Part shown: one piece after another, positions 1 to 62,595 of the stretch
Numbering within the stretch: position 1 is the stretch's first letter
Layout: the number at the start of each line of letters is the position of its first letter
DNA from: Bacillota bacterium
GTDB taxonomy: Bacteria > Bacillota > Sulfobacillia > JAJZYS01 > JAJYTV01
Assembly (NCBI GenBank): GCA_021799275.1
Contig: JAJZAT010000019.1
Location: forward strand, 1 to 62,595
Length of the DNA: 62,595 nucleotides
Direction of reading: 5' to 3'
Position numbers and translations under genes: made by a program
Notes under the pieces: model-generated
What the model was told of the DNA's origin: nothing
Seen by the model: only the letters and a program-made list of their open reading frames with translations
Database searches by the model: none

Positions 1-124
1 CCCCGCCCGCCGCCGACAATACCCGCGTGATCGCCGCCGTCAGCGTCGTCTTCCCGTGGTCGATGTGCCCGATCGTCCCCACGTTCACGTGCGGCTTCGT
101 CCGCTCGAACTTCTTCTTCGCCAT
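1..124 (-). CDS. tuf: Elongation factor Tu, 5' end only (first tuf copy)
   Basis: The gene starts at the ATG at 124 and runs off the left edge, so only the first 41 codons are present. The product begins [20 protein letters not shown] and contains the GHIDHGKT P-loop of EF-Tu, the GTPase that delivers aminoacyl-tRNA to the ribosome. The 124 coding bases are identical to the start of the complete tuf at 25389-26591, with identity ending a few bases upstream of the ATG. It lies 29 bases downstream of fusA, as in the classical str operon, and a GGAGG-type ribosome site precedes it. Confidence 0.97.
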
Positions 125-153
125 CGCTCGGAACCTCCTCTAAAAGTCTCGGA

Positions 154-2268
<2,115 letters not shown>

Positions 2269-2315
2269 CCTGCTCACCTCGCTTGCCTTGGTCTCGATTC
2301 CAGTATGCCCGCGAC

Positions 2316-2786
2316 CTACCAGCGGTAGTGCGCGAACGGACGGTTGGCCTCTGCCATGCGGTGAACCTCTTCCTTGCGCTTGACGGCGCCGCCGGCACCC
2401 TGGCTCGCCTCGACGAGCTCGCGGGCGAGGCGTTCGACCTGGGAGCGCTCGGAACGGGCGCGGGAATAGTTGACGATCCAGCGCAACGCGAGCGAGGTCC
2501 GGCGCTCCGGGCGCACCTCGACAGGCACCTGGTAGGTCGAACCGCCGACCCGGCGCGGCTTGACCTCCACCGCCGGCATCGCGTTCTTGATCGCCGCCTC
2601 GAAAATCTCGAGGGCGGGCTTCTCGGTCATCTCCTCGGCGCGCTTAAGCGCTGCGTAGAGGATGCTCTGGGCCTTGGCCTTCTTGCCGTCGTACATCAGC
2701 TTATTGGTCAGACGAGTGACCATCTCGCTCTGGTAGACGGGATCCGGCAGCACAGAACGCTGCGGAACACTGCCCTTGCGCGGCAC
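2316..2786 (-). CDS. rpsG: 30S ribosomal protein S7
   Basis: Primary 16S rRNA-binding protein that nucleates assembly of the 30S head. The 156-residue product begins [10 protein letters not shown] and contains the conserved [24 protein letters not shown] and [10 protein letters not shown] segments, ending in HYRW. Length is normal for bacterial S7. It lies 14 bases downstream of rpsL, in the conserved order L7Ae-like, rpsL, rpsG, fusA, tuf. Confidence 0.98.
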
Positions 2787-2800
2787 GCGGTCTGCCTCCC

Positions 2801-3178
2801 TTACTTCTTGCCCGGTCGCTTGGCGCCGTACTTGCTGCGGCCCTGGGCACGCTTCTGCACGCCGGCGGCATCGAGCGCACCACGCACGATGTGGTAGCGG
2901 ACACCTGGCAGGTCCTTGACACGGCCACCGCGGACGAGCACGACCGAGTGCTCCTGCAGGTTGTGGCCGATGCCCGGGATGTAGGCCGTAACCTCCTCAC
3001 CGTTGGTGAGGCGGACACGCGCAATCTTCCGCAGGGCCGAGTTCGGCTTCTTCGGCGTCGTCGTGCGCACCTGGGTGCACACGCCGCGCCGCTGCGGGGA
3101 CCCCTGCAGGGCAGGCGCCTTCGACTTGTGGTGCACAGCCTTGCGGCCGTGGCGGACGAGCTGGCTAATGGTCGGCAC
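2801..3178 (-). CDS. rpsL: 30S ribosomal protein S12
   Basis: Decoding-centre protein of the 30S subunit. Conserved segments [13 protein letters not shown] and [10 protein letters not shown] and the C-terminal basic tail are present, and the lysines linked to streptomycin sensitivity (in PKKPNS and VKDLPG) are wild type. The frame is open to a TTG at 3196, but that codon lies in a GGAGGAGGGG ribosome site that is correctly spaced for the GTG at 3178. I use the GTG, giving 125 residues. The start overlaps the end of the L7Ae-like gene by 14 bases, which suggests translational coupling. Confidence 0.97.
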
Positions 3179-3431
3179 CGGATTCCCCTCCTCCAATCAG
3201 CGCGGCGGCCGCGGCACCGACGTCGATGCCGCAGGCGCGCCCCAAGATCTGCATGCTCTCCACCTCAACCACCTCGACACCGGCGTCCGTGGCCTGTTGG
3301 CGCACAGGGCCCGTCACGTGGTCATCGGCGTCCCGAGCGATGTACACGCGCTGCGCGTCACCCTGGGACAGGTGCTTGAGCGTCTCCCTGGCACCCACCG
3401 CTCGGCGGCGGGCCTGCCTGAGGTCCTCCAA
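3165..3431 (-). CDS. rplGB: L7Ae/L30e-family RNA-binding protein (YbxF type)
   Basis: Small kink-turn RNA-binding protein of the L7Ae family, found between rpoC and rpsL in many Bacillota; the Bacillus homologue is YbxF. The 88-residue product shows the family pattern [27 protein letters not shown] and VGAAAAAL. The only possible start is the TTG at 3431, because an in-frame TGA lies four codons upstream; an AGGAG sits about 12 bases before it. It is the first gene of the str operon and overlaps rpsL. Its position is one of the better taxonomic clues in the window. Confidence 0.9.
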
Positions 3432-3466
3432 AGGTCGCTCTCACTCCTGAAGACAGACACTCGTAT

Positions 3467-3491
3467 AGTGTACTGTCGTGTGAAAATGCTG

Positions 3492-3495
<4 letters not shown>
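3467..3495 (-). promoter_or_regulatory. Sigma-A-type promoter for the str operon
   Basis: On the minus strand TTGACA (3490-3495) and TACACT (3467-3472) are separated by exactly 17 bases. The -35 box is a perfect match and the -10 box is 4 of 6. The promoter overlaps the end of rpoC and lies 36 bases before the TTG start of the L7Ae-like gene. Confidence 0.7.
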
Positions 3496-10549
<7,054 letters not shown>

Positions 10550-10615
10550 TCCGCGGTCCCCCCTCGTACAGTCGCCTGACAGCGCCTACGCACTGACAGA
10601 CTGTGACAAGTGTAC

Positions 10616-10644
10616 ACAATAGCAGAACGCGGCCTTGCGGTCAA
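10616..10644 (-). promoter_or_regulatory. Sigma-A-type promoter for rpoBC
   Basis: TTGACC (10639-10644) and TATTGT (10616-10621) on the minus strand are separated by 17 bases, 66 bases upstream of the rpoB TTG. The boxes match 5 of 6 and 4 of 6. An independent promoter fits the separation of rpoBC from the rplKAJL cluster. Confidence 0.65.
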
Positions 10645-10710
10645 GGATAGTCATCCTTACCGCTGGCCGCTTCGCATGGGCCCAAGCTTCAGGGCCCTAT
10701 TCGGTTGTGC

Positions 10711-11277
10711 CTAGGCTTCGCCGCCGCCCTCGAACTCTCCTGCCGCGATCCGAGCAACTGTCGCTGTCAGCATCTGCCGCCACACGTCCAGGGGGCGATC
10801 GAGCGGATAGACCCCCGCCTTGATATCGCCCAGCAGGCGTTCGAGCGCCCCTTCCGCGAAGGCGGCGAGCGACGCCGGATACCCCTGCCTTCGCTCCTCG
10901 AACTCGTCCCGGTCCACCACCTCCGGCGGGCCGTTCCCTCGGACCACCACGTCCAGGTCGAGGTCGAGGAAGTCCACGCGCCGCGTGAGGCGGTTCACCT
11001 TGGGTGCCATGCAGATGTCGCCGTAGAGACCGCCGAAGGAGCCGTCGGCCTCGAACCAGATGGCGAGCTTGTAGCCGCGCGCCGGCCAGACGAAATCCCA
11101 CGAGGGCTCCGCGAAGAAGATACCCTTTTCCTGCCCAACGTACTCCATCCAGACGTCGCGGGGCCGCGCGAAGAGAAGGCATCCCTCCTCGCCCTGCACC
11201 GGGCCGTAGGCGGGCCAGCGGCGGTGCGGCGTCCAGGGGTACTTGTAGCTCGTCAAGGTGTAGCGCTCGATCGCCAT
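10711..11277 (-). CDS. DUF402-family protein, possible nucleoside diphosphate phosphatase
   Basis: The 188-residue product matches the DUF402 fold. The hallmark segment DFLDLDLDVVV, then EVVDRDEFEE, supplies the acidic residues that bind divalent metal in this family, and the N-terminal half has the aromatic-rich strands typical of it (RPRDVWMEYV, WDFVWPARGYKLAIWFE). Characterised members hydrolyse nucleoside di- and triphosphates or act in fosfomycin biosynthesis (FomD); the substrate here is not predictable. It is the last gene of an ogt-csaA-DUF402 operon, its ATG within two bases of the csaA stop. Confidence 0.8.
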   Translation of the reverse strand: MAIERYTLTSYKYPWTPHRRWPAYGPVQGEEGCLLFARPRDVWMEYVGQEKGIFFAEPSWDFVWPARGYKLAIWFEADGSFGGLYGDICMAPKVNRLTRRVDFLDLDLDVVVRGNGPPEVVDRDEFEERRQGYPASLAAFAEGALERLLGDIKAGVYPLDRPLDVWRQMLTATVARIAAGEFEGGGEA

Positions 11278-11278
11278 G

Positions 11279-11608
11279 TCAGGCGATCGAGGTGCCGGGG
11301 GCGACGTCGGTGTCGGGCGCGAGGAGGATGACGTCCGTCTCGTCGGGCACCGCTCCGAGGACGAGTACTTCGGATCGCACCGGGCCGACCTGGCGCGGCG
11401 GGAAGTTCACCACGGCCACGCAGAGCCGGCCAACGAGTTGCTCGGGTTTGTACCTTCGCGTGAGCTGGGCGCTCGACGTCCGCTCGCCGAGCAGTCCGAA
11501 GTCGATGCGCAGCTTGTAGGCAGGCTTTCTCGCCTCGGGGAAGGGGTCGGCCGCCACGATGCGGCCGACGCGCATGTCGATCTTCTGGAAGTCCTCAATC
11601 GACGCCAA
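11279..11608 (-). CDS. csaA: CsaA-type tRNA-binding-domain protein
   Basis: A 109-residue single-domain OB-fold protein. The start IDMRVGRIVAADPFPEARKP and the end VLVLGAVPDETDVILLAPD are the family signatures. CsaA is described as a secretion-related chaperone in Bacillus and resembles the tRNA-binding domain at the C-terminus of some MetRS enzymes; which activity applies here is unknown. The start is a TTG at 11608 with GGAGGT five bases upstream. It overlaps the end of the ogt gene by 14 bases. Confidence 0.9.
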   Translation of the reverse strand: MASIEDFQKIDMRVGRIVAADPFPEARKPAYKLRIDFGLLGERTSSAQLTRRYKPEQLVGRLCVAVVNFPPRQVGPVRSEVLVLGAVPDETDVILLAPDTDVAPGTSIA

Positions 11609-12062
11609 GGGTGACCTCCTTCTCCCAGGCGAGCAGCCGCGCCTTCATCCGACTGCCCTCGCCGGCGCCATAGCTGCCGATGCCGCCTGAGGCGGGCACG
11701 ACGCGATGGCAGGGCACGAGCAGCACGAAGGGGTTGCGGGCCATGGCGGAGCCGGCCGCCCTGGCGGCGCCGGGCCGGCCGGCCCGGGCGGCCAGCTGGC
11801 CGTAGGTCCTGGTCTCGCCGCAGGGGATCTCCATCGCGGCCTCCATCACGGCACGGTGGAAGGGCGGCACCGCAGAGAGGTCCAGCTCGAGCGGGAACGG
11901 CCGGACGCCTTGCAGGTGGTCGCGCAGGGCCTGGTGCCAGGCGGCCGGCGCAGGCTCCGCCCCCGCAACCTCGGCGGTCGTCGCTTCGACGAGCTTGCCG
12001 TCCTCGACGCAGAAACTGATATCCCCGAAGGGCTCACCGGCGGCGAGCCTGTACCATGCCAT
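11595..12062 (-). CDS. ogt: Methylated-DNA--protein-cysteine methyltransferase
   Basis: Suicide DNA-repair protein that moves the methyl group of O6-methylguanine to its own cysteine. The active-site motif PCHRVV is present, preceded by the helix-turn-helix segment ETRTYGQLAARAGRPGAARA and the Asn of ARNPF, and followed by GIGSYGAG. The frame extends upstream to 12158, but the ATG at 12062 has GGAGG nine bases before it and gives 155 residues, the usual size of the short Ogt form. It is first in the ogt-csaA-DUF402 operon. Confidence 0.92.
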   Translation of the reverse strand: MAWYRLAAGEPFGDISFCVEDGKLVEATTAEVAGAEPAPAAWHQALRDHLQGVRPFPLELDLSAVPPFHRAVMEAAMEIPCGETRTYGQLAARAGRPGAARAAGSAMARNPFVLLVPCHRVVPASGGIGSYGAGEGSRMKARLLAWEKEVTLGVD

Positions 12063-12206
12063 CCAAGACCGCCTCCCATCCGGCGATCGGATCCGCAAAA
12101 CCGCAATCTCCCGCGTACCGCGGATTCTACCAGAAGCGGCCCATGGATCAAGTCCCACCTCGGGGAGCGCGCCGGTCGGCGCGCCTCGCTGACAGCCGGA
12201 TGCAGC

Positions 12207-13157
12207 TCACCGGACTCGCCGCCACGTCATTTGGAACACCTGATGGTCCGGCTGGGTCACCGGCGGATGGGCCCCGCTGTCTGGAAGCGGCTTCCGGCCC
12301 ACGAACACACTGCGCGAGGTCATGCGGTCGAGGATGTGCGTCGTCGGATCCAGGTAGTCGTTCGCGACCACGGTTTCCGTGCCAATTTCTCCAGAGGACG
12401 AGTCTGCCACCTTCAGTACCCCGGAAGCGTGCACCTTGAGGAGCCCACCCGCGACTCCCTCGTAGGTGTAGGTGGCCTTCCCGCCGGCCAGTGCGGCGGT
12501 CCAGGTGTCGCCCACCTTGAGAGCGCGGGCGGGAACCGTCACAGCTGGCATCAAGGCGTCCCCTGCAACCTTGCCCTTGTAGAGCATCGCCCGGGCCGAG
12601 GCGGGCGTCGCGGACGCCGACAGCACCCGACCCGACGGGCCGACGACGTAGGTAAGAACCGGTGTGGGGGTCCCAGGCGGGTATTCCGTACCGAACGGAC
12701 CACCGCCGCTCGACGTCTCCGCGCTGTCGATGCGGACGGTAAGCACGTAGCCGCCTTTGGGCTTCGGCGTGAAGACTTCCGTAATCTTCTCTTCGGCCCT
12801 TATGGTGGTGACCGTCGCTTGTGCGCCTCCACGGCTGGCTCCGGCGACCTCCCGATAGCTCGAGAGCATCCGGTAGGTTACGCGCAGCGGCGCCCGTGGC
12901 GGCACGAGGGTGAGGTCCACGCTCGGAGCGGGTTCCTGGTGCGCAACCAGGAGCCGCTCCGCGGCGCCGGCAAAGACCAGAATCGCAACGAGGGCCGCCG
13001 CCGCCGCCCGCCACCGCTGTGTACGGCGTCCGCCGTGCCTCTCTAGCGCGCCGTCCCGCAGCGTCTGCCATAGCCGATCGGGATCTTGCGTGCACTGCCT
13101 GTCGTATTCGGCCCCGAGTCCCCTCAGCGCCAGTTCCAACCTCTCATCCTCACCCAC
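12207..13157 (-). CDS. Membrane-anchored anti-sigma-like protein (module 1)
   Basis: No named family recognised. The 316-residue product has about 48 cytoplasmic residues (with DPDRLWQTLRDGALERH), one transmembrane helix at about residues 50-70, and an extracytoplasmic region of about 240 residues. Its GTG start overlaps the end of an ECF sigma gene by 8 bases, the arrangement of a cognate anti-sigma factor. It is clearly paralogous to the protein at 16094-17083: both share DPDxxW near the N-terminus, LTxVPP after the membrane helix, and PDHxVFQxTWxRxR at the C-terminus. The anti-sigma role is inference from context and topology. Confidence 0.7.
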   Translation of the reverse strand: MGEDERLELALRGLGAEYDRQCTQDPDRLWQTLRDGALERHGGRRTQRWRAAAAALVAILVFAGAAERLLVAHQEPAPSVDLTLVPPRAPLRVTYRMLSSYREVAGASRGGAQATVTTIRAEEKITEVFTPKPKGGYVLTVRIDSAETSSGGGPFGTEYPPGTPTPVLTYVVGPSGRVLSASATPASARAMLYKGKVAGDALMPAVTVPARALKVGDTWTAALAGGKATYTYEGVAGGLLKVHASGVLKVADSSSGEIGTETVVANDYLDPTTHILDRMTSRSVFVGRKPLPDSGAHPPVTQPDHQVFQMTWRRVR

Positions 13158-13650
13158 CCAAGCGCGCCCCCTCTTCCGCCAGGTAGGCCTCGCGTAGCCG
13201 CAGGCGCGCGCGATGGAGGCGGCTCTTCACGGTGCCACTCGGCGCGTGCACCTGCCGGCAGACGTCCTCGAGCGGCAGGTCGAGGGCGTAGTGCAGTACG
13301 ATGACCTCGCGCTCGGCGTAAGGCAGCCGCCGCACGAGGTCCGAGATCAGCAAGGTGGTTTCGAACGCATACGGGTCGGCCTGAGGGCCAGGATCGGAGG
13401 GCGTCTCCGGGGGACGGCGCCGCCAGACCGTCCGCGCGACGTTGCGCGCCACCGCCAGAAGCAGAGCGTAGTGGAAGTGCGGCTCGGGACGATCGACATA
13501 GTGGAGGTACCGAAGCCAGGTCTCCTGCGACGCGTCGGCCGCCAGGGCCGGATCGACAAGCATGCCGAGGAGATAGCGGCTCACCTGCCGCTGGTAGCGC
13601 CGATAGAACTGCTCGAACGCTTCCTCCGTGCCGGGCTTCGTCGCCCCCAC
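13150..13650 (-). CDS. ECF RNA polymerase sigma factor (module 1)
   Basis: Group 4 sigma factor with region 2 (DPALAADASQETWLRYLHYV, then LLAVARNVARTVWRRR) and region 4 (LPYAEREVIVLHYALDLPLE, GTVKSRLHRARLRLREAYL). The frame is open to a GTG at 13713, but that would place the shared upstream motif at 13666-13704 inside the gene. The GTG at 13650 has TGAGG six bases upstream and gives 166 residues, the same length as its paralogue at 17064-17564. It overlaps the downstream anti-sigma-like gene by 8 bases. Confidence 0.9.
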   Translation of the reverse strand: MGATKPGTEEAFEQFYRRYQRQVSRYLLGMLVDPALAADASQETWLRYLHYVDRPEPHFHYALLLAVARNVARTVWRRRPPETPSDPGPQADPYAFETTLLISDLVRRLPYAEREVIVLHYALDLPLEDVCRQVHAPSGTVKSRLHRARLRLREAYLAEEGARLGG

Positions 13651-13665
13651 CTCCGGCCTCACACC

Positions 13666-13704
13666 GTTCACCCTATAACACACTCCGGCATGGCGATCGG
13701 TTGC
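13666..13704 (-). promoter_or_regulatory. Candidate autoregulatory ECF promoter (module 1)
   Basis: On the minus strand GCAAC (13700-13704), 18 bases, GTGTTA (13676-13681), two bases, GGG, one base, GAAC (13666-13669). The same arrangement with identical spacing lies before the second ECF gene (17591-17629). Conservation between paralogous modules suggests a promoter read by the sigma factors themselves. Confidence 0.55.
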
Positions 13705-13744
13705 AAGGGTCACAACAGTTTTCTGACTAGTTGTACAATCTTGC

Positions 13745-13760
13745 GCAATAGTTCATGTTT
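13745..13760 (+). repeat. Imperfect direct repeat, left side of IS607 element
   Basis: GCAATAGTTCATGTTT here matches GCAATTATTCATGTTT at 15577-15592 at 14 of 16 positions. IS607-type serine recombinases do not make long target duplications, so this may be a recombinase crossover site or a chance similarity. Confidence 0.45.
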
Positions 13761-13773
13761 TAGTGTTTTAGTC

Positions 13774-14406
13774 ATGACGCGCAAGATGGTTAGGATTCAC
13801 GAAGCCGCCGAGTTTCTGGGCGTCTCTGCACAAACACTGCGGCGCTGGGAACGGACAGGAAAACTCGCAGCCGACGAGCGTACGCCCGGCGGCCGGCGGC
13901 GCTACAACCTCGCACGGCTACGTCCGGAACAATTCCACGCACCCGAAGCGGCACGCCGCACGATCGCCTACGCCCGCGTGTCCAGCCACGACCAGAAGGA
14001 CGATCTGGAACGGCAGAAGCAGGTCCTGGAGCTCCATTGCGCCCGCCAGGGATGGACATTCGAGGTCATCGCCGATCTTGGGTCGGGCATGAACTACCAA
14101 AAGAAGGGTCTCAGACGTCTGCTCGGCGAAATCCTCGATGGTCAGGTCGGGCGTCTGGTCATCACGCACAAGGACAGGCTGCTGCGTTTGGGCGCCGAAC
14201 TGGTCTTCGCCATCTGCGAGGCCAAGGAGGTCGAGGTTGTCATCCTCAACCAGGGTGAGGACACGACGTTTGAGGAAGATCTGGCCAAGGACGTGCTCGA
14301 AATCATCACCGTGTTCTCGGCCCGGCTCTACGGCAGCCGCTCACGCAAGAACCAGAAGCTGCTCGACGGCGTGAAGAAGGCAGTCGAGGAGGCACAGGGA
14401 TGCTGA
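13774..14406 (+). CDS. tnpA: IS607-family serine recombinase TnpA
   Basis: DNA recombinase that moves IS607-type elements. The N-terminal MerR-like helix-turn-helix reads IHEAAEFLGVSAQTLRRWER followed by the DERTPGGRRRY wing. The catalytic serine-resolvase domain has YARVSSHDQ (nucleophile Ser), a helix starting DDLERQKQ, and ITHKDRLLR near the end of the core, and the C-terminal helix is complete. It is 210 residues from the ATG at 13774; the ATG at 13786 is an alternative, and neither has a strong ribosome site. The end overlaps tnpB by 7 bases. Confidence 0.92.
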   Translation: MTRKMVRIHEAAEFLGVSAQTLRRWERTGKLAADERTPGGRRRYNLARLRPEQFHAPEAARRTIAYARVSSHDQKDDLERQKQVLELHCARQGWTFEVIADLGSGMNYQKKGLRRLLGEILDGQVGRLVITHKDRLLRLGAELVFAICEAKEVEVVILNQGEDTTFEEDLAKDVLEIITVFSARLYGSRSRKNQKLLDGVKKAVEEAQGC

Positions 14407-15614
14407 TGGCCCACCGCATCGCGCTTGATCCCAACCGAAAGCAGGCAACGTACTTCGCCCAGGCGGCGGGGACGGCACGCTTCGCTTTTAACTGGGCGCT
14501 CGCGGAGTGGGACCGCCAGTATGGGGCGCACCGGGAGGATCCGTCCCTCCCTCTTCCCTCGGAAACAGCCCTCCGCCGCCAACTCAACGCCATCAAGCGC
14601 GAGGAGTACCCCTGGATGCTCAAGGTTACGAAGAATGCCCCACAGATGGCGATCATCCAGCTCGGGCAGGCGTTCCGCAACTTCTTCGCTGGCCGCGCGA
14701 AGCATCCGACGTTCCGCCGAAAGGGCGTCGACGACAGGTTCACTATCACGGACGACCAGTTTCAGGTGGCGGGACGCCGCATCCGTATTCCGCACCTCGG
14801 CTGGGTACGGATGCGAGAAGAGCTGCGCTTCTCCGGCAAGATCGTGTCGGCCACGGTCTCCCGGATCGCGGATCGCTGGTTCGTGGCGATCACGGTCGAC
14901 ACCGAAGATCCACCAAAGCGTCCGGCAGAGCACCAGGGGGCTGTCGGCGTGGATCTCGGCGTACTCGCGCTGGCCACGCTCTCGACGGGCGAACGCATCG
15001 TGGGTCCCAAGGCGCTCAGGCGGGAGCTCCGACGTCTGCGCCGGCTGAGCCGGAGTCTCAGCCGCAAGCAGAAGGGTTCAAGAAACCGCGCCAAAGAGAA
15101 AAACAAGCTCGCGCGGCTTCACGCCCGGATTGCGAACATCCGGCAGGACTCCCTGCACCAGCTCACTTCGGATATCACGCGCCGCTTCGACGTCATCGGC
15201 ATCGAGGATCTGAACGTGCGGGGGATGGTGCGCAACCACCACTTGGCCCGCTCTATAGCCGACATGGGGTTTCATGAGTTCCGCCGGCAAGTGGAGTACA
15301 AGGCCGCCCGGCGCGGGGCCGCCGTGGTGACGGCGGATCGCTTCTTCCCGAGCAGTAAGCTCTGCTCGACCTGTGGCGTGATCCAGGACGAGATGCCGCT
15401 CACGGTGCGCACCTGGACCTGCCCGGCGTGCAACACCACGCACGACCGGGACCTGAACGCAGCGATCAATCTAGCCCGATACGCCGTGAGTTCCACGGCG
15501 TCTGCCTGTGGAGGGGAAGGCTCTGGCGGTAGTCATCCGACTGCTGTGAAACCGGCCCCGTTGAAGCAGGAAGTCAGCAATTATTCATGTTTGACCATGA
15601 ATGAGCAAGTCTGA
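14400..15614 (+). CDS. tnpB: RNA-guided endonuclease TnpB (IS607-associated)
   Basis: Transposon-encoded RuvC nuclease, ancestor-type relative of Cas12. RuvC residues are visible: Asp in GVDLGVLALA, Glu in IGIEDLN and Asp in THDRDLNAAINLA. The zinc finger is CSTCG then CPACN. The N-terminal part (HRIALDPNRKQATYFAQAAG) and HPTFRRKG are typical TnpB sequence. It has 404 residues, a full length. The last 12 or so residues lie beyond the element boundary at 15575 and come from flanking DNA. It overlaps tnpA, as usual in IS607 elements. Confidence 0.93.
   Translation: MLMAHRIALDPNRKQATYFAQAAGTARFAFNWALAEWDRQYGAHREDPSLPLPSETALRRQLNAIKREEYPWMLKVTKNAPQMAIIQLGQAFRNFFAGRAKHPTFRRKGVDDRFTITDDQFQVAGRRIRIPHLGWVRMREELRFSGKIVSATVSRIADRWFVAITVDTEDPPKRPAEHQGAVGVDLGVLALATLSTGERIVGPKALRRELRRLRRLSRSLSRKQKGSRNRAKEKNKLARLHARIANIRQDSLHQLTSDITRRFDVIGIEDLNVRGMVRNHHLARSIADMGFHEFRRQVEYKAARRGAAVVTADRFFPSSKLCSTCGVIQDEMPLTVRTWTCPACNTTHDRDLNAAINLARYAVSSTASACGGEGSGGSHPTAVKPAPLKQEVSNYSCLTMNEQV
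15470..15575 (+). ncRNA. Probable omega RNA (TnpB guide scaffold) at the element right end
   Basis: TnpB proteins use a guide RNA transcribed from the 3' end of tnpB through the right end of the transposon, with the guide taken from the flank. This stretch is strongly conserved with the degenerate copy (from about 48914 to 49019), including a CGCCGTGAGTTCCACGGCG hairpin, and identity stops at the same point in both. The guide would be the 15-20 bases after 15575. The 5' limit is a guess. Confidence 0.45.
15577..15592 (+). repeat. Imperfect direct repeat, right flank of IS607 element
   Basis: Partner of the 16-mer at 13745-13760, with two mismatches. It falls exactly in the predicted guide position of the omega RNA, and ATTCATG here forms an inverted repeat with CATGAAT a few bases further on. 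Confidence 0.45.
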
Positions 15615-16049
15615 TGGAACGGATTCCAGAGATGTTGGGGCCCACCTGTGTTGGTGTGCGTCGCAACGGAGCGCTCCACCCTATAGCCGCGCGACCAACC
15701 CTGGGCAAGTGCGCCACAGCCCTCGCAGCGCATCGGCTCGACCGTCTCCGGGAAGGGATCGACGCGGCTCCCGCTGGTCGGACGCCACTTGCGGCTCTTC
15801 ACGCACGATCCGAACCGGCGCCCGCATGGTACCTGGAACATTCAGTGCGGCTGTGCTCAAGTCGCTCCGCGTCACTCTCTGCATCTTGATCAACCCCTCG
15901 GCCCCAGTCTGCCAGCATCGTGCCCGCAGGCCATCGTTCCCAGGGCCGGTGGCGCCTTGTACCGGCGGCCAATCATGGGTCCGGGCCCCGCAACGCTGAC
16001 CGGTCCGGGGTGATGGGCCGCCGTGTCCTGCTCTGTCGCGGGCATGGGA
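15615..16049. other. Intergenic region without a recognisable gene
   Basis: This stretch lies between the IS607 right flank and the terminator of the second anti-sigma-like gene. Short open frames exist on both strands, including one on the minus strand with a CxxC pair, but none resembles a known protein or has a good ribosome site. It may be a decayed fragment. Confidence 0.5.
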
Positions 16050-16080
16050 AGCGGGAGGCGGGTCCGAACCGCCTCCCGCT
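16050..16080 (-). terminator. Terminator hairpin after anti-sigma-like gene 2
   Basis: A perfect 12-base-pair stem (AGCGGGAGGCGG, 7-base loop, CCGCCTCCCGCT) 14 bases past the stop at 16094. No long T run follows on the minus strand. Confidence 0.65.
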
Positions 16081-16093
16081 GCGACACTGCCAG

Positions 16094-17083
16094 CTATCGC
16101 GTGCGCTGCCACGTCCACTGGAACACCGAGTGATCCGGTGCGCTCGACGGCGCCAACGTCCCGTTGTCGGTCACCGTCTTCGTCCCGGTTCCCGTCGTGC
16201 GTTCCGTCAAGCGCTCGAGGAGGTGCGTGCCTGGAGCGAGGTAGATGTCACCGATAGAGACGTACCTGCTCGGCTGGCCAGCGAACTCGCCCCACGGAGT
16301 GGTCGTATCCGTCCACGTGGCGGAGAAGTGAACCTTGAGGTAGCCACCGACGACTCCTTCATAGGTGTACCTGCCGGGCAGTCCAGGCAAGGTCCCTGCT
16401 GCTGCCGCAGCACCGACCCGCCATGTGGCACCCGGCGTGAGAACCTTGTCGGGCGCCGGCGGCAGGAGCGGGTCGCGCATCGTGTCGCCCGCGTACAGGC
16501 TTCCATGCGCCGACGCGGGGGTAACGCGTACGCTGAGCAGTTTTCCGCTTGCCCCGACAACCCATGTCATTGTCGTGGGCTGGTAGAACGACCCGCCAGG
16601 CGGGTAACCACTCGCCAGTGATTTGCCGTCCACGATCGCCAAGACTGGCTCGTCCCGCATGGTGAGCTTGTAACCGCCACCCGCGGTTGGGACGATCACG
16701 ACTTGCATCTGCTGCTGTGAGCTACCGGTCTCCGTCTTCCCCGGGATGCCCGACTGGCTCCGGCCGATCACATCCCGATACTGCGAGGTGACCTTGTACA
16801 CGACCGCTGTTCTCGCCTTCGGCGGGACGAATGTCAGTTTGACCCCGGCAGGTGCGGCCGGGATACGCGCCGACCAGTGCACGATGCCGCCTCCGCAGGC
16901 GAGTACGAGGACGAGAGCCGATGCGGCGACCCACCACCCGCCCTGCGGGGCTTCGCGGCGGGACCGCCGGTGCGCCGCGTTGAGCTGCCGCCAGATCGCG
17001 TCCGGATCTCGCCGCCACATGCGGTCGTACGTCTGCCCGATGCATTCGAGTTCCCGTTCGAAGCTATCCTCGCTGCGCTTCAT
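16094..17083 (-). CDS. Membrane-anchored anti-sigma-like protein (module 2)
   Basis: Paralogue of the protein at 12207-13157. The 329-residue product has a short cytoplasmic part with RRDPDAIWRQLNAAHRR, a transmembrane helix at about residues 50-70, and a large outer domain containing KLTFVPPKA, YTYEGVVGGYLKVH and the C-terminal PDHSVFQWTWQRTR. The ATG at 17083 follows a GGAGAGGAG ribosome site and overlaps the end of the ECF sigma gene by 20 bases. The anti-sigma role is inferred from gene order and topology; no zinc-binding HxxxCxxC motif is seen. Confidence 0.7.
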   Translation of the reverse strand: MKRSEDSFERELECIGQTYDRMWRRDPDAIWRQLNAAHRRSRREAPQGGWWVAASALVLVLACGGGIVHWSARIPAAPAGVKLTFVPPKARTAVVYKVTSQYRDVIGRSQSGIPGKTETGSSQQQMQVVIVPTAGGGYKLTMRDEPVLAIVDGKSLASGYPPGGSFYQPTTMTWVVGASGKLLSVRVTPASAHGSLYAGDTMRDPLLPPAPDKVLTPGATWRVGAAAAAGTLPGLPGRYTYEGVVGGYLKVHFSATWTDTTTPWGEFAGQPSRYVSIGDIYLAPGTHLLERLTERTTGTGTKTVTDNGTLAPSSAPDHSVFQWTWQRTR

Positions 17084-17564
17084 ACCGCTTCTCCTCTCCC
17101 GAAAGGTACGCTGCGCGGAGTCGGCGCCGCGCGCGGTGCAGCCGGCTCTTCACGGCGGAGCAGGGCTCATTGATCTGACGGCCGATCTCCTCGATCGAAA
17201 GGTCCAGGGCGTAATGCAGGACGATCACCTCGCGCTCGCGGTACGGCAGGCGCGCGATGAGGTCCGTCATCACCACGGATTCCTCGAAGGACGCAACGCC
17301 GGCTTGACGCGCGAGGTCCGCGGCAAATTCCGGACGCCTGCGCCGCCACATCGTCCGCACCACGTTGCGCGCCACGGCGATCAGCAGCGCCGCATCGAAG
17401 CGCGGTTCCGCACGATCGACGTAGCGCAGGTAGCGTAGCCAGGTCTCTTGCGCGGCATCGGCTGCGAGACCCGTGTCGCCGAGCATGGCCAGGACGAAGC
17501 GGGCTACCCTGCCTTCGTTGTGCAGGTAGAATCTCTCGAACTCGTCTGAAACCGCTGGCTCCAT
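17064..17564 (-). CDS. ECF RNA polymerase sigma factor (module 2)
   Basis: Group 4 sigma factor paralogous to the one at 13150-13650: TGLAADAAQETWLRYLRYVD (region 2), ARNVVRTMWRRRRPEF, and LPYREREVIVLHYALDLSIE then CSAVKSRLHRARRRL (region 4). The ATG at 17564 follows a run of seven G residues and gives 166 residues, exactly matching its paralogue. A GCAAC-N18-GTGTTA element lies upstream at 17591-17629. The end overlaps the anti-sigma-like gene by 20 bases. Confidence 0.92.
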   Translation of the reverse strand: MEPAVSDEFERFYLHNEGRVARFVLAMLGDTGLAADAAQETWLRYLRYVDRAEPRFDAALLIAVARNVVRTMWRRRRPEFAADLARQAGVASFEESVVMTDLIARLPYREREVIVLHYALDLSIEEIGRQINEPCSAVKSRLHRARRRLRAAYLSGEEKRYEAQRG

Positions 17565-17590
17565 CCCGGTCCCCCCCACCACTGCGAGCG

Positions 17591-17629
17591 GTTCGCCCCG
17601 TAACACGCATGAACGGGGCGTTGCGTTGC
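17591..17629 (-). promoter_or_regulatory. Candidate autoregulatory ECF promoter (module 2)
   Basis: GCAAC (17625-17629), 18 bases, GTGTTA (17601-17606), two bases, GGG, one base, GAAC (17591-17594) on the minus strand, matching the element before ECF module 1 in bases and spacing although the intervening sequence differs. Confidence 0.55.
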
Positions 17630-17699
17630 GCCCCTATGCAAAAGTTCTTCGCTCAGGCGGTACGCTCGGGGCGGAGCACTCTACCGGCGGAGGTGGGCC

Positions 17700-18476
17700 G
17701 TGAGCGAAGCCGAGGAACTGGCCCAACGCCTCAAGCCTTGGAGTAGCGGAGCCATCGTGGAGCGACGCCTTCCCAGCGGCACCCGCAGCGCCGTCTGGGC
17801 GGTGCGCATCGGCGGCCGCCGCTACGTGGCCCGCCAGACGCGCCGCCGTGAGGAGGATCTCGACTGGGAGCTCGATCTCCTCAGGCATCTCAAGGCTTGC
17901 GGTCTCCGGGTGCCGCGTCCTTTGACGACCGGAGACGGCCGCCACTCGGTGGATGGCCTCTTCCTGCTCGAGTGGCTGGACGGAGTGGCGCCCATTACGC
18001 CGGCACAGTGGCGGGAGGTCGCTGCCGCTCTCGCCGACCTGCACGCGGCTACCCTAGGCTGGCCGCAGCGCCCGGGTTTCGCTGCGAGTACCGAGCTCTT
18101 GAACCGCACGGGCGGCGGCGATGTGGACCTCGCCGCCATGCCCGAGGACGTGGTCGGCCTCCTGCGATCGGCGTGGGCGCCTCTCGCTGGTCTGCCGATG
18201 TCGGTCGTACACGGGGATCCCCACGCGGGCAACCTGCGCATGGCCGAGGAGGGGGTCGGCCTCCTGGACTGGGACGAAGCCAGGGTCGACGTCTCGATGC
18301 TGGACTTCTCGGACCTGCCGCCCCACGCAGTCCCGCACATCCCGGAATTCCCGCCGGATCCCCTGCGCGTCGCGGGCGACGCCTGGGAGGTGGCGACCAG
18401 TTGGAATCTCGAACCGGAGTATGCGAGGCACCGTCTCGCTACGTTGACGCAGCGTCTTGGGCGCCTCGCAACCTGA
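17700..18476 (+). CDS. Aminoglycoside phosphotransferase-family kinase
   Basis: A 258-residue member of the APH/choline kinase fold. The catalytic loop reads VVHGDPHAGNLR and the metal-binding segment is GLLDWDEARV; the N-terminal lobe has RYVARQTRR as the likely ATP-binding lysine/arginine strand. The family phosphorylates small hydroxylated molecules, so resistance, choline/ethanolamine or sugar substrates are all possible. The start is a GTG at 17700 with GGAGG six bases upstream. It is divergent from ECF module 2 and followed 38 bases on by a RidA-family gene, probably in one transcript. Confidence 0.85.
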   Translation: MSEAEELAQRLKPWSSGAIVERRLPSGTRSAVWAVRIGGRRYVARQTRRREEDLDWELDLLRHLKACGLRVPRPLTTGDGRHSVDGLFLLEWLDGVAPITPAQWREVAAALADLHAATLGWPQRPGFAASTELLNRTGGGDVDLAAMPEDVVGLLRSAWAPLAGLPMSVVHGDPHAGNLRMAEEGVGLLDWDEARVDVSMLDFSDLPPHAVPHIPEFPPDPLRVAGDAWEVATSWNLEPEYARHRLATLTQRLGRLAT

Positions 18477-18514
18477 CGAAGGAGCGTCTCGCGGCCGAAA
18501 CATCGTGGAGGTGC

Positions 18515-18910
18515 ATGCATTTGGCGACCGAGCGTTTGCGCATCGGCAGCGGCGCACCCTGGGAGCACGAGGTTGGCTACAGCCGCGCGGTCCGCGTCGG
18601 CGACCGCGTGCTCGTCGCGGGCACGACAGCGGTCGTGGATGGAGAACCCGCCTTTCCCGGCGACGCCTATCGCCAGACTCTGCTCATTCTCGAGATCATC
18701 GAACGGGCACTCGAAGAGGCGGGCGCGCAGATGCGCGACGTGGTGCGCACCCGCATCTTCACGACCGACATCGCGCGCTGGCAGGAAATCGGCCGGGCCC
18801 ACGGCGAGGTCTTCGGTGGCGTGATGCCTGCGCTCACGATAGTGCAGGTCGCGGCTCTCATCGACCCGCGCCTGCTGGTCGAGATCGAGGCGGAGGCGAT
18901 CACGGGCTGA
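18515..18910 (+). CDS. RidA (YjgF/YER057c/UK114) family protein
   Basis: RidA proteins deaminate reactive enamine/imine intermediates of PLP enzymes. The 131-residue product has the family core VGDRVLVAGTTAV, QTLLILEIIERALEEAGA, DVVRTRIFTTDIA (with the catalytic Arg region) and PRLLVEIEAEAI. The ATG at 18515 is only three bases after a GGAGG; the TTG at 18521, two codons on, has a better spacing and may be the real start. It follows the phosphotransferase gene. Confidence 0.9.
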   Translation: MHLATERLRIGSGAPWEHEVGYSRAVRVGDRVLVAGTTAVVDGEPAFPGDAYRQTLLILEIIERALEEAGAQMRDVVRTRIFTTDIARWQEIGRAHGEVFGGVMPALTIVQVAALIDPRLLVEIEAEAITG

Positions 18911-18928
18911 GCGTTTCCGTGTCAGGGC

Positions 18929-20659
18929 CTAGGCAGGAGTGAACGGGAACATCCCGTTCGGCTGGATCACCTGCCCGCCGCGGCACGTGCCGTCCTGCGC
19001 GAACTCGAACTGCACGTGGAAGCCCTGAAGTCCCTTGAGCCCGAAGCGGCCCTGGCCCTCCGGCACGAGCTCGTACGGTGGCTGGCCCTCGAGCGTCAGG
19101 GCAAGTGCGGATTCCCCCTTCAGGTCGACGCGCATCTTCTGGATCCCGGCGACAAGGTACCGGCCGAGGCAACGGCTCAGTTCCTCGTGGCGCGTGGCAG
19201 AGGCACCGGGACGGCGCCGGAAGAAGATCGCGGCTGTCGTCGGCTCGAACTGGATCGCGAGCGACTCCACCTGGCCGTCGAGGCCAAGGCGAAAGGGAAT
19301 CCGCCAGCTCGTCGGAATCGTCTCAAGCTCGGCGTGCAGGACGAAGACGTCGTAGTGGAAGTGCTCGAGCGGCAGGGGCTCCGGCCATGGATGGTAGCTG
19401 AGGGCAAGTCCCTGCGCCGCGGGGATGACCCGCAGGGAGCCATAGGCGGGATGCTCGTAGGTGCCGGCGTAGGCCTCGAGGGCCAGACTCGGCGCAGTGC
19501 CCGGGACCTGCTCATGGCTGTAGTCCCCGCCCTGGTGCGCCACCGCGAGCAGCTTCTCCATCTCAACCTGAAGGTGTGCGGGCCAGTCGCGCTCCGGCAG
19601 ACCCAGCACCCGGTCGACGACCGCATAGGCGATGGCGGCGGGAAGCGCGCTCACCTCCTGGTTGCAGAGCACGGCGACGCCGAGGCGTTCCTCTGGCACC
19701 AGCATCACCATCGCGGTGAAGCCGTCGATGTTGCCGCCGTGATGGACGAGCGCCTTGCCCATGTAGACCTCGGTGAACCAGCCGAGGCCGTATGCGGGCG
19801 CGTGCCGCCGCTCGTCGCGGGCGGTCTGGGGGATGACGACCTGTGGGCTGTGCATGAGCTGCAGGCTCGCCTGACTGACGAGGCGCACCCCGTCGACCTC
19901 CCCGTCGCCGAGATGCAGGCGCAGCCACCTGGCCAGGTCCCTGGCGCAGGAGTTCACCGCGCCGGCGGGGCCGAGCGCGTCGATGTCGGCGCAGGCCACC
20001 TCCACATTCGCGCCGTTCCTACGGGCGTACGGCCGAGCGTGGTTCTGGTCCGCCTGGGAACGATGCACCGAAAAGTTCGTGCGCTGCATGCCGAGCGGGG
20101 CGAGAATGCGCTCCCCGGCGAACTCCTCCCACGTCTTACCCGCAAGCCGCTCGACCAGGTAGCCGAGCGTCGTGAACATCATGTTCTGGTACTGGAAGGT
20201 CGTCCTGAAGGGGCGGCTCGGTTCGAGGTAGCGCAGGCGCCGCACGAGCTCCGCGCGCGAGAGATCCGCCTTGTACCAGGAGAGTTCGTGCCGCGGCAGC
20301 CCGACGCGGTGGCAGGCCATGTCCCGCGGCGTCACCTCCTGGCTCGCGAATGCGTCGTGCAAGGCGAAGTCCGGCATGTAGCTTCGGACCGGGGTGTCCC
20401 AGTCGAGCTTGCCTTCTTCGGCCAGCATCGCGATCGACATCGTCGTAAAGGCCTTTGTGGCGGAACCGATGGCAAAGAGCGTCTCGTCGTCGACCGCGTT
20501 GCCGCTTGCGAGGTCGCGCACCCCGAAACCGTCGCAGAGCAGGACCTCGTCCCGATGGACGACGGCAACCGCAGCGCCCGCAACGTCGAGCGCCGTCATG
20601 GCCGCCTTGATGATCTCCCTGAGTTCCGCCGCAACCTGAGCGCCGTCGGCGTCCGCCAT
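18929..20659 (-). CDS. Serine hydrolase of the beta-lactamase (class C/AmpC-like) family
   Basis: A 576-residue penicillin-binding-protein-like hydrolase. The nucleophile motif is GSATKAFT (SxxK), the second motif is the Tyr of FQYQNMMF (YxN), and a VHHGGNIDGF segment takes the place of the KTG box, as in esterase-type members. After about residue 400 comes an extra beta-rich C-terminal domain. No signal peptide is visible, so it may be cytoplasmic. The frame is open to 20773; I use the ATG at 20659, which starts MADADGAQVAAELREII. The physiological substrate is unknown. Confidence 0.88.
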   Translation of the reverse strand: MADADGAQVAAELREIIKAAMTALDVAGAAVAVVHRDEVLLCDGFGVRDLASGNAVDDETLFAIGSATKAFTTMSIAMLAEEGKLDWDTPVRSYMPDFALHDAFASQEVTPRDMACHRVGLPRHELSWYKADLSRAELVRRLRYLEPSRPFRTTFQYQNMMFTTLGYLVERLAGKTWEEFAGERILAPLGMQRTNFSVHRSQADQNHARPYARRNGANVEVACADIDALGPAGAVNSCARDLARWLRLHLGDGEVDGVRLVSQASLQLMHSPQVVIPQTARDERRHAPAYGLGWFTEVYMGKALVHHGGNIDGFTAMVMLVPEERLGVAVLCNQEVSALPAAIAYAVVDRVLGLPERDWPAHLQVEMEKLLAVAHQGGDYSHEQVPGTAPSLALEAYAGTYEHPAYGSLRVIPAAQGLALSYHPWPEPLPLEHFHYDVFVLHAELETIPTSWRIPFRLGLDGQVESLAIQFEPTTAAIFFRRRPGASATRHEELSRCLGRYLVAGIQKMRVDLKGESALALTLEGQPPYELVPEGQGRFGLKGLQGFHVQFEFAQDGTCRGGQVIQPNGMFPFTPA

Positions 20660-20808
20660 GCTCTCGTCCCTTTCCCGAACCACCTGCGAAGTGCTTCGCG
20701 CGTGTGCTCCGGATTCCTGGAACAGCGTCCACCTCCAAGGCAGGTGTCTGCCCAGAGAACGCGAACGACGCATCTGCCAGCCGCCTCGTTAGGGAAGGAG
20801 GCAGACAA

Positions 20809-21189
20809 ATGGCCACGCGCCTCAGAGCGCGCGTGACGACCGGGCTCGGCAAGGCCCAGAGCAACGTCGGGGCATCCGCCGCCTCTGTCGCGGCGGCGCT
20901 CGGCCTTCCCGATGTCTATCCTGGAACGCTCAACCTCGAGCTTGAGCACCCGTTCGAGGTGCCGGTCGGCGCGCATCCTGTCATACTCCCGTCGCTTGGC
21001 GCGAGGCAGCAGCCGTTCTACTTCTACGCGGCAGAACTCGCCGGCAGGTCCGTCTGGGTCACCCGCAGCCTCAGCCAACTCGCGGTTACAGACGATCTCC
21101 TCGAGATCGTCGCCGACTGCTCCCTAAGGGCCTCCCTGAACCTCCAGGACGGCGACGAGGTCGTGCTCACGTTGCGAACGGGCCCGTAG
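20809..21189 (+). CDS. DUF120/RibK-like protein (CTP-dependent riboflavin kinase fold)
   Basis: A 126-residue product closely patterned on archaeal CTP-dependent riboflavin kinase: a glycine-rich start RARVTTGLGKAQSNVG, the diagnostic VYPGTLNLELEHPF, and the end LLEIVADCSLRASLNLQDGDEVVLTL. Known bacterial riboflavin kinases are unrelated RibF enzymes, so a DUF120 protein in a bacterium is unusual; whether it binds riboflavin or CTP is not shown. ATG at 20809 with GGAGG before it. Divergent from the serine hydrolase gene and alone in its orientation. Confidence 0.75.
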   Translation: MATRLRARVTTGLGKAQSNVGASAASVAAALGLPDVYPGTLNLELEHPFEVPVGAHPVILPSLGARQQPFYFYAAELAGRSVWVTRSLSQLAVTDDLLEIVADCSLRASLNLQDGDEVVLTLRTGP

Positions 21190-21297
21190 CACGCAAGGCC
21201 AGCAGGGCGCGCGGCGTGAAGCAACGGAAGAGGCGGCAGACTCTTTTGCCGCCTCATGGGAGTGCTTGTTGGCGACCTCGGCGGATGCGGGCCATGC

Positions 21298-21565
21298 TCA
21301 TAGACCGCGATGATAGACGTCGCGCCGATGGCCCATCTGCACAAACGGTCACCGTCCGCCGTTCGTCGTCGATCTCATACAGGATACGATAGTTCCCTTG
21401 CCGGAGCCGATAGCGCTCTTGTCCGGACAGTTTCTCACAGCCGGATGGGCGTGGGTCCTCCGATAGAGCGTTGATGCGAGATAGCATTCGGGCGCCGTCG
21501 GCGTTCGGAACCGTCCGCAGGTCCTTGGCCACGGACTCCTTTACCGCCAGCCTATAGCTTTCCAT
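21298..21565 (-). pseudogene. RelE/ParE-family toxin, frameshifted near the C-terminus
   Basis: The frame starting at 21565 reads as a normal RelE toxin up to YRLRQGNYRILYEIDDERRT. At the AAA at 21343-21345 (TTT on the coding strand) the frame departs from the family; one base fewer there would continue as VQMGHRRDVYHRGL and stop at 21298, giving 88 residues, the usual length. As it stands the C-terminus is replaced by unrelated residues and continues to 21254, losing the GHRRDVY segment that carries catalytic residues. It overlaps the antitoxin gene by 14 bases. Confidence 0.82.
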
Positions 21566-21785
21566 GCTCTTTCAGATTGGCGAGCAAATCCTCGTACGAC
21601 ATCACCGGTTCGTGTGCACGCTCCCGGAACGCGGCCAGATCCAGCTCGTCCTCCTGAAGCACCAGCCGAACGGCCTCGTTGACGATGGACGACATGGATC
21701 TGCGGCTGTGCAAGGACTTGACCCGCAACGCTTCGAGCAGGCCGGCATCCAGGTAAACCGTGAGACGCTTCATGTCCCCGCTCAT
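21552..21785 (-). CDS. Ribbon-helix-helix antitoxin (CopG/RelB type)
   Basis: A 77-residue antitoxin. The N-terminal ribbon-helix-helix DNA-binding segment is KRLTVYLDAGLLEALRVKSL then SRRSMSSIVNEAVRLVL, followed by a C-terminal toxin-binding tail (MSYEDLLANLKEHGKL). The frame is open to 21824, but the ATG at 21785 has AGGAG eight bases upstream. It overlaps the start of the RelE-type toxin, a standard toxin-antitoxin arrangement. The partner toxin is frameshifted. Confidence 0.87.
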   Translation of the reverse strand: MSGDMKRLTVYLDAGLLEALRVKSLHSRRSMSSIVNEAVRLVLQEDELDLAAFRERAHEPVMSYEDLLANLKEHGKL

Positions 21786-21858
21786 CCGTCTCACTCCTAA
21801 CACCATGACATTACACCGTTCCACCTACCAAGCGTGGGGATCCGCCCAGCAACGCGAA

Positions 21859-21888
21859 GGCGGGCGGCAGTGCTACCTGCCGCCCGCC
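21859..21888 (-). terminator. Terminator hairpin after rplL
   Basis: Perfect 12-base-pair stem (GGCGGGCGGCAG / CTGCCGCCCGCC) with a six-base loop, 17 bases past the rplL stop. It marks the end of the rplJL transcript; rpoB does not follow. Confidence 0.7.
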
Positions 21889-21905
21889 CTTTGCCCGCCT
21901 TCGTG

Positions 21906-22286
21906 CTACTTGATGCTGACCTCGGCGCCCGCCTCGGTAAGCTTGGCCTTGATCGCCTCGGCGTCAGCCTTGGAGACCTTCTCCTTGACCGCCTTCGGCG
22001 CGCCGTCGACCAGGTCCTTGGCCTCTTTGAGGCCGAGGCCGGTGATCTCGCGCACGACCTTGATCACGGGGATCTTGTTGCCGCCCGGGGCGTTGAGGAT
22101 GACGTCGAACTCGGTCTGCTCCTCCTCGACCGGCGCCGCGGCAGCCGCCGCCGGAGCCGCGGCCGCGACCGCCACCGGGGCCGCCGCCGACACGCCGAAC
22201 TCCTCCTCGAACGCCTTGACGAGCTCGTTGAGCTCGAGAACCGTCATACCCTTGATCTGCTCGAGAACGTCTGCAACCTTGCTCAC
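21906..22286 (-). CDS. rplL: 50S ribosomal protein L7/L12
   Basis: Stalk protein of the 50S subunit that recruits translation GTPases. The 126-residue product has the N-terminal dimerisation domain ([16 protein letters not shown]), an Ala/Pro-rich hinge at about residues 33-53, and the C-terminal domain with [20 protein letters not shown]. The gene follows rplJ and ends at a terminator, so it is not linked to rpoB as in most bacteria. Confidence 0.98.
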
Positions 22287-22321
22287 TGCGTAACCTCCTT
22301 AGATTGTCGGGTCGCTTGGAA

Positions 22322-22840
22322 TCAGCTGGCGCGCTGACGCGCAAGCGCGTCCAGGCCGTAGGCCAGGTTGCGCAGCGGCGCGGAAAGCACAGACGCCATG
22401 GCGTAGAGCGGGGCCTGCATGCCACCCGCCACCTTGGCGAGCAGCACATCGCGCGGCGGCAGGTCGGCGAGATCGCGGACCTGCGCCGCGTCGATCACGA
22501 GCCCCTCGAGGACGCCACCCTTGATCGTCAGTTCCTTGTTGGTGCGCTGGAACCCGGAGAGCACCTTGGCCGGTGCCACCAGATCGTCGCGCGAGACGGC
22601 GAGCGCGGTAGGGCCGGTCAGGTAGGGCTCGAGGCCCTGGATCCCGACCTGCTGGGCCGCCTTGCCGAGAAGGGTGTTCTTGACGACGTGGAAGGTCACG
22701 CCCTGCCTGCGCAGTTCCCCGCGCAGCTTCTGGGACTGCGCCACGCTGAGGCCCTTGAACTCCGCCAGGACGACGCTCTGGGCGCTCTTCAGGCTCTCGG
22801 CGATCTCCGCGACGGCATCGATCTTGGCCTGTGTGGTCAT
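22322..22840 (-). CDS. rplJ: 50S ribosomal protein L10
   Basis: Anchors the L7/L12 stalk to 23S rRNA. The product shows the typical SVVLAEFKGLSVAQSQKLR, VKNTLLGKAA and the C-terminal helix that binds L12 dimers. The frame begins at an ATG at 22846, but that codon is directly against a GAGGGGGTGA ribosome site; the ATG at 22840 is better spaced and gives 172 residues. An L10 leader with a terminator-like hairpin precedes it. Confidence 0.97.
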   Translation of the reverse strand: MTTQAKIDAVAEIAESLKSAQSVVLAEFKGLSVAQSQKLRGELRRQGVTFHVVKNTLLGKAAQQVGIQGLEPYLTGPTALAVSRDDLVAPAKVLSGFQRTNKELTIKGGVLEGLVIDAAQVRDLADLPPRDVLLAKVAGGMQAPLYAMASVLSAPLRNLAYGLDALARQRAS

Positions 22841-22860
22841 TTGCATTCACCCCCTCGCAA

Positions 22861-22893
22861 CAGAAAAGCGGTCTTCGCACGCGCGAAGACCGC
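22861..22893 (-). terminator. Attenuator hairpin of the L10 leader
   Basis: On the minus strand GCGGTCTTCGC, a four-base loop and GCGAAGACCGC form a perfect 11-base-pair stem followed by TTTTCTG. It lies between the L10-binding part of the leader and rplJ, where Bacillota leaders have a regulated terminator. Confidence 0.75.
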
Positions 22894-22985
22894 ATAGGCA
22901 CGCTCAGCTGAGAACTGACGTACATCTGCCTCGGCAGGTCGCCCGAAGGGCTGTTATGGCGGTGCCACCTGCGGTCTACGGCGAA
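22868..22985 (-). ncRNA. Ribosomal protein L10 leader
   Basis: Between rplA and rplJ the minus strand contains GTAGACCGCAGGTG and CCTGCCGAGG, conserved elements of the bacterial L10 leader, which binds the L10(L12)4 complex and represses rplJL. The element ends in the attenuator hairpin at 22868-22893. The 5' limit is approximate. Confidence 0.8.
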
Positions 22986-22993
22986 CGGACTAT

Positions 22994-23022
22994 AGTATGG
23001 CGGTGATCTGGACTGGCGTCAA
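22994..23022 (-). promoter_or_regulatory. Promoter for rplJL
   Basis: TTGACG (23017-23022) and CATACT (22994-22999), 17 bases apart on the minus strand, overlapping the rplA stop and just upstream of the L10 leader. The boxes match 5 of 6 and 4 of 6. Confidence 0.5.
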
Positions 23023-23726
23023 TCCGCCGCGGCCTGCGACACCGCGAGGGCGTGGGCCGGGTTCAGCTTGATGCCAGGGCCCATGGTGGTCGTGATGCTG
23101 ATCGTCTTGAGGTAGGTCCCCTTGGCGGCGGCCGGCTTGGCCTTGATCAGCGCGTCCAGCAGTGCGTGGAAGTTCTCGGCGAGCTGCTCGGCCTCGAACG
23201 AAAGCCGGCCGATCGGCGCGTGCACGATGCCCGCCTTCTCGACCCGGTACTCGATCTTTCCGGCCTTGATCTCGCGTACGGCCGTGCCGATCTCCACCGA
23301 CACCGTACCGGTCTTCGGGTTCGGCATCAGGCCGCGGGGACCGAGGATGCGGCCGATGCGGCCGACGAGCGGCATCATGTCGGGGGTTGCGACCGAAACG
23401 TCGAAATCGAGCCAGCCGCCCTGGATCTTCTCGATCATGTCCTCGGCGCCGACGAAGTCCGCACCGGCGTCCTGCGCCTCGCGGGCCTTGTCACCCTTAG
23501 CGAACGCGAGGACCCTCAGCACCTTGCCCGTGCCGTGCGGCAGCGCGACGGCGCCACGGACCATCTGGTCGGCGTGCTTCGGGTCGACGCCCAAGCGCAC
23601 CGCGACCTCGACGGTCTCGTCGAACTTGGCCGACTTGACCGACTTCAGGATCGAGATGGCCTCCTGGATCTCATAGAGCCGCTGGCTCTCGATCTGCTTT
23701 TGCGCGTCCGCGAGTCTCTTGCCCAA
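23019..23726 (-). CDS. rplA: 50S ribosomal protein L1
   Basis: Forms the mobile L1 stalk at the E site and acts as a translational repressor of its own operon in many bacteria. The 235-residue product contains the signature [19 protein letters not shown] and [19 protein letters not shown], with a complete C-terminus. It follows rplK by 55 bases. Length and sequence are ordinary. Confidence 0.98.
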
Positions 23727-23781
23727 TCCAATCTACCTCCCGTGGTGCAGACGGCCGTACGGCCTCCCACGATGTTTCGGG

Positions 23782-24204
23782 TCAGACGATCTGGATGCCC
23801 ATGCTCCGGGCGGTGCCCTCGACCATGCGCATGGCCGCCTCGACGTCGCTCGCGTTGAGGTCCTGCATCTTCAGCTCGGCGATCTCGCGCACCTTGTCGC
23901 GCGGGACCTTTGCGACGATCTCCGTGTTCGGCTTCGCCGACGCGGTCTCGAGACCCGCAGCCTTCTTGAGGAGCACCGACGCGGGCGGGCTCTTCAGCAC
24001 GAAGGTGAACGAACGGTCCTCGAAGATCGTGATCTGCACCGGGATGATGAGCCCGGCCTGGGCGGCCGTGCGCTCGTTGTAATCCTTGCAGAACGCCATG
24101 ATGTTGATGCCGTGCGGGCCGAGCGCCGTACCGACCGGAGGGGCCGGCGTCGCCTTGCCCGCGGGAATCTGCAGCTTGACCTGGGCCATGACCTTGCGCG
24201 CCAC
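23782..24204 (-). CDS. rplK: 50S ribosomal protein L11
   Basis: GTPase-centre protein that binds 23S rRNA helices 43-44 and is needed for RelA-type stringent signalling. The 140-residue product has [20 protein letters not shown] and the C-terminal rRNA-binding domain ending [21 protein letters not shown] use the GTG at 24204 because GGGAGG lies seven bases upstream; the ATG five codons later is an alternative. It follows nusG by 12 bases. Confidence 0.97.
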
Positions 24205-24216
24205 GATGGAACCTCC

Positions 24217-24765
24217 CTACATCTCCTCGACCTGATGGAAATCGAGTTCGACCGGCGTCTCACGGCCGAACATCGAGACGAGCACCTTGACCTTGCCGCG
24301 TTCGGGCGCGATCTCCTCGACCACCCCGACGAAGCCGCTGAACGGCCCGTCCCTAACCTTGACCGCGTCGCCGATCGCGACCCGGATCCGGGGGCGCTCC
24401 ACGAGGCCCATCTGCCGCATGATCGCATCCACCTCGGCCACCGTCAGCGGGATGGGCTTCTGGCCCGAGCCGACGAAGCCGGTGACGCCTGGCGTGTTGC
24501 GCACGACGTACCACGAGTTGTCCGTCATGATCATGTTCACGAGGACGTAGCCCGGGAACACCTTGCGCTTCTGCAGCTTCCGCTTGCCATCCTTGATCTC
24601 GAGCTCCTCTTCCATCGGGACGAGGATGTCGAAGATCTGCTCCTGCATGCGGTAGGACTCCACGCGGCGCTCGAGGTTCGTCTTCACCTTGTTCTCGTAG
24701 CCCGAGTAGGTGTGGATGACGTACCAGTTGCGCTCTTCGGCGCTCGCTGCGCTGGTCTCAGACAT
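24217..24765 (-). CDS. nusG: Transcription termination/antitermination protein NusG
   Basis: RNA polymerase processivity factor linking transcription to translation. The 182-residue product has the NGN domain (WYVIHTYSGYENKVKTNLER, FPGYVLVNM, RNTPGVTGFVG) and the C-terminal KOW domain (VRDGPFSGFVGVVEEI). Its start overlaps the end of secE by 8 bases. In the usual order secE-nusG-rplK. Confidence 0.98.
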   Translation of the reverse strand: MSETSAASAEERNWYVIHTYSGYENKVKTNLERRVESYRMQEQIFDILVPMEEELEIKDGKRKLQKRKVFPGYVLVNMIMTDNSWYVVRNTPGVTGFVGSGQKPIPLTVAEVDAIMRQMGLVERPRIRVAIGDAVKVRDGPFSGFVGVVEEIAPERGKVKVLVSMFGRETPVELDFHQVEEM

Positions 24766-24952
24766 GGCTGAGCAGCGCTCCGAAGAGGAGGTCCGCGAGG
24801 TAGATGAGGAGCGTCAGGATGCCGACCATGATCAGCACCGACAGGGTGTAAAGACCCGTCCGCCGCAGGTCTGGCCAGACGACCTTGCGGGTCTCGGCGC
24901 GCACCTCGCGATAGTACTGCGAAGTGCGCTCAACGACCGACGCCTTCTCCAC
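24758..24952 (-). CDS. secE: Preprotein translocase subunit SecE
   Basis: Small membrane subunit of the SecYEG channel. The 64-residue product has the amphipathic segment YYREVRAETRKVVWPDLRRT typical of SecE followed by one transmembrane helix (VLIMVGILTLLIYLADLLFG). The single-helix form is the Gram-positive type. It starts at a GTG at 24952 and overlaps nusG. Confidence 0.96.
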   Translation of the reverse strand: MEKASVVERTSQYYREVRAETRKVVWPDLRRTGLYTLSVLIMVGILTLLIYLADLLFGALLSHV

Positions 24953-25006
24953 GCTCGCAACGCTCCCTTGCCAGCCGGTGAAATCCCAAAAGCGTGAAAC
25001 GGAAAG

Positions 25007-25156
25007 TTAACGCGTCTCGCGGTGCAGCGTGTGGTGGCCACACCGGGGGCAAAACTTCTTGAACTCGATGCGGTTGGGATCGTTCTTCTTGTTCTTCATG
25101 GTCGAGTAGCTGCGCTCATGGCAGTCGACGCATGCCAGGGTTACGATGTTGCGCAC
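25007..25156 (-). CDS. rpmG: 50S ribosomal protein L33
   Basis: A 49-residue protein starting at GTG 25156: [20 protein letters not shown], then [20 protein letters not shown], ending HHTLHRETR. The two CxxC pairs make it the zinc-binding (C+) form of L33. GGGGTGA five bases upstream is a good ribosome site. It is the first gene of the rpmG-secE-nusG-rplKA transcript, behind the promoter at 25186-25214. Confidence 0.97.
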
Positions 25157-25185
25157 AGACGTCACCCCCCAAAAACCGCTCAGTC

Positions 25186-25214
25186 AGTCTATCATGTGCC
25201 AATGCACGCGTCAA
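25186..25214 (-). promoter_or_regulatory. Promoter for rpmG-secE-nusG-rplKA
   Basis: TTGACG (25209-25214) and TAGACT (25186-25191) on the minus strand, separated by 17 bases and 29 bases before the rpmG start. It lies just downstream of the hairpin that follows tRNA-Trp. Confidence 0.6.
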
Positions 25215-25219
25215 CGCAG

Positions 25220-25244
25220 GCGCGGGCACCGATGGTGCCCGCGC
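25220..25244. terminator. Hairpin between tRNA-Trp and rpmG
   Basis: Perfect 11-base-pair stem (GCGCGGGCACC / GGTGCCCGCGC) with a three-base loop, nine bases past the tRNA-Trp CCA. There is no T run, so it may terminate weakly or mark the processed 3' end. Confidence 0.5.
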
Positions 25245-25253
25245 GAGGCAAAC

Positions 25254-25330
25254 TGGCAGGGCCGGAGGGACTCGAACCCCCAACACGCGGATTTGGAGTC
25301 CGCTGCTCTACCGATTGGAGCTACGGCCCT
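25254..25330 (-). tRNA. tRNA-Trp (anticodon CCA)
   Basis: A complete cloverleaf on the minus strand: seven-pair acceptor stem AGGGCCG / CGGCCCT, discriminator G, encoded CCA, anticodon stem GCGGA / TCCGC with loop CTCCAAA, and GGTTCGAGT T-loop. It lies 58 bases after tuf, the common tuf-trnW-secE arrangement. Confidence 0.97.
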
Positions 25331-25388
25331 AGGCATCGACCATTGTAAGGGATCGGGCCCAAGCGCGCAACGCTTGTCGCTTGTAGGG

Positions 25389-26591
<1,203 letters not shown>

Positions 26592-26658
26592 CGCGCTCTC
26601 CCTCTGCTCAGGTTGTTCGGCCCTGACGATTCGCGCTTGTCCCCGGATTTCCTCCCGC

Positions 26659-27024
26659 TCAGCGCTGGCGTGGCGCGAGGGAGGGCCCTCCCGGCGAAAG
26701 CAGGAGCGCGATCAGGGTACCCGCCAGGATGGCGTCCGTGAATCCGAGTCCTTGCACGACATCGGGAACGTTCTGCGCCGAGAGAGCCGCCAGTTCGCCC
26801 ACCACGACGCCGAGGCCGCCGTGGAGCACCCACCACGAGACGAGGGCCCCGGTGACGAGCACCAGCGCCGCGCCGATACCGACGCACCAAAGCAGCCAAG
26901 GCGAAATCGCGGGCGCCAGCGCCGGTCGCGGCGGCAGCCTGAGCTCGGGCATCGGCGGCGCCGGCTCGTCCGCTGCGCTCTGCAGCAGGCGCCTGAGCTC
27001 GCTATCGGACATCTCCCAGGGCAT
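26659..27024 (-). CDS. Small membrane protein, likely anti-sigma partner (module 3)
   Basis: A 121-residue product with a short N-terminal cytoplasmic part ([17 protein letters not shown]), a transmembrane helix at about residues 40-65 ([20 protein letters not shown]) and a second hydrophobic segment near the C-terminus. The ATG at 27024 has GGAGGTG upstream and overlaps the end of an ECF sigma gene by 23 bases, so it is probably its regulator. It is not similar to the two large anti-sigma-like proteins. Family not recognised. Confidence 0.65.
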
Positions 27025-27580
27025 GCAGAGCACCTCCTTCGACGTTTGGCCTGTCGGCGGCGAGCGCCTGCTGGAGCTTGGCCCTCGCGCGGTGGACGAG
27101 CGTCTTGACGCTGCCGGTCGGAATGCCCAGGATGCCTGCAGCCTCGCGGTAGCTGAGCTCGTCCCGCAGCACGAGTTCCACCGCAACCCGCTCGGCCGGG
27201 CGCAAGGCGGTGAGAGCCGCCCGCAGCCGCTCGCGCTGCTCGCGCGCGGCGATGCCGGCATCGGGCTCCGGGGCGTCGGCGACTGTCTCGGGAACGCGTT
27301 CCACGGGCAACTCCCGCGCACGCCCCAGTGCGTTGCGCGCCAGATTGGCAACAATGCGCAGCAGCCAGCCGGTAAAGGCGCCGTCGTCCCTGAGCTGGCC
27401 CATGTGGAGCCAGGCGCGTGTCAGGGCCTCCTGGGCGACGTCCTCGGCCGTGCCGGGGTCTTGCAGGAAGTGCAGCGCGAGCGAGTAGGCCCGCGGCCAG
27501 AGCGGCCGCACGAGTTCCTCGAACGCACCCGCATCGCCGCCGCGCGCACGCGCGACGAGCGACGACTGCCGCGCGTCCAA
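27002..27580 (-). CDS. ECF RNA polymerase sigma factor (module 3)
   Basis: Sigma-70 family group 4 protein: SLVARARGGDAGAFEELVR and DPGTAEDVAQEALTRAWLHM (region 2), then LRPAERVAVELVLRDELSYR and IPTGSVKTLVHRARAKLQQA (region 4). The frame is open to 27700, but the TTG at 27580 has a perfect GGAGGTG six bases upstream and leaves a normal 192-residue ECF factor. It is divergent from an envelope gene pair starting at 27718, which are the natural candidates for its regulon. Confidence 0.9.
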   Translation of the reverse strand: MDARQSSLVARARGGDAGAFEELVRPLWPRAYSLALHFLQDPGTAEDVAQEALTRAWLHMGQLRDDGAFTGWLLRIVANLARNALGRARELPVERVPETVADAPEPDAGIAAREQRERLRAALTALRPAERVAVELVLRDELSYREAAGILGIPTGSVKTLVHRARAKLQQALAADRPNVEGGALHALGDVR

Positions 27581-27717
27581 CGGCCACACCTCCGTCCCTG
27601 CCCAGCATGACCGCCGTCGGCGCTCCATGGTTTCGCCGCCCGCCGGGCGATGCCTTCGCCCGGTGAAACCTCTCGCCCCGCTCGCGGGTCTAGAGGACAA
27701 AGGGAAGTGAATGTGCC

Positions 27718-28572
27718 TTGCGCCGACCGATAGGCATCGCCGCGTTCGTCCTGGCCCTCGCCGTCCTGGCCCTCCTTGTTTTCGCCCTGCGCCAGGGCGT
27801 GACGATCCACCTGCCCCAGATCTCCACGTGGCGCCGCATCACGCTCGGCGCATCCGGGCCGATCCATCATGGTTCGGGCAGCCGCCAAGCGCAGGGCATC
27901 CAGGAAGTCGTCATCCAGGTGCCGAGCGTCGGCGACGTCCAGGTGTCGACCTCGCCCGGTTCCCGGATCAGCTGGAACTGGTCGGCCGCCGGCTCGACGA
28001 GCAGCGTCATGCAGGCTGACGACGCGGGAGGCGTCCTGACGCTCACCTATACGCCGCAAGCGCCGCTCGAGCTCAACTTCAACTCCATGCCCGACGTCCT
28101 GCAGGTGCAGATGCCGCCCGGGCTGAGTGCCGACCTTACCGTCGCGACCGGCGGAGCGACGATCTCCGGGACGTACCGGGCGGTCTCCGCCGACGTCACC
28201 ACCGGCGCCCTCTCCGTCCGCGACTTCGCGGGCCAGCTCACGGGCAACGTCGTGACCGGTCCGCTGAACGGGCAGACCGTCATCGCCAGAGGTCCGCTCA
28301 AGCTGCGGGTGGGCACGGGTCCGCTCATCTTTTCGGGCGATCCCGGCCTCCAGTCCTCGTTCACGGTCGGCACGGGGCCGCTTTCGCTGCGGATCGCGCC
28401 GCACGGCAGGCTCCAGGTACAGTCCGCCGCGCACCTCGGGCCGATGAGCTCGGGCTTCTCCGGTCTGCCAGGCGGCACCAACGGCGTCTTCGACGGCACC
28501 ATAGGAGAGGGACCTGCGGGCAGCCTGACGGTGGACGACGGCACGGGCCCCGTCAGCATCATGCCGCAATAG
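27718..28572 (+). CDS. Secreted/membrane-anchored beta-helix protein (DUF4097-like)
   Basis: A 284-residue product with an N-terminal transmembrane or signal segment (IGIAAFVLALAVLALLVFAL) and a repetitive beta-rich outer region with many alternating Val, Thr and Gly, resembling the DUF4097 putative adhesin fold (for example SADVTTGALSVRDFAGQLTG). The start is a TTG at 27718. It is divergent from ECF module 3 and followed 16 bases later by a membrane-protein gene. A role in envelope sensing is inference. Confidence 0.6.
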   Translation: MRRPIGIAAFVLALAVLALLVFALRQGVTIHLPQISTWRRITLGASGPIHHGSGSRQAQGIQEVVIQVPSVGDVQVSTSPGSRISWNWSAAGSTSSVMQADDAGGVLTLTYTPQAPLELNFNSMPDVLQVQMPPGLSADLTVATGGATISGTYRAVSADVTTGALSVRDFAGQLTGNVVTGPLNGQTVIARGPLKLRVGTGPLIFSGDPGLQSSFTVGTGPLSLRIAPHGRLQVQSAAHLGPMSSGFSGLPGGTNGVFDGTIGEGPAGSLTVDDGTGPVSIMPQ

Positions 28573-28588
28573 AAAGGGAGCAAAGCGC

Positions 28589-29194
28589 ATGAACGTCGTT
28601 CCTGCAAACCTTACCGGCATCGCGTTCATCGGCGTGCTGATCCCTCTGGTGCTGTTCGTCGCCATCGCGGCGATCATCATCGCCGTGCTCTACTTCCGCC
28701 ACAAAGAGCGCATGGCCTACCTGACCGGCGTGCGAGCGCCGGAGCCTCCCGCGGCGCCAGGCAACGCCTATCCCTACCCGCCGCCCGTGCCGCCTCCCTA
28801 CACCTACCCGCCGCCCGCGCCGCCGCGTCCCTTGGCGACGTCGCTCAACATGGTGGGCATCGGTCTCGGCATCACGCTCGGCCTTCTGCCGATCGGATTC
28901 GGACCCTGGCTCATCGTCGGGCTGATCCCGCTCTTCATCGGCCTCGTGCGGCTCGGCCTGCTGCAGTTCGACCCGCCCAGCCCGGCCGTCCCCGCCATGG
29001 AGCGCCTGCACTGGCTGCGCCGCGGCCTCTGGACGGGAGGCATCGGCCTCGCGTTCGTGCTCGCCTTTCTCACCCTCGGCATCGGGCCGTGGCTCCTGCC
29101 CGGTACGATCACCCTCGGCTACGGCCTTGGCCAACTGGCCGCGTATTACCTCGAGCCACACCTGCGCGGCACGACACCGCCGACAGGTCTTTAG
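28589..29194 (+). CDS. Membrane protein with proline/tyrosine-rich linker
   Basis: Function not recognised. The 201-residue product has an N-terminal transmembrane helix, a linker rich in Pro and Tyr (PYPPPVPPPYTYPPPAP) at about residues 60-80, and three further hydrophobic segments, two of them related to each other (ITLGLLPIGFGPWLIVGLIP and LAFLTLGIGPWLLPGTITLG). The ATG at 28589 follows AAAGGGAG. It is co-oriented with the DUF4097-like gene and ends at a strong terminator. Confidence 0.75.
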   Translation: MNVVPANLTGIAFIGVLIPLVLFVAIAAIIIAVLYFRHKERMAYLTGVRAPEPPAAPGNAYPYPPPVPPPYTYPPPAPPRPLATSLNMVGIGLGITLGLLPIGFGPWLIVGLIPLFIGLVRLGLLQFDPPSPAVPAMERLHWLRRGLWTGGIGLAFVLAFLTLGIGPWLLPGTITLGYGLGQLAAYYLEPHLRGTTPPTGL

Positions 29195-29204
29195 GCTCAG
29201 GCAG

Positions 29205-29240
29205 CAAAGGCAGACTGCGGTGGGCAGTCTGCCTTTGTTC
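29205..29240 (+). terminator. Rho-independent terminator
   Basis: Perfect 14-base-pair stem (CAAAGGCAGACTGC / GCAGTCTGCCTTTG) with a GGTGG loop, followed by TTC, 10 bases past the preceding stop and only 15 bases before the next ATG. Confidence 0.8.
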
Positions 29241-29255
29241 TGGTGATCAAACCTC

Positions 29256-30503
29256 ATGCCTGAGCGAACTCGGCACGACGACAGCGCACAGCTTCCCGTC
29301 TCCGGCTGGCAGGCGCTGCGTCTGTGCCCGCGGCCCGTGGTCATCTTCCTCTATGGCACCTTCGCGTCGGATGTCGGTCAGGGCTTCTTCCGCCTCGTGC
29401 TGCCCTGGCTCGTCTACAACCTGAACAGCACGCCGGAAGCCCTTGGCACGCTTGCGGCGATCCAGTTCCTGCCCGGGCTGCTGCTGCCGTGGCTCGGCGC
29501 CATCGTCGACCGCAGCGACGTCCGCCGCGTCATCGCCGTGGCGAGCCTCGTGCAGATCGCCGTCGTAACCGCCACGCTGGTCCTGTTCCTCACCGGCCGT
29601 CTCAGCCTGTGGCTGATCTACGCCGCCGCCATGTTGGCGACGGGCCTGGTCATGCTCGCCTACAACGGACAGAACGTCCTGCTGAGACGGGCGACGCCGG
29701 AGCGGGCGCGGGTCTCCGTGAACGCCCTCTCGGCGATCGTGTTCACCGTCGCCTGGTACGTCTCGCCAGGGCTCGCCGGCCCCACCATCAGCCGGCTCGG
29801 CATCGCCTGGGCCCTCGGCATCAACGCGTTCGCCTACGTGTTCGTGCTCGTGCCGGCGCTGTTTCTGCCGCGCACGCTGCCCGACGCCGCGGCGAAGCAG
29901 GGCATGGACGTGCTGCGCCCTGCGTGGGCGGCCCTGCGCAAGGCGCCAAGCGTCCTGCACATCACGCTTGTCTTCGCGTTCTGGAACTTTACGTGGGGCG
30001 GCGTCTACGCCCTCGAGGTCTTCTTCTTCCGCAGCACCCTGCACTGGAACGCTGCCGAGGTGGGTCTCGTCGGCATGGCCGCCGGGCTCTTCCCGGTGGC
30101 GCTCGGCGTCGTCGGCCCGTTCCTGGCGGAGCGGCTGCGCATCGACCACCTCCTGACCGCGACGCTCGGCCTCTCAGGCCTCGGCATGGCGATCCTCGGC
30201 TTCGTGCATAGCCCCTTGGCCGCCATCGTGGCCGTAGGGCTCCTGGATGGCGCCGTGGCACCTGTCTCGATCATCATGGCCACGCTGTCGCAGCGACAGG
30301 TGGCGAGCGCCGTCTATGGCAGGGTCAGCGCGATGCAGTCGCTGGTCGTCAACCTTCCCCTTCCGGCGGGCGGGGCGCTTGCCGGCGTTCTGGCGCAAAG
30401 CTTCGGCATCCCCGCGACCTTCTCGGTGCTTGGCGTCGTCACGCTACTCAGCGGCGGCGCGGTCCTACGCTCGGGCCTAAGGCGACTGCGGCTCGACTTG
30501 TGA
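29256..30503 (+). CDS. Major facilitator superfamily transporter
   Basis: A 415-residue membrane protein with about 12 predicted transmembrane segments. The loop between helices 2 and 3 has the motif-A-like GAIVDRSDVRRV. Overall it resembles MFS multidrug or macrolide-type exporters (the MefA/EntS group), but substrate and direction cannot be inferred. The ATG at 29256 lies close behind a terminator and has only a weak GGTGA ribosome site, so expression signals are unclear. Confidence 0.85.
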   Translation: MPERTRHDDSAQLPVSGWQALRLCPRPVVIFLYGTFASDVGQGFFRLVLPWLVYNLNSTPEALGTLAAIQFLPGLLLPWLGAIVDRSDVRRVIAVASLVQIAVVTATLVLFLTGRLSLWLIYAAAMLATGLVMLAYNGQNVLLRRATPERARVSVNALSAIVFTVAWYVSPGLAGPTISRLGIAWALGINAFAYVFVLVPALFLPRTLPDAAAKQGMDVLRPAWAALRKAPSVLHITLVFAFWNFTWGGVYALEVFFFRSTLHWNAAEVGLVGMAAGLFPVALGVVGPFLAERLRIDHLLTATLGLSGLGMAILGFVHSPLAAIVAVGLLDGAVAPVSIIMATLSQRQVASAVYGRVSAMQSLVVNLPLPAGGALAGVLAQSFGIPATFSVLGVVTLLSGGAVLRSGLRRLRLDL

Positions 30504-30534
30504 TGCTGGCACTCAGACGCGAACGAACGCAAAC

Positions 30535-30558
30535 GCGGGACGGCATCCGCCGTCCCGC
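30535..30558. terminator. Terminator hairpin between converging genes
   Basis: Ten-base-pair stem GCGGGACGGC / GCCGTCCCGC with a four-base loop between the MFS gene and the converging lipoprotein gene. On the minus strand it is followed by GTTTGCGTT. Confidence 0.6.
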
Positions 30559-30576
30559 GCCCATGTCTATTGGTCG

Positions 30577-31224
30577 TTACTGGATCTGCACCGATCCCAT
30601 CATCCAGCCCGGCGTGACCATCGGTCCGCCCCAGCCGTCCGAGCCGGTGCCGCAGGGCTGGTAGCACTGCCAGCTGTAGGTGCCGGCCTTGGCCGGAGTC
30701 TTGAACGTCACGACCGTCACCGACGGAACCACCGTGCTGCCCTGGTCGGTCGCCGCGACGAGCGGAATGTTGAGGCCGAGTCCCGCGACCGTGAACGTGT
30801 GGGCGATGACTCCGCTCGCCTTGAACGAGCTCTCCTGCGTGCCGTTGACCGTCTCGGTGTTGCCCACCGTGCCGGTCACCTTGGCGTAGGCCGCCGGGAC
30901 GTCTCCGCCGCCGTCGTCGTAGTTCTTGATCGTCAGCGTGATGGTGGCGTTCGCCGGCAGCGTCAAGGTCGCCGGGAACGGGTTCTTTCCGTCCTCGGAG
31001 AAGAACGGCCAGTCGGAGTGCTGCGCGTTGCCGCCGTCGACGACCTCCCAGTTGTACGAAACGGTCTGCGGGGCCGGGGTCGACGCCTTGGTCGACGTCT
31101 TGGGCTTGCTGGCGGCCGAAGCGCTGCCAGCGGCCTGCTGCTGGCCACAACCGGCGATCAGGATGCTTGCGACACCGACGACCGCTGCCGCGGCTGCGAG
31201 GCGACCACCCTTCAAGTGCATCAT
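30577..31224 (-). CDS. Cupredoxin-like lipoprotein, copy 1
   Basis: A 215-residue lipoprotein: signal peptide with lipobox SILIAGC, a Ser/Thr/Lys-rich linker, then a cupredoxin-like beta-barrel. Candidate copper ligands are the His of AHTFTV, the two Cys of WQCYQPCG, and the Met of GGPM. The loop resembles the CuA loop of cytochrome oxidase subunit II (C-x3-C), but the second His is missing. The ATG at 31224 follows GAGGGG. A paralogue lies directly upstream (31478-32062). Likely an outer-face electron carrier or copper binder. Confidence 0.75.
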   Translation of the reverse strand: MMHLKGGRLAAAAAVVGVASILIAGCGQQQAAGSASAASKPKTSTKASTPAPQTVSYNWEVVDGGNAQHSDWPFFSEDGKNPFPATLTLPANATITLTIKNYDDGGGDVPAAYAKVTGTVGNTETVNGTQESSFKASGVIAHTFTVAGLGLNIPLVAATDQGSTVVPSVTVVTFKTPAKAGTYSWQCYQPCGTGSDGWGGPMVTPGWMMGSVQIQ

Positions 31225-31435
31225 ATCGGATCTGCTCCCCTCACAAGATATCCTCGACGTGCCCATTGTCGCAGGCGGCGTGACTTTGCTAGAGGGGCAA
31301 AGGCACCGAAACTTCATAGTCCGCCCGGCGGCCTAGACCTGACCCACTTTGTCATGTTTACGTCCCTTTGGCCCCTGTCTGGATGGCCGTTCGGCATCGC
31401 TGCCCTGGTCCCGTCGCTGGCCCAGGCAAACGAAC

Positions 31436-31463
31436 GGCCCGACCGGCTTTCGCCGATCGGGCC
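31436..31463 (-). terminator. Terminator after cupredoxin-like gene 2
   Basis: Twelve-base-pair stem with one G-T pair (GGCCCGATCGGC / GCCGGTCGGGCC on the minus strand) and a GAAA loop, 14 bases past the stop, followed by GTTCGTTTG. Confidence 0.65.
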
Positions 31464-31477
31464 TGAGAGCGCGGCGC

Positions 31478-32062
31478 TCAGTTGTTCGAGAACGTCACCT
31501 TGCCGGTCATGTAGCCGTCGGTCGCCATCGCGCCTTCCCAGCCGTCGCTGCCGCTGCCGCAGGGCGCGTAGCACTGCCAGGTGTCGACGCCGCTCTTCGG
31601 CGTGTGGAACGTGAACGTCACGACGGTCGGCTGCTGCGCCGACTTGGCGACGGGAATCGGCACGTTGAGGTTGAGCGCAGAGATCGTAAAGGTGTGCGCA
31701 ACCTGCGCGACCGCCACCTGCGTCGCGCTCTGGCCGTCGATCGTCGCGTCGCCACCGGTGGTGCCGGTGATCTTGCCGTACTGGGCCGGCACAGCGGCCG
31801 CGCCGTCGTCGAAGCTCGTGATCGTCATGGTCACGTCCGCGTTGGCGGGCAGCGTGAAGTCCGCGGGCATGAACTCGGGCCAGCCCGGCTTGCCGATCAT
31901 GCCGCCTGTCAGAACGGTCTCGTAGAAATGGTACTTAACCGGAGGGGCCGCATGGGCGGTACCAGCGGCCGTCTGCTGGCCACAACCCGAAGCGAGAGCC
32001 GCGAGTGAAAGAACGCCGACCGCCGTCAAGGCCATCTTCCCGATCCGAGGCATGTTACGCAT
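31478..32062 (-). CDS. Cupredoxin-like lipoprotein, copy 2
   Basis: A 194-residue paralogue of the protein at 30577-31224. Lipobox LASGC, then a cupredoxin-like domain with VAHTFTISALNLNVPIP and the C-terminal loop WQCYAPCGSGSDGWEGAM. The same His, Cys, Cys and Met candidates are present and the same CuA histidine is absent. The two copies are co-oriented, but a terminator lies between them, so they are probably separate transcripts. Similar proteins are often found near respiratory oxidases; none is in this window. Confidence 0.75.
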   Translation of the reverse strand: MRNMPRIGKMALTAVGVLSLAALASGCGQQTAAGTAHAAPPVKYHFYETVLTGGMIGKPGWPEFMPADFTLPANADVTMTITSFDDGAAAVPAQYGKITGTTGGDATIDGQSATQVAVAQVAHTFTISALNLNVPIPVAKSAQQPTVVTFTFHTPKSGVDTWQCYAPCGSGSDGWEGAMATDGYMTGKVTFSNN

Positions 32063-32218
32063 GAGTCCACTCCCCGTAAAAGGCGTTTGCCGACAGGACC
32101 AGTTTGCATCGCGGCAAACGACCTACATATCGGCGAGTGGTCCTACTACTGCGCAGGCGGACGGCGCATTGTCTCGGGTCCCTTTTGCCCACGCCAGCGG
32201 ACATTTGGTCTGCTACGT

Positions 32219-34204
32219 TCAGACGCCTTCCTGGTTGTCGTGGCTGCCCGCCGCTTCCAACGCCGCCAGTGCCGCGGGATTTTCGAGCGCGCTCTGGTCG
32301 CCGAGCGGCTGGCCCAGATACGCCTGCCGCGCCAGCCGGCGCAGGATCTTGCCATTGCGCGTGTGCGGCAGTTCCTGGACAAACACGATCGTGCTCGGCT
32401 TCAGCGATTTCCCGAGCACTTGGGCCACCTGCGCCTTGAGCGCGTCCACCAGCATCTGCCCAGGCGTCGCGCCTTCGCGCAGCACACAGAAGCACGCGAT
32501 CGTCTCGCCCTTGACCGGATCGGGCAACCCGACCGCCGCGGCCTCCTTGACGTCGGGATGACCGACGAGGGCCGACTCCACCTCCGCCGGGCCGACCCGC
32601 TTGCCCGCGACCTTGATCGTGTCGTCCGATCGCCCAAGGATGTACCAGAAGCCGTCGTCGTCGACGTAAGCCCAGTCGCCGTGGTACCAGACGCCGGGAA
32701 TCCTGCCGTAGTACGTCTCGAGGTAGCGCTGGTCGTCGTGCCAGAAGCCGCGCGTCATGCCCGGCCAGACCGACCGCAGCACCAGCTCGCCGACCTCCCC
32801 GCGCACGCTCCGGCCCTCCTGGTCCACCACGTCGGCCGAGATGCCCGGGATCGGGCCACGGAACGAGCATGGCTTGATCGGCTCCGTGGGGAAGCAGCCG
32901 ACGATGCCACCCGAGATCTCCGTGCCGCCCGAATAGTTGATGATGGGCAGCCGGCCACCGCCGACCACCTCGAAAAACCAGCGCCAGGGATCGGGATTCC
33001 AGGGTTCTCCCGACGATCCGAGCACCCTGAGCTTCGGCATCGGCCAGCGCCGCACCGGCTCCTCGCCGTGCGGCATGAGGCTGCGCACCGCTGTCGGCGA
33101 GATGCCGAAATGGCTGACGCCGTGTCGCGCGATGATCTGCCAGAGCCGATCCGGCCCCGGATAGTCCGGCGTGCCCTCGTAGAGCATGACGCCGGCGCCG
33201 AGGAGCGGGGCGCCGTAGATCGCCCACGGCCCCATCATCCAGCCCATGTCCGTGTACCAGAACAGCAGGTCGCCGGGACGGACGTCGAAGGCGTGGGCAA
33301 GGTCCTGCGCCGCCTTGACGGGGAAGCCGCAGTGCGCGTGGACGGCGCCCTTCGGCCGACCGGTCGTGCCGGAGGTGTAGATGATCATCAGGGTGGTCTC
33401 GGGATCCAGGAGCGGCGTCGGCATCCCGCCCTGGCCACTCTGCCGCAGGTCCGCCCAGTCGACGTCGCGGCCCTCCTGCCAGGGCACCTCGCGGCCGAGC
33501 CGGCGCACCACCGCGACGTGCTCCACACTCGGGGCGAGCCGCGCGGCCTCGTCGGCCGTCTCCTTCATCGCGATCGGCTTGCCGCGGCGCCAGAACCCGT
33601 CGGCGGTCACCAGCAGCTTCGCGCCGGCATCCCTGAGGCGCGTCGCCACCGCCTCGGCGCCGTAGCCGGAGAACGTGGGCACCAGGATGGCCCCGATCTT
33701 GGCGGCGGCATAGGCGATGATCATGGTCTCGGGCAGCATCGGCAGGTAGACGCCGATCGCGTCGCCCTGGGCGATGCCGATTTTGCGCAGCCCGGCGGCG
33801 ACCTCGTCGACTTCGGTCTTGAGCTCCCTGAAGTTCAGGCGGCGGGACGCGCCATCCTCGCCCTCCCAGGCGAGGGCCGTCGCGGAGCCGAGTTCGCCCT
33901 CGGCATGCACATCGATGCCGGCGTGCGCCACGTTGAAGTGACCGCCCCGAAACCAGAGCGGGAACTCGCGGCCGCGCGACAGGTCGAGCACCTCGGTGTA
34001 CGGCGTCTGGAACGCGATGCCGAGGCTGCGCACGCTCGCGTCCCAGAACCACTCGGGGTCCTGCGCGGCGCGCCGGGAGAGCTCCGCCACATCGGAAAGC
34101 CCCTCGGCGGCGAGGAAGCGGCCCAGCACCGATTCCCGGATCTGGGCTTCGTCGGGTCTCCAGGCGATCTCCAGGTGCGCGAACGACTGTGCGTCATCTC
34201 TCAT
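32219..34204 (-). CDS. AMP-forming acyl-CoA synthetase (acetyl-CoA synthetase-like)
   Basis: Adenylate-forming enzyme that activates a carboxylic acid to its CoA thioester. The P-loop-like motif is YTSGTTGRPKGAVH, later motifs are INYSGGTEISGG and YHGDWAYVDDDG then GRSDDTIKVAGKR, and the catalytic Lys is in TRNGKILRR. An extra N-terminal acetyl-CoA-synthetase-type domain (about residues 1-130) is present. From the ATG at 34204 (GGAGG eight bases upstream) it is 661 residues. Its start overlaps the mazG-like gene by 11 bases. Substrate unknown; short-chain acids are the best guess. Confidence 0.87.
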   Translation of the reverse strand: MRDDAQSFAHLEIAWRPDEAQIRESVLGRFLAAEGLSDVAELSRRAAQDPEWFWDASVRSLGIAFQTPYTEVLDLSRGREFPLWFRGGHFNVAHAGIDVHAEGELGSATALAWEGEDGASRRLNFRELKTEVDEVAAGLRKIGIAQGDAIGVYLPMLPETMIIAYAAAKIGAILVPTFSGYGAEAVATRLRDAGAKLLVTADGFWRRGKPIAMKETADEAARLAPSVEHVAVVRRLGREVPWQEGRDVDWADLRQSGQGGMPTPLLDPETTLMIIYTSGTTGRPKGAVHAHCGFPVKAAQDLAHAFDVRPGDLLFWYTDMGWMMGPWAIYGAPLLGAGVMLYEGTPDYPGPDRLWQIIARHGVSHFGISPTAVRSLMPHGEEPVRRWPMPKLRVLGSSGEPWNPDPWRWFFEVVGGGRLPIINYSGGTEISGGIVGCFPTEPIKPCSFRGPIPGISADVVDQEGRSVRGEVGELVLRSVWPGMTRGFWHDDQRYLETYYGRIPGVWYHGDWAYVDDDGFWYILGRSDDTIKVAGKRVGPAEVESALVGHPDVKEAAAVGLPDPVKGETIACFCVLREGATPGQMLVDALKAQVAQVLGKSLKPSTIVFVQELPHTRNGKILRRLARQAYLGQPLGDQSALENPAALAALEAAGSHDNQEGV

Positions 34205-34514
34205 GCTCCATACCTCCATCCTCCACGCGCTCACCGCGCAGTTCCTGCTTGCGCAGGACCTCCCGCACGGCGTCATCGAGACTGGTGCCGAGCTGGTGCG
34301 CCAATAGCGCGAGCACGAAGAGCGCATCGCCCAGCTCGCCTGCGGCGGGTTCCGCGTCGGCCGGGAGGCGCTTGCGCCCAGCTTGCGCGTTGACGTGCCG
34401 CGCGATCTCACCCACCTCTTCCGTCAGCCGGACGAGATTCTCCTGCACGGACCAAAGTCCACCGTGCCCCTCGGCCCAGTCGACCGCCCAAAGGCCGAAC
34501 TCTCCGACCTCCAC
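34194..34514 (-). CDS. MazG-like nucleotide pyrophosphohydrolase
   Basis: All-alpha NTP pyrophosphohydrolase of the MazG type, 106 residues. The metal-binding pattern is present: RLTEEVGEIARH (ExxE) and AGELGDALFVLALLA (ExxD). Such enzymes remove non-canonical or excess nucleotides. The start is the GTG at 34514, five bases after the mutY TGA, and its stop overlaps the next gene, so the mutY-mazG-synthetase genes are translationally coupled. Pairing with MutY suggests cleaning of damaged nucleotides, by inference. Confidence 0.82.
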   Translation of the reverse strand: MEVGEFGLWAVDWAEGHGGLWSVQENLVRLTEEVGEIARHVNAQAGRKRLPADAEPAAGELGDALFVLALLAHQLGTSLDDAVREVLRKQELRGERVEDGGMEHER

Positions 34515-34518
34515 CGTT

Positions 34519-35529
34519 TCACCAACCCTTCGAGAGGACTGCGCGAAAGGCACTGGGCAACGCGACCTCGGCGAGCGCGTGCCGATTGAGCCAGCGCGCC
34601 GGCGCCGAGGGCGGCAGGCTCTCGGCCTCGATGCGCCGCACCTCGCCGATCCACGCCTGATGCGTGAAGACGTGCGACATCGGCCAGCGCTCGCCCGTAT
34701 CCCTCGCCCCCCGCACGCCCCAGGTCGCCAGCAGGCGGTCGATCTCGCCCTCGCCCGGCTGCTCCGGCGCCAAGAGGTGCGGCGGCTCCCAGAGGCCGGC
34801 AAGCAGCCCCTTGGACGGCCTGGGCCGCCAAAGCAGGCCAAGCTCGGACTCCACCCTGAGCGCGACGATGCGCAGCTCCCTGCGCGCGCCCTTGGCTGCG
34901 GGGCGGCCGAACGCCTCCGGCTCGCCGCTCTCCCTCCCCGCGCACCAGCGCGCGATGGGGCAGATCTCGCAGCGCGGCCCGCGCGACGTGCAGACCAGGG
35001 CGCCAAGGTCCATCAGCGCGTCGCTGAGGTCGGCCGGAGGCCCCGCCTTCAGCACTTCGGACAGCAGGCCGTGGGCGGCCTTTTGCGCCTGGGCCCGGGC
35101 CGGGTCGGCGCGTTCGCCCATGACCCGCAGGGCGACGCGGCGCAGGTTCGCGTCGAGGGCCGGATCCGGCAACGAAAAGGCGAAGCTGCGCACGGCGCTT
35201 GCGCTGTAGGGGCCGATGCCGGGCAGCCGCAGAAGTTCCTCCCGCTCGACCGGCAGTTCACCGCGGGCGGCCACGACTCGAGCCGTGCGCCACAGGGCCT
35301 GCGCGCGACGATAGTAGCCGAGTCCTTCCCAAGCCCGCAGCACGTCGTCGAGCGTCGCCTGGGCGAGAGCGGCAAAGTCCGGATAGCGGTCGACGAATGC
35401 CTCGAAGCGCCTCGCCACCACGTCCGCGCGCGTCTGCTGCAGCATCAGCTCGGACACGAGGACGCGGTAAGGCGTGCGAGGCGGACGGCGCCAGGGTAGA
35501 TCGCGACCCTCGTGCGAGAACCACTCCAT
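34519..35529 (-). CDS. mutY: A/G-specific adenine DNA glycosylase
   Basis: Base-excision repair enzyme that removes adenine paired with 8-oxoguanine. It has RTPYRVLVSELMLQQTRADV (catalytic Glu), the helix-hairpin-helix LLRLPGIGPYSASAV, the catalytic Asp in DALMDLGALVC, and the iron-sulfur cluster cysteines spaced C-x6-C-x2-C-x5-C. A NUDIX-like C-terminal domain follows. The frame is open to 35850, but that leader is not MutY-like; I start at the ATG at 35529 (GAGG five bases upstream), giving 336 residues. Confidence 0.9.
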   Translation of the reverse strand: MEWFSHEGRDLPWRRPPRTPYRVLVSELMLQQTRADVVARRFEAFVDRYPDFAALAQATLDDVLRAWEGLGYYRRAQALWRTARVVAARGELPVEREELLRLPGIGPYSASAVRSFAFSLPDPALDANLRRVALRVMGERADPARAQAQKAAHGLLSEVLKAGPPADLSDALMDLGALVCTSRGPRCEICPIARWCAGRESGEPEAFGRPAAKGARRELRIVALRVESELGLLWRPRPSKGLLAGLWEPPHLLAPEQPGEGEIDRLLATWGVRGARDTGERWPMSHVFTHQAWIGEVRRIEAESLPPSAPARWLNRHALAEVALPSAFRAVLSKGW

Positions 35530-36174
35530 AAGTTCCTCTGCGATGCTCTGCGCGTCCGCGGTCGCCACCTCCTCCGGATGGTCTTCGAGTTCGCGCCCTG
35601 CGCTGGCATTCCCTCGCGGCGCAAGCGTGCCCGAAGGCCCGCGCGGCAAAGACACCCCGCGGCCGGGTGGGGCGGGACGGCCGCCCGAAGGGCCGACTCG
35701 TGCGCTCTTGTCTTTGCACTGTGCGGCCGTGCGCGGTCCTTGCCTCGTCCAAGCGGCAAGCCGTCCGCGCTTGCCTTCGATCGTCGAGACGCCGACAGGC
35801 ATTCCCGACGCCACAAAGGCCGGCGGCCCTTCAACCATGCGCGCAGACAACCCAGTCTATCCCGCTGCACGCGGCCGCCAAGGTGCGGCAGCCTGGTCGC
35901 GCGATCGCGAATAGAACGGCTTGCGTAGCCGCCTGACGGGGATTTACGATGAGCCCATCGTCGTGGCCGCATCCCATCTCAAGGGTGCGGCACAACGTCG
36001 CCCCGGTGGCCGCGAGCATCTCGAACAGGCGACATGTGCCTGAACGAAAGCGGGCCCGCGCTTTGCACGCGGGCCGACCCGCGGAACGACGGTCAGATCT
36101 CGGCGCCGTTCTCCGCATGGTGCTACGAGGTGACGCTGCGCAAAGCAGTACGCCGGGTGGGCGAAAGCCGAAGG
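35530..36174. other. Region without a recognisable gene upstream of mutY
   Basis: About 645 bases between mutY and the unknown gene at 36175-36579. Open frames on both strands are high-GC shadows with no family resemblance. There is a hairpin at 36053-36075 (GGCCCGCG / CGCGGGCC) that could end the unknown gene. Nothing else is seen. Confidence 0.5.
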
Positions 36175-36579
36175 CTAGGCGTTGGCGGCCGTCTGGAGGT
36201 CATGCTGAAGCTGGTCGCGCAAGCTGCGCCAGATGCTTGCCTGCATCATCGGCCAGAGCTTGCCGCCGTGCAGGCGGCTCGCCACCTTGAAGCAGTCGTC
36301 GAGCAGGTTCAAAAGTGCCTGCGCCTCGCGGCGCGACGTACTCACACCACGTGGCTCCATCACCTCGTGCCAGAGATGCAGCGCGGCGCGGTCATAGCGG
36401 TTGGACGGCACCGCATGCAACGCCGGTGCCGGGTTTTCCACGGTAGCGTCGGCCCAGGCGAACTCTCCGACCCTGCTCAGCAGGGATTCGTCCAGCGAGC
36501 AGGCCAAGGTGTTGGCCAGGGCATTGCAGGCGAGCTCCCGCTCGTCCGGTCCAAGTTCGGGCAAGTGCAACGTGAACAT
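36175..36579 (-). CDS. Unknown mainly helical protein
   Basis: Family not recognised. The 134-residue product is predicted helical and soluble, with no signal peptide or membrane segment; it is rich in Leu and Ala and contains LHLWHEVMEPRG and ALLNLLDDCFKVASRLHGGK. The ATG at 36579 is preceded by GGGGGAGC at a proper distance. It is divergent from the LCP-family gene at 36663 and stands alone. Probably real because of its ribosome site. Confidence 0.55.
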   Translation of the reverse strand: MFTLHLPELGPDERELACNALANTLACSLDESLLSRVGEFAWADATVENPAPALHAVPSNRYDRAALHLWHEVMEPRGVSTSRREAQALLNLLDDCFKVASRLHGGKLWPMMQASIWRSLRDQLQHDLQTAANA

Positions 36580-36662
36580 TGGCGATAGCTCCCCCGGGAA
36601 ACTGAGAGAAATTCTAAGCGTTCGCCGATGTGCCGTCGAGCCTGGACGCAGGAGGTAAAGGT

Positions 36663-37898
36663 TTGAAGAAGCGGTTGCGCCCCAGGTTCATCTGGCTGCT
36701 GGTCGTCGTCCTCGTGCTGATCGGAGCCGGCGCCTACTTGAGGAGCTGGTTCGGCGCCTCGTCGACCCCTGGCGGCTCCGCGGCATCCGTGGCCACGAAC
36801 GTACCGTTCAACATCCTGCTCATCGGCAACAACGCCCGGAAGGCGGCCGGTCCCCTCTCGCTCGGCACGTCCGGCGGGCAGGCGGACATTCTCATGGTCG
36901 CGCACATCGATCCCCAGAAGCACAAGGTCACGCTCATCTCGATCCCGCGCGACCTCCTGATCGCCTTGCCGCAGTGGAACGACCTGGTGCCAAAGATCAA
37001 GGAGAGCTTCTTCCTCGGCCTGACACAGAGCCCGCAACGTGGGCCGGAGCTCGCGATGCAGCTCGTGAGCCACTTCACCGGCATGCCGATCAAGGCCTAC
37101 GTCGCCACCGACTTCCAGGGGTTCATCGACGCTGTGGACGCCGTCGGCTGCGTCAATATCAACATTCCCTACGCCATCTACGACCCGCTCCACAGCAAGG
37201 CGGTCTTCCAACCTGGCGTCCACTGCCTCTCGGGTCCCTGGGTGCTGGCCTTCATTCGCGTGCGCCAGAACACGCTCAATAGCTACCGCACCACGGACTT
37301 CCAGCGCATGGACGCGGAGGCCCAGGTGCTGTTCGCGCTCAAGGACAAGCTCCTGCACAACCCGGTGCAGGCGGCCCTGCACCTCCCGGCGCTCGTCTCC
37401 ACCTGGCGCAAGGATGTCGCGACGAACCTCTCGAACAGCCAGCTTCTGTCGCTCGGTCTCATCCTGGCCCACAGCCACGTGCAGCATATCACCCTCGGCA
37501 GCAACGGCGACTCCATGGATCTCGCGCCGATGCCGCTACCCGGAATCAACCACGAGAACCAGATCGACGGCGCTTACTACGATGTGCTCAACCCGACCGA
37601 CGTGACCAAGATCCTGAAGCCGTACGGCAGCACGGGCGCCTGGACCGGCCTGCCCGCCTTCCCGTCGCCCAAGGACGTGCCCGTCGCGGTCGAGGGCTCC
37701 TCGGCGTACGTGGCCCTGTTGCAAAAGGCCGGCTTCCCCGTCACCCAGACCTCGACCACCAGTCCCAGCAGCAGGCTGACGGTAGTCTTCCCGAACGGTC
37801 AGCCCGTGGACGGCTTCGTGGTGGCGCGCACGCTCGCGGCCGGCAACGAACTCGTCATGCCGGGCGCTGTCTCCGAGGTCACCGTCTACGGGCCGTGA
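36663..37898 (+). CDS. LytR-CpsA-Psr (LCP) family cell-wall glycopolymer ligase
   Basis: LCP proteins attach teichoic acids or polysaccharides to peptidoglycan. The 411-residue product has a cytoplasmic stub, one transmembrane helix (IWLLVVVLVLIGAGAYL), the LCP domain (NILLIGNNAR, ADILMVAHIDPQKHKVTLIS, IPRDLL, VRQNTLNSYRTTDFQRMDAE with Arg residues that bind the polyprenyl phosphate) and a C-terminal LytR_C domain. The start is a TTG at 36663 with AGGAGG six bases upstream; the GTG at 36630 lies before that site. It overlaps the next gene by four bases. Confidence 0.9.
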   Translation: MKKRLRPRFIWLLVVVLVLIGAGAYLRSWFGASSTPGGSAASVATNVPFNILLIGNNARKAAGPLSLGTSGGQADILMVAHIDPQKHKVTLISIPRDLLIALPQWNDLVPKIKESFFLGLTQSPQRGPELAMQLVSHFTGMPIKAYVATDFQGFIDAVDAVGCVNINIPYAIYDPLHSKAVFQPGVHCLSGPWVLAFIRVRQNTLNSYRTTDFQRMDAEAQVLFALKDKLLHNPVQAALHLPALVSTWRKDVATNLSNSQLLSLGLILAHSHVQHITLGSNGDSMDLAPMPLPGINHENQIDGAYYDVLNPTDVTKILKPYGSTGAWTGLPAFPSPKDVPVAVEGSSAYVALLQKAGFPVTQTSTTSPSSRLTVVFPNGQPVDGFVVARTLAAGNELVMPGAVSEVTVYGP

Positions 37899-39049
37899 AG
37901 GCCAGGCACATCGCCGCGGGGCTCACCGCCGCCGCGGCCGCGATCTACCTCGCAGTTTCGCTCGTGCCCGCTCCGGCTCCTGAGGTCTTTCCCGCCGACT
38001 GGCCGCGCCCGGCGCCTCCGCCCCTGCCGGGGGTGGCCGCGCCGGCTTTCGCCATCTCCTACGACGGCAGGGTGATCGCTGGCAGGAACCCAAGCCAGTT
38101 GCGCCCCACGGCATCGACGATCAAGATCCTGACGGCGCTCGCCCTCGTCCAGGAAGGCCTGCCGCCCACGCATCGCATCGCCATCACCGCCGCCGACGCG
38201 GCCGCCGCGCGCGAGGGTCTGCGTCTCGGTCACGGCGAGTTGCCGCTCGTCGCAGGCGAGTCCCTCACCGTCCGCGACCTGCTGCTCGCGATGCTGCTTC
38301 CGAGCGCGGACAACGCCGCCGATCTCCTGGCCGCCGCCTCGCCTGGCGGCGCGTCAGGGCTGCTCGGACGCATGCAGGCGCTCGCGGCGCAGCTGAGGCT
38401 CGGCCTGCCGCCGCTCGGTGACGCGAGCGGTCTCTCTCCGCTCGACCGGCTCTCTCCGGAAGGCGAGATCCGGCTCGGTGAGGCGGCCCTGCGCAATCCC
38501 ACCCTGGCCGCCATCGTGCGCCTGCGCAGTTCGACGCTTTCCCAGGGTCAGCAGATCCGCAGCCTGAACCGCCTGCTCTGGAGCTATCGGGGCGCCATCG
38601 GCATCAAGACGGGCCAGACGGTGCCGGCCGGCTACGTCCTGCTCTTCGCCGCCCAGCGCGGCAAGGGCGTGGCCGTGGGCGTGGTGATGGGCGAACCGAG
38701 CGACGCCGAGCGGTTCCAGGACGCCAACCGCCTGCTCGACTGGGCGTTCGCCCAGGCGAAGGCGGAGACGCTTCCGGCAGGCGAGGTTGCCGGAAGGCTG
38801 ATTTGGCCTGGCGGCACGTCTCAGGTGCTGCGCACGGCAGCCCCGATCTCGCTGGCGCAGGGCGGCAAGCCTGCCCTGAATCTCTTCCAGGCTGCCACCG
38901 TCGCCCGCGGCGGCACGGTGGGCTATCTGTCCATTGGCGCGAGACGCGTCGCTTTGGAGGCTCCACCAGTTCCGACCTGGATCAGGCTCTGGTCTCTCGT
39001 CGCTTCATGGCCCGGTCGCCTGAGCGGCGCGAGCGGTCAGAGGCCGTAG
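37895..39049 (+). CDS. D-alanyl-D-alanine carboxypeptidase (peptidase S11), first copy
   Basis: Low-molecular-weight penicillin-binding protein that trims peptidoglycan stem peptides. Motifs are TASTIKILTAL (SxxK), LLPSADNAADLL (SxN) and IGIKTGQT (KTG). An N-terminal membrane/signal segment precedes residue 27. 384 residues from a GTG at 37895 that overlaps the LCP stop (GTGA). It forms a cell-wall operon with the LCP gene and converges with the hydrolase at 39037, overlapping it by 13 bases. Confidence 0.9.
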   Translation: MKARHIAAGLTAAAAAIYLAVSLVPAPAPEVFPADWPRPAPPPLPGVAAPAFAISYDGRVIAGRNPSQLRPTASTIKILTALALVQEGLPPTHRIAITAADAAAAREGLRLGHGELPLVAGESLTVRDLLLAMLLPSADNAADLLAAASPGGASGLLGRMQALAAQLRLGLPPLGDASGLSPLDRLSPEGEIRLGEAALRNPTLAAIVRLRSSTLSQGQQIRSLNRLLWSYRGAIGIKTGQTVPAGYVLLFAAQRGKGVAVGVVMGEPSDAERFQDANRLLDWAFAQAKAETLPAGEVAGRLIWPGGTSQVLRTAAPISLAQGGKPALNLFQAATVARGGTVGYLSIGARRVALEAPPVPTWIRLWSLVASWPGRLSGASGQRP

Positions 39050-39990
39050 TTCGGCACGCGCTTCAGTTGTCCGTCCACCTCGTGCAACGTGTCGTAGAGC
39101 CGGGCCAGGTACGCAAGCGGGCGCAGCTGGAACGACTCCACATGGTGCGCCCCCGGCACCAGCCAGAGCGCCGCCTTGGGGTCCGTGCGCCTCAGGGCCT
39201 TGTAGAGCTCGACCGAGTTGCGGTGGGGAATCGTCTTATCGGCGGTGCCGGCGATCAGCAGCACCGACCGCTGGCCGAAGGCCCTCACCCCCGCGAGCGG
39301 ATTCACGGTGTTCGGCGAGATGCCGAGCATGGGTGCCGCCACGTTCAGGAGCAGCCAGTCGAACGGGAACGAGGGCAGGCCCGTCCAGACGGGCAGGTTG
39401 TGCGAAAGGTACGGCGCCAGCGACGCGAACGGGCTGTCGGCGACGACGGCCGCGACGTGCGGATCCCGCTCGCCGGCCAAGAGGGCGACGCTCGCGCCCA
39501 TCGAGTATCCCACCACCGCCACGGGCAGGTTCGGCGCGAACCGCGTGCGCGCCGCCTCCGCGGCGCCGACGAGGTCCCGCACCTCGTATTCCCCGACCGA
39601 GATCATGGTGCCAGGGCTGCGCCCCTCGGCGCGATAGTCGAAGGTGAGGATGTTCGCGCCCCAGAGGTGCACCGCCCGCATCATCAGGAGCCCCGGCACG
39701 CCGATGTCCGCGCGGTTGGAGCCGAAGCCGTGCGAGAACACCACCGTCATGGTGGCGTGAGGCGCCGGAATCCACCAGCCATGCAGGCTCAGGTGGTCGA
39801 CCGCGCTCGGAAAGCGGATCGTCTTGTACGGCATGCCCCAGTAGCGCGGATTCGTCGGTATCTTGGCCCTTGGCAGGTGCGTGAGCGTCCAGCCGATGTA
39901 GAACCTCAAGCCGACGCTGGCGACGGCGACGATCAGGAGTGCGACCAGAACGGCCTTGATCCAGCGCCGCCGCCTTGCGGAGACCGCCAA
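39037..39990 (-). CDS. Membrane-anchored alpha/beta hydrolase
   Basis: A 317-residue hydrolase with an N-terminal transmembrane helix (AVLVALLIVAVASVGLRFYI). The catalytic triad is Ser in VVGYSMGAS, Asp in IAGTADKTIP and His in GAHHVESF; the oxyanion HGFGSNRAD is present. It resembles the DUF1749/BAAT-like esterase families. The start is a TTG at 39990 with GGGGG seven bases upstream. It lies 18 bases after the UbiB-like gene and is the last gene of that operon. Confidence 0.85.
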   Translation of the reverse strand: MAVSARRRRWIKAVLVALLIVAVASVGLRFYIGWTLTHLPRAKIPTNPRYWGMPYKTIRFPSAVDHLSLHGWWIPAPHATMTVVFSHGFGSNRADIGVPGLLMMRAVHLWGANILTFDYRAEGRSPGTMISVGEYEVRDLVGAAEAARTRFAPNLPVAVVGYSMGASVALLAGERDPHVAAVVADSPFASLAPYLSHNLPVWTGLPSFPFDWLLLNVAAPMLGISPNTVNPLAGVRAFGQRSVLLIAGTADKTIPHRNSVELYKALRRTDPKAALWLVPGAHHVESFQLRPLAYLARLYDTLHEVDGQLKRVPNYGL

Positions 39991-40008
39991 ACCCGTTCCC
40001 CCTATGTG

Positions 40009-41622
40009 TCAGGCCCTGCGCTGCGCCACGATCGCTCCAACAAAGAAGATTACGCTCAGAACGATCAGCACATCCCGAAGTCCGACCATCGCCACGCCCA
40101 CCAAGGCAGCGACCAGGGCCGCGAAGCCCCCCAGCGTGACCCAGGTCAGGGCGCGAAGCGCCGCGCGACCCGCCTTCATCTCGCGCGCCAGCGGTTCGAA
40201 GTCGATCGGGATGCGATAGTCGTCGCGGTCGAGTTTCGAGAGCAGGCGCAAGGCCTGCTGCAAGGGCTCCTGCAGCCGGCGGAGAACACCGCGCAGCACC
40301 TGCCTCGCGCCGGCGCCCGTCGAGCCTGTGGCATAGCGGCGCGCGCCGTCCATCAGCAGCCGCACGAAGTTCTGGCCGGGCGCCAGCGGGGCCACGATCC
40401 CCGAGAGGATGCCGAGCGCCCGTCCGAGGAACGTGTACCGCGCCGGGATCTGGAACGGCTGCTCGTACAGGAAGTCCCGGATCTCGCGGACGAAGGCCTC
40501 GACCTCCGGTCCGCTGGCCCTGAAGAACGTGGTGCCGAGAAGCCGGTCCAGGAGGAAGCCGAAGGCGCGCCTGAGCTTGACGAGGTCCGCGCCAGGCCGG
40601 ACGAAGCCAAGGTCCACGAGCCCGCGTGTGGCGCGGTCGAGATCGTGCTCGATGACACCCTGCACCAGTTCGCGCAAGGCGGTCTGGTCCTGCGGGCGCA
40701 TCTCGCCCATCATGCCGAAGTCGACGTAGATCAGTGCGCCGTCCGGCCGCACGAAGATGTTGCCCGGATGCGGGTCGGCGTGGAAGAACCCGTCGACGAG
40801 CCACTGCTTCATGTAGCTTTCGATCAGGCGCTTCGCCAGGGCCTGCCGGTCGATGCCTGCGGCATCGAGCGCCTCGAGCTGATCGGGCTTGATGCCCTGC
40901 ACGAGCTCCATCACGAGCACGCCAGACCGCGTCAGATCGTGCATGACCACCGGTGCCCCGACCATCGGATCGTCCTTGAAGTTCTCGGCGAATCGCCGGC
41001 TGCGCTCGGCCTCGCCATGGAGGTCGAGCTCCTGTTCCGTGGTGTCACGCAGCTCACGCCAGATGGCCAGCAGGTCGAAGCGCTTGCCCCAGCTGGTCAG
41101 CCGGACCATCCACGACACGGCGATGCGCACGGCGTCGAGATCGATGCGCACGGCACGCTCGATCCCTGGACGGAGCACCTTGACGGCGACAGCCTGTCCA
41201 CCCGCGAGGCGCGCGTGATGGACCTGCGCGAGCGACGCCGCCGCGGCGGCCGTCTGCTCGATGGACTGGAACACATCCGGCACGTAGCGCGGGCCATAGG
41301 CCGCGCGGAGGACGGCGTCCACCTGCAGCCAGCCGACCGGTGGCACGACATCCTGGAGCTGGCCGACCTCCCGCGTGAACTCCTCGGGCAGCACGTCGGC
41401 CCGCGTCGACAGGAACTGGCCGAGCTTGATCAGCATGCCGCCCTGCCTGGTGGCGGCGTCGCGCAGGCGGCGTCCCTCAAGGGCCCAGAGTTTCCGCTCC
41501 GCCTGGATGCGCTGCTCGGGAGACATGCCGCGGTAACGCACGCGGGTCAGCCAAAGCGCCCGCACGGCCGCTCCCAGCGCCAAGCGCAGGACCGCGGCCG
41601 TACGGCCCAGTCGGCTATCCAC
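40009..41622 (-). CDS. ABC1/UbiB-family atypical kinase
   Basis: A 537-residue member of the UbiB/ADCK group. The hallmark KxGQ motif is LIKLGQFLSTRADVLP, the Ala-rich nucleotide loop is AAAAASLAQVHHARL, then VAVKVLRPG, the catalytic loop FFHADPHPGNIFV and the metal-binding YVDFGMMGEM. Two transmembrane helices close the C-terminus. Family members support isoprenoid quinone or lipid metabolism. It lies between a small membrane protein and a hydrolase, all on the minus strand within tens of bases. Confidence 0.93.
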   Translation of the reverse strand: MDSRLGRTAAVLRLALGAAVRALWLTRVRYRGMSPEQRIQAERKLWALEGRRLRDAATRQGGMLIKLGQFLSTRADVLPEEFTREVGQLQDVVPPVGWLQVDAVLRAAYGPRYVPDVFQSIEQTAAAAASLAQVHHARLAGGQAVAVKVLRPGIERAVRIDLDAVRIAVSWMVRLTSWGKRFDLLAIWRELRDTTEQELDLHGEAERSRRFAENFKDDPMVGAPVVMHDLTRSGVLVMELVQGIKPDQLEALDAAGIDRQALAKRLIESYMKQWLVDGFFHADPHPGNIFVRPDGALIYVDFGMMGEMRPQDQTALRELVQGVIEHDLDRATRGLVDLGFVRPGADLVKLRRAFGFLLDRLLGTTFFRASGPEVEAFVREIRDFLYEQPFQIPARYTFLGRALGILSGIVAPLAPGQNFVRLLMDGARRYATGSTGAGARQVLRGVLRRLQEPLQQALRLLSKLDRDDYRIPIDFEPLAREMKAGRAALRALTWVTLGGFAALVAALVGVAMVGLRDVLIVLSVIFFVGAIVAQRRA

Positions 41623-41633
41623 GAAAGACCTGC

Positions 41634-41828
41634 CTACGCACCAGGCTCTGGCTCGCTCTCCTCGCCGACCTCGGCGATGCGATCAGCGAGGTGGTGGAGT
41701 CGCTTGGCGGCACGCCGGCGATACACGCTCGCCCTTTCCTTCGCCTCTTCGCGGTCCATTCCGCACTGCGTCCCGGCTCCGAGCAGGAAGCCGAAGCCGA
41801 TGAGCTTCAAGATCCAGCGCAGCAGCAT
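41634..41828 (-). CDS. Small membrane-associated protein upstream of the UbiB-like gene
   Basis: A 64-residue protein with one hydrophobic N-terminal helix (WILKLIGFGFLLGAGTQCG), a basic amphipathic helix (KERASVYRRRAAKRLHHLAD) and an acidic tail. The ATG at 41828 has AGGAGG ten bases upstream, and the UbiB-like gene follows 11 bases after the stop, so a shared transcript is likely. Family not recognised. Confidence 0.7.
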   Translation of the reverse strand: MLLRWILKLIGFGFLLGAGTQCGMDREEAKERASVYRRRAAKRLHHLADRIAEVGEESEPEPGA

Positions 41829-41968
41829 GGCGTTCTAACCTCCTAGGCATGACCTCTGCCCTAGAGACTACCACCGTGGCGCGATGCTGCAAGTGCGGCG
41901 CGGCCGTGGCTAGAACGTCCCGGTTTGGACACTCGCGCCACGCGGGCCCGGCATGGTAGTCTAGTGCG

Positions 41969-43102
41969 ATGAAACATGCCCTTCGTCCGCTCTTGCGCGG
42001 GTTCGGCGCTCTGCCGATCGTTGTCCTCGCCCTGCTGTTCGGACTGCCCGCAAGTGCCGGCACGCCTGCCGGCAAGCTGCCTCTGCGGCCCATGACGCGT
42101 GGCCAGTTCGTCAGCGAACTGCTCGCCACGCTGGATGTGCCGCTGCTGCGGGACCCGCCGCCCGTGTTCGGCGACGTGCCGCCCAGCAGCCCGGACTTCG
42201 CAGCCATCGCGACGGCGCGGATCGACGGCCTCGTACAGGGCGTCGGTCCCTCCCTGTTCGGCCCTGGCAAGCCCGTCAGCGCCATCGCCGCCGCGACCAT
42301 GGCGATCAAGACGTACAGTCCGGTGGCCACCGCGTGGGCCATGCAGCAGGGCTACCTGCCGGTTGCGGTACAGCTCAGCCTCTTGCCCGCCTCGCTTCTC
42401 GAAACTCCTCGGCGCCCGCTCGATGTCGCCGAGGCCAGGCGGCTGATCCTGCGGGCCGGGGCGCTGCACGCGAGCGCCGGCCCCGGGGGCTGGCAGTGGC
42501 TTGCTGCGCCGAGCGGAGGTACCGCAAAGGCCGGGTCGGTCATGGACGTTCTGGTGGCCGCCGTCACCGGCCGGCCGCTGAGCGCCGTCGCGGCCCAGGT
42601 CGACCCTTCTGCGCTCGCTGGGGTGCAGAAGAGGTACCAGCTCATCGCCAGCACGTTCCGGGCGTTCGCGGCCCTGGCCCCGGGCGTCGGGTGGCGCGTC
42701 GTGGGCGGCGGGCTCTGGGCGGTCAAGTCCCTGGGCGCCGGGCGGTACGCGGCCGACGCGGCCCTTGTGCTCGAGACTGTCAACCCTTATACGGGACTCC
42801 CCGATGTCGCCAGCCAAAGCGCGTGGCTCGGCTGGCCCACCTCGCCGTACTTCCGTTTCGACTTCGGCGAGGTGGACGTGACCGCGCACGGCGTCGCGGG
42901 CCTCAACGGCATCAAGGGCGAGGTCGCCCTGAACGCTTCGCCCGGCCCGCTTGCCGGTGTGGTGCAGAGCGGTGTGCAGGCCTACCCGCAGTGGAGCGTG
43001 ATGGCTGTGGGCGTCGCGACCACCTACCCGACCATCACGGCTCCGTCGCCCACGGCGACAACCTCCGAGACCAGCTTCCGAGGCGCCGACAGCCGACTCT
43101 GA
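41969..43102 (+). CDS. Secreted S-layer-homology (SLH) domain protein
   Basis: A 377-residue exported protein with a signal peptide ending near LPASAG. An SLH-like repeat follows (MTRGQFVSELLATLDVPLL, VFGDVPPSSPDF, GLVQGV...LFGPGKPVS), the module that binds secondary cell-wall polymers. The rest is a weakly repetitive Ala/Gly-rich region without a recognised family. It stands alone between two minus-strand transcripts. Cell-surface attachment is inferred from the SLH pattern. Confidence 0.72.
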   Translation: MKHALRPLLRGFGALPIVVLALLFGLPASAGTPAGKLPLRPMTRGQFVSELLATLDVPLLRDPPPVFGDVPPSSPDFAAIATARIDGLVQGVGPSLFGPGKPVSAIAAATMAIKTYSPVATAWAMQQGYLPVAVQLSLLPASLLETPRRPLDVAEARRLILRAGALHASAGPGGWQWLAAPSGGTAKAGSVMDVLVAAVTGRPLSAVAAQVDPSALAGVQKRYQLIASTFRAFAALAPGVGWRVVGGGLWAVKSLGAGRYAADAALVLETVNPYTGLPDVASQSAWLGWPTSPYFRFDFGEVDVTAHGVAGLNGIKGEVALNASPGPLAGVVQSGVQAYPQWSVMAVGVATTYPTITAPSPTATTSETSFRGADSRL

Positions 43103-43186
43103 GAGGCAGGCCACTCCCATCGCGTCCTCCAGACGCAGGAAGTCCGGGCCTCGCCGCAGAACGCGAGCGGCAGAGGAGGCGGGCGC

Positions 43187-44065
43187 TTGAGCGACGCCGT
43201 CCCCATGGCGCAGGGCCGTTCCGGCATCCGCCTCCACTTGGCCGGTGACCCAGGTGGTCCACCGGCCGTGTTTCTGCCCGGTGCCGACTGGACCGGGGCG
43301 TCCGGCCTTTCGGTGGCCGAAGCCGTGCCCGAGTTCGCCTGGCACTGCCTCGACCTCCCGGGCACTGGTGGCAGCCAGCCTCTACGCGTGGCCGATCAGC
43401 GCGGATTCGCCGCCTGGCTCGCGGAATTCTGCGACGATCTGGCGCTGGGACCGATCCACCTCGCCGGCCACTCCCTTGGCGGCTTTCTGGCCCTCGCCGC
43501 CGCCGCGTCGGGCAGGTTGTCTCTTCGCTCCCTGCTGCTCATCGACGGGGGGCTCGGGCCGCTCACAACCGCGCAGGAGATCGGGCCCGTGGCGTATGTC
43601 GCGCCAGCGATGGCCCGCCTCGACGCCTGGCTGGGCGGCAGGCTTCTGGCCCACCGGCCCGGTCGGCCAGGGGCTGCGGCGCCACCCGAGGACCTCGCGC
43701 GCCTCGCCGCAAGGCTGGGCATAGAGGTTTCCGGGTCCATGCGGCTCGCGGCGCAGGACGCGGCGGGCCCAGGCGGTCCATGGAATCTTGACGGCCGGGC
43801 CGTCATGCGCCTTGGGCTGCTCGCCATGGGACTGAGACAGCTTCCAGCGCTTTCGTCCCTCGACATTCCCGTACTGGCCCTGCTCGCGCTCCACCCACGG
43901 GGCCCCGCGTGGACTGAGACGCTCGTCGCGCGGCGGCGCGAGCTCCTGCGCCGCGTGCCGCGGGTTCAAGTGGCCGAGCTAAGCACCGGCCACTATCCCT
44001 TCTGGGAAGATCCAGATGCATTCCGGCGCGACGTGCGGCCGTTCTATCTCGCGCTCGGCACGTGA
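43187..44065 (+). CDS. Alpha/beta hydrolase
   Basis: A 292-residue soluble hydrolase. The nucleophile elbow is LAGHSLGGFLALA, the oxyanion region is FLPGADWTG, and the catalytic His is in LSTGHYPFWEDP. The start is a TTG at 43187 behind GGAGG; in-frame ATG codons a few residues later are possible. It ends 15 bases from the converging mscS gene. Substrate not predictable. Confidence 0.82.
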   Translation: MSDAVPMAQGRSGIRLHLAGDPGGPPAVFLPGADWTGASGLSVAEAVPEFAWHCLDLPGTGGSQPLRVADQRGFAAWLAEFCDDLALGPIHLAGHSLGGFLALAAAASGRLSLRSLLLIDGGLGPLTTAQEIGPVAYVAPAMARLDAWLGGRLLAHRPGRPGAAAPPEDLARLAARLGIEVSGSMRLAAQDAAGPGGPWNLDGRAVMRLGLLAMGLRQLPALSSLDIPVLALLALHPRGPAWTETLVARRRELLRRVPRVQVAELSTGHYPFWEDPDAFRRDVRPFYLALGT

Positions 44066-44080
44066 GGCCCCAGGCGGACG

Positions 44081-44902
44081 TTATGTCTCCTGCTCCGCTC
44101 CCCCTTGCGCCGGGGCCAGACCCGTCACCAGCTTCTCGAGGCGCTCCGCACGGCTTTGGCGGTCGCCCTCCCACTCAATGCGCAGGACGTACGAGTCCTG
44201 GCGCACCTCCACCACTTCGCGCCGGCGCAGCGGCGCCAAGGCCGAAGCGACGGACTCCGGAGGGACGCTGAAGGGCAGGACGAGCGTCTGCGTGTAGGCC
44301 GCCTGCATCTCGTCGGCCGCGATGGTCGAGACCACGACGGAGCTGTTCGGCACCACACGACGCACGCCGTTCTCTCGCAGCACGGTATAGAAGAAGTTGA
44401 TCTCCTCGACGCGTCCTGTGGCGTCGATACCGCCGGACATCCAAGAGCGCAACGACACCCACTCGCCAACGCGCATCGGCCGCAGGCTCAGCAGCATGCC
44501 GCCGGCGATGACGTTGCCGAGCATGGACTGCGCCGCGAGCCCGATCACCACGCCCGTGACGGCGCCGCCGAGCGCGATGCCCGTGAGCGAAACCTGCCAG
44601 AGGTCCGCCACGACGACGAATGCGGCGATCACCAATACCCCGACCAGGATCTGCAGGCCAAAATGCACGACCGTACGCCGTTCGCCCGGCATGGCGCGAA
44701 CCAAGCCCATGCCTCGTGTCCTGACCGATCCCACGATGGAGAAGGCCACGATCGCCCATGCGGCGGTGAGGCCGACGCGCATCAGCTCGACGCTGGACTG
44801 CGGCACGGCGGGCAGCAACAGGTGCGGCAGGGCGAGAACCACGAACGCCAGGACGGCAAAGAGCAGAACTGGCGGCCAGAGGCGGTTTCGCAACGTCGTC
44901 AT
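44081..44902 (-). CDS. MscS-family mechanosensitive channel
   Basis: A 273-residue small-conductance channel. Hydrophobic helices occupy about residues 10-60 and 80-105, followed by the pore-lining TM3 segment GGAVTGVVIGLAAQSMLGN and the beta domain (SLRPMRVGEWVSL, NFFYTVLRENGVRRVVPNSS). The C-terminal cytoplasmic domain is complete. Family members open on membrane tension during osmotic downshock. It converges with the alpha/beta hydrolase gene and is divergent from the selenoprotein-groES transcript. Confidence 0.92.
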   Translation of the reverse strand: MTTLRNRLWPPVLLFAVLAFVVLALPHLLLPAVPQSSVELMRVGLTAAWAIVAFSIVGSVRTRGMGLVRAMPGERRTVVHFGLQILVGVLVIAAFVVVADLWQVSLTGIALGGAVTGVVIGLAAQSMLGNVIAGGMLLSLRPMRVGEWVSLRSWMSGGIDATGRVEEINFFYTVLRENGVRRVVPNSSVVVSTIAADEMQAAYTQTLVLPFSVPPESVASALAPLRRREVVEVRQDSYVLRIEWEGDRQSRAERLEKLVTGLAPAQGGAEQET

Positions 44903-44933
44903 CCTCCCGGGTCCCGCGCGGCGCCGCGGGATC

Positions 44934-44962
44934 TTTCCAGCTCATACTCCTTGGGGTATACT
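44934..44962 (+). promoter_or_regulatory. Promoter for the selenoprotein-groES transcript
   Basis: TTTCCA (44934-44939), 17 bases, TATACT (44957-44962). The -10 box matches 5 of 6 and the -35 box 4 of 6. It lies 49 bases before the TTG of the glutaredoxin-like gene. Confidence 0.55.
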
Positions 44963-45011
44963 ACTGTTCGTAGCCCGATCGGGCCCATTTCGCCGCAAGG
45001 AGGAGCAACTC

Positions 45012-45248
45012 TTGGCTGTGGTGCTCTATTCGACCCCGACCTGACCCCATTGCCGGTCGGCAAAGCGCTTCTTGACCGAGCGGCGCATTCCCTTCCGCGA
45101 GGTCAACGTGGCCCACAGCGCCCAAGCGGCGCAGGAGCTGCAGCGCCGATCCGGTCAGACCGGCGTGCCGGTCATCGACGTGAACGGGAAGATCATCATC
45201 GGCTTCGACCAGCCGCGCCTCGTGCGGGCCCTCGGACTTCGCAGCTGA
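45012..45248 (+). CDS. Glutaredoxin-like selenoprotein (Sec at codon 11, TGA 45042-45044)
   Basis: Starting at TTG 45012 (AGGAGG eight bases upstream) the frame reads LAVVLYSTPT, then TGA, then PHCRSAKRFLTERRIPFREV, continues through TGVPVIDVNGKIIIGF and ends at TGA 45246-45248. Apart from the internal TGA it is a complete 78-residue glutaredoxin/NrdH-like domain, and the TGA sits exactly at the first cysteine of the CPHC redox motif, which would make it UPHC. Glutaredoxin-like selenoproteins with a UxxC motif are known in bacteria. Selenocysteine insertion is inferred; no selA, selB or selC gene is in the window. A TGC to TGA mutation is the alternative. groES follows 21 bases later. Confidence 0.83.
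45050..45063 (+). promoter_or_regulatory. Possible SECIS-like hairpin after the internal TGA
   Basis: TTGCC, loop GGTC, GGCAA forms a five-base-pair stem just after the TGA. The GGTC loop resembles the GGUC core of the E. coli fdhF SECIS loop, but the distance from the TGA (about 10 bases to the loop) is shorter than usual. Confidence 0.3.
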
Positions 45249-45269
45249 TCACGGCAAGGAGAGAGCGAC

Positions 45270-45542
45270 ATGACCATTCACCCGCTTGACGATCGCGTCC
45301 TCGTCCGTCCGGTCGAATTGGAGGAGAAGACCGCTTCGGGCATCATCCTGCCCGACACGGCGAAGGAAAAGCCCCAGCAGGGCATCGTGGTCGCGGTCGG
45401 AACCGACGAGGAACTGCAGAAGGTGCTTTCCGCGGGCGACGAGGTTCTCTACACCAAGTACGGCGGTTCCGAGATCAAGCTCGACGGCCAGACGCACATC
45501 ATTCTTCAGCGCGGCGACATCCTCGGCAAGATCGTCCGCTGA
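45270..45542 (+). CDS. groES: Co-chaperonin GroES
   Basis: Ten-kilodalton lid of the GroEL chaperonin, 90 residues: MTIHPLDDRVLVRPVELEEK, the mobile loop region TASGIILPDTAKEKPQ, and GDEVLYTKYGG then GDILGKIVR. The ATG at 45270 has AAGGAGAG upstream. No groEL follows: a terminator and murE come next. No CIRCE repeat is seen upstream; the gene shares a transcript with the glutaredoxin-like selenoprotein. Confidence 0.96.
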   Translation: MTIHPLDDRVLVRPVELEEKTASGIILPDTAKEKPQQGIVVAVGTDEELQKVLSAGDEVLYTKYGGSEIKLDGQTHIILQRGDILGKIVR

Positions 45543-45546
45543 GCCA

Positions 45547-45580
45547 CGGGACGGGCCGCACGGTCCGTCCCGCACTTTTT
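45547..45580 (+). terminator. Rho-independent terminator after groES
   Basis: Stem CGGGACGG...CCGTCCCG with further pairing inside, ending in CACTTTTT, four bases past the groES stop. It confirms that groES transcription ends without groEL. Confidence 0.88.
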
Positions 45581-45652
45581 GTCTTCATGGCAGCCTCACA
45601 TGGTGCATGATAGTCTCGTAAAGTGAGCATCCCTATCTCGATGAGGTGTGCT

Positions 45653-47107
45653 TTGGCGAGCTATCAGGACATGCTTCAGGCCGTCCGCGCGGGAAGCTTC
45701 GCCGGACGTAGGGTTGAGGGAGTTACGGATCGCTCGTTTGACGTCGCTCCGGGCTGGGTTTTCGTAGCCCGCCACGGCCAGCACGCCGACGGGACGCAGT
45801 ACGCCCAGGAGGCCGTGGAACGCGGCGCCATCGCCATCGTGGCCGAACAGCCTCTCAGTCTGCCGGTGCCGCTCGTGGTGGTGCGAAGCGCCGCCGAGGC
45901 CTTGGGACACCTGTCGGCCGCCTTCCACGGCGACCCGAGCCAGCATCTGCGGATGGTCGGAATCACGGGTACCAACGGCAAGACCACGACCGCCGCGCTG
46001 CTGAGCCACGCCTTGCGCGAGGCCGATCGGCGCGTGGGCACCCTCGGCACGCTTGGCGTGCAGCTCGACGGCGAGCTGCTGCGCAGCCTCGGGCTCACGA
46101 CGCCCGCTGCACCCGAACTCCAGGCGGCGCTGCGCGACCTGCTCCAGCAGGGCGCCCGGGATGTCGTGATGGAGGTCTCCTCGCACGCGCTGCGCCAGAG
46201 CCGCACCGCGGGGTGCGTCTTCGACGCGGCCGTCTTCACGAACTGGACGCGCGACCACACCGATTACCACGGCGACATGCAGCGGTACCTGGAGGCCAAG
46301 GGCCTGCTCTTCTCCGGACTGTCGGAGCAGGGGCGTCCCGCCTTCGCCGTGCTCAACCTCGACTCACCCGCCTACGACTACCTTGTCAGCGTCACGCGGG
46401 TACCCATCCGCACCTTCGGGCGGGACGGCGACGTGCGCCTCCTGCGCTGGCAGGATGAGGGCGTCGCGGGCGGTCGCGGTGAGGTCGCGATCGATGGCGA
46501 CAGGTTCCCGCTCGAACTCAGGCTGCCGGGCAGATACAACGTGGAGAACGCCCTCGCGGCCCTCACGGCGGCGACCGGCCTGGATATCGCGCCGGAGGAC
46601 GCCCTCAGGCGCATCGCGGACGTGCGCCACGTCTCCGGACGCATGCACATGATGGAGGCCAGGAATCCCGAGCGGCGCGTCGTAGTCGACTACGCCCACA
46701 ACCCGGCCGGCCTGGTGCAGCTCCTGCGCTTCGCGCGCCGCACCAGCACGGGCCGGGTCATCGCGGTGTTCGGCGGCCGCGGCGAGCGCGATCGCGGCAA
46801 GCGGCCGCTGATGGGCGCAATCGCCGCCGCTCTCGCCGACCACCTCATCGTGACGATCGACAATCCCCGTGGCGAGGACGCCTTGCAGACGGCGATCGAG
46901 GTCGCCGGTGGAGCGCGCGAGAGCGGCGTGCCCACCGACATCGTGCTGGATCGCTACGAGGCGATCCGGCGCGCCTTGGCCCTGGCCGGGCAGGGCGACA
47001 CCATCACGATCAGCGGCAAGGGTGCCGAGCTCTGGGACGAGCTTCACGAAGGGCACCGCATGACCGACATTCAGGCGGTGCAGGAACTGGCCGATCTCTC
47101 GGATTAG
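45653..47107 (+). CDS. murE: UDP-N-acetylmuramoyl-tripeptide synthetase (MurE family)
   Basis: ATP-dependent ligase that adds the third amino acid to UDP-MurNAc-dipeptide. Motifs are the P-loop GITGTNGKTTTAALL, VMEVSSHALRQSR, TNWTRDHTDYHG, and VVDYAHNPAGL. The specificity segment is TIDNPRGED; DNPR is the signature of enzymes that add meso-diaminopimelate. The frame is open from GTG 45623 and ATG 45641; I use the TTG at 45653 (GAGGTG four bases upstream), giving 484 residues. It stands alone, outside any division/cell-wall cluster in view. Confidence 0.9.
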   Translation: MASYQDMLQAVRAGSFAGRRVEGVTDRSFDVAPGWVFVARHGQHADGTQYAQEAVERGAIAIVAEQPLSLPVPLVVVRSAAEALGHLSAAFHGDPSQHLRMVGITGTNGKTTTAALLSHALREADRRVGTLGTLGVQLDGELLRSLGLTTPAAPELQAALRDLLQQGARDVVMEVSSHALRQSRTAGCVFDAAVFTNWTRDHTDYHGDMQRYLEAKGLLFSGLSEQGRPAFAVLNLDSPAYDYLVSVTRVPIRTFGRDGDVRLLRWQDEGVAGGRGEVAIDGDRFPLELRLPGRYNVENALAALTAATGLDIAPEDALRRIADVRHVSGRMHMMEARNPERRVVVDYAHNPAGLVQLLRFARRTSTGRVIAVFGGRGERDRGKRPLMGAIAAALADHLIVTIDNPRGEDALQTAIEVAGGARESGVPTDIVLDRYEAIRRALALAGQGDTITISGKGAELWDELHEGHRMTDIQAVQELADLSD

Positions 47108-47110
47108 CCG

Positions 47111-47133
47111 ACCGCCGCCCTTCCGGCGGCGGT
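47111..47133 (+). terminator. Terminator hairpin after murE
   Basis: Nine-base-pair stem ACCGCCGCC / GGCGGCGGT with a five-base loop, three bases past the stop. No T run. Confidence 0.6.
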
Positions 47134-47222
47134 CCCAGGGAACCTTGTCGCGGTGGCGGCCCACGGCCGCCGCCGCATCGTTTTGCCATGCGCGTCCGCC
47201 GTCCGCCGGTCCGGCCGTCGCA

Positions 47223-47825
47223 TCAGATGCCCAGTTCCCTGCGCAGGTCCCTGGCCGCGGCCTCCGGATCTGCGGTGCCAAGGATGGCGCTGATCACCGC
47301 GACGCCCGCGACGCCGCTGCCGCGGAGCTGGGCCGCGTTGCCGAGGGCGATGCCCCCGATCGCCACCAGCGGCCGCCGGATCTCCGCCACAACCGCCTGC
47401 AGCGCTGTGACGCCCGTCGGGGCTGCCGCGTCGTCCTTCGACGGCGTCGGGAAGACGGGGCCGAACCCGAGGTAGTCCGCGTCCTGAACGCGCCTGGCGC
47501 TTTCGAGATCATGACACGACGCGCCGACCAGCAGGCCCGGCGCCACGCGGCGCACGGCCTCCACCGGCAGGTCATCCTGGCCGACGTGGACGCCGTCGGC
47601 CCGCAGGGCCACGGCGAGGTCCGGACGGTCGTTGACGACGAAGGCGGCGCCGGCCCGCCGCACAAGCTCGCGCAACGCGAGGCCAAGCCGGTAGGTCTCC
47701 CCGTCCGGTCGAACCTTCTCGCGGAGCTGCACCATCGTCACGCCGCCACGGATGGCCGCCTCCACTTGAGGAAAGAGGGACCGGTCCGCGGGTACCAGCA
47801 GTTGAAGAGTCCAGATGGCCGCCAA
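47223..47825 (-). CDS. thiE: Thiamine-phosphate synthase
   Basis: Joins HMP pyrophosphate and thiazole phosphate to make thiamine phosphate. TIM-barrel motifs are VTMVQLREKV, VNDRPDLAVALRADGVHVGQ, YLGFGPVFPTPSK and VAIGGIA. The frame is open to an ATG at 47894 without a ribosome site; the TTG at 47825 has AAAGGGG about ten bases upstream and gives 200 residues. No TPP riboswitch is recognisable upstream, and no other thi genes are nearby. Confidence 0.87.
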   Translation of the reverse strand: MAAIWTLQLLVPADRSLFPQVEAAIRGGVTMVQLREKVRPDGETYRLGLALRELVRRAGAAFVVNDRPDLAVALRADGVHVGQDDLPVEAVRRVAPGLLVGASCHDLESARRVQDADYLGFGPVFPTPSKDDAAAPTGVTALQAVVAEIRRPLVAIGGIALGNAAQLRGSGVAGVAVISAILGTADPEAAARDLRRELGI

Positions 47826-47996
47826 ATGCTTGCCGCCCCTTTCGAGAGCCGGGACCCGGGCTCCCCCGGGCACCCCGGCCCGCCACGCTCGCATGTTCGA
47901 CGCCCGACGCCAAGGGTGGTCCCCAGGGCCTCTCCGCCCGTCCGGGTTTAAGCAGCTTGCTAGAAACCTCCTCGAATCTAACCTAAGCTTACCAAT

Positions 47997-48050
47997 ATGG
48001 AGAGATTAGCGGGAATTGGTGAGGCCGCCAAAGCGTTGGGCGTTTCCATC
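47997..48050 (+). pseudogene. Remnant of IS607 tnpA (first 18 codons)
   Basis: From ATG 47997 the frame reads MERLAGIGEAAKALGVSI, matching the start of the MerR-like helix-turn-helix of the intact recombinase (MVRIHEAAEFLGVSA). It then breaks off at about 48050, where sequence homologous to the middle of tnpB begins in another frame. The catalytic resolvase domain is completely gone. Confidence 0.8.
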
Positions 48051-49019
48051 ACCCCTGGATGCTCGAGGTTTCGAAGAACGCGCCGCAGATGGCGATCATC
48101 CAGCTCGGTCAGGCGTTTCGGAACTTCTTCGCCGGTCGGGCGAAGTACCCCACCTTTCGCAGGAAGGGCGTCGACGACCGGTTCACCCTGACGAACGACC
48201 AGTTCCAGGTGGCGGGCCGTCGCATCCGCATCCCGAACCTCGGCTGGGTGCCTATGCGGGAAGAGCTGCGCTTCTCCGGCAAGATCGTGTCGGCCACGGT
48301 CTCGCGGCAGGTGGATCGCTGGTTCGCATCGATCACGGTCGATACCGAGGATCCGCCCAGGCATGCGGCAGAACACCAGGGGACCGTCGGAGTGGACCTC
48401 GGCGTACTGAACTTGGCCACCCTGTCCACGGGCGAACGCGTCCCGGGCCCCAAGGCGCTCAGGCGGGAACTCGGACGGCTGCGCCGCCTGAGCCGGAGTC
48501 TCGCTCGCAAGCGGATGGGTTCGAAGAACCGCGCCAAGGCGAAAAACAAGCTCGCGCGGCTTCACGCCCGGATTGCGAACATCCGGCAGGACTCGCTGCA
48601 CCAGCTTACCTCGGACCTGACGCGCCGCTTCGACGTCATCGGCATCGAGGATCTGAACGCGCGGGGCATGGTGCGCAACCACCGTCTGGCCCGCTCCATT
48701 GCTGACATGGGCTTTCGGGAGTTCCGTCGGCAACTGGATTACAAGGCGGTGCGGCGCGGCGCTCTGGTGGCGGTGGCAGATCGCTTCTTTCCGAGCAGCA
48801 AGCTCTGCTCAGTCTGCGGCGTCGTTCAGGAAGAAATGCCTTTGTCGGTGCGCCTGTGGACGTGCCCAAGGTGCAACACCACGCATGACCGAGATCTCAA
48901 CGCGGCCATCAACCTGGCCCAACACGCCGTGAGTTCCACGGCGGCTGCCTGTGGAGGGGAAGGCTCTGGCAGCAGGCATCCCGCTGCTGTGAAACCGGCC
49001 CCGTTGAAGCAGGAAGTCG
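47997..49019 (+). mobile_element. Degenerate IS607-family element (internal deletion)
   Basis: A shortened relative of the element at 13740-15575. A single deletion removes everything between tnpA codon 18 and about codon 72 of tnpB. The right end matches the intact copy up to 49019 and then diverges, which defines the boundary. It lies between thiE and the aminotransferase gene. Confidence 0.8.
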
Positions 49020-49042
49020 GCGCCAAAGCTACCTTTGCGTAG
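48059..49042 (+). pseudogene. TnpB lacking its N-terminal region
   Basis: An open frame of 327 codons from ATG 48059 (MLEVSKNAPQMAIIQLGQAF) that aligns with the intact TnpB from about residue 73 on. The RuvC residues are conserved (GVDLGVLNLA, IGIEDLN, THDRDLNAAINLA), as is the zinc finger (CSVCG, CPRCN). The missing part contains the first strands of the wedge domain that grips the guide RNA, so nuclease activity is doubtful. There is no good ribosome site before 48059. The 3' end still carries the omega-RNA-like segment. Confidence 0.75.
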
Positions 49043-49125
49043 TTTCGGGTAGGTCCGACGGAACGGTCTCTGCTACCTTCCCTTCGTGGGTACGCCGGGG
49101 CAGTGCGACGGCCGCCCCTCCGCGG

Positions 49126-50277
49126 CTAGCGCGCCGCCCGCCCGAGTTCCGACGAGAGTTCCAGCCAGCGCGCGACACCCTCGACGACGGTCTGCGCCCC
49201 CGCCGCGAGGCTCAGGCGCACCTCGCGGTCCGCAAGGCGGCCAAACGTCGCGCCCGGCACCACCACCATGCCCTTGCGCTCGAGCAGCATCCTGGCAAAG
49301 TCCTCGGAGCTCAGCCCTTGAGGCACCGGCAGCATGAGATAGAAGGCGCCTTCGGGGGTATAGCGGTGCCGGCTCGCCGCCTTCAGCTGCTCCATCGCGC
49401 GGTCGCGCGCCTGACGATAGGAGTCGACCATGGCGTCGATCTCGCTCGGCTCCACCTGCTCGAGCGCCGCCAGGGCGGCGACCTGCGCCACCATCGACGA
49501 AGAGGAGTAGCAGGACTCCACGAGCTTGGTGGTGTGCGCTTGCATCCCGGGCTGCAGCACGGCGTAGCCAAGCCGCCAGCCCGTCATGGCGTAGGTCTTG
49601 GAGAAGCTATAGGCCGCGAGCGTCCCCTCAGGATAGACGTCCAGCATGCTCACGGGACGTTCGCCGAAATAGATCTGGTCGTAAACCTCGTCCGAGATCA
49701 CCCAGAGGCCGTGGCGGCGCGCCACCGCCGCGATGCGCTCCAGCATCGGCCGCGGCAGGATCACGCCCGTAGGGTTCTGCGGGCTGTTGATCAGGATCGC
49801 CCGGGTACGCCCGTCGACCGGCCAGGCCTCGGGCTCGGGCATGAACCCGCTCGAGGCCTCGAGCGGGAAGAAGACCGGCTCCGCACCCAGCGTCAGCACC
49901 TGACCGACAGCATTCGGCCAGCAAGGGTCCGGCATCAGGATGCGGTCGCCGGGTCCCAGCACGCTGGCAAGGGAGGCATAGAGCGCGCCGACGCCGCCGT
50001 GGGTGACGAAGATCCGCTCCTCCCCGACCGCCACGCCGTTGACTCGGGCAAGCTTGCGCGCGATCGCCTGCCGCAGGGCGGTGGGGCCTTCGGTCGGGGT
50101 GTAGACCATGCGCTCCGCGAGGAGCGCCTCGGCTGCCGCGCGACGGACGGCCTCGGGCGCAAAGAAGCTCGGCTCGCCGTATTCGAGGTGCAGGAGTCCT
50201 GGCCGGCCTTGAGCCATGGCCGCCATGGCGCGAATGCCTGAGCGAGGGATTGCCTCCACCGACGGGGATAGCCGCAT
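49126..50277 (-). CDS. Class I/II PLP-dependent aminotransferase
   Basis: A 383-residue fold-type I aminotransferase of the aspartate/aromatic family. The PLP-binding lysine is in YSFSKTYAMTGWRLGY, with the NSPQNPTGVIL and ISDEVYDQIYFG motifs before it and the substrate Arg near REVRLSLAAG. The frame extends far upstream, but MRLSPSVEAIPRSGIRAM at ATG 50277 is the normal N-terminus. It is downstream of a lipoprotein gene in the same orientation. The amino acid substrate cannot be told. Confidence 0.9.
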   Translation of the reverse strand: MRLSPSVEAIPRSGIRAMAAMAQGRPGLLHLEYGEPSFFAPEAVRRAAAEALLAERMVYTPTEGPTALRQAIARKLARVNGVAVGEERIFVTHGGVGALYASLASVLGPGDRILMPDPCWPNAVGQVLTLGAEPVFFPLEASSGFMPEPEAWPVDGRTRAILINSPQNPTGVILPRPMLERIAAVARRHGLWVISDEVYDQIYFGERPVSMLDVYPEGTLAAYSFSKTYAMTGWRLGYAVLQPGMQAHTTKLVESCYSSSSMVAQVAALAALEQVEPSEIDAMVDSYRQARDRAMEQLKAASRHRYTPEGAFYLMLPVPQGLSSEDFARMLLERKGMVVVPGATFGRLADREVRLSLAAGAQTVVEGVARWLELSSELGRAAR

Positions 50278-50312
50278 CCGACACCGCTTCCTTCCTTGGG
50301 GTGGGACCCGCT

Positions 50313-50813
50313 CTAGCGCTTCTTGCCGAGGAAGCGCAGGCTCCGGACGATGGGCATGATGTCCTTCGCGGTCGACGTGACGATGAGATAGCGGTAGGGA
50401 ACGCCTGAGATCTCCTGGGGCGTCGGGTAGAGGACGACAGCCGCCGCCTCCGTCCCGCCACTCGAGGGCAGGATGACGTAGGCCTGCTGCCCGTCCACCT
50501 TCATCGCTTTCAGTGTCGGGGCTTCGCCGAAGGAGTTGAGCGCCTGATGCGCCTGACTCTCGGCCGCGGCCCGCGGTGTCAGTCCGCTGCCCTGCAGGGC
50601 GCTCAGCGACACGTAGCCGGTCTTGCCTTGCAGGCGCTCGAGATAGCCCGCGGCGACATGCCAGCCGGCGGGATGCTGCAGGGTCACGCCAAAGGACCCT
50701 ACCGTCCACACTGGCAGGTGCGGCGATCTCGCATGCTTGCTGGGTGCGGCGGTGCCGCAGCCGCCTAGCGCAAGAAGCAGCAGGAGAGCGAGCAGGCCGC
50801 GCGTCCTCGACAT
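50313..50813 (-). CDS. Small secreted lipoprotein of unknown function
   Basis: A 166-residue product with a typical lipoprotein signal (LLALLLLLALGGC, lipobox LGGC) and a compact domain with FGVTLQHPAGWHVAAG and a C-terminal IVRSLRFLGKKR. The pattern resembles PsbP/DUF1795-like single-domain proteins, but I cannot assign a family. It is 35 bases upstream of the aminotransferase gene and divergent from the mutase operon, separated by about 240 bases in which no riboswitch or clear promoter was found. Confidence 0.75.
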   Translation of the reverse strand: MSRTRGLLALLLLLALGGCGTAAPSKHARSPHLPVWTVGSFGVTLQHPAGWHVAAGYLERLQGKTGYVSLSALQGSGLTPRAAAESQAHQALNSFGEAPTLKAMKVDGQQAYVILPSSGGTEAAAVVLYPTPQEISGVPYRYLIVTSTAKDIMPIVRSLRFLGKKR

Positions 50814-51056
50814 GGGTGGCCGCCTCCAAACGGGTTTGCTCCGGAACTTCTACCGGCCAGCGGCCCGCACCTCCTCGCGGGCCACGCTGCGGGTGGTCTG
50901 GCCCACTCGCGCGAGAACGCCGGCGGGGCCCCTTGCGCCGCAGGCCGGCGTGTCGTTTCGTAGCCGCGACCGGCGAGCGGTCCCGGGCGTCCCCGGGGCC
51001 TCCTTGCAGGACCTGTCCTTCCCCATCGCCAATAGCCCTGGAGAGGGAGTGACGGT

Positions 51057-52679
51057 ATGCCCACCGATGCAAGCGATGCTCTCGGCAGCACCAGCAAAGA
51101 TTACCGCACGACGTCCGGGATCCCCGTGAAATCCGTCTACTCGCCGGACGACATCAGGGACTTCGAGCCCCTGCGCGACCTTGGCAACCCCGGTGAACCG
51201 CCCTACACGCGGGGTGTCCACCGTGACATGTACCGCGGGCGCCTCTGGACCATTCGGCAGCTCGCGGGCTTCGGCACCCCCGAGGAGACGAACGGGCGTT
51301 TCCGGCTGCTGCTCGACCAGGGCGCGACCGGCATCAACTGCGTCTTCGACTTCGTCACCAACCGCGGTTTCAGCTCCGATCATCCGCTGGCCGAGGGCGA
51401 TGTCGGCCAGGGCGGCGTCGCCATCGACTGCCTGGGCGACATCGTCCGCCTGTTCGACGGCATCCCGATCGACGACGTCTCCGTATCGCTCGTGCTCTCG
51501 AACCCGGTCGGCGCGGGTTCGATCTTCGCCACCTACCTCGCCATGGCCCAGCAGCGGGGCATTCCCTGGGAGAAGCTGCGCGGCACGCTCCAGAACGACT
51601 TCCTGATGGAGACGGTCGTCCTGACGGCGCCCAACATCCTGGAGCCCAGCTTCTCGTTCCGGCTGTCCGTGGATGTGGTGGAGTTCTGCACGCAGCACCT
51701 GCCGCAGTGGAACCCGATCAGCTTCGCCGGGTACAACTACCGCGAAGCGGGTGCCGATGCGGTGCAGGAGGCGGCGCTGGTCATCGCCCACGCGCTCGCC
51801 GTGGCGGACGAGATGGTACGCAGGGGCCACCCGATCGACAGCTTCGCGTCGCGCCTCTCAAGTTTCTTCACCGCCGACAACGATCTCTTCGAGGAGGTCG
51901 CGAAATACCGCGCGGCCCGACGCGTCTACTACCGCCTGTTCCAGGAGCGGTTCAGCCCCAAGGACCCGCGCAGCAGCCGTCTGCGCTTCCACGTCCAGAC
52001 GTCCGGCTCGGCCCTGACGGCGCAGCAGCCACTCAACAACATCACGCGCGCCTCCTACCACGCCCTTGCCGCGGTCCTCGGCGGTGCGCAGTCCCTGCAC
52101 GTCAGCGCCTACGACGAGGCGCTCTGCCTGCCGTCCGAGGCCGCCGCGCTCACGGCCCTGCGGACCCAGCAGGTCCTGGTACACGAGACCGGCGTCACCC
52201 GCACCGCGGACCCCTTGGCCGGCTCGTACTACGTCGAGCACCTCACCGACGAGATGGAGCGGCGCATCCTCGCCTACCTCGAGGAGATCGACGCGCTCGG
52301 CGGCCTTGTGCGCGCGGTGGAGAGCGGCTGGGTACACCGGGAGCTGATGGGCACCTCCTACGACCGCGAGATCGCGATCACCAGCGGAGAAAAGAAGGTC
52401 GTAGGGGTCAACTGCTTCACCGACGACGTACCGCTGCAGATCGAACTCTTCCAGTTCCCGAGCGCCCTGGAGCAGCAGCGGGCGACCCTCGAAGAGCTGC
52501 GCCTGCGGCGCGACCAGGATGCCGTCGATCGGGCCCTCGGACGCCTGCGCGAGGCGGTCGAGGGCGACGAGAACACCATGCCGCACCTGATCGCGGCCGT
52601 GCAGGCGGGCGCGAGCATCGGCGAGTGCTGCGACATCTTCCGCGCTCTCCACGGCGGCTGGCACCAGCCGCTACTGTAG
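51057..52679 (+). CDS. B12-dependent acyl-CoA mutase, large (substrate) subunit, unusual active site
   Basis: A 540-residue TIM-barrel substrate domain of the methylmalonyl-CoA mutase superfamily: RLWTIRQLAGFGTPEETNGR, SDHPLAEGDVGQGGVAIDCL, LFDGIPIDDVSVS, GTLQNDFLMET, ADPLAGSYYVEHLTDEME. The residues that define methylmalonyl-CoA mutase are changed: the Tyr of RQYAGF is Leu, the Arg of the EFMVRNTY segment is not present, the His of SGYHMQEAG is Asn (AGYNYREAG), and the His of THRGY is Asn. The 2-hydroxyisobutyryl-type Asp is also absent (GINCVFDF). The substrate is therefore probably not methylmalonyl-CoA. It precedes the B12-binding subunit by 23 bases. Confidence 0.85.
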   Translation: MPTDASDALGSTSKDYRTTSGIPVKSVYSPDDIRDFEPLRDLGNPGEPPYTRGVHRDMYRGRLWTIRQLAGFGTPEETNGRFRLLLDQGATGINCVFDFVTNRGFSSDHPLAEGDVGQGGVAIDCLGDIVRLFDGIPIDDVSVSLVLSNPVGAGSIFATYLAMAQQRGIPWEKLRGTLQNDFLMETVVLTAPNILEPSFSFRLSVDVVEFCTQHLPQWNPISFAGYNYREAGADAVQEAALVIAHALAVADEMVRRGHPIDSFASRLSSFFTADNDLFEEVAKYRAARRVYYRLFQERFSPKDPRSSRLRFHVQTSGSALTAQQPLNNITRASYHALAAVLGGAQSLHVSAYDEALCLPSEAAALTALRTQQVLVHETGVTRTADPLAGSYYVEHLTDEMERRILAYLEEIDALGGLVRAVESGWVHRELMGTSYDREIAITSGEKKVVGVNCFTDDVPLQIELFQFPSALEQQRATLEELRLRRDQDAVDRALGRLREAVEGDENTMPHLIAAVQAGASIGECCDIFRALHGGWHQPLL

Positions 52680-52702
52680 TCGCTCTCGAGGAGGTCTCCA
52701 AG

Positions 52703-53113
52703 GTGCCCTTGATCAAGGTGGTCATGGCCAAGATGGGTTTCGACGCGCATTACCGCGGGGCGATGATGGTCGCGCGCCATCTCGTCCAGCGCGGCATGGA
52801 GGTGGTGTACATCGGCAACCGCCTGCCGGAGGAGATCGTGCGCACCGTCATCGACGAGGACGCCCAGGTGCTCGGACTCTCGAGTCTCTCGGGCAACCAC
52901 ATGGTGATGGTGCCGCGCATTCTCAGACTTCTGCGGCAGGAGGGTGTGGATCGCGTCAAGGTGCTGCTCGGTGGCGTCATCCCGACGGAGGACCAGAAGG
53001 AGCTCCTCCGGCAGGGCGTGGCGGCCGTCTTCGGCACGGGTTCCAGCCTCGACGCGATCGCGGACTGGATCGAGGCGGCCGTCGACCACGGCTCGGGCCC
53101 GGTGCAAGCCTAG
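52703..53113 (+). CDS. B12-binding small subunit of the acyl-CoA mutase
   Basis: A 136-residue cobalamin-binding Rossmann domain. The DxHxxG motif that supplies the lower His ligand is FDAHYRGAMMVARHL, followed by LGLSSLSGNHMVMVPRIL and LLGGVIPTEDQKELLRQGV. The GTG at 52703 has GAGGAGG before it. A separate small subunit of this size is typical of isobutyryl-CoA and 2-hydroxyisobutyryl-CoA mutases rather than of fused methylmalonyl-CoA mutases. It sits between the large subunit and a CoA-ligase gene. Confidence 0.92.
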   Translation: MPLIKVVMAKMGFDAHYRGAMMVARHLVQRGMEVVYIGNRLPEEIVRTVIDEDAQVLGLSSLSGNHMVMVPRILRLLRQEGVDRVKVLLGGVIPTEDQKELLRQGVAAVFGTGSSLDAIADWIEAAVDHGSGPVQA

Positions 53114-53151
53114 GGGGAGTCCGAGCCGCCGAGGGAAAGGGGGAGCCTTCG

Positions 53152-54501
53152 GTGGACCAGGTCTATTGGAACCGGGAGAAGGAGACCATGGATCCTGCGG
53201 TGCGTGCGCAGCAGATCCTGCGCGACATCAAGGAGCAGCTGCACTACGTCTACGAAGAGCTGCCCTTCTACCGCGCCTATTACGATGAGCATCGCTTCCA
53301 TCCCGACATGGTGGAGACGCTCGAGGACTTCACGCGCAAGGTGCCCGTCCTGACCAAGGATGCACTGAGGCTCGAGCAGGAGGCCCACCCGCCGTTCGGC
53401 CGCTACCTCGGCTTTCCCGCCGAGGACGGCGTGCATGTGCACGGCTCTTCGGGGACGACGGGCCGGCCCACCTTCTACCTCTTCTCGAAACAGGACATCG
53501 CCTACATCCGCGACGTGATGGCGCAGGCGCTCTACACGGCGGGCGTGCGCAAGCGCGACGTCGTCCAGATCTCCACGGACCTCGGCATGTTCATGGGCGG
53601 CTGGGGAGCGCTCTGGGGCGCGGAGGAGATCGGCGCGGCCTGCTTCACGCCGGGTGCCGGGAACGCGGAACGACATGTGCGCATGATGTACGAAGTGGGC
53701 TCCACCGTCCTGGTCACCACCCCGACCTTCGCCCTGCGCCTGCTGGACACCGCACGCTCCCTGGGCCTCGACCCGGTCCGCTCGCCGCTCAGGCTCGGCA
53801 TCTTCATCGGCGAGCCAGGTGCCGGCATCCCCGGCACCAAGGCTGCGCTCGAGGCAGGCTGGGGCATCAAGGCCATGGACTGCGCAACCACGAGCGAGAT
53901 GACGCCCTGGGCGACCAATGTCGAGTGCGAGGAGCGGCGCGGCGTCCACGTGCTGCAGGACGAGGTGTACACGGAGATCGTCGCGAAGGACGACCCGCAG
54001 CGGCCACTTCCTGAGGGCGAGAGCGGCGCCGTCGTTTACACGCACCTGCGCCGCAAGGGCCAGCCGATGATCCGCTTCTGGTCCGGCGACGAGTCGCGCA
54101 TGTCCACGGCGGCCTGCGCCTGCGGCAGAACCTACCCGCGCCTGCCCGACGGCGTCTACGGCCGTGTCGACGACATGCTGATCCTGCGCGGCGTCAACGT
54201 CTATCCGAGCGCCGTGCAGCGCGCCCTGCTTGAGGTCGAGGGGCTCGGCAGCGAGCACCGCATCGTACTGACGCGCAGGGACCAGATGGATGAGGCGACG
54301 ATCCGCGTCGAATACGACCCGCGCCTCTCGGAAGGCGGCGCGCCGGGCGACGACCGCCTGAAGGAGCTCCACGACCGCACACACGCCCACCTGCGCGCCG
54401 TCACCGGCGTGCGCTTCAACATTGAATTCGTGCCGCCGCAGAGCCTTGAACGCTTTGACGTCAAGGCGCGGCGGGTGATCGACCAGCGCTCCACCAGCTG
54501 A
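53152..54501 (+). CDS. Phenylacetate-CoA ligase-like acyl-CoA ligase
   Basis: A 449-residue AMP-forming ligase of the PaaK group: VHGSSGTTGRPTFYLFS (P-loop), CATTSEMTPWATN, GRTYPRLPDGVYGRVDDMLI, RGVNVYPSAVQ and the C-terminal LERFDVKARRV with the catalytic Lys. The GTG at 53152 follows an AGGGGGAG-type site, 38 bases after the B12 subunit. A ligase in a mutase operon recalls the 2-hydroxyisobutyrate system, where the acid is first activated to its CoA ester. It ends at a strong hairpin. Confidence 0.88.
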   Translation: MDQVYWNREKETMDPAVRAQQILRDIKEQLHYVYEELPFYRAYYDEHRFHPDMVETLEDFTRKVPVLTKDALRLEQEAHPPFGRYLGFPAEDGVHVHGSSGTTGRPTFYLFSKQDIAYIRDVMAQALYTAGVRKRDVVQISTDLGMFMGGWGALWGAEEIGAACFTPGAGNAERHVRMMYEVGSTVLVTTPTFALRLLDTARSLGLDPVRSPLRLGIFIGEPGAGIPGTKAALEAGWGIKAMDCATTSEMTPWATNVECEERRGVHVLQDEVYTEIVAKDDPQRPLPEGESGAVVYTHLRRKGQPMIRFWSGDESRMSTAACACGRTYPRLPDGVYGRVDDMLILRGVNVYPSAVQRALLEVEGLGSEHRIVLTRRDQMDEATIRVEYDPRLSEGGAPGDDRLKELHDRTHAHLRAVTGVRFNIEFVPPQSLERFDVKARRVIDQRSTS

Positions 54502-54510
54502 AGTCGACGA

Positions 54511-54543
54511 GAGGCGGGCCGGGGAACATCCCCGGCCCGCCTC
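54511..54543. terminator. Bidirectional terminator hairpin
   Basis: Perfect 14-base-pair stem (GAGGCGGGCCGGGG / CCCCGGCCCGCCTC) with a five-base loop between the convergent ligase and carboxypeptidase genes. No T run. Confidence 0.7.
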
Positions 54544-54556
54544 GGTGATCTCCGGA

Positions 54557-55747
54557 TCAGAGTCTCAGGAGCTTCCAGCGCAAGGTCGGCGCGGGCAGCG
54601 GGTCCGAAAGTTCCACCTTCACCGCGCCGATCTGGCTGCCGAGCCGCACCGTCAGCTGGCCGATCTGCTGTCCCGCAGCGGCGGGTGCCTTGGGCGACGT
54701 CGCCTTGAGCGACGTTGAGGCGGTCATGCCGGGCCAGCCGAGGAACTGCACGCCGCTCGTCGCGACGGCCGGTTGCGTGCCCTGCCACGGCGTGGTGACG
54801 GTCGCCACCTCCGTGCCCTTCGCGATGACGGGCACCGGTCGCATGACCTTGGCCGCCGCGTTGACGAGGTTCAGTCCGTCCGTGATCGCGAGCGCCAAGG
54901 GCTCCGCCGTGCTCTGGCCGAACACGGATGCCATCACGACGACGTTGCGTCCATCCACGGTGCGGTTGGCCGCTACGACGAAGCAGCCGCCGGCGGCCAG
55001 GGTGGAACCCGTCTTGACGCCGATGACGCCCTGGTGCGTGACCTCCTTGTTGTAGTTGTAGACGAGACCCGCCACCGGCAGGACGACCTGCGGCTGGCCG
55101 ACGATCTGCGCGAACACCGGGTTCTTCATCGCGATCATGGCGAGCTTCAGCTGGTCCGTGGCGGTACTGACGGTCTGCTGGCTGAGTCCGCTCGCATCGG
55201 CGTAGGTGGTGTGGCTGAGGCCGAGCTGCTTCGCCTTTTGGTTCATCATCTGGACGAATCCCTGCTGGCTGCCGCCAATCCAGTTGGCGAGAATGGTCGC
55301 GATGTTGTTGCCCGACGGGATCAGCAGGGCCTGGAGCAACTGGTACTCGGAGATCTTCTCCCCCGCGCGCACCGGCACGAGCGACTGGGCCGTGTTCGCG
55401 ATCGACTGGTAGGCCGCCTGGTCCGCGGCCGTGATGGTCAGCGTCGGACCTTGCGCTCCCAGCACCAGCGGGTGCTTCTCCAGGACAAGGAGCGCCGTCA
55501 TCATCTTCGCGACGCTGCCGATCGGGACCGGCTGGTTGCCGCCATAGCTGCCCATCTGCCCGATGCCCTGCACCGCGACGGCCGCCTCGCCGCTCGCGGG
55601 CCACGGCAGGGACGGACGCTGGCCCTTGACGCGCAGGGTCGGCGCCACCAGGGCGACCGTCGGCTGAGACACCGGCCGGACCAGTTGCACGACCCCTAGG
55701 ACGATCACGATCACCAAAAGGACACCGAGCACCCGCAAGAACCGCAT
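54557..55747 (-). CDS. D-alanyl-D-alanine carboxypeptidase (peptidase S11, DacA-like), second copy
   Basis: A 396-residue penicillin-binding protein with an N-terminal membrane segment (RVLGVLLVIVIVLGVVQLV). Motifs are IGSVAKMMTALLVL (SxxK), LLIPSGNNIATIL (SxN) and IGVKTGSTLAAGG (KTG). The C-terminal beta-rich PBP5-type domain is present. The frame is open to 55930; the ATG at 55747 (MRFLRVLGVLL) gives a normal signal sequence. It is divergent from the propeller lipoprotein gene. More DacA-like than the copy at 37895. Confidence 0.9.
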   Translation of the reverse strand: MRFLRVLGVLLVIVIVLGVVQLVRPVSQPTVALVAPTLRVKGQRPSLPWPASGEAAVAVQGIGQMGSYGGNQPVPIGSVAKMMTALLVLEKHPLVLGAQGPTLTITAADQAAYQSIANTAQSLVPVRAGEKISEYQLLQALLIPSGNNIATILANWIGGSQQGFVQMMNQKAKQLGLSHTTYADASGLSQQTVSTATDQLKLAMIAMKNPVFAQIVGQPQVVLPVAGLVYNYNKEVTHQGVIGVKTGSTLAAGGCFVVAANRTVDGRNVVVMASVFGQSTAEPLALAITDGLNLVNAAAKVMRPVPVIAKGTEVATVTTPWQGTQPAVATSGVQFLGWPGMTASTSLKATSPKAPAAAGQQIGQLTVRLGSQIGAVKVELSDPLPAPTLRWKLLRL

Positions 55748-55974
55748 GCTCCCGACCAGCCTCCCCAATTTGCGCCCGCCTGCCCCGGACATGCCGAGTC
55801 CAGGGTACGTCCAACAGCCGTAGAGTTTCCTGATGGAATGATGAAATCCCGCCCCATGGGCGATATTCCCACGCATCAGCCGCAGGGATGCCAGGACCTT
55901 CCTGGGTCGTGCGGCCGCACCTAGGGACACGCCTATGTTAGACTCTTAGCCAAATCTGTGCGGGAGGAATCACC

Positions 55975-57111
55975 TTGTCGCCACGTTTCCTCGCGCTGGG
56001 TGCCGCGCTGACCGTGCTCGCCGGGGTTTCGCTCGCGAGTTGCGGCGCCCCGAACGCCAAAGGCGCAGCAGACTCGCAGCACAAGGTCGCCGTCAAGGCG
56101 TCCAAGCATCCCAGCGCCCTAGTACCGTGGCGCGCCAGCGCCGCGAGCAGCATCCTGCCGGGCGACATCCTGATCGCGGACTCCCACAACAACCGCATGC
56201 TGCTCGTCACGCCGCAGAAGAAGATCGTCTGGCAGTTCCCCGGCCCAGGCCAGCCCACCCCGCTCCTCGACGACGACGACGTCTTCTTCGGGCCCCACTT
56301 CGACGAGATCATCACGAACGAAGAGGGCGACAACGTCATCGCCATCGTCAATTTCAAGACGCGCAAGGTGGTGTGGACCTACGGGCACGCCGGCGTCGCC
56401 GGCACAAGCCCGGGCTACCTGAACACCCCCGACGACGCCTTCCTCTACGACAAGCCGCAGGGTCAGCTGATCACGGTGGCCGACATCAAGAACCAGCGCA
56501 TCCTGTTCATCGACCGAAAGACCCACAAGATCGTCAAGCAGTACGGGGTGACCGGCCTCTACCAGGTCAACCCGCCCACTTCTTACGCCGCCCCGAACGG
56601 CGACTTCCCCGCCCCGAACGGCGGCATGCTGATCACGCAGATCGGCGGCAACGACGCGATCTGGCTCGACAAGAACGGCAAGGTGCTGCGCACCATCCAC
56701 TTCCCTTCGAACCTCTACTACCCGTCCGACGCGAATTTCACCCCGCAGGGCAACATCATCTGCGCGTTCTACACGAAGCCCGGCGCCGTCGTGATCATGT
56801 CGCCGCAAGGCAAGGTGCTGTGGCGCTACAGTCCCTCGAGTGGCCCTGGGGCCCTGAACCAGCCCTCCCTGGCCGTACAGCTCAAGAACGGCCTCGTGCT
56901 CCTGAACGACGATTACAACGACCGCATCATCGTCATCAACCCGAAAACGAACCAGATCGTCTGGCAGTACGGCCACACCGGCGTCCCGGGCAGCGCCCCG
57001 GGTTACCTCGACATCCCCGACGGACTCGACATCCTGCCCGCCGGCGTCGTCCCGGGCGGACGGAACCCGGTCGGCGGTCACCTCTGGAGCTACCCGGGCA
57101 ACGGCTACTAG
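55975..57111 (+). CDS. Beta-propeller lipoprotein
   Basis: A 378-residue lipoprotein with lipobox SLASC. The mature part has repeated beta-propeller blades of NHL/PQQ type: ILIADSHNNRMLLVTPQKKI, VVWTYGHAGVAGTSPGYL, ILFIDRKTHKIVKQYG, VLLNDDYNDRIIVINPKTNQ, IVWQYGHTGVPGSAPGYL. The first and last units carry nearly the same YGHxGVxGxxPGYL motif, which may close the ring. The TTG at 55975 has GGGAGG upstream. Its stop overlaps the converging HD-GYP gene by four bases. Ligand unknown. Confidence 0.85.
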   Translation: MSPRFLALGAALTVLAGVSLASCGAPNAKGAADSQHKVAVKASKHPSALVPWRASAASSILPGDILIADSHNNRMLLVTPQKKIVWQFPGPGQPTPLLDDDDVFFGPHFDEIITNEEGDNVIAIVNFKTRKVVWTYGHAGVAGTSPGYLNTPDDAFLYDKPQGQLITVADIKNQRILFIDRKTHKIVKQYGVTGLYQVNPPTSYAAPNGDFPAPNGGMLITQIGGNDAIWLDKNGKVLRTIHFPSNLYYPSDANFTPQGNIICAFYTKPGAVVIMSPQGKVLWRYSPSSGPGALNQPSLAVQLKNGLVLLNDDYNDRIIVINPKTNQIVWQYGHTGVPGSAPGYLDIPDGLDILPAGVVPGGRNPVGGHLWSYPGNGY

Positions 57112-58225
57112 GCGGAGTTTCCGGGCTCCCGCCGATCAGGTCCGGAACCACGCGAAGCGATGATCTCGAGCACCTCGAGGCCGGACGAGGCGAGGTCCAG
57201 CATCTGGGACGCATCGCGCTCGTCCTGCCCGGCCAGCACTTCCACCAGCGGGTGGAGAGGGTCGCCAGGATTCTGCGCGGCCACCTCTGCGAGGCGACCG
57301 TCGCTCAGGCGAACGACCTCGCCGTCCGGCAGGAGGTTGACCCGATCGAGGACCGCCTTGACTGCCCGTTCGTCGAGGCGCCTGCCCGCCTCGCGGCTGA
57401 GGATGGCGAGAACCTCCGCCGCCGGCATGGGTCCGCGGTAGCCGCGATCGGCGCGCATCGCGTCGTAGCTGTCGGCCACCGCGACGATGCGGCTGAAGGG
57501 ATAGATGTCGGGACCGTGGAGGCCGCCCGGGTATCCCGATCCGTCCAGCCGTTCGTGGTGCTGGAGCAGCACGATCGTCGACGTGTGCCAAAGGTCCGCG
57601 GCGCTGCGCACCATCTGCCAGCCCAGCCGCGGATGGGTCTTGATCACACCGTACTCCCGGCGCTCAGCCGACCGGCCTTGTGCAAAAGCCACAGCGGGAT
57701 GGCCGCCTTGCCGATGTCGTGCAGGCTCGCGCCGATGGCAAGCCTCGCGAGCTCATCGTCCGAAAGCCCAAGTTCCTGGCCAATGACCACGGCCAGTTCG
57801 GCCACCTGGATGCTGTGATGGAAGGTGTACTCGTCCCAGGCGCGCAGATGCCCCAGGTTGTAGCGGACGTGGCGCAGACCCTGGATCTGCTGGACGATGT
57901 CCATGGCGCAGCGCTCGACCCTCGCGGCATGCTCCTCGGTGGCGTTGCCGGCGAGCGCGGCCTGGGCGAAGTCCGCGGACGCCGCGGCGGCCTCATCGCG
58001 CGTGGCCCGGTCGATGGCGCCGCCAGCGACCAGGAGAGGTGTGGACGATACCTCGACGCGTTCGATGCCGTGGCGCACCAGCAGACGCTGTAGGCGCGGC
58101 GTCAGGAGGGTACCCGCCTTGAGCAGGACCCTTCCGCCCGCGTCCAGGACGGTGCGGGCGAGATAGGCACCAATAATGTCCTTGGAAGTCGACCGCGTCT
58201 CCGTGGCGACCACCTCACCGGGCAC
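57108..58225 (-). pseudogene. HD-GYP phosphodiesterase, split by a single-base frameshift
   Basis: Two overlapping frames together make one HD-GYP protein. The first (58225-57644) contains TFHHSIQVAELAVVIG and SLHDIGKAAIPLWLLHKAGRL; the second (from about 57660 to 57108) continues EYGVIKTHPRLGWQMV, LQHHERLDGSGYPGGLHG and the C-terminus. Family spacing between GRL and KTHP is restored by adding one base in the CCCGG at 57656-57660. Repaired length would be 372 residues. Such enzymes hydrolyse cyclic di-GMP. All HD and GYP residues are intact, so a sequencing error is possible. Confidence 0.85.
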
Positions 58226-58297
58226 TCTAGTGCAGCAGATTGTACATGCCCGCCCAGCATCCTCCTAGGACTTGTGCCCGCCATCACCTTTATTTAG

Positions 58298-59581
58298 TTA
58301 GTCGGTCGCCTGAGGCTGCGGATTCTCATACCGCCCGAGGACGGTCGGGAACAGCACGACGTACCCCAGTTGCAGGAGTGCCGCGATCAGGAACGGCCAG
58401 AACAGCGCGCCCAGGCCGATCAGATATCCGCCGATCGCAGGTCCGAGCGCCGCGGGAACGTTCCAGGACACCGCGTTGAGGCTGCTCGCGAGGCCCCTGC
58501 GGCGGTCGCGCACGAGCCCCACGCTGAACGCCTGCCGCGCTCCCACCGAGCCGCGGTTCACGATGGAGCGGACGACGTAGAGCACCGCCGCCACGGCGAA
58601 GCTCGGCGCGAAGGGGATGAGGACGAGCAGCACGACTCCTGCGAGGCGCGGCAGCACGATCGACCGGATCAGGCCGATGCGTTGCGAGAGGTGTCCCACC
58701 GCCAGGGACGATAGGCCCGTGAGAAAGAACGTGAGGCTGTAGACGGGGCCGATCAGCTCCGGCCCCACCCCGAACCGGACGGCGAACCAGTAGGGCAGGA
58801 GCGGCGCGACAAGCCCCACGCCGAGCGAATTGACCATGTTGACGATCGTCAGGAGCAGGAGGGCGCGGTTCTCGCGCTGCTCCACGGCGGCGGCCGCGGC
58901 GGGGTGTTCCCCGGCCTCCGGCTGGACCCGCCGCTCCCGGGCGGGCTTTTCCTCGTGCAGGCGCCAGATCTGCCAAAGGTTGATCAGGGCCACGACCAGG
59001 TTCAGGAGAAAGAGCGGCACGTAGGCCCCGGCGCCGTGCTGCCCCGGCAGGAGATGCGGCAAGAGGCCGGCGAGCAGCGAGCCGATGCCCATGCCGGCGA
59101 ACTGGATGCCGGCGTTCAGGCTGAAGACCGTGCCTCGGCGCTCGCGCGGCACGCGCTGGGCCAGCCACGCCTGCTCCGCCGGGGCGAACGGCCCGGAGCT
59201 GCCGTTCGCCCCCCTGCCGAAGCCGAAGAGGGCAGCGGTGGCCACCAGCACCCAGGTCGCCGGCAACGCGATCACCGCAAGGGTGCCGAGACTCAGGCCC
59301 GTCTCGTAGATGATCAGAAAGAGGCGCCGGCCTACGCGGTCCGAGACCACCCCGACCAGCAGGCTGAGGGCGGCTCCGGCGAGCCCCCCGGCCATCAAAA
59401 GCAGCCCGACCGCTGCCGCGCTCCAGCCGCGCGCGCGCAGATAGAGCGTGAAGTCCACGGCCAGAGCGCCCTGCGCGATGCTGCGCAGCAGCCTGACAAG
59501 GATCAGCTGGCGGGCGACCGGATCGAGTGCCTGCCACGCGGCGCGCGAATAGGGCGATGTCGAGTCCGAGATGTCCTCCAC
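58298..59581 (-). CDS. Major facilitator superfamily transporter
   Basis: A 427-residue protein with about 12 transmembrane segments. Motif A is LLVGVVSDRVGRRLFLIIYE, and a central hydrophilic loop (about residues 210-245) is rich in Glu and Ala. It resembles drug/sugar-phosphate-type MFS proteins, without an assignable substrate. It lies 69 bases downstream of another MFS gene of the same orientation (59651-60880); the two are not close paralogues. Confidence 0.85.
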   Translation of the reverse strand: MEDISDSTSPYSRAAWQALDPVARQLILVRLLRSIAQGALAVDFTLYLRARGWSAAAVGLLLMAGGLAGAALSLLVGVVSDRVGRRLFLIIYETGLSLGTLAVIALPATWVLVATAALFGFGRGANGSSGPFAPAEQAWLAQRVPRERRGTVFSLNAGIQFAGMGIGSLLAGLLPHLLPGQHGAGAYVPLFLLNLVVALINLWQIWRLHEEKPARERRVQPEAGEHPAAAAAVEQRENRALLLLTIVNMVNSLGVGLVAPLLPYWFAVRFGVGPELIGPVYSLTFFLTGLSSLAVGHLSQRIGLIRSIVLPRLAGVVLLVLIPFAPSFAVAAVLYVVRSIVNRGSVGARQAFSVGLVRDRRRGLASSLNAVSWNVPAALGPAIGGYLIGLGALFWPFLIAALLQLGYVVLFPTVLGRYENPQPQATD

Positions 59582-59650
59582 CCCCGAGGCTGAGACGCAA
59601 GAATTGCGCCCTGCGCCGCGGCTCGCGACGCAAGGCGTCTTTTTACCGTA

Positions 59651-60880
59651 TCATTCGTTCTCTACCGGTGCATCGTTCCCTCCCGCAGCCGGGACGGCGG
59701 CGGACCTCCTTGCGCCCAGAAGGCGCCCAAGGATCGAACTAACCACGAGCAGCCCGGCCGCCAGCGCTACGAAGATCGCGGTGACGCCCGCCCTTGCCGA
59801 GAGTACACCGAGCAGGGGAAACACCAGAAGCTGCAGCCCCATTTGCAGAGTGTTCACCGCCGACAGCGTCGTGGCGCGCGCCGCAGGCGGCGCACCCGCG
59901 ACGATCGCCTGTTCGAGCAGCATACTGGCGGCACCGCTCGAACCGCGCCCGAGCACGACGCCTCCCGTTGCGCAGGAGAGCGCCCAGGATGTGCCCGGCG
60001 TCGCGGCGGCGCGAACAACCGCCGCCAGTGGATAACCCCAGATGGCGATGCGCAGGAGTCTATCGCGCCCACCCCGCCTGAGGCGCCCGGCCCCAAGCGT
60101 TGCCAGCCACCCTGCCCCACCCGCCGCCGCGAACACGAGCGAGACGGCGAACGGATGGAGCCTCAGGGCGAGAAGCAGCGCCTGGCTGTACTCCGTGCCT
60201 ACCGACGAGAAGGCCCAGAGCGCCGCTGCCGCGACGCCGAGGGTCCAGAGCGGGCGATAGGCGGGCAGACCGAGCTCGCGAAGCACCGCGACCGGTCCCT
60301 GCGCCGGCAAGCTGCCCCTGGCCGTCGCGCGGGGCCCCACCGGGAGCGCGACCGCTGCCAGGAGCATGAGGAGGCTGCCGATCGCCTCGGCGATGTAGAG
60401 CCACGCGAACGACACGCTAGCGATGACTCCTCCGAGAAGGCCGGAACCAAGCGACGCGAGCCGCTGCATCCCCACATAGTCCGCGAAGCGGCGCACCAGC
60501 ACGGCCTCGTTCTTGCCACCCTCCACGTGCTCCGACAGGCTGCGCACGTAGGCAAGGTCCACCCCGGACGGAAGCGTGAGGGCAATGGCAGTCACCAGCG
60601 ACCCGGCCAGCACGTAGGCCGGGCCGCGCCCGGCAAGCAGGAACAGCACGGCCGCGAAGAGCTTGGCGAGGGCCCCGGCGACGAGCACCGCCCTGCCGCC
60701 GAACCGGTCTGCGAACATGCTGCTCGGGACGTCGAGCGCCAGCCTGCCAGCCTGCATCAGCGCGTACTGGATGCCGATGAAGGCAGGGCCATAGCCCAGG
60801 TGCAAGAGATAGACGATCCAAAGGAACTGGTCGAGGTATAGCGACGAGAGGAAGCCAAACGCATAGACGCGCGCCCACAC
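59651..60880 (-). CDS. Major facilitator superfamily transporter
   Basis: A 409-residue membrane protein with about 12 helices. The helix 2-3 loop is SSMFADRFGGRAVLVAG, and the N-terminus YLDQFLWIVYLLHLGYGPAF matches the group of MFS proteins that includes proteobacterial and Gram-positive exporters of unknown substrate. It shares a direction and probably a transcript with the MFS gene downstream. Whether the two act together is unknown. Confidence 0.83.
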   Translation of the reverse strand: MWARVYAFGFLSSLYLDQFLWIVYLLHLGYGPAFIGIQYALMQAGRLALDVPSSMFADRFGGRAVLVAGALAKLFAAVLFLLAGRGPAYVLAGSLVTAIALTLPSGVDLAYVRSLSEHVEGGKNEAVLVRRFADYVGMQRLASLGSGLLGGVIASVSFAWLYIAEAIGSLLMLLAAVALPVGPRATARGSLPAQGPVAVLRELGLPAYRPLWTLGVAAAALWAFSSVGTEYSQALLLALRLHPFAVSLVFAAAGGAGWLATLGAGRLRRGGRDRLLRIAIWGYPLAAVVRAAATPGTSWALSCATGGVVLGRGSSGAASMLLEQAIVAGAPPAARATTLSAVNTLQMGLQLLVFPLLGVLSARAGVTAIFVALAAGLLVVSSILGRLLGARRSAAVPAAGGNDAPVENE

Positions 60881-61022
60881 AGCCCGTCATCCTTTCACGG
60901 ATACGGGCGGACGCCTTGGAACTCAGGGCGCCCGCAACCCGACTGGCGAATTGCGGGCTCAGGCCTCGCAGAGCAGCATCGCGTCCACGTCCCGGTGCGA
61001 TCTTGGCGCCAATTCTAGCAGA

Positions 61023-61050
61023 GGGACCCCCGTCTGTCGACGAGGGTCCC
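61023..61050 (-). terminator. Terminator hairpin after the PepSY-type gene
   Basis: Stem GGGACCC / GGGTCCC with an inner CGTC / GACG and a four-base loop, about 48 bases past the stop at 61098. Confidence 0.65.
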
Positions 61051-61097
61051 CGGAGCTCAGATTGCAGGAACTGCCTGGGCGTCAGTCTCCTTGTGCG

Positions 61098-61688
61098 TCA
61101 TGCTGCCCCTGCCCGTCGCCAGGACTCCTTGCCAAGCCACTTGAGGTGGCCGAAGCCCACGTGATCGTGATGACCGCGATGCGACCATCCGGGCGGAGCC
61201 CCGAACCAGGGACCGAGTCCACGGTGGTGGGGTCCATGCGGTCCGTGCGGTTGCCGTGGTCCCGGCGGCTTAGGCGGGCCAGGAGGCCCCGGCGGAAGAG
61301 GTGGAGTTGTGGGCGAAGAGGCGGTCGAGGCAGTCACGTCACCCGAGGACCCGACTTTCACCGATGAGGTACTGGATTGCCCGGTGACTGCTCCTCCCGA
61401 CGGCGCCTCACCCAGAACCTGGACCCGCATCACGACGCCGTCCGCCTGGGCCACCTGCACCGCGTACCAGACGCCCCGGCTGGAGCGGAGATCGATGTTC
61501 CACACCGCTGCGCCGCCGGCACTTCCCAAAGAGATTTGCTGTACAGTACTGCCGCTGCCCACCGTGTGTTCCGCGATCGACTCGGCCGCACCTTGGCCGA
61601 CGCCACCGGCGTGCGCCGTGCCGAGCACGCCAAACATCAGGGCCAGCGTTGCCCCACCGGCGACCATGTAGCGCAATGTGCGTGACAA
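61098..61688 (-). CDS. Secreted PepSY-like protein with proline- and histidine-rich tail
   Basis: The product has a signal peptide (MVAGGATLALMFGVLGTAHA), then a PepSY-like domain at about residues 30-85 (AAESIAEHTVGSGSTVQQIS, WYAVQVAQADGVVMRVQVLG), a Ser/Thr linker and a tail with PPLPPGPPGPPKPPGPRQPH, then HGPHHRG and HRGHHDHVGFGH. The His clusters could bind metal ions. The frame opens at ATG 61709; the TTG at 61688 is eight bases after AGGAGG and leaves 196 residues. It stands alone, divergent from the tRNA array. Confidence 0.75.
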   Translation of the reverse strand: MSRTLRYMVAGGATLALMFGVLGTAHAGGVGQGAAESIAEHTVGSGSTVQQISLGSAGGAAVWNIDLRSSRGVWYAVQVAQADGVVMRVQVLGEAPSGGAVTGQSSTSSVKVGSSGDVTASTASSPTTPPLPPGPPGPPKPPGPRQPHGPHGPHHRGLGPWFGAPPGWSHRGHHDHVGFGHLKWLGKESWRRAGAA

Positions 61689-61770
61689 GCGCATCACCTC
61701 CTGGTTCATAGCTTCGGGCGCATGCGCCCGTTTTTGACGCGGCCGGACCGGCAGCCGCGGAACACGGGCG

Positions 61771-61800
61771 TTGCTGTGGCTGTGCGCGCTGTGATATTCT
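61771..61800 (+). promoter_or_regulatory. Possible promoter of the tRNA array
   Basis: TTGCTG (61771-61776), 18 bases, TATTCT (61795-61800), 41 bases before tRNA-Tyr. Both boxes are partial matches. Confidence 0.4.
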
Positions 61801-61841
61801 TTACACTGCTGTTCGATGGTCGGCTTCGTCCATCGCGGCGC

Positions 61842-61926
61842 GGAGGGGTACCGAAGTGGCTAAACGGGGCGGTCTGTAAAATCGCTGGCTCTGCCTTCGA
61901 TGGTTCGAATCCATCCCCCTCCACCA
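61842..61926 (+). tRNA. tRNA-Tyr (anticodon GTA)
   Basis: 85 bases with acceptor stem GGAGGGG / CCCCTCC, discriminator A, encoded CCA, anticodon loop CTGTAAA and the long variable arm of class II tRNAs. First of a tight three-gene array. Confidence 0.96.
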
Positions 61927-61929
61927 GAT

Positions 61930-62007
<78 letters not shown>

Positions 62008-62009
62008 AC

Positions 62010-62085
62010 GCTGACGTAGCTCAGTCGGTAGAGCACCTGCATGGTAAGCAGGAGGTCTCGGGTTCAAATCCCGACGTCAGCTCCA
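62010..62085 (+). tRNA. tRNA-Thr (anticodon GGT)
   Basis: 76 bases with acceptor stem GCTGACG / CGTCAGC, anticodon stem CCTGC / GCAGG with loop ATGGTAA, and encoded CCA. Only three bases separate it from tRNA-fMet. Confidence 0.96.
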
Positions 62086-62115
62086 CTCGAAAGTCAAGCC
62101 CATAGCGGGGTTCGG

Positions 62116-62155
62116 GGATCGGCGCTGAGTGCAACTCGGCGCCGATCCTCGTTTT
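62116..62155 (+). terminator. Rho-independent terminator of the tRNA array
   Basis: A 14-base-pair stem with one G-T pair (GGATCGGCGCTGAG / CTCGGCGCCGATCC), loop TGCAA, followed by TCGTTTT, 30 bases after tRNA-Thr. Confidence 0.82.
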
Positions 62156-62174
62156 GGTGCCATTCTGGTGCCAT
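62156..62174 (+). repeat. Short direct repeat GGTGCCAT after the tRNA terminator
   Basis: GGTGCCAT occurs twice, separated by three bases, right after the terminator T run. It lies where sequence composition changes from high to lower GC. It could be part of an integration site, but this is only a positional hint. Confidence 0.35.
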
Positions 62175-62225
62175 CCACGTTCTGATTCTGAGTGAGGGCG
62201 TACACTGACCGATATGACCGATACT

Positions 62226-62480
62226 CTATAGTTGCCGTTCAAGTGATAGCGCAAACACGGAAAACCCCATTCGCTCATAGAGCTGCAGAGCATTCTCGTT
62301 TCGACTGTAAACGTGCAGCACAACGCGACTAACCGCCTGTGCTTGGAGCCATTCCATGGCAGTTTGCATCAGGGCAGTTGCAATGCCTCCGCCTCGCTGC
62401 TCCGGTACGACAAATACCTCGTCAATGAAACCAACTGGACCGGCCTCGTTTTCGGAAGCGGCGTCAGGTGTGGGCGCTTC
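62226..62480 (-). pseudogene. GNAT acetyltransferase, C-terminal half only
   Basis: Reading from the TAG at 62226-62228 upstream, the frame encodes VGFIDEVFVVPEQRGGGIAT, then ALMQTAMEWL, RVVLHVYSRNENALQLYERM and GFSVFALSLERQL. This is the acetyl-CoA-binding half of a GNAT enzyme (QRGGGIAT is motif A). The N-terminal half is not recognisable; instead the open frame runs through tetranucleotide repeats to the edge of the window. Base composition is lower in GC than its surroundings. A 5'-truncated or transferred gene is likely; the 5' limit is approximate. Confidence 0.72.
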
Positions 62481-62490
62481 CGGTGCGTGC

Positions 62491-62503
62491 GACAGACAGA
62501 CAG
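62491..62503 (+). repeat. Tetranucleotide repeat (GACA)3
   Basis: GACAGACAGACAG, just upstream of the truncated acetyltransferase on its coding strand. A longer block of the same unit lies at 62533-62549. Confidence 0.85.
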
Positions 62504-62532
62504 AGGGTCGCTCGGGATGTTTGAGACCAAAG

Positions 62533-62549
62533 GACAGACAGACAGACAG
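62533..62549 (+). repeat. Tetranucleotide repeat (GACA)4
   Basis: GACAGACAGACAGACAG, the second block of the same unit, ending one base before the hairpin at 62551. Tetranucleotide repeats of this kind can change length by slippage. Confidence 0.85.
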
Positions 62550-62550
62550 T

Positions 62551-62580
62551 GAGCCTGCCGTCGAGAGCGGCAGGCTCTTT
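62551..62580 (+). terminator. Terminator-like hairpin at the right edge
   Basis: Ten-base-pair stem GAGCCTGCCG / CGGCAGGCTC with a seven-base loop, followed by TTT. It may belong to a gene outside the window or separate it from the acetyltransferase. Confidence 0.6.
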
Positions 62581-62595
62581 CGTGCAGGAGGGCCG

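Follow-up and report, generated by a model that had tools for sequence, protein, structure and literature searches.

Introduction

Bacterial selenoprotein glutaredoxins with a UxxC motif, belonging to PF00462 and having Cys homologues, form an established family (PMC1088965, PMC1794560, PMC13188914), described since 2005 (PMC1088965) and reviewed in 2026 (PMC13188914), and a preliminary description of the locus reported here had noted that glutaredoxin-like UxxC selenoproteins exist in bacteria. In UxxC families of this type, earlier work found replacement of Cys by selenocysteine (Sec) to be the usual direction of change (PMC1794560). Glutaredoxin 1 of Clostridium oremlandii (cGrx1) is a native selenoprotein with a UPxC motif (PMC7642778). 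Here, we analyse a stretch of 62,595 nucleotides (the window), contig 23 of a 3.14-Mb assembly (G000; 97.5% complete, 0.74% contaminated) from an uncultured Bacillota bacterium, which very probably encodes a dithiol-type glutaredoxin with Sec as its N-terminal catalytic residue (UPHC), the UGA being predicted to be decoded via SelB and a downstream RNA signal.

A glutaredoxin gene hidden by an in-frame TGA

A genuine gene, broken up by standard annotation, lies at positions 45012–45248 of the forward strand: translation table 11 returns fragments only, such as a 58-aa open reading frame at 45072–45248. Read through from a TTG start at 45012 to a terminal TGA at 45246–45248, with the in-frame TGA at 45042–45044 as codon 11, the same sequence gives a complete 78-residue product, LAVVLYSTPTUPHCRSAKRFLTERRIPFREVNVAHSAQAAQELQRRSGQTGVPVIDVNGKIIIGFDQPRLVRALGLRS (TGA read as U); interruption, start and stop all lie where the preliminary description had placed them. 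Its ribosome-binding site of AGGAGG type was likewise borne out, with a Shine–Dalgarno sequence AAGGAGG at 44997–45003, 8 nt 5′ of the TTG, and a similar motif at the equal position before the TTG or ATG of homologues. The promoter that it had described corresponds to a single sigma-70-like site, TTTCCA-N17-TATACT (9/12), at 44934–44962 on the forward strand, where 0.1 were expected, which is a match to the consensus only.

The Pfam glutaredoxin domain (PF00462) covers the full product and spans the TGA (70.7 bits against a gathering cut-off of 22.9; 1.2e-19), leaving standing the first half of an earlier 'glutaredoxin/NrdH-like' assignment. The second half found less support: NrdH-redoxin (TIGR02194) scored 45 bits, below its curated cut-off of 85.75, compared with 84.5 bits for the YruB-family glutaredoxin (TIGR02196), the best-scoring NCBIfam model, which itself lies just under its curated cut-off of 88.55. 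Three UXX-star models also scored below their curated cut-offs (NF041212, 59.5 of 66 bits; NF041114, 37.7 of 72; NF041211, 40.1 of 100), such that a hidden selenoprotein was recovered where the closest curated models, both NCBIfam glutaredoxin and UXX-star, miss it. An AlphaFold2 model (pLDDT 82) predicts a thioredoxin-type fold in which a helix at residues 12–23 directly follows U11, putting the catalytic residue where helix 1 begins, and the Val-Pro motif (GVP, residues 51–53) is invariant. The closest solved structure by both sequence and fold is that of cGrx1 (PDB 7C10; 2.6e-22, TM 0.85, 38% identity).

The host encodes a complete Sec machinery

The preliminary description had supposed that the organism uses Sec, and had named the absence of Sec machinery as grounds for abandoning the reading; the assembly excludes that outcome, as it encodes a complete set, comprising SelA (522.9 bits), SelB (306 bits against a cut-off of 242), tRNA-Sec (68.7 bits; anticodon TCA by ARAGORN) and two SelD genes above cut-off, each with an in-frame TGA in a GUGCK context. 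Together with a TGA common to an independent assembly (below), this supports the main proposal, namely that the organism decodes Sec and that the gene encodes a UxxC glutaredoxin selenoprotein. The selD pair lies on contigs 59 (L190) and 45 (L191); TGA occupies the Sec position of GUGCK in each copy, and one copy directly follows selA. The tRNA-Sec gene (contig 47, 8853–8944; L052) lies ~2 kb downstream of groEL (5138–6706). A second glutaredoxin-like gene with an in-frame TGA (L053; contig 15, 101604–101807, minus strand) reads VVPLUPHC, and is found in relatives G001, G004, G005 and G009 too.

With these components, SelB carrying Sec-tRNA would decode the UGA at 45042–45044, aided by a signal in the RNA that immediately follows. 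The selenolate of Sec11 would then attack target disulfides or selenenyl-sulfides, Cys14 would resolve the mixed bond, and the enzyme would be reset by a thiol donor.

Sec and Cys alternate at the catalytic codon

When 154 genomes of the class were searched, 63 yielded close homologues, and 62 homologous genes were read at the codon level. The catalytic codon was TGA in 35 and TGC or TGT in 27, with no other codon at that position, so that the proposed alignment of homologues at codon 11 returned both of the residues anticipated, Sec and Cys. TGA falls at exactly codon 11 in 34 other genomes of the class, 33 of them outside the genus of the window; this agreement, and the surplus of synonymous changes in the codons that follow (below), go beyond what chance would give. 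UGA followed by C is a leaky context, and C follows the UGA in 32 of the 35 TGA members, as would suit plain readthrough or decoding as some other amino acid. Against this, Cys is the only residue that replaces the UGA in homologues, a Sec-type tRNA with a TCA anticodon accompanies SelA, SelB and SelD in the genome, and TGA is also a normal gene terminator, including that of the window gene itself; we regard readthrough without Sec as vanishingly improbable.

Within the genus, G003, a separately assembled congener with 94.8% DNA identity over 2.7 kb, has the same TGA, whereas congeners G001, G002 and G005 have TGC, and all three encode SelB above cut-off. A sequencing or assembly error in a TGC codon, which the preliminary description had listed as a possible refutation and which a single base would repair to Cys, is contradicted by this shared TGA in an independent assembly that differs at ~5% of bases, as well as by TGA in the 33 more distant genomes, and is extremely unlikely. 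A gene tree built from 57 distinct rows and 78 columns, in which many forks are weak, joins the two TGA genes (100/97) and sets Cys congeners around them. Their position inside the genus points to a recent, local switch between TGC and TGA at one base and not to gene transfer; we therefore rejected the idea that the Sec gene was acquired horizontally. As all other homologues found in the window's family and order have Cys, a change from Cys to Sec would be the simplest direction, with several losses of Sec to Cys as the alternative. The presence of SelB in TGA and TGC congeners alike makes a one-base gain of Sec directly testable.

Coding constraint downstream of the TGA

Compared with G001, codons 3′ of the TGA carry 12 synonymous and 5 nonsynonymous changes (dN 0.035, dS 0.31). 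Polarised by outgroups, the branch to G000 and G003 has a nonsynonymous:synonymous ratio of 4:5 against 0:5 on the sister branch to G001, all of them small numbers; the TGA branch is faster than its sister, yet under neutral expectation. Both the higher nonsynonymous count on the TGA branch and the TGC of congeners would be expected if the gene were a recent pseudogene, that is, a Cys11 glutaredoxin truncated by a TGC to TGA change before G000 and G003 diverged, with no Sec inserted. The substitution counts by themselves, being small, make a pseudogene improbable but not impossible. More weight attaches to where the TGA lies and to the Sec machinery: out of 78 codons, it is that of the catalytic Cys which the stop has hit, a site at which TGA also stands in 33 genomes from beyond the genus, and the organism has the full apparatus to decode it. 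In addition, neither assembly shows any other stop or frameshift, and the ribosome site, start and neighbouring gene are all retained. Taken with a 4:5 ratio that is below neutral expectation, these observations make decay of the gene very unlikely.

Candidate RNA signals for recoding

The hairpin previously noted after the TGA, TTGCC-GGTC-GGCAA, is present at 45050–45063 on the forward strand, with a loop that opens with GG, but the SECIS role implied for it does not agree with the published bSECIS model, since its spacing of 10 nt from the TGA compares with a published range of 16–37 nt. It is also weak (−5.1 kcal/mol alone), and the same RNA can adopt a more stable, competing fold. In this minimum-energy candidate (45051–45085, forward strand; −17.8 kcal/mol, z −1.5), 19 nt separate the TGA from the apical loop, AGCGCTTC, and a third fold has a GACC loop at 29 nt; both spacings satisfy the published model. 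We scripted the bSECIS criteria (PMC13188914) as a loop of 3–9 nt, a stem of 4–16 bp, G within the first two nucleotides of the loop, a spacing of 16–37 nt and −7.5 kcal/mol. The minimum-energy candidate passed, as did 19 of 35 Sec members, 12 of 27 Cys members and 60 of 100 random TGAs from the GC-rich window, so the model is uninformative for the window gene, and we rejected it as evidence. RNAalifold found no consensus structure and no shared hairpin in either the Sec set (34 sequences) or the Cys set. The Rfam model for eukaryotic-type SECIS (RF00031) had no match in the genome, which is uninformative since it was silent in 14 controls also.

Clear hairpins follow the TGA codons of three other predicted selenoprotein genes in the genome (two SelD and the second glutaredoxin-like gene), with three-base loops of GGA, GGC and GGC. 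From these three cases, SelB in this organism may read a loop beginning with GG, an idea that the GGTC loop fits and the larger fold, with its AGCGCTTC loop, does not. In L053, the RNA 3′ of the TGA forms a perfect CCTCTC-GGC-GAGAGG hairpin. More distant glutaredoxin-like TGA genes (L031, L032, L035, L037 and L041) have a strong post-TGA hairpin of the type GCGAAAGAGTTTCTTTCGC and are clearly unlike the family of the window gene.

Codon choice is the strongest RNA-level sign of a recoding signal. Of 30 Sec members, 29 use CGG for the Arg directly 3′ of the resolving Cys (Arg15 in the window gene; 45054–45056, forward strand), compared with 5 of the 16 Cys members (Fisher 3e-6, relatedness ignored), while CGG makes up 43 of the 119 other Arg codons in Sec members (Fisher 4e-10 against the post-Cys Arg, relatedness again ignored). 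Counted by genus, CGG occurs in every Sec genus with Arg at this position, and one genus also uses CGA. The resolving Cys itself is TGC in all 34 Sec members and in 18 of 23 Cys members. Near-fixation of CGG among Sec members suggests a constraint on the RNA at nt 10–15 after the UGA, where the GGTC-loop hairpin sits, marking the codon as a likely part of the recoding signal and lending indirect support to a bacterial SECIS. We offer tentatively, as a scenario more doubtful than probable, that Sec replaced Cys within the genus when one TGC codon became TGA in a sequence that already carried CGG, and that recoding in the family depends on an atypical signal nearer to the UGA than the bSECIS model allows, with GG at nt 14–15. 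The CGG constraint provides a concrete handle on what SelB requires.

An orphan groES downstream

Directly downstream, as the preliminary description had it, lies a Cpn10/GroES gene (45270–45542, forward strand; Cpn10 6.4e-29). It is, however, an orphan second copy and not that of the chaperonin operon: the gene after it is murE, with no groEL, and the other groES directly precedes groEL on contig 47 (1795–3764 of L052). An intrinsic terminator-like hairpin follows at 45547–45572 on the forward strand. The promoter-like site, two genes and terminator-like hairpin suggest a two-gene transcript, on which the glutaredoxin would probably be co-transcribed with the GroES-like gene. No CIRCE element, the heat-shock control of groES, was found within the window. 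Elsewhere in the window, a ribosomal protein L10 leader was identified at 22853–22999 on the minus strand (Rfam RF00557, 47.8 bits).

In a simple motif scan, groES lay just downstream in 19 of 62 glutaredoxin loci, the 19 being drawn from several families and including Sec as well as Cys forms, indicating that the link between the two genes is old and independent of Sec. A literature search found no link between a selenoprotein glutaredoxin and groES. The role in protein folding that had been drawn from this neighbour is weakened because this groES is an orphan copy lying apart from the genuine groES–groEL operon; a chaperone-related role of the glutaredoxin is no more than possible.

Comparison with known systems

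The window gene appears to add to the known UxxC glutaredoxin selenoproteins a case whose close relatives use either Sec or ordinary Cys. Of added value are the switch between TGA and TGC within one genus, a large family in which Sec and Cys alternate across a class, and the constraint on CGG; approximately 35 Sec-containing members from one Bacillota class join a family with few listed. Like the described UxxC family in PF00462, the protein has UxxC in a glutaredoxin domain and Cys homologues at the same position. It differs in belonging to a YruB-like subgroup, in its spread through one Bacillota class and in its frequent position beside groES. UXX-star proteins, including distant Grx-like protein 1 (NF041212, NF041114; PMC9312934, PMC13188914), share a related Grx-like domain with Sec first in the active site. 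In contrast to the window protein, which has UPHC and falls below the Uxx-star cut-offs, distant Grx-like protein 1 is listed as UxxT and lacks a resolving Cys. In Clostridium (Alkaliphilus) oremlandii, cGrx1 resembles the predicted protein as a native UPxC selenoprotein glutaredoxin, and the two systems differ in the proposed substrate of cGrx1, a Sec-containing MsrA, the MsrA of the window genome having no in-frame stop.
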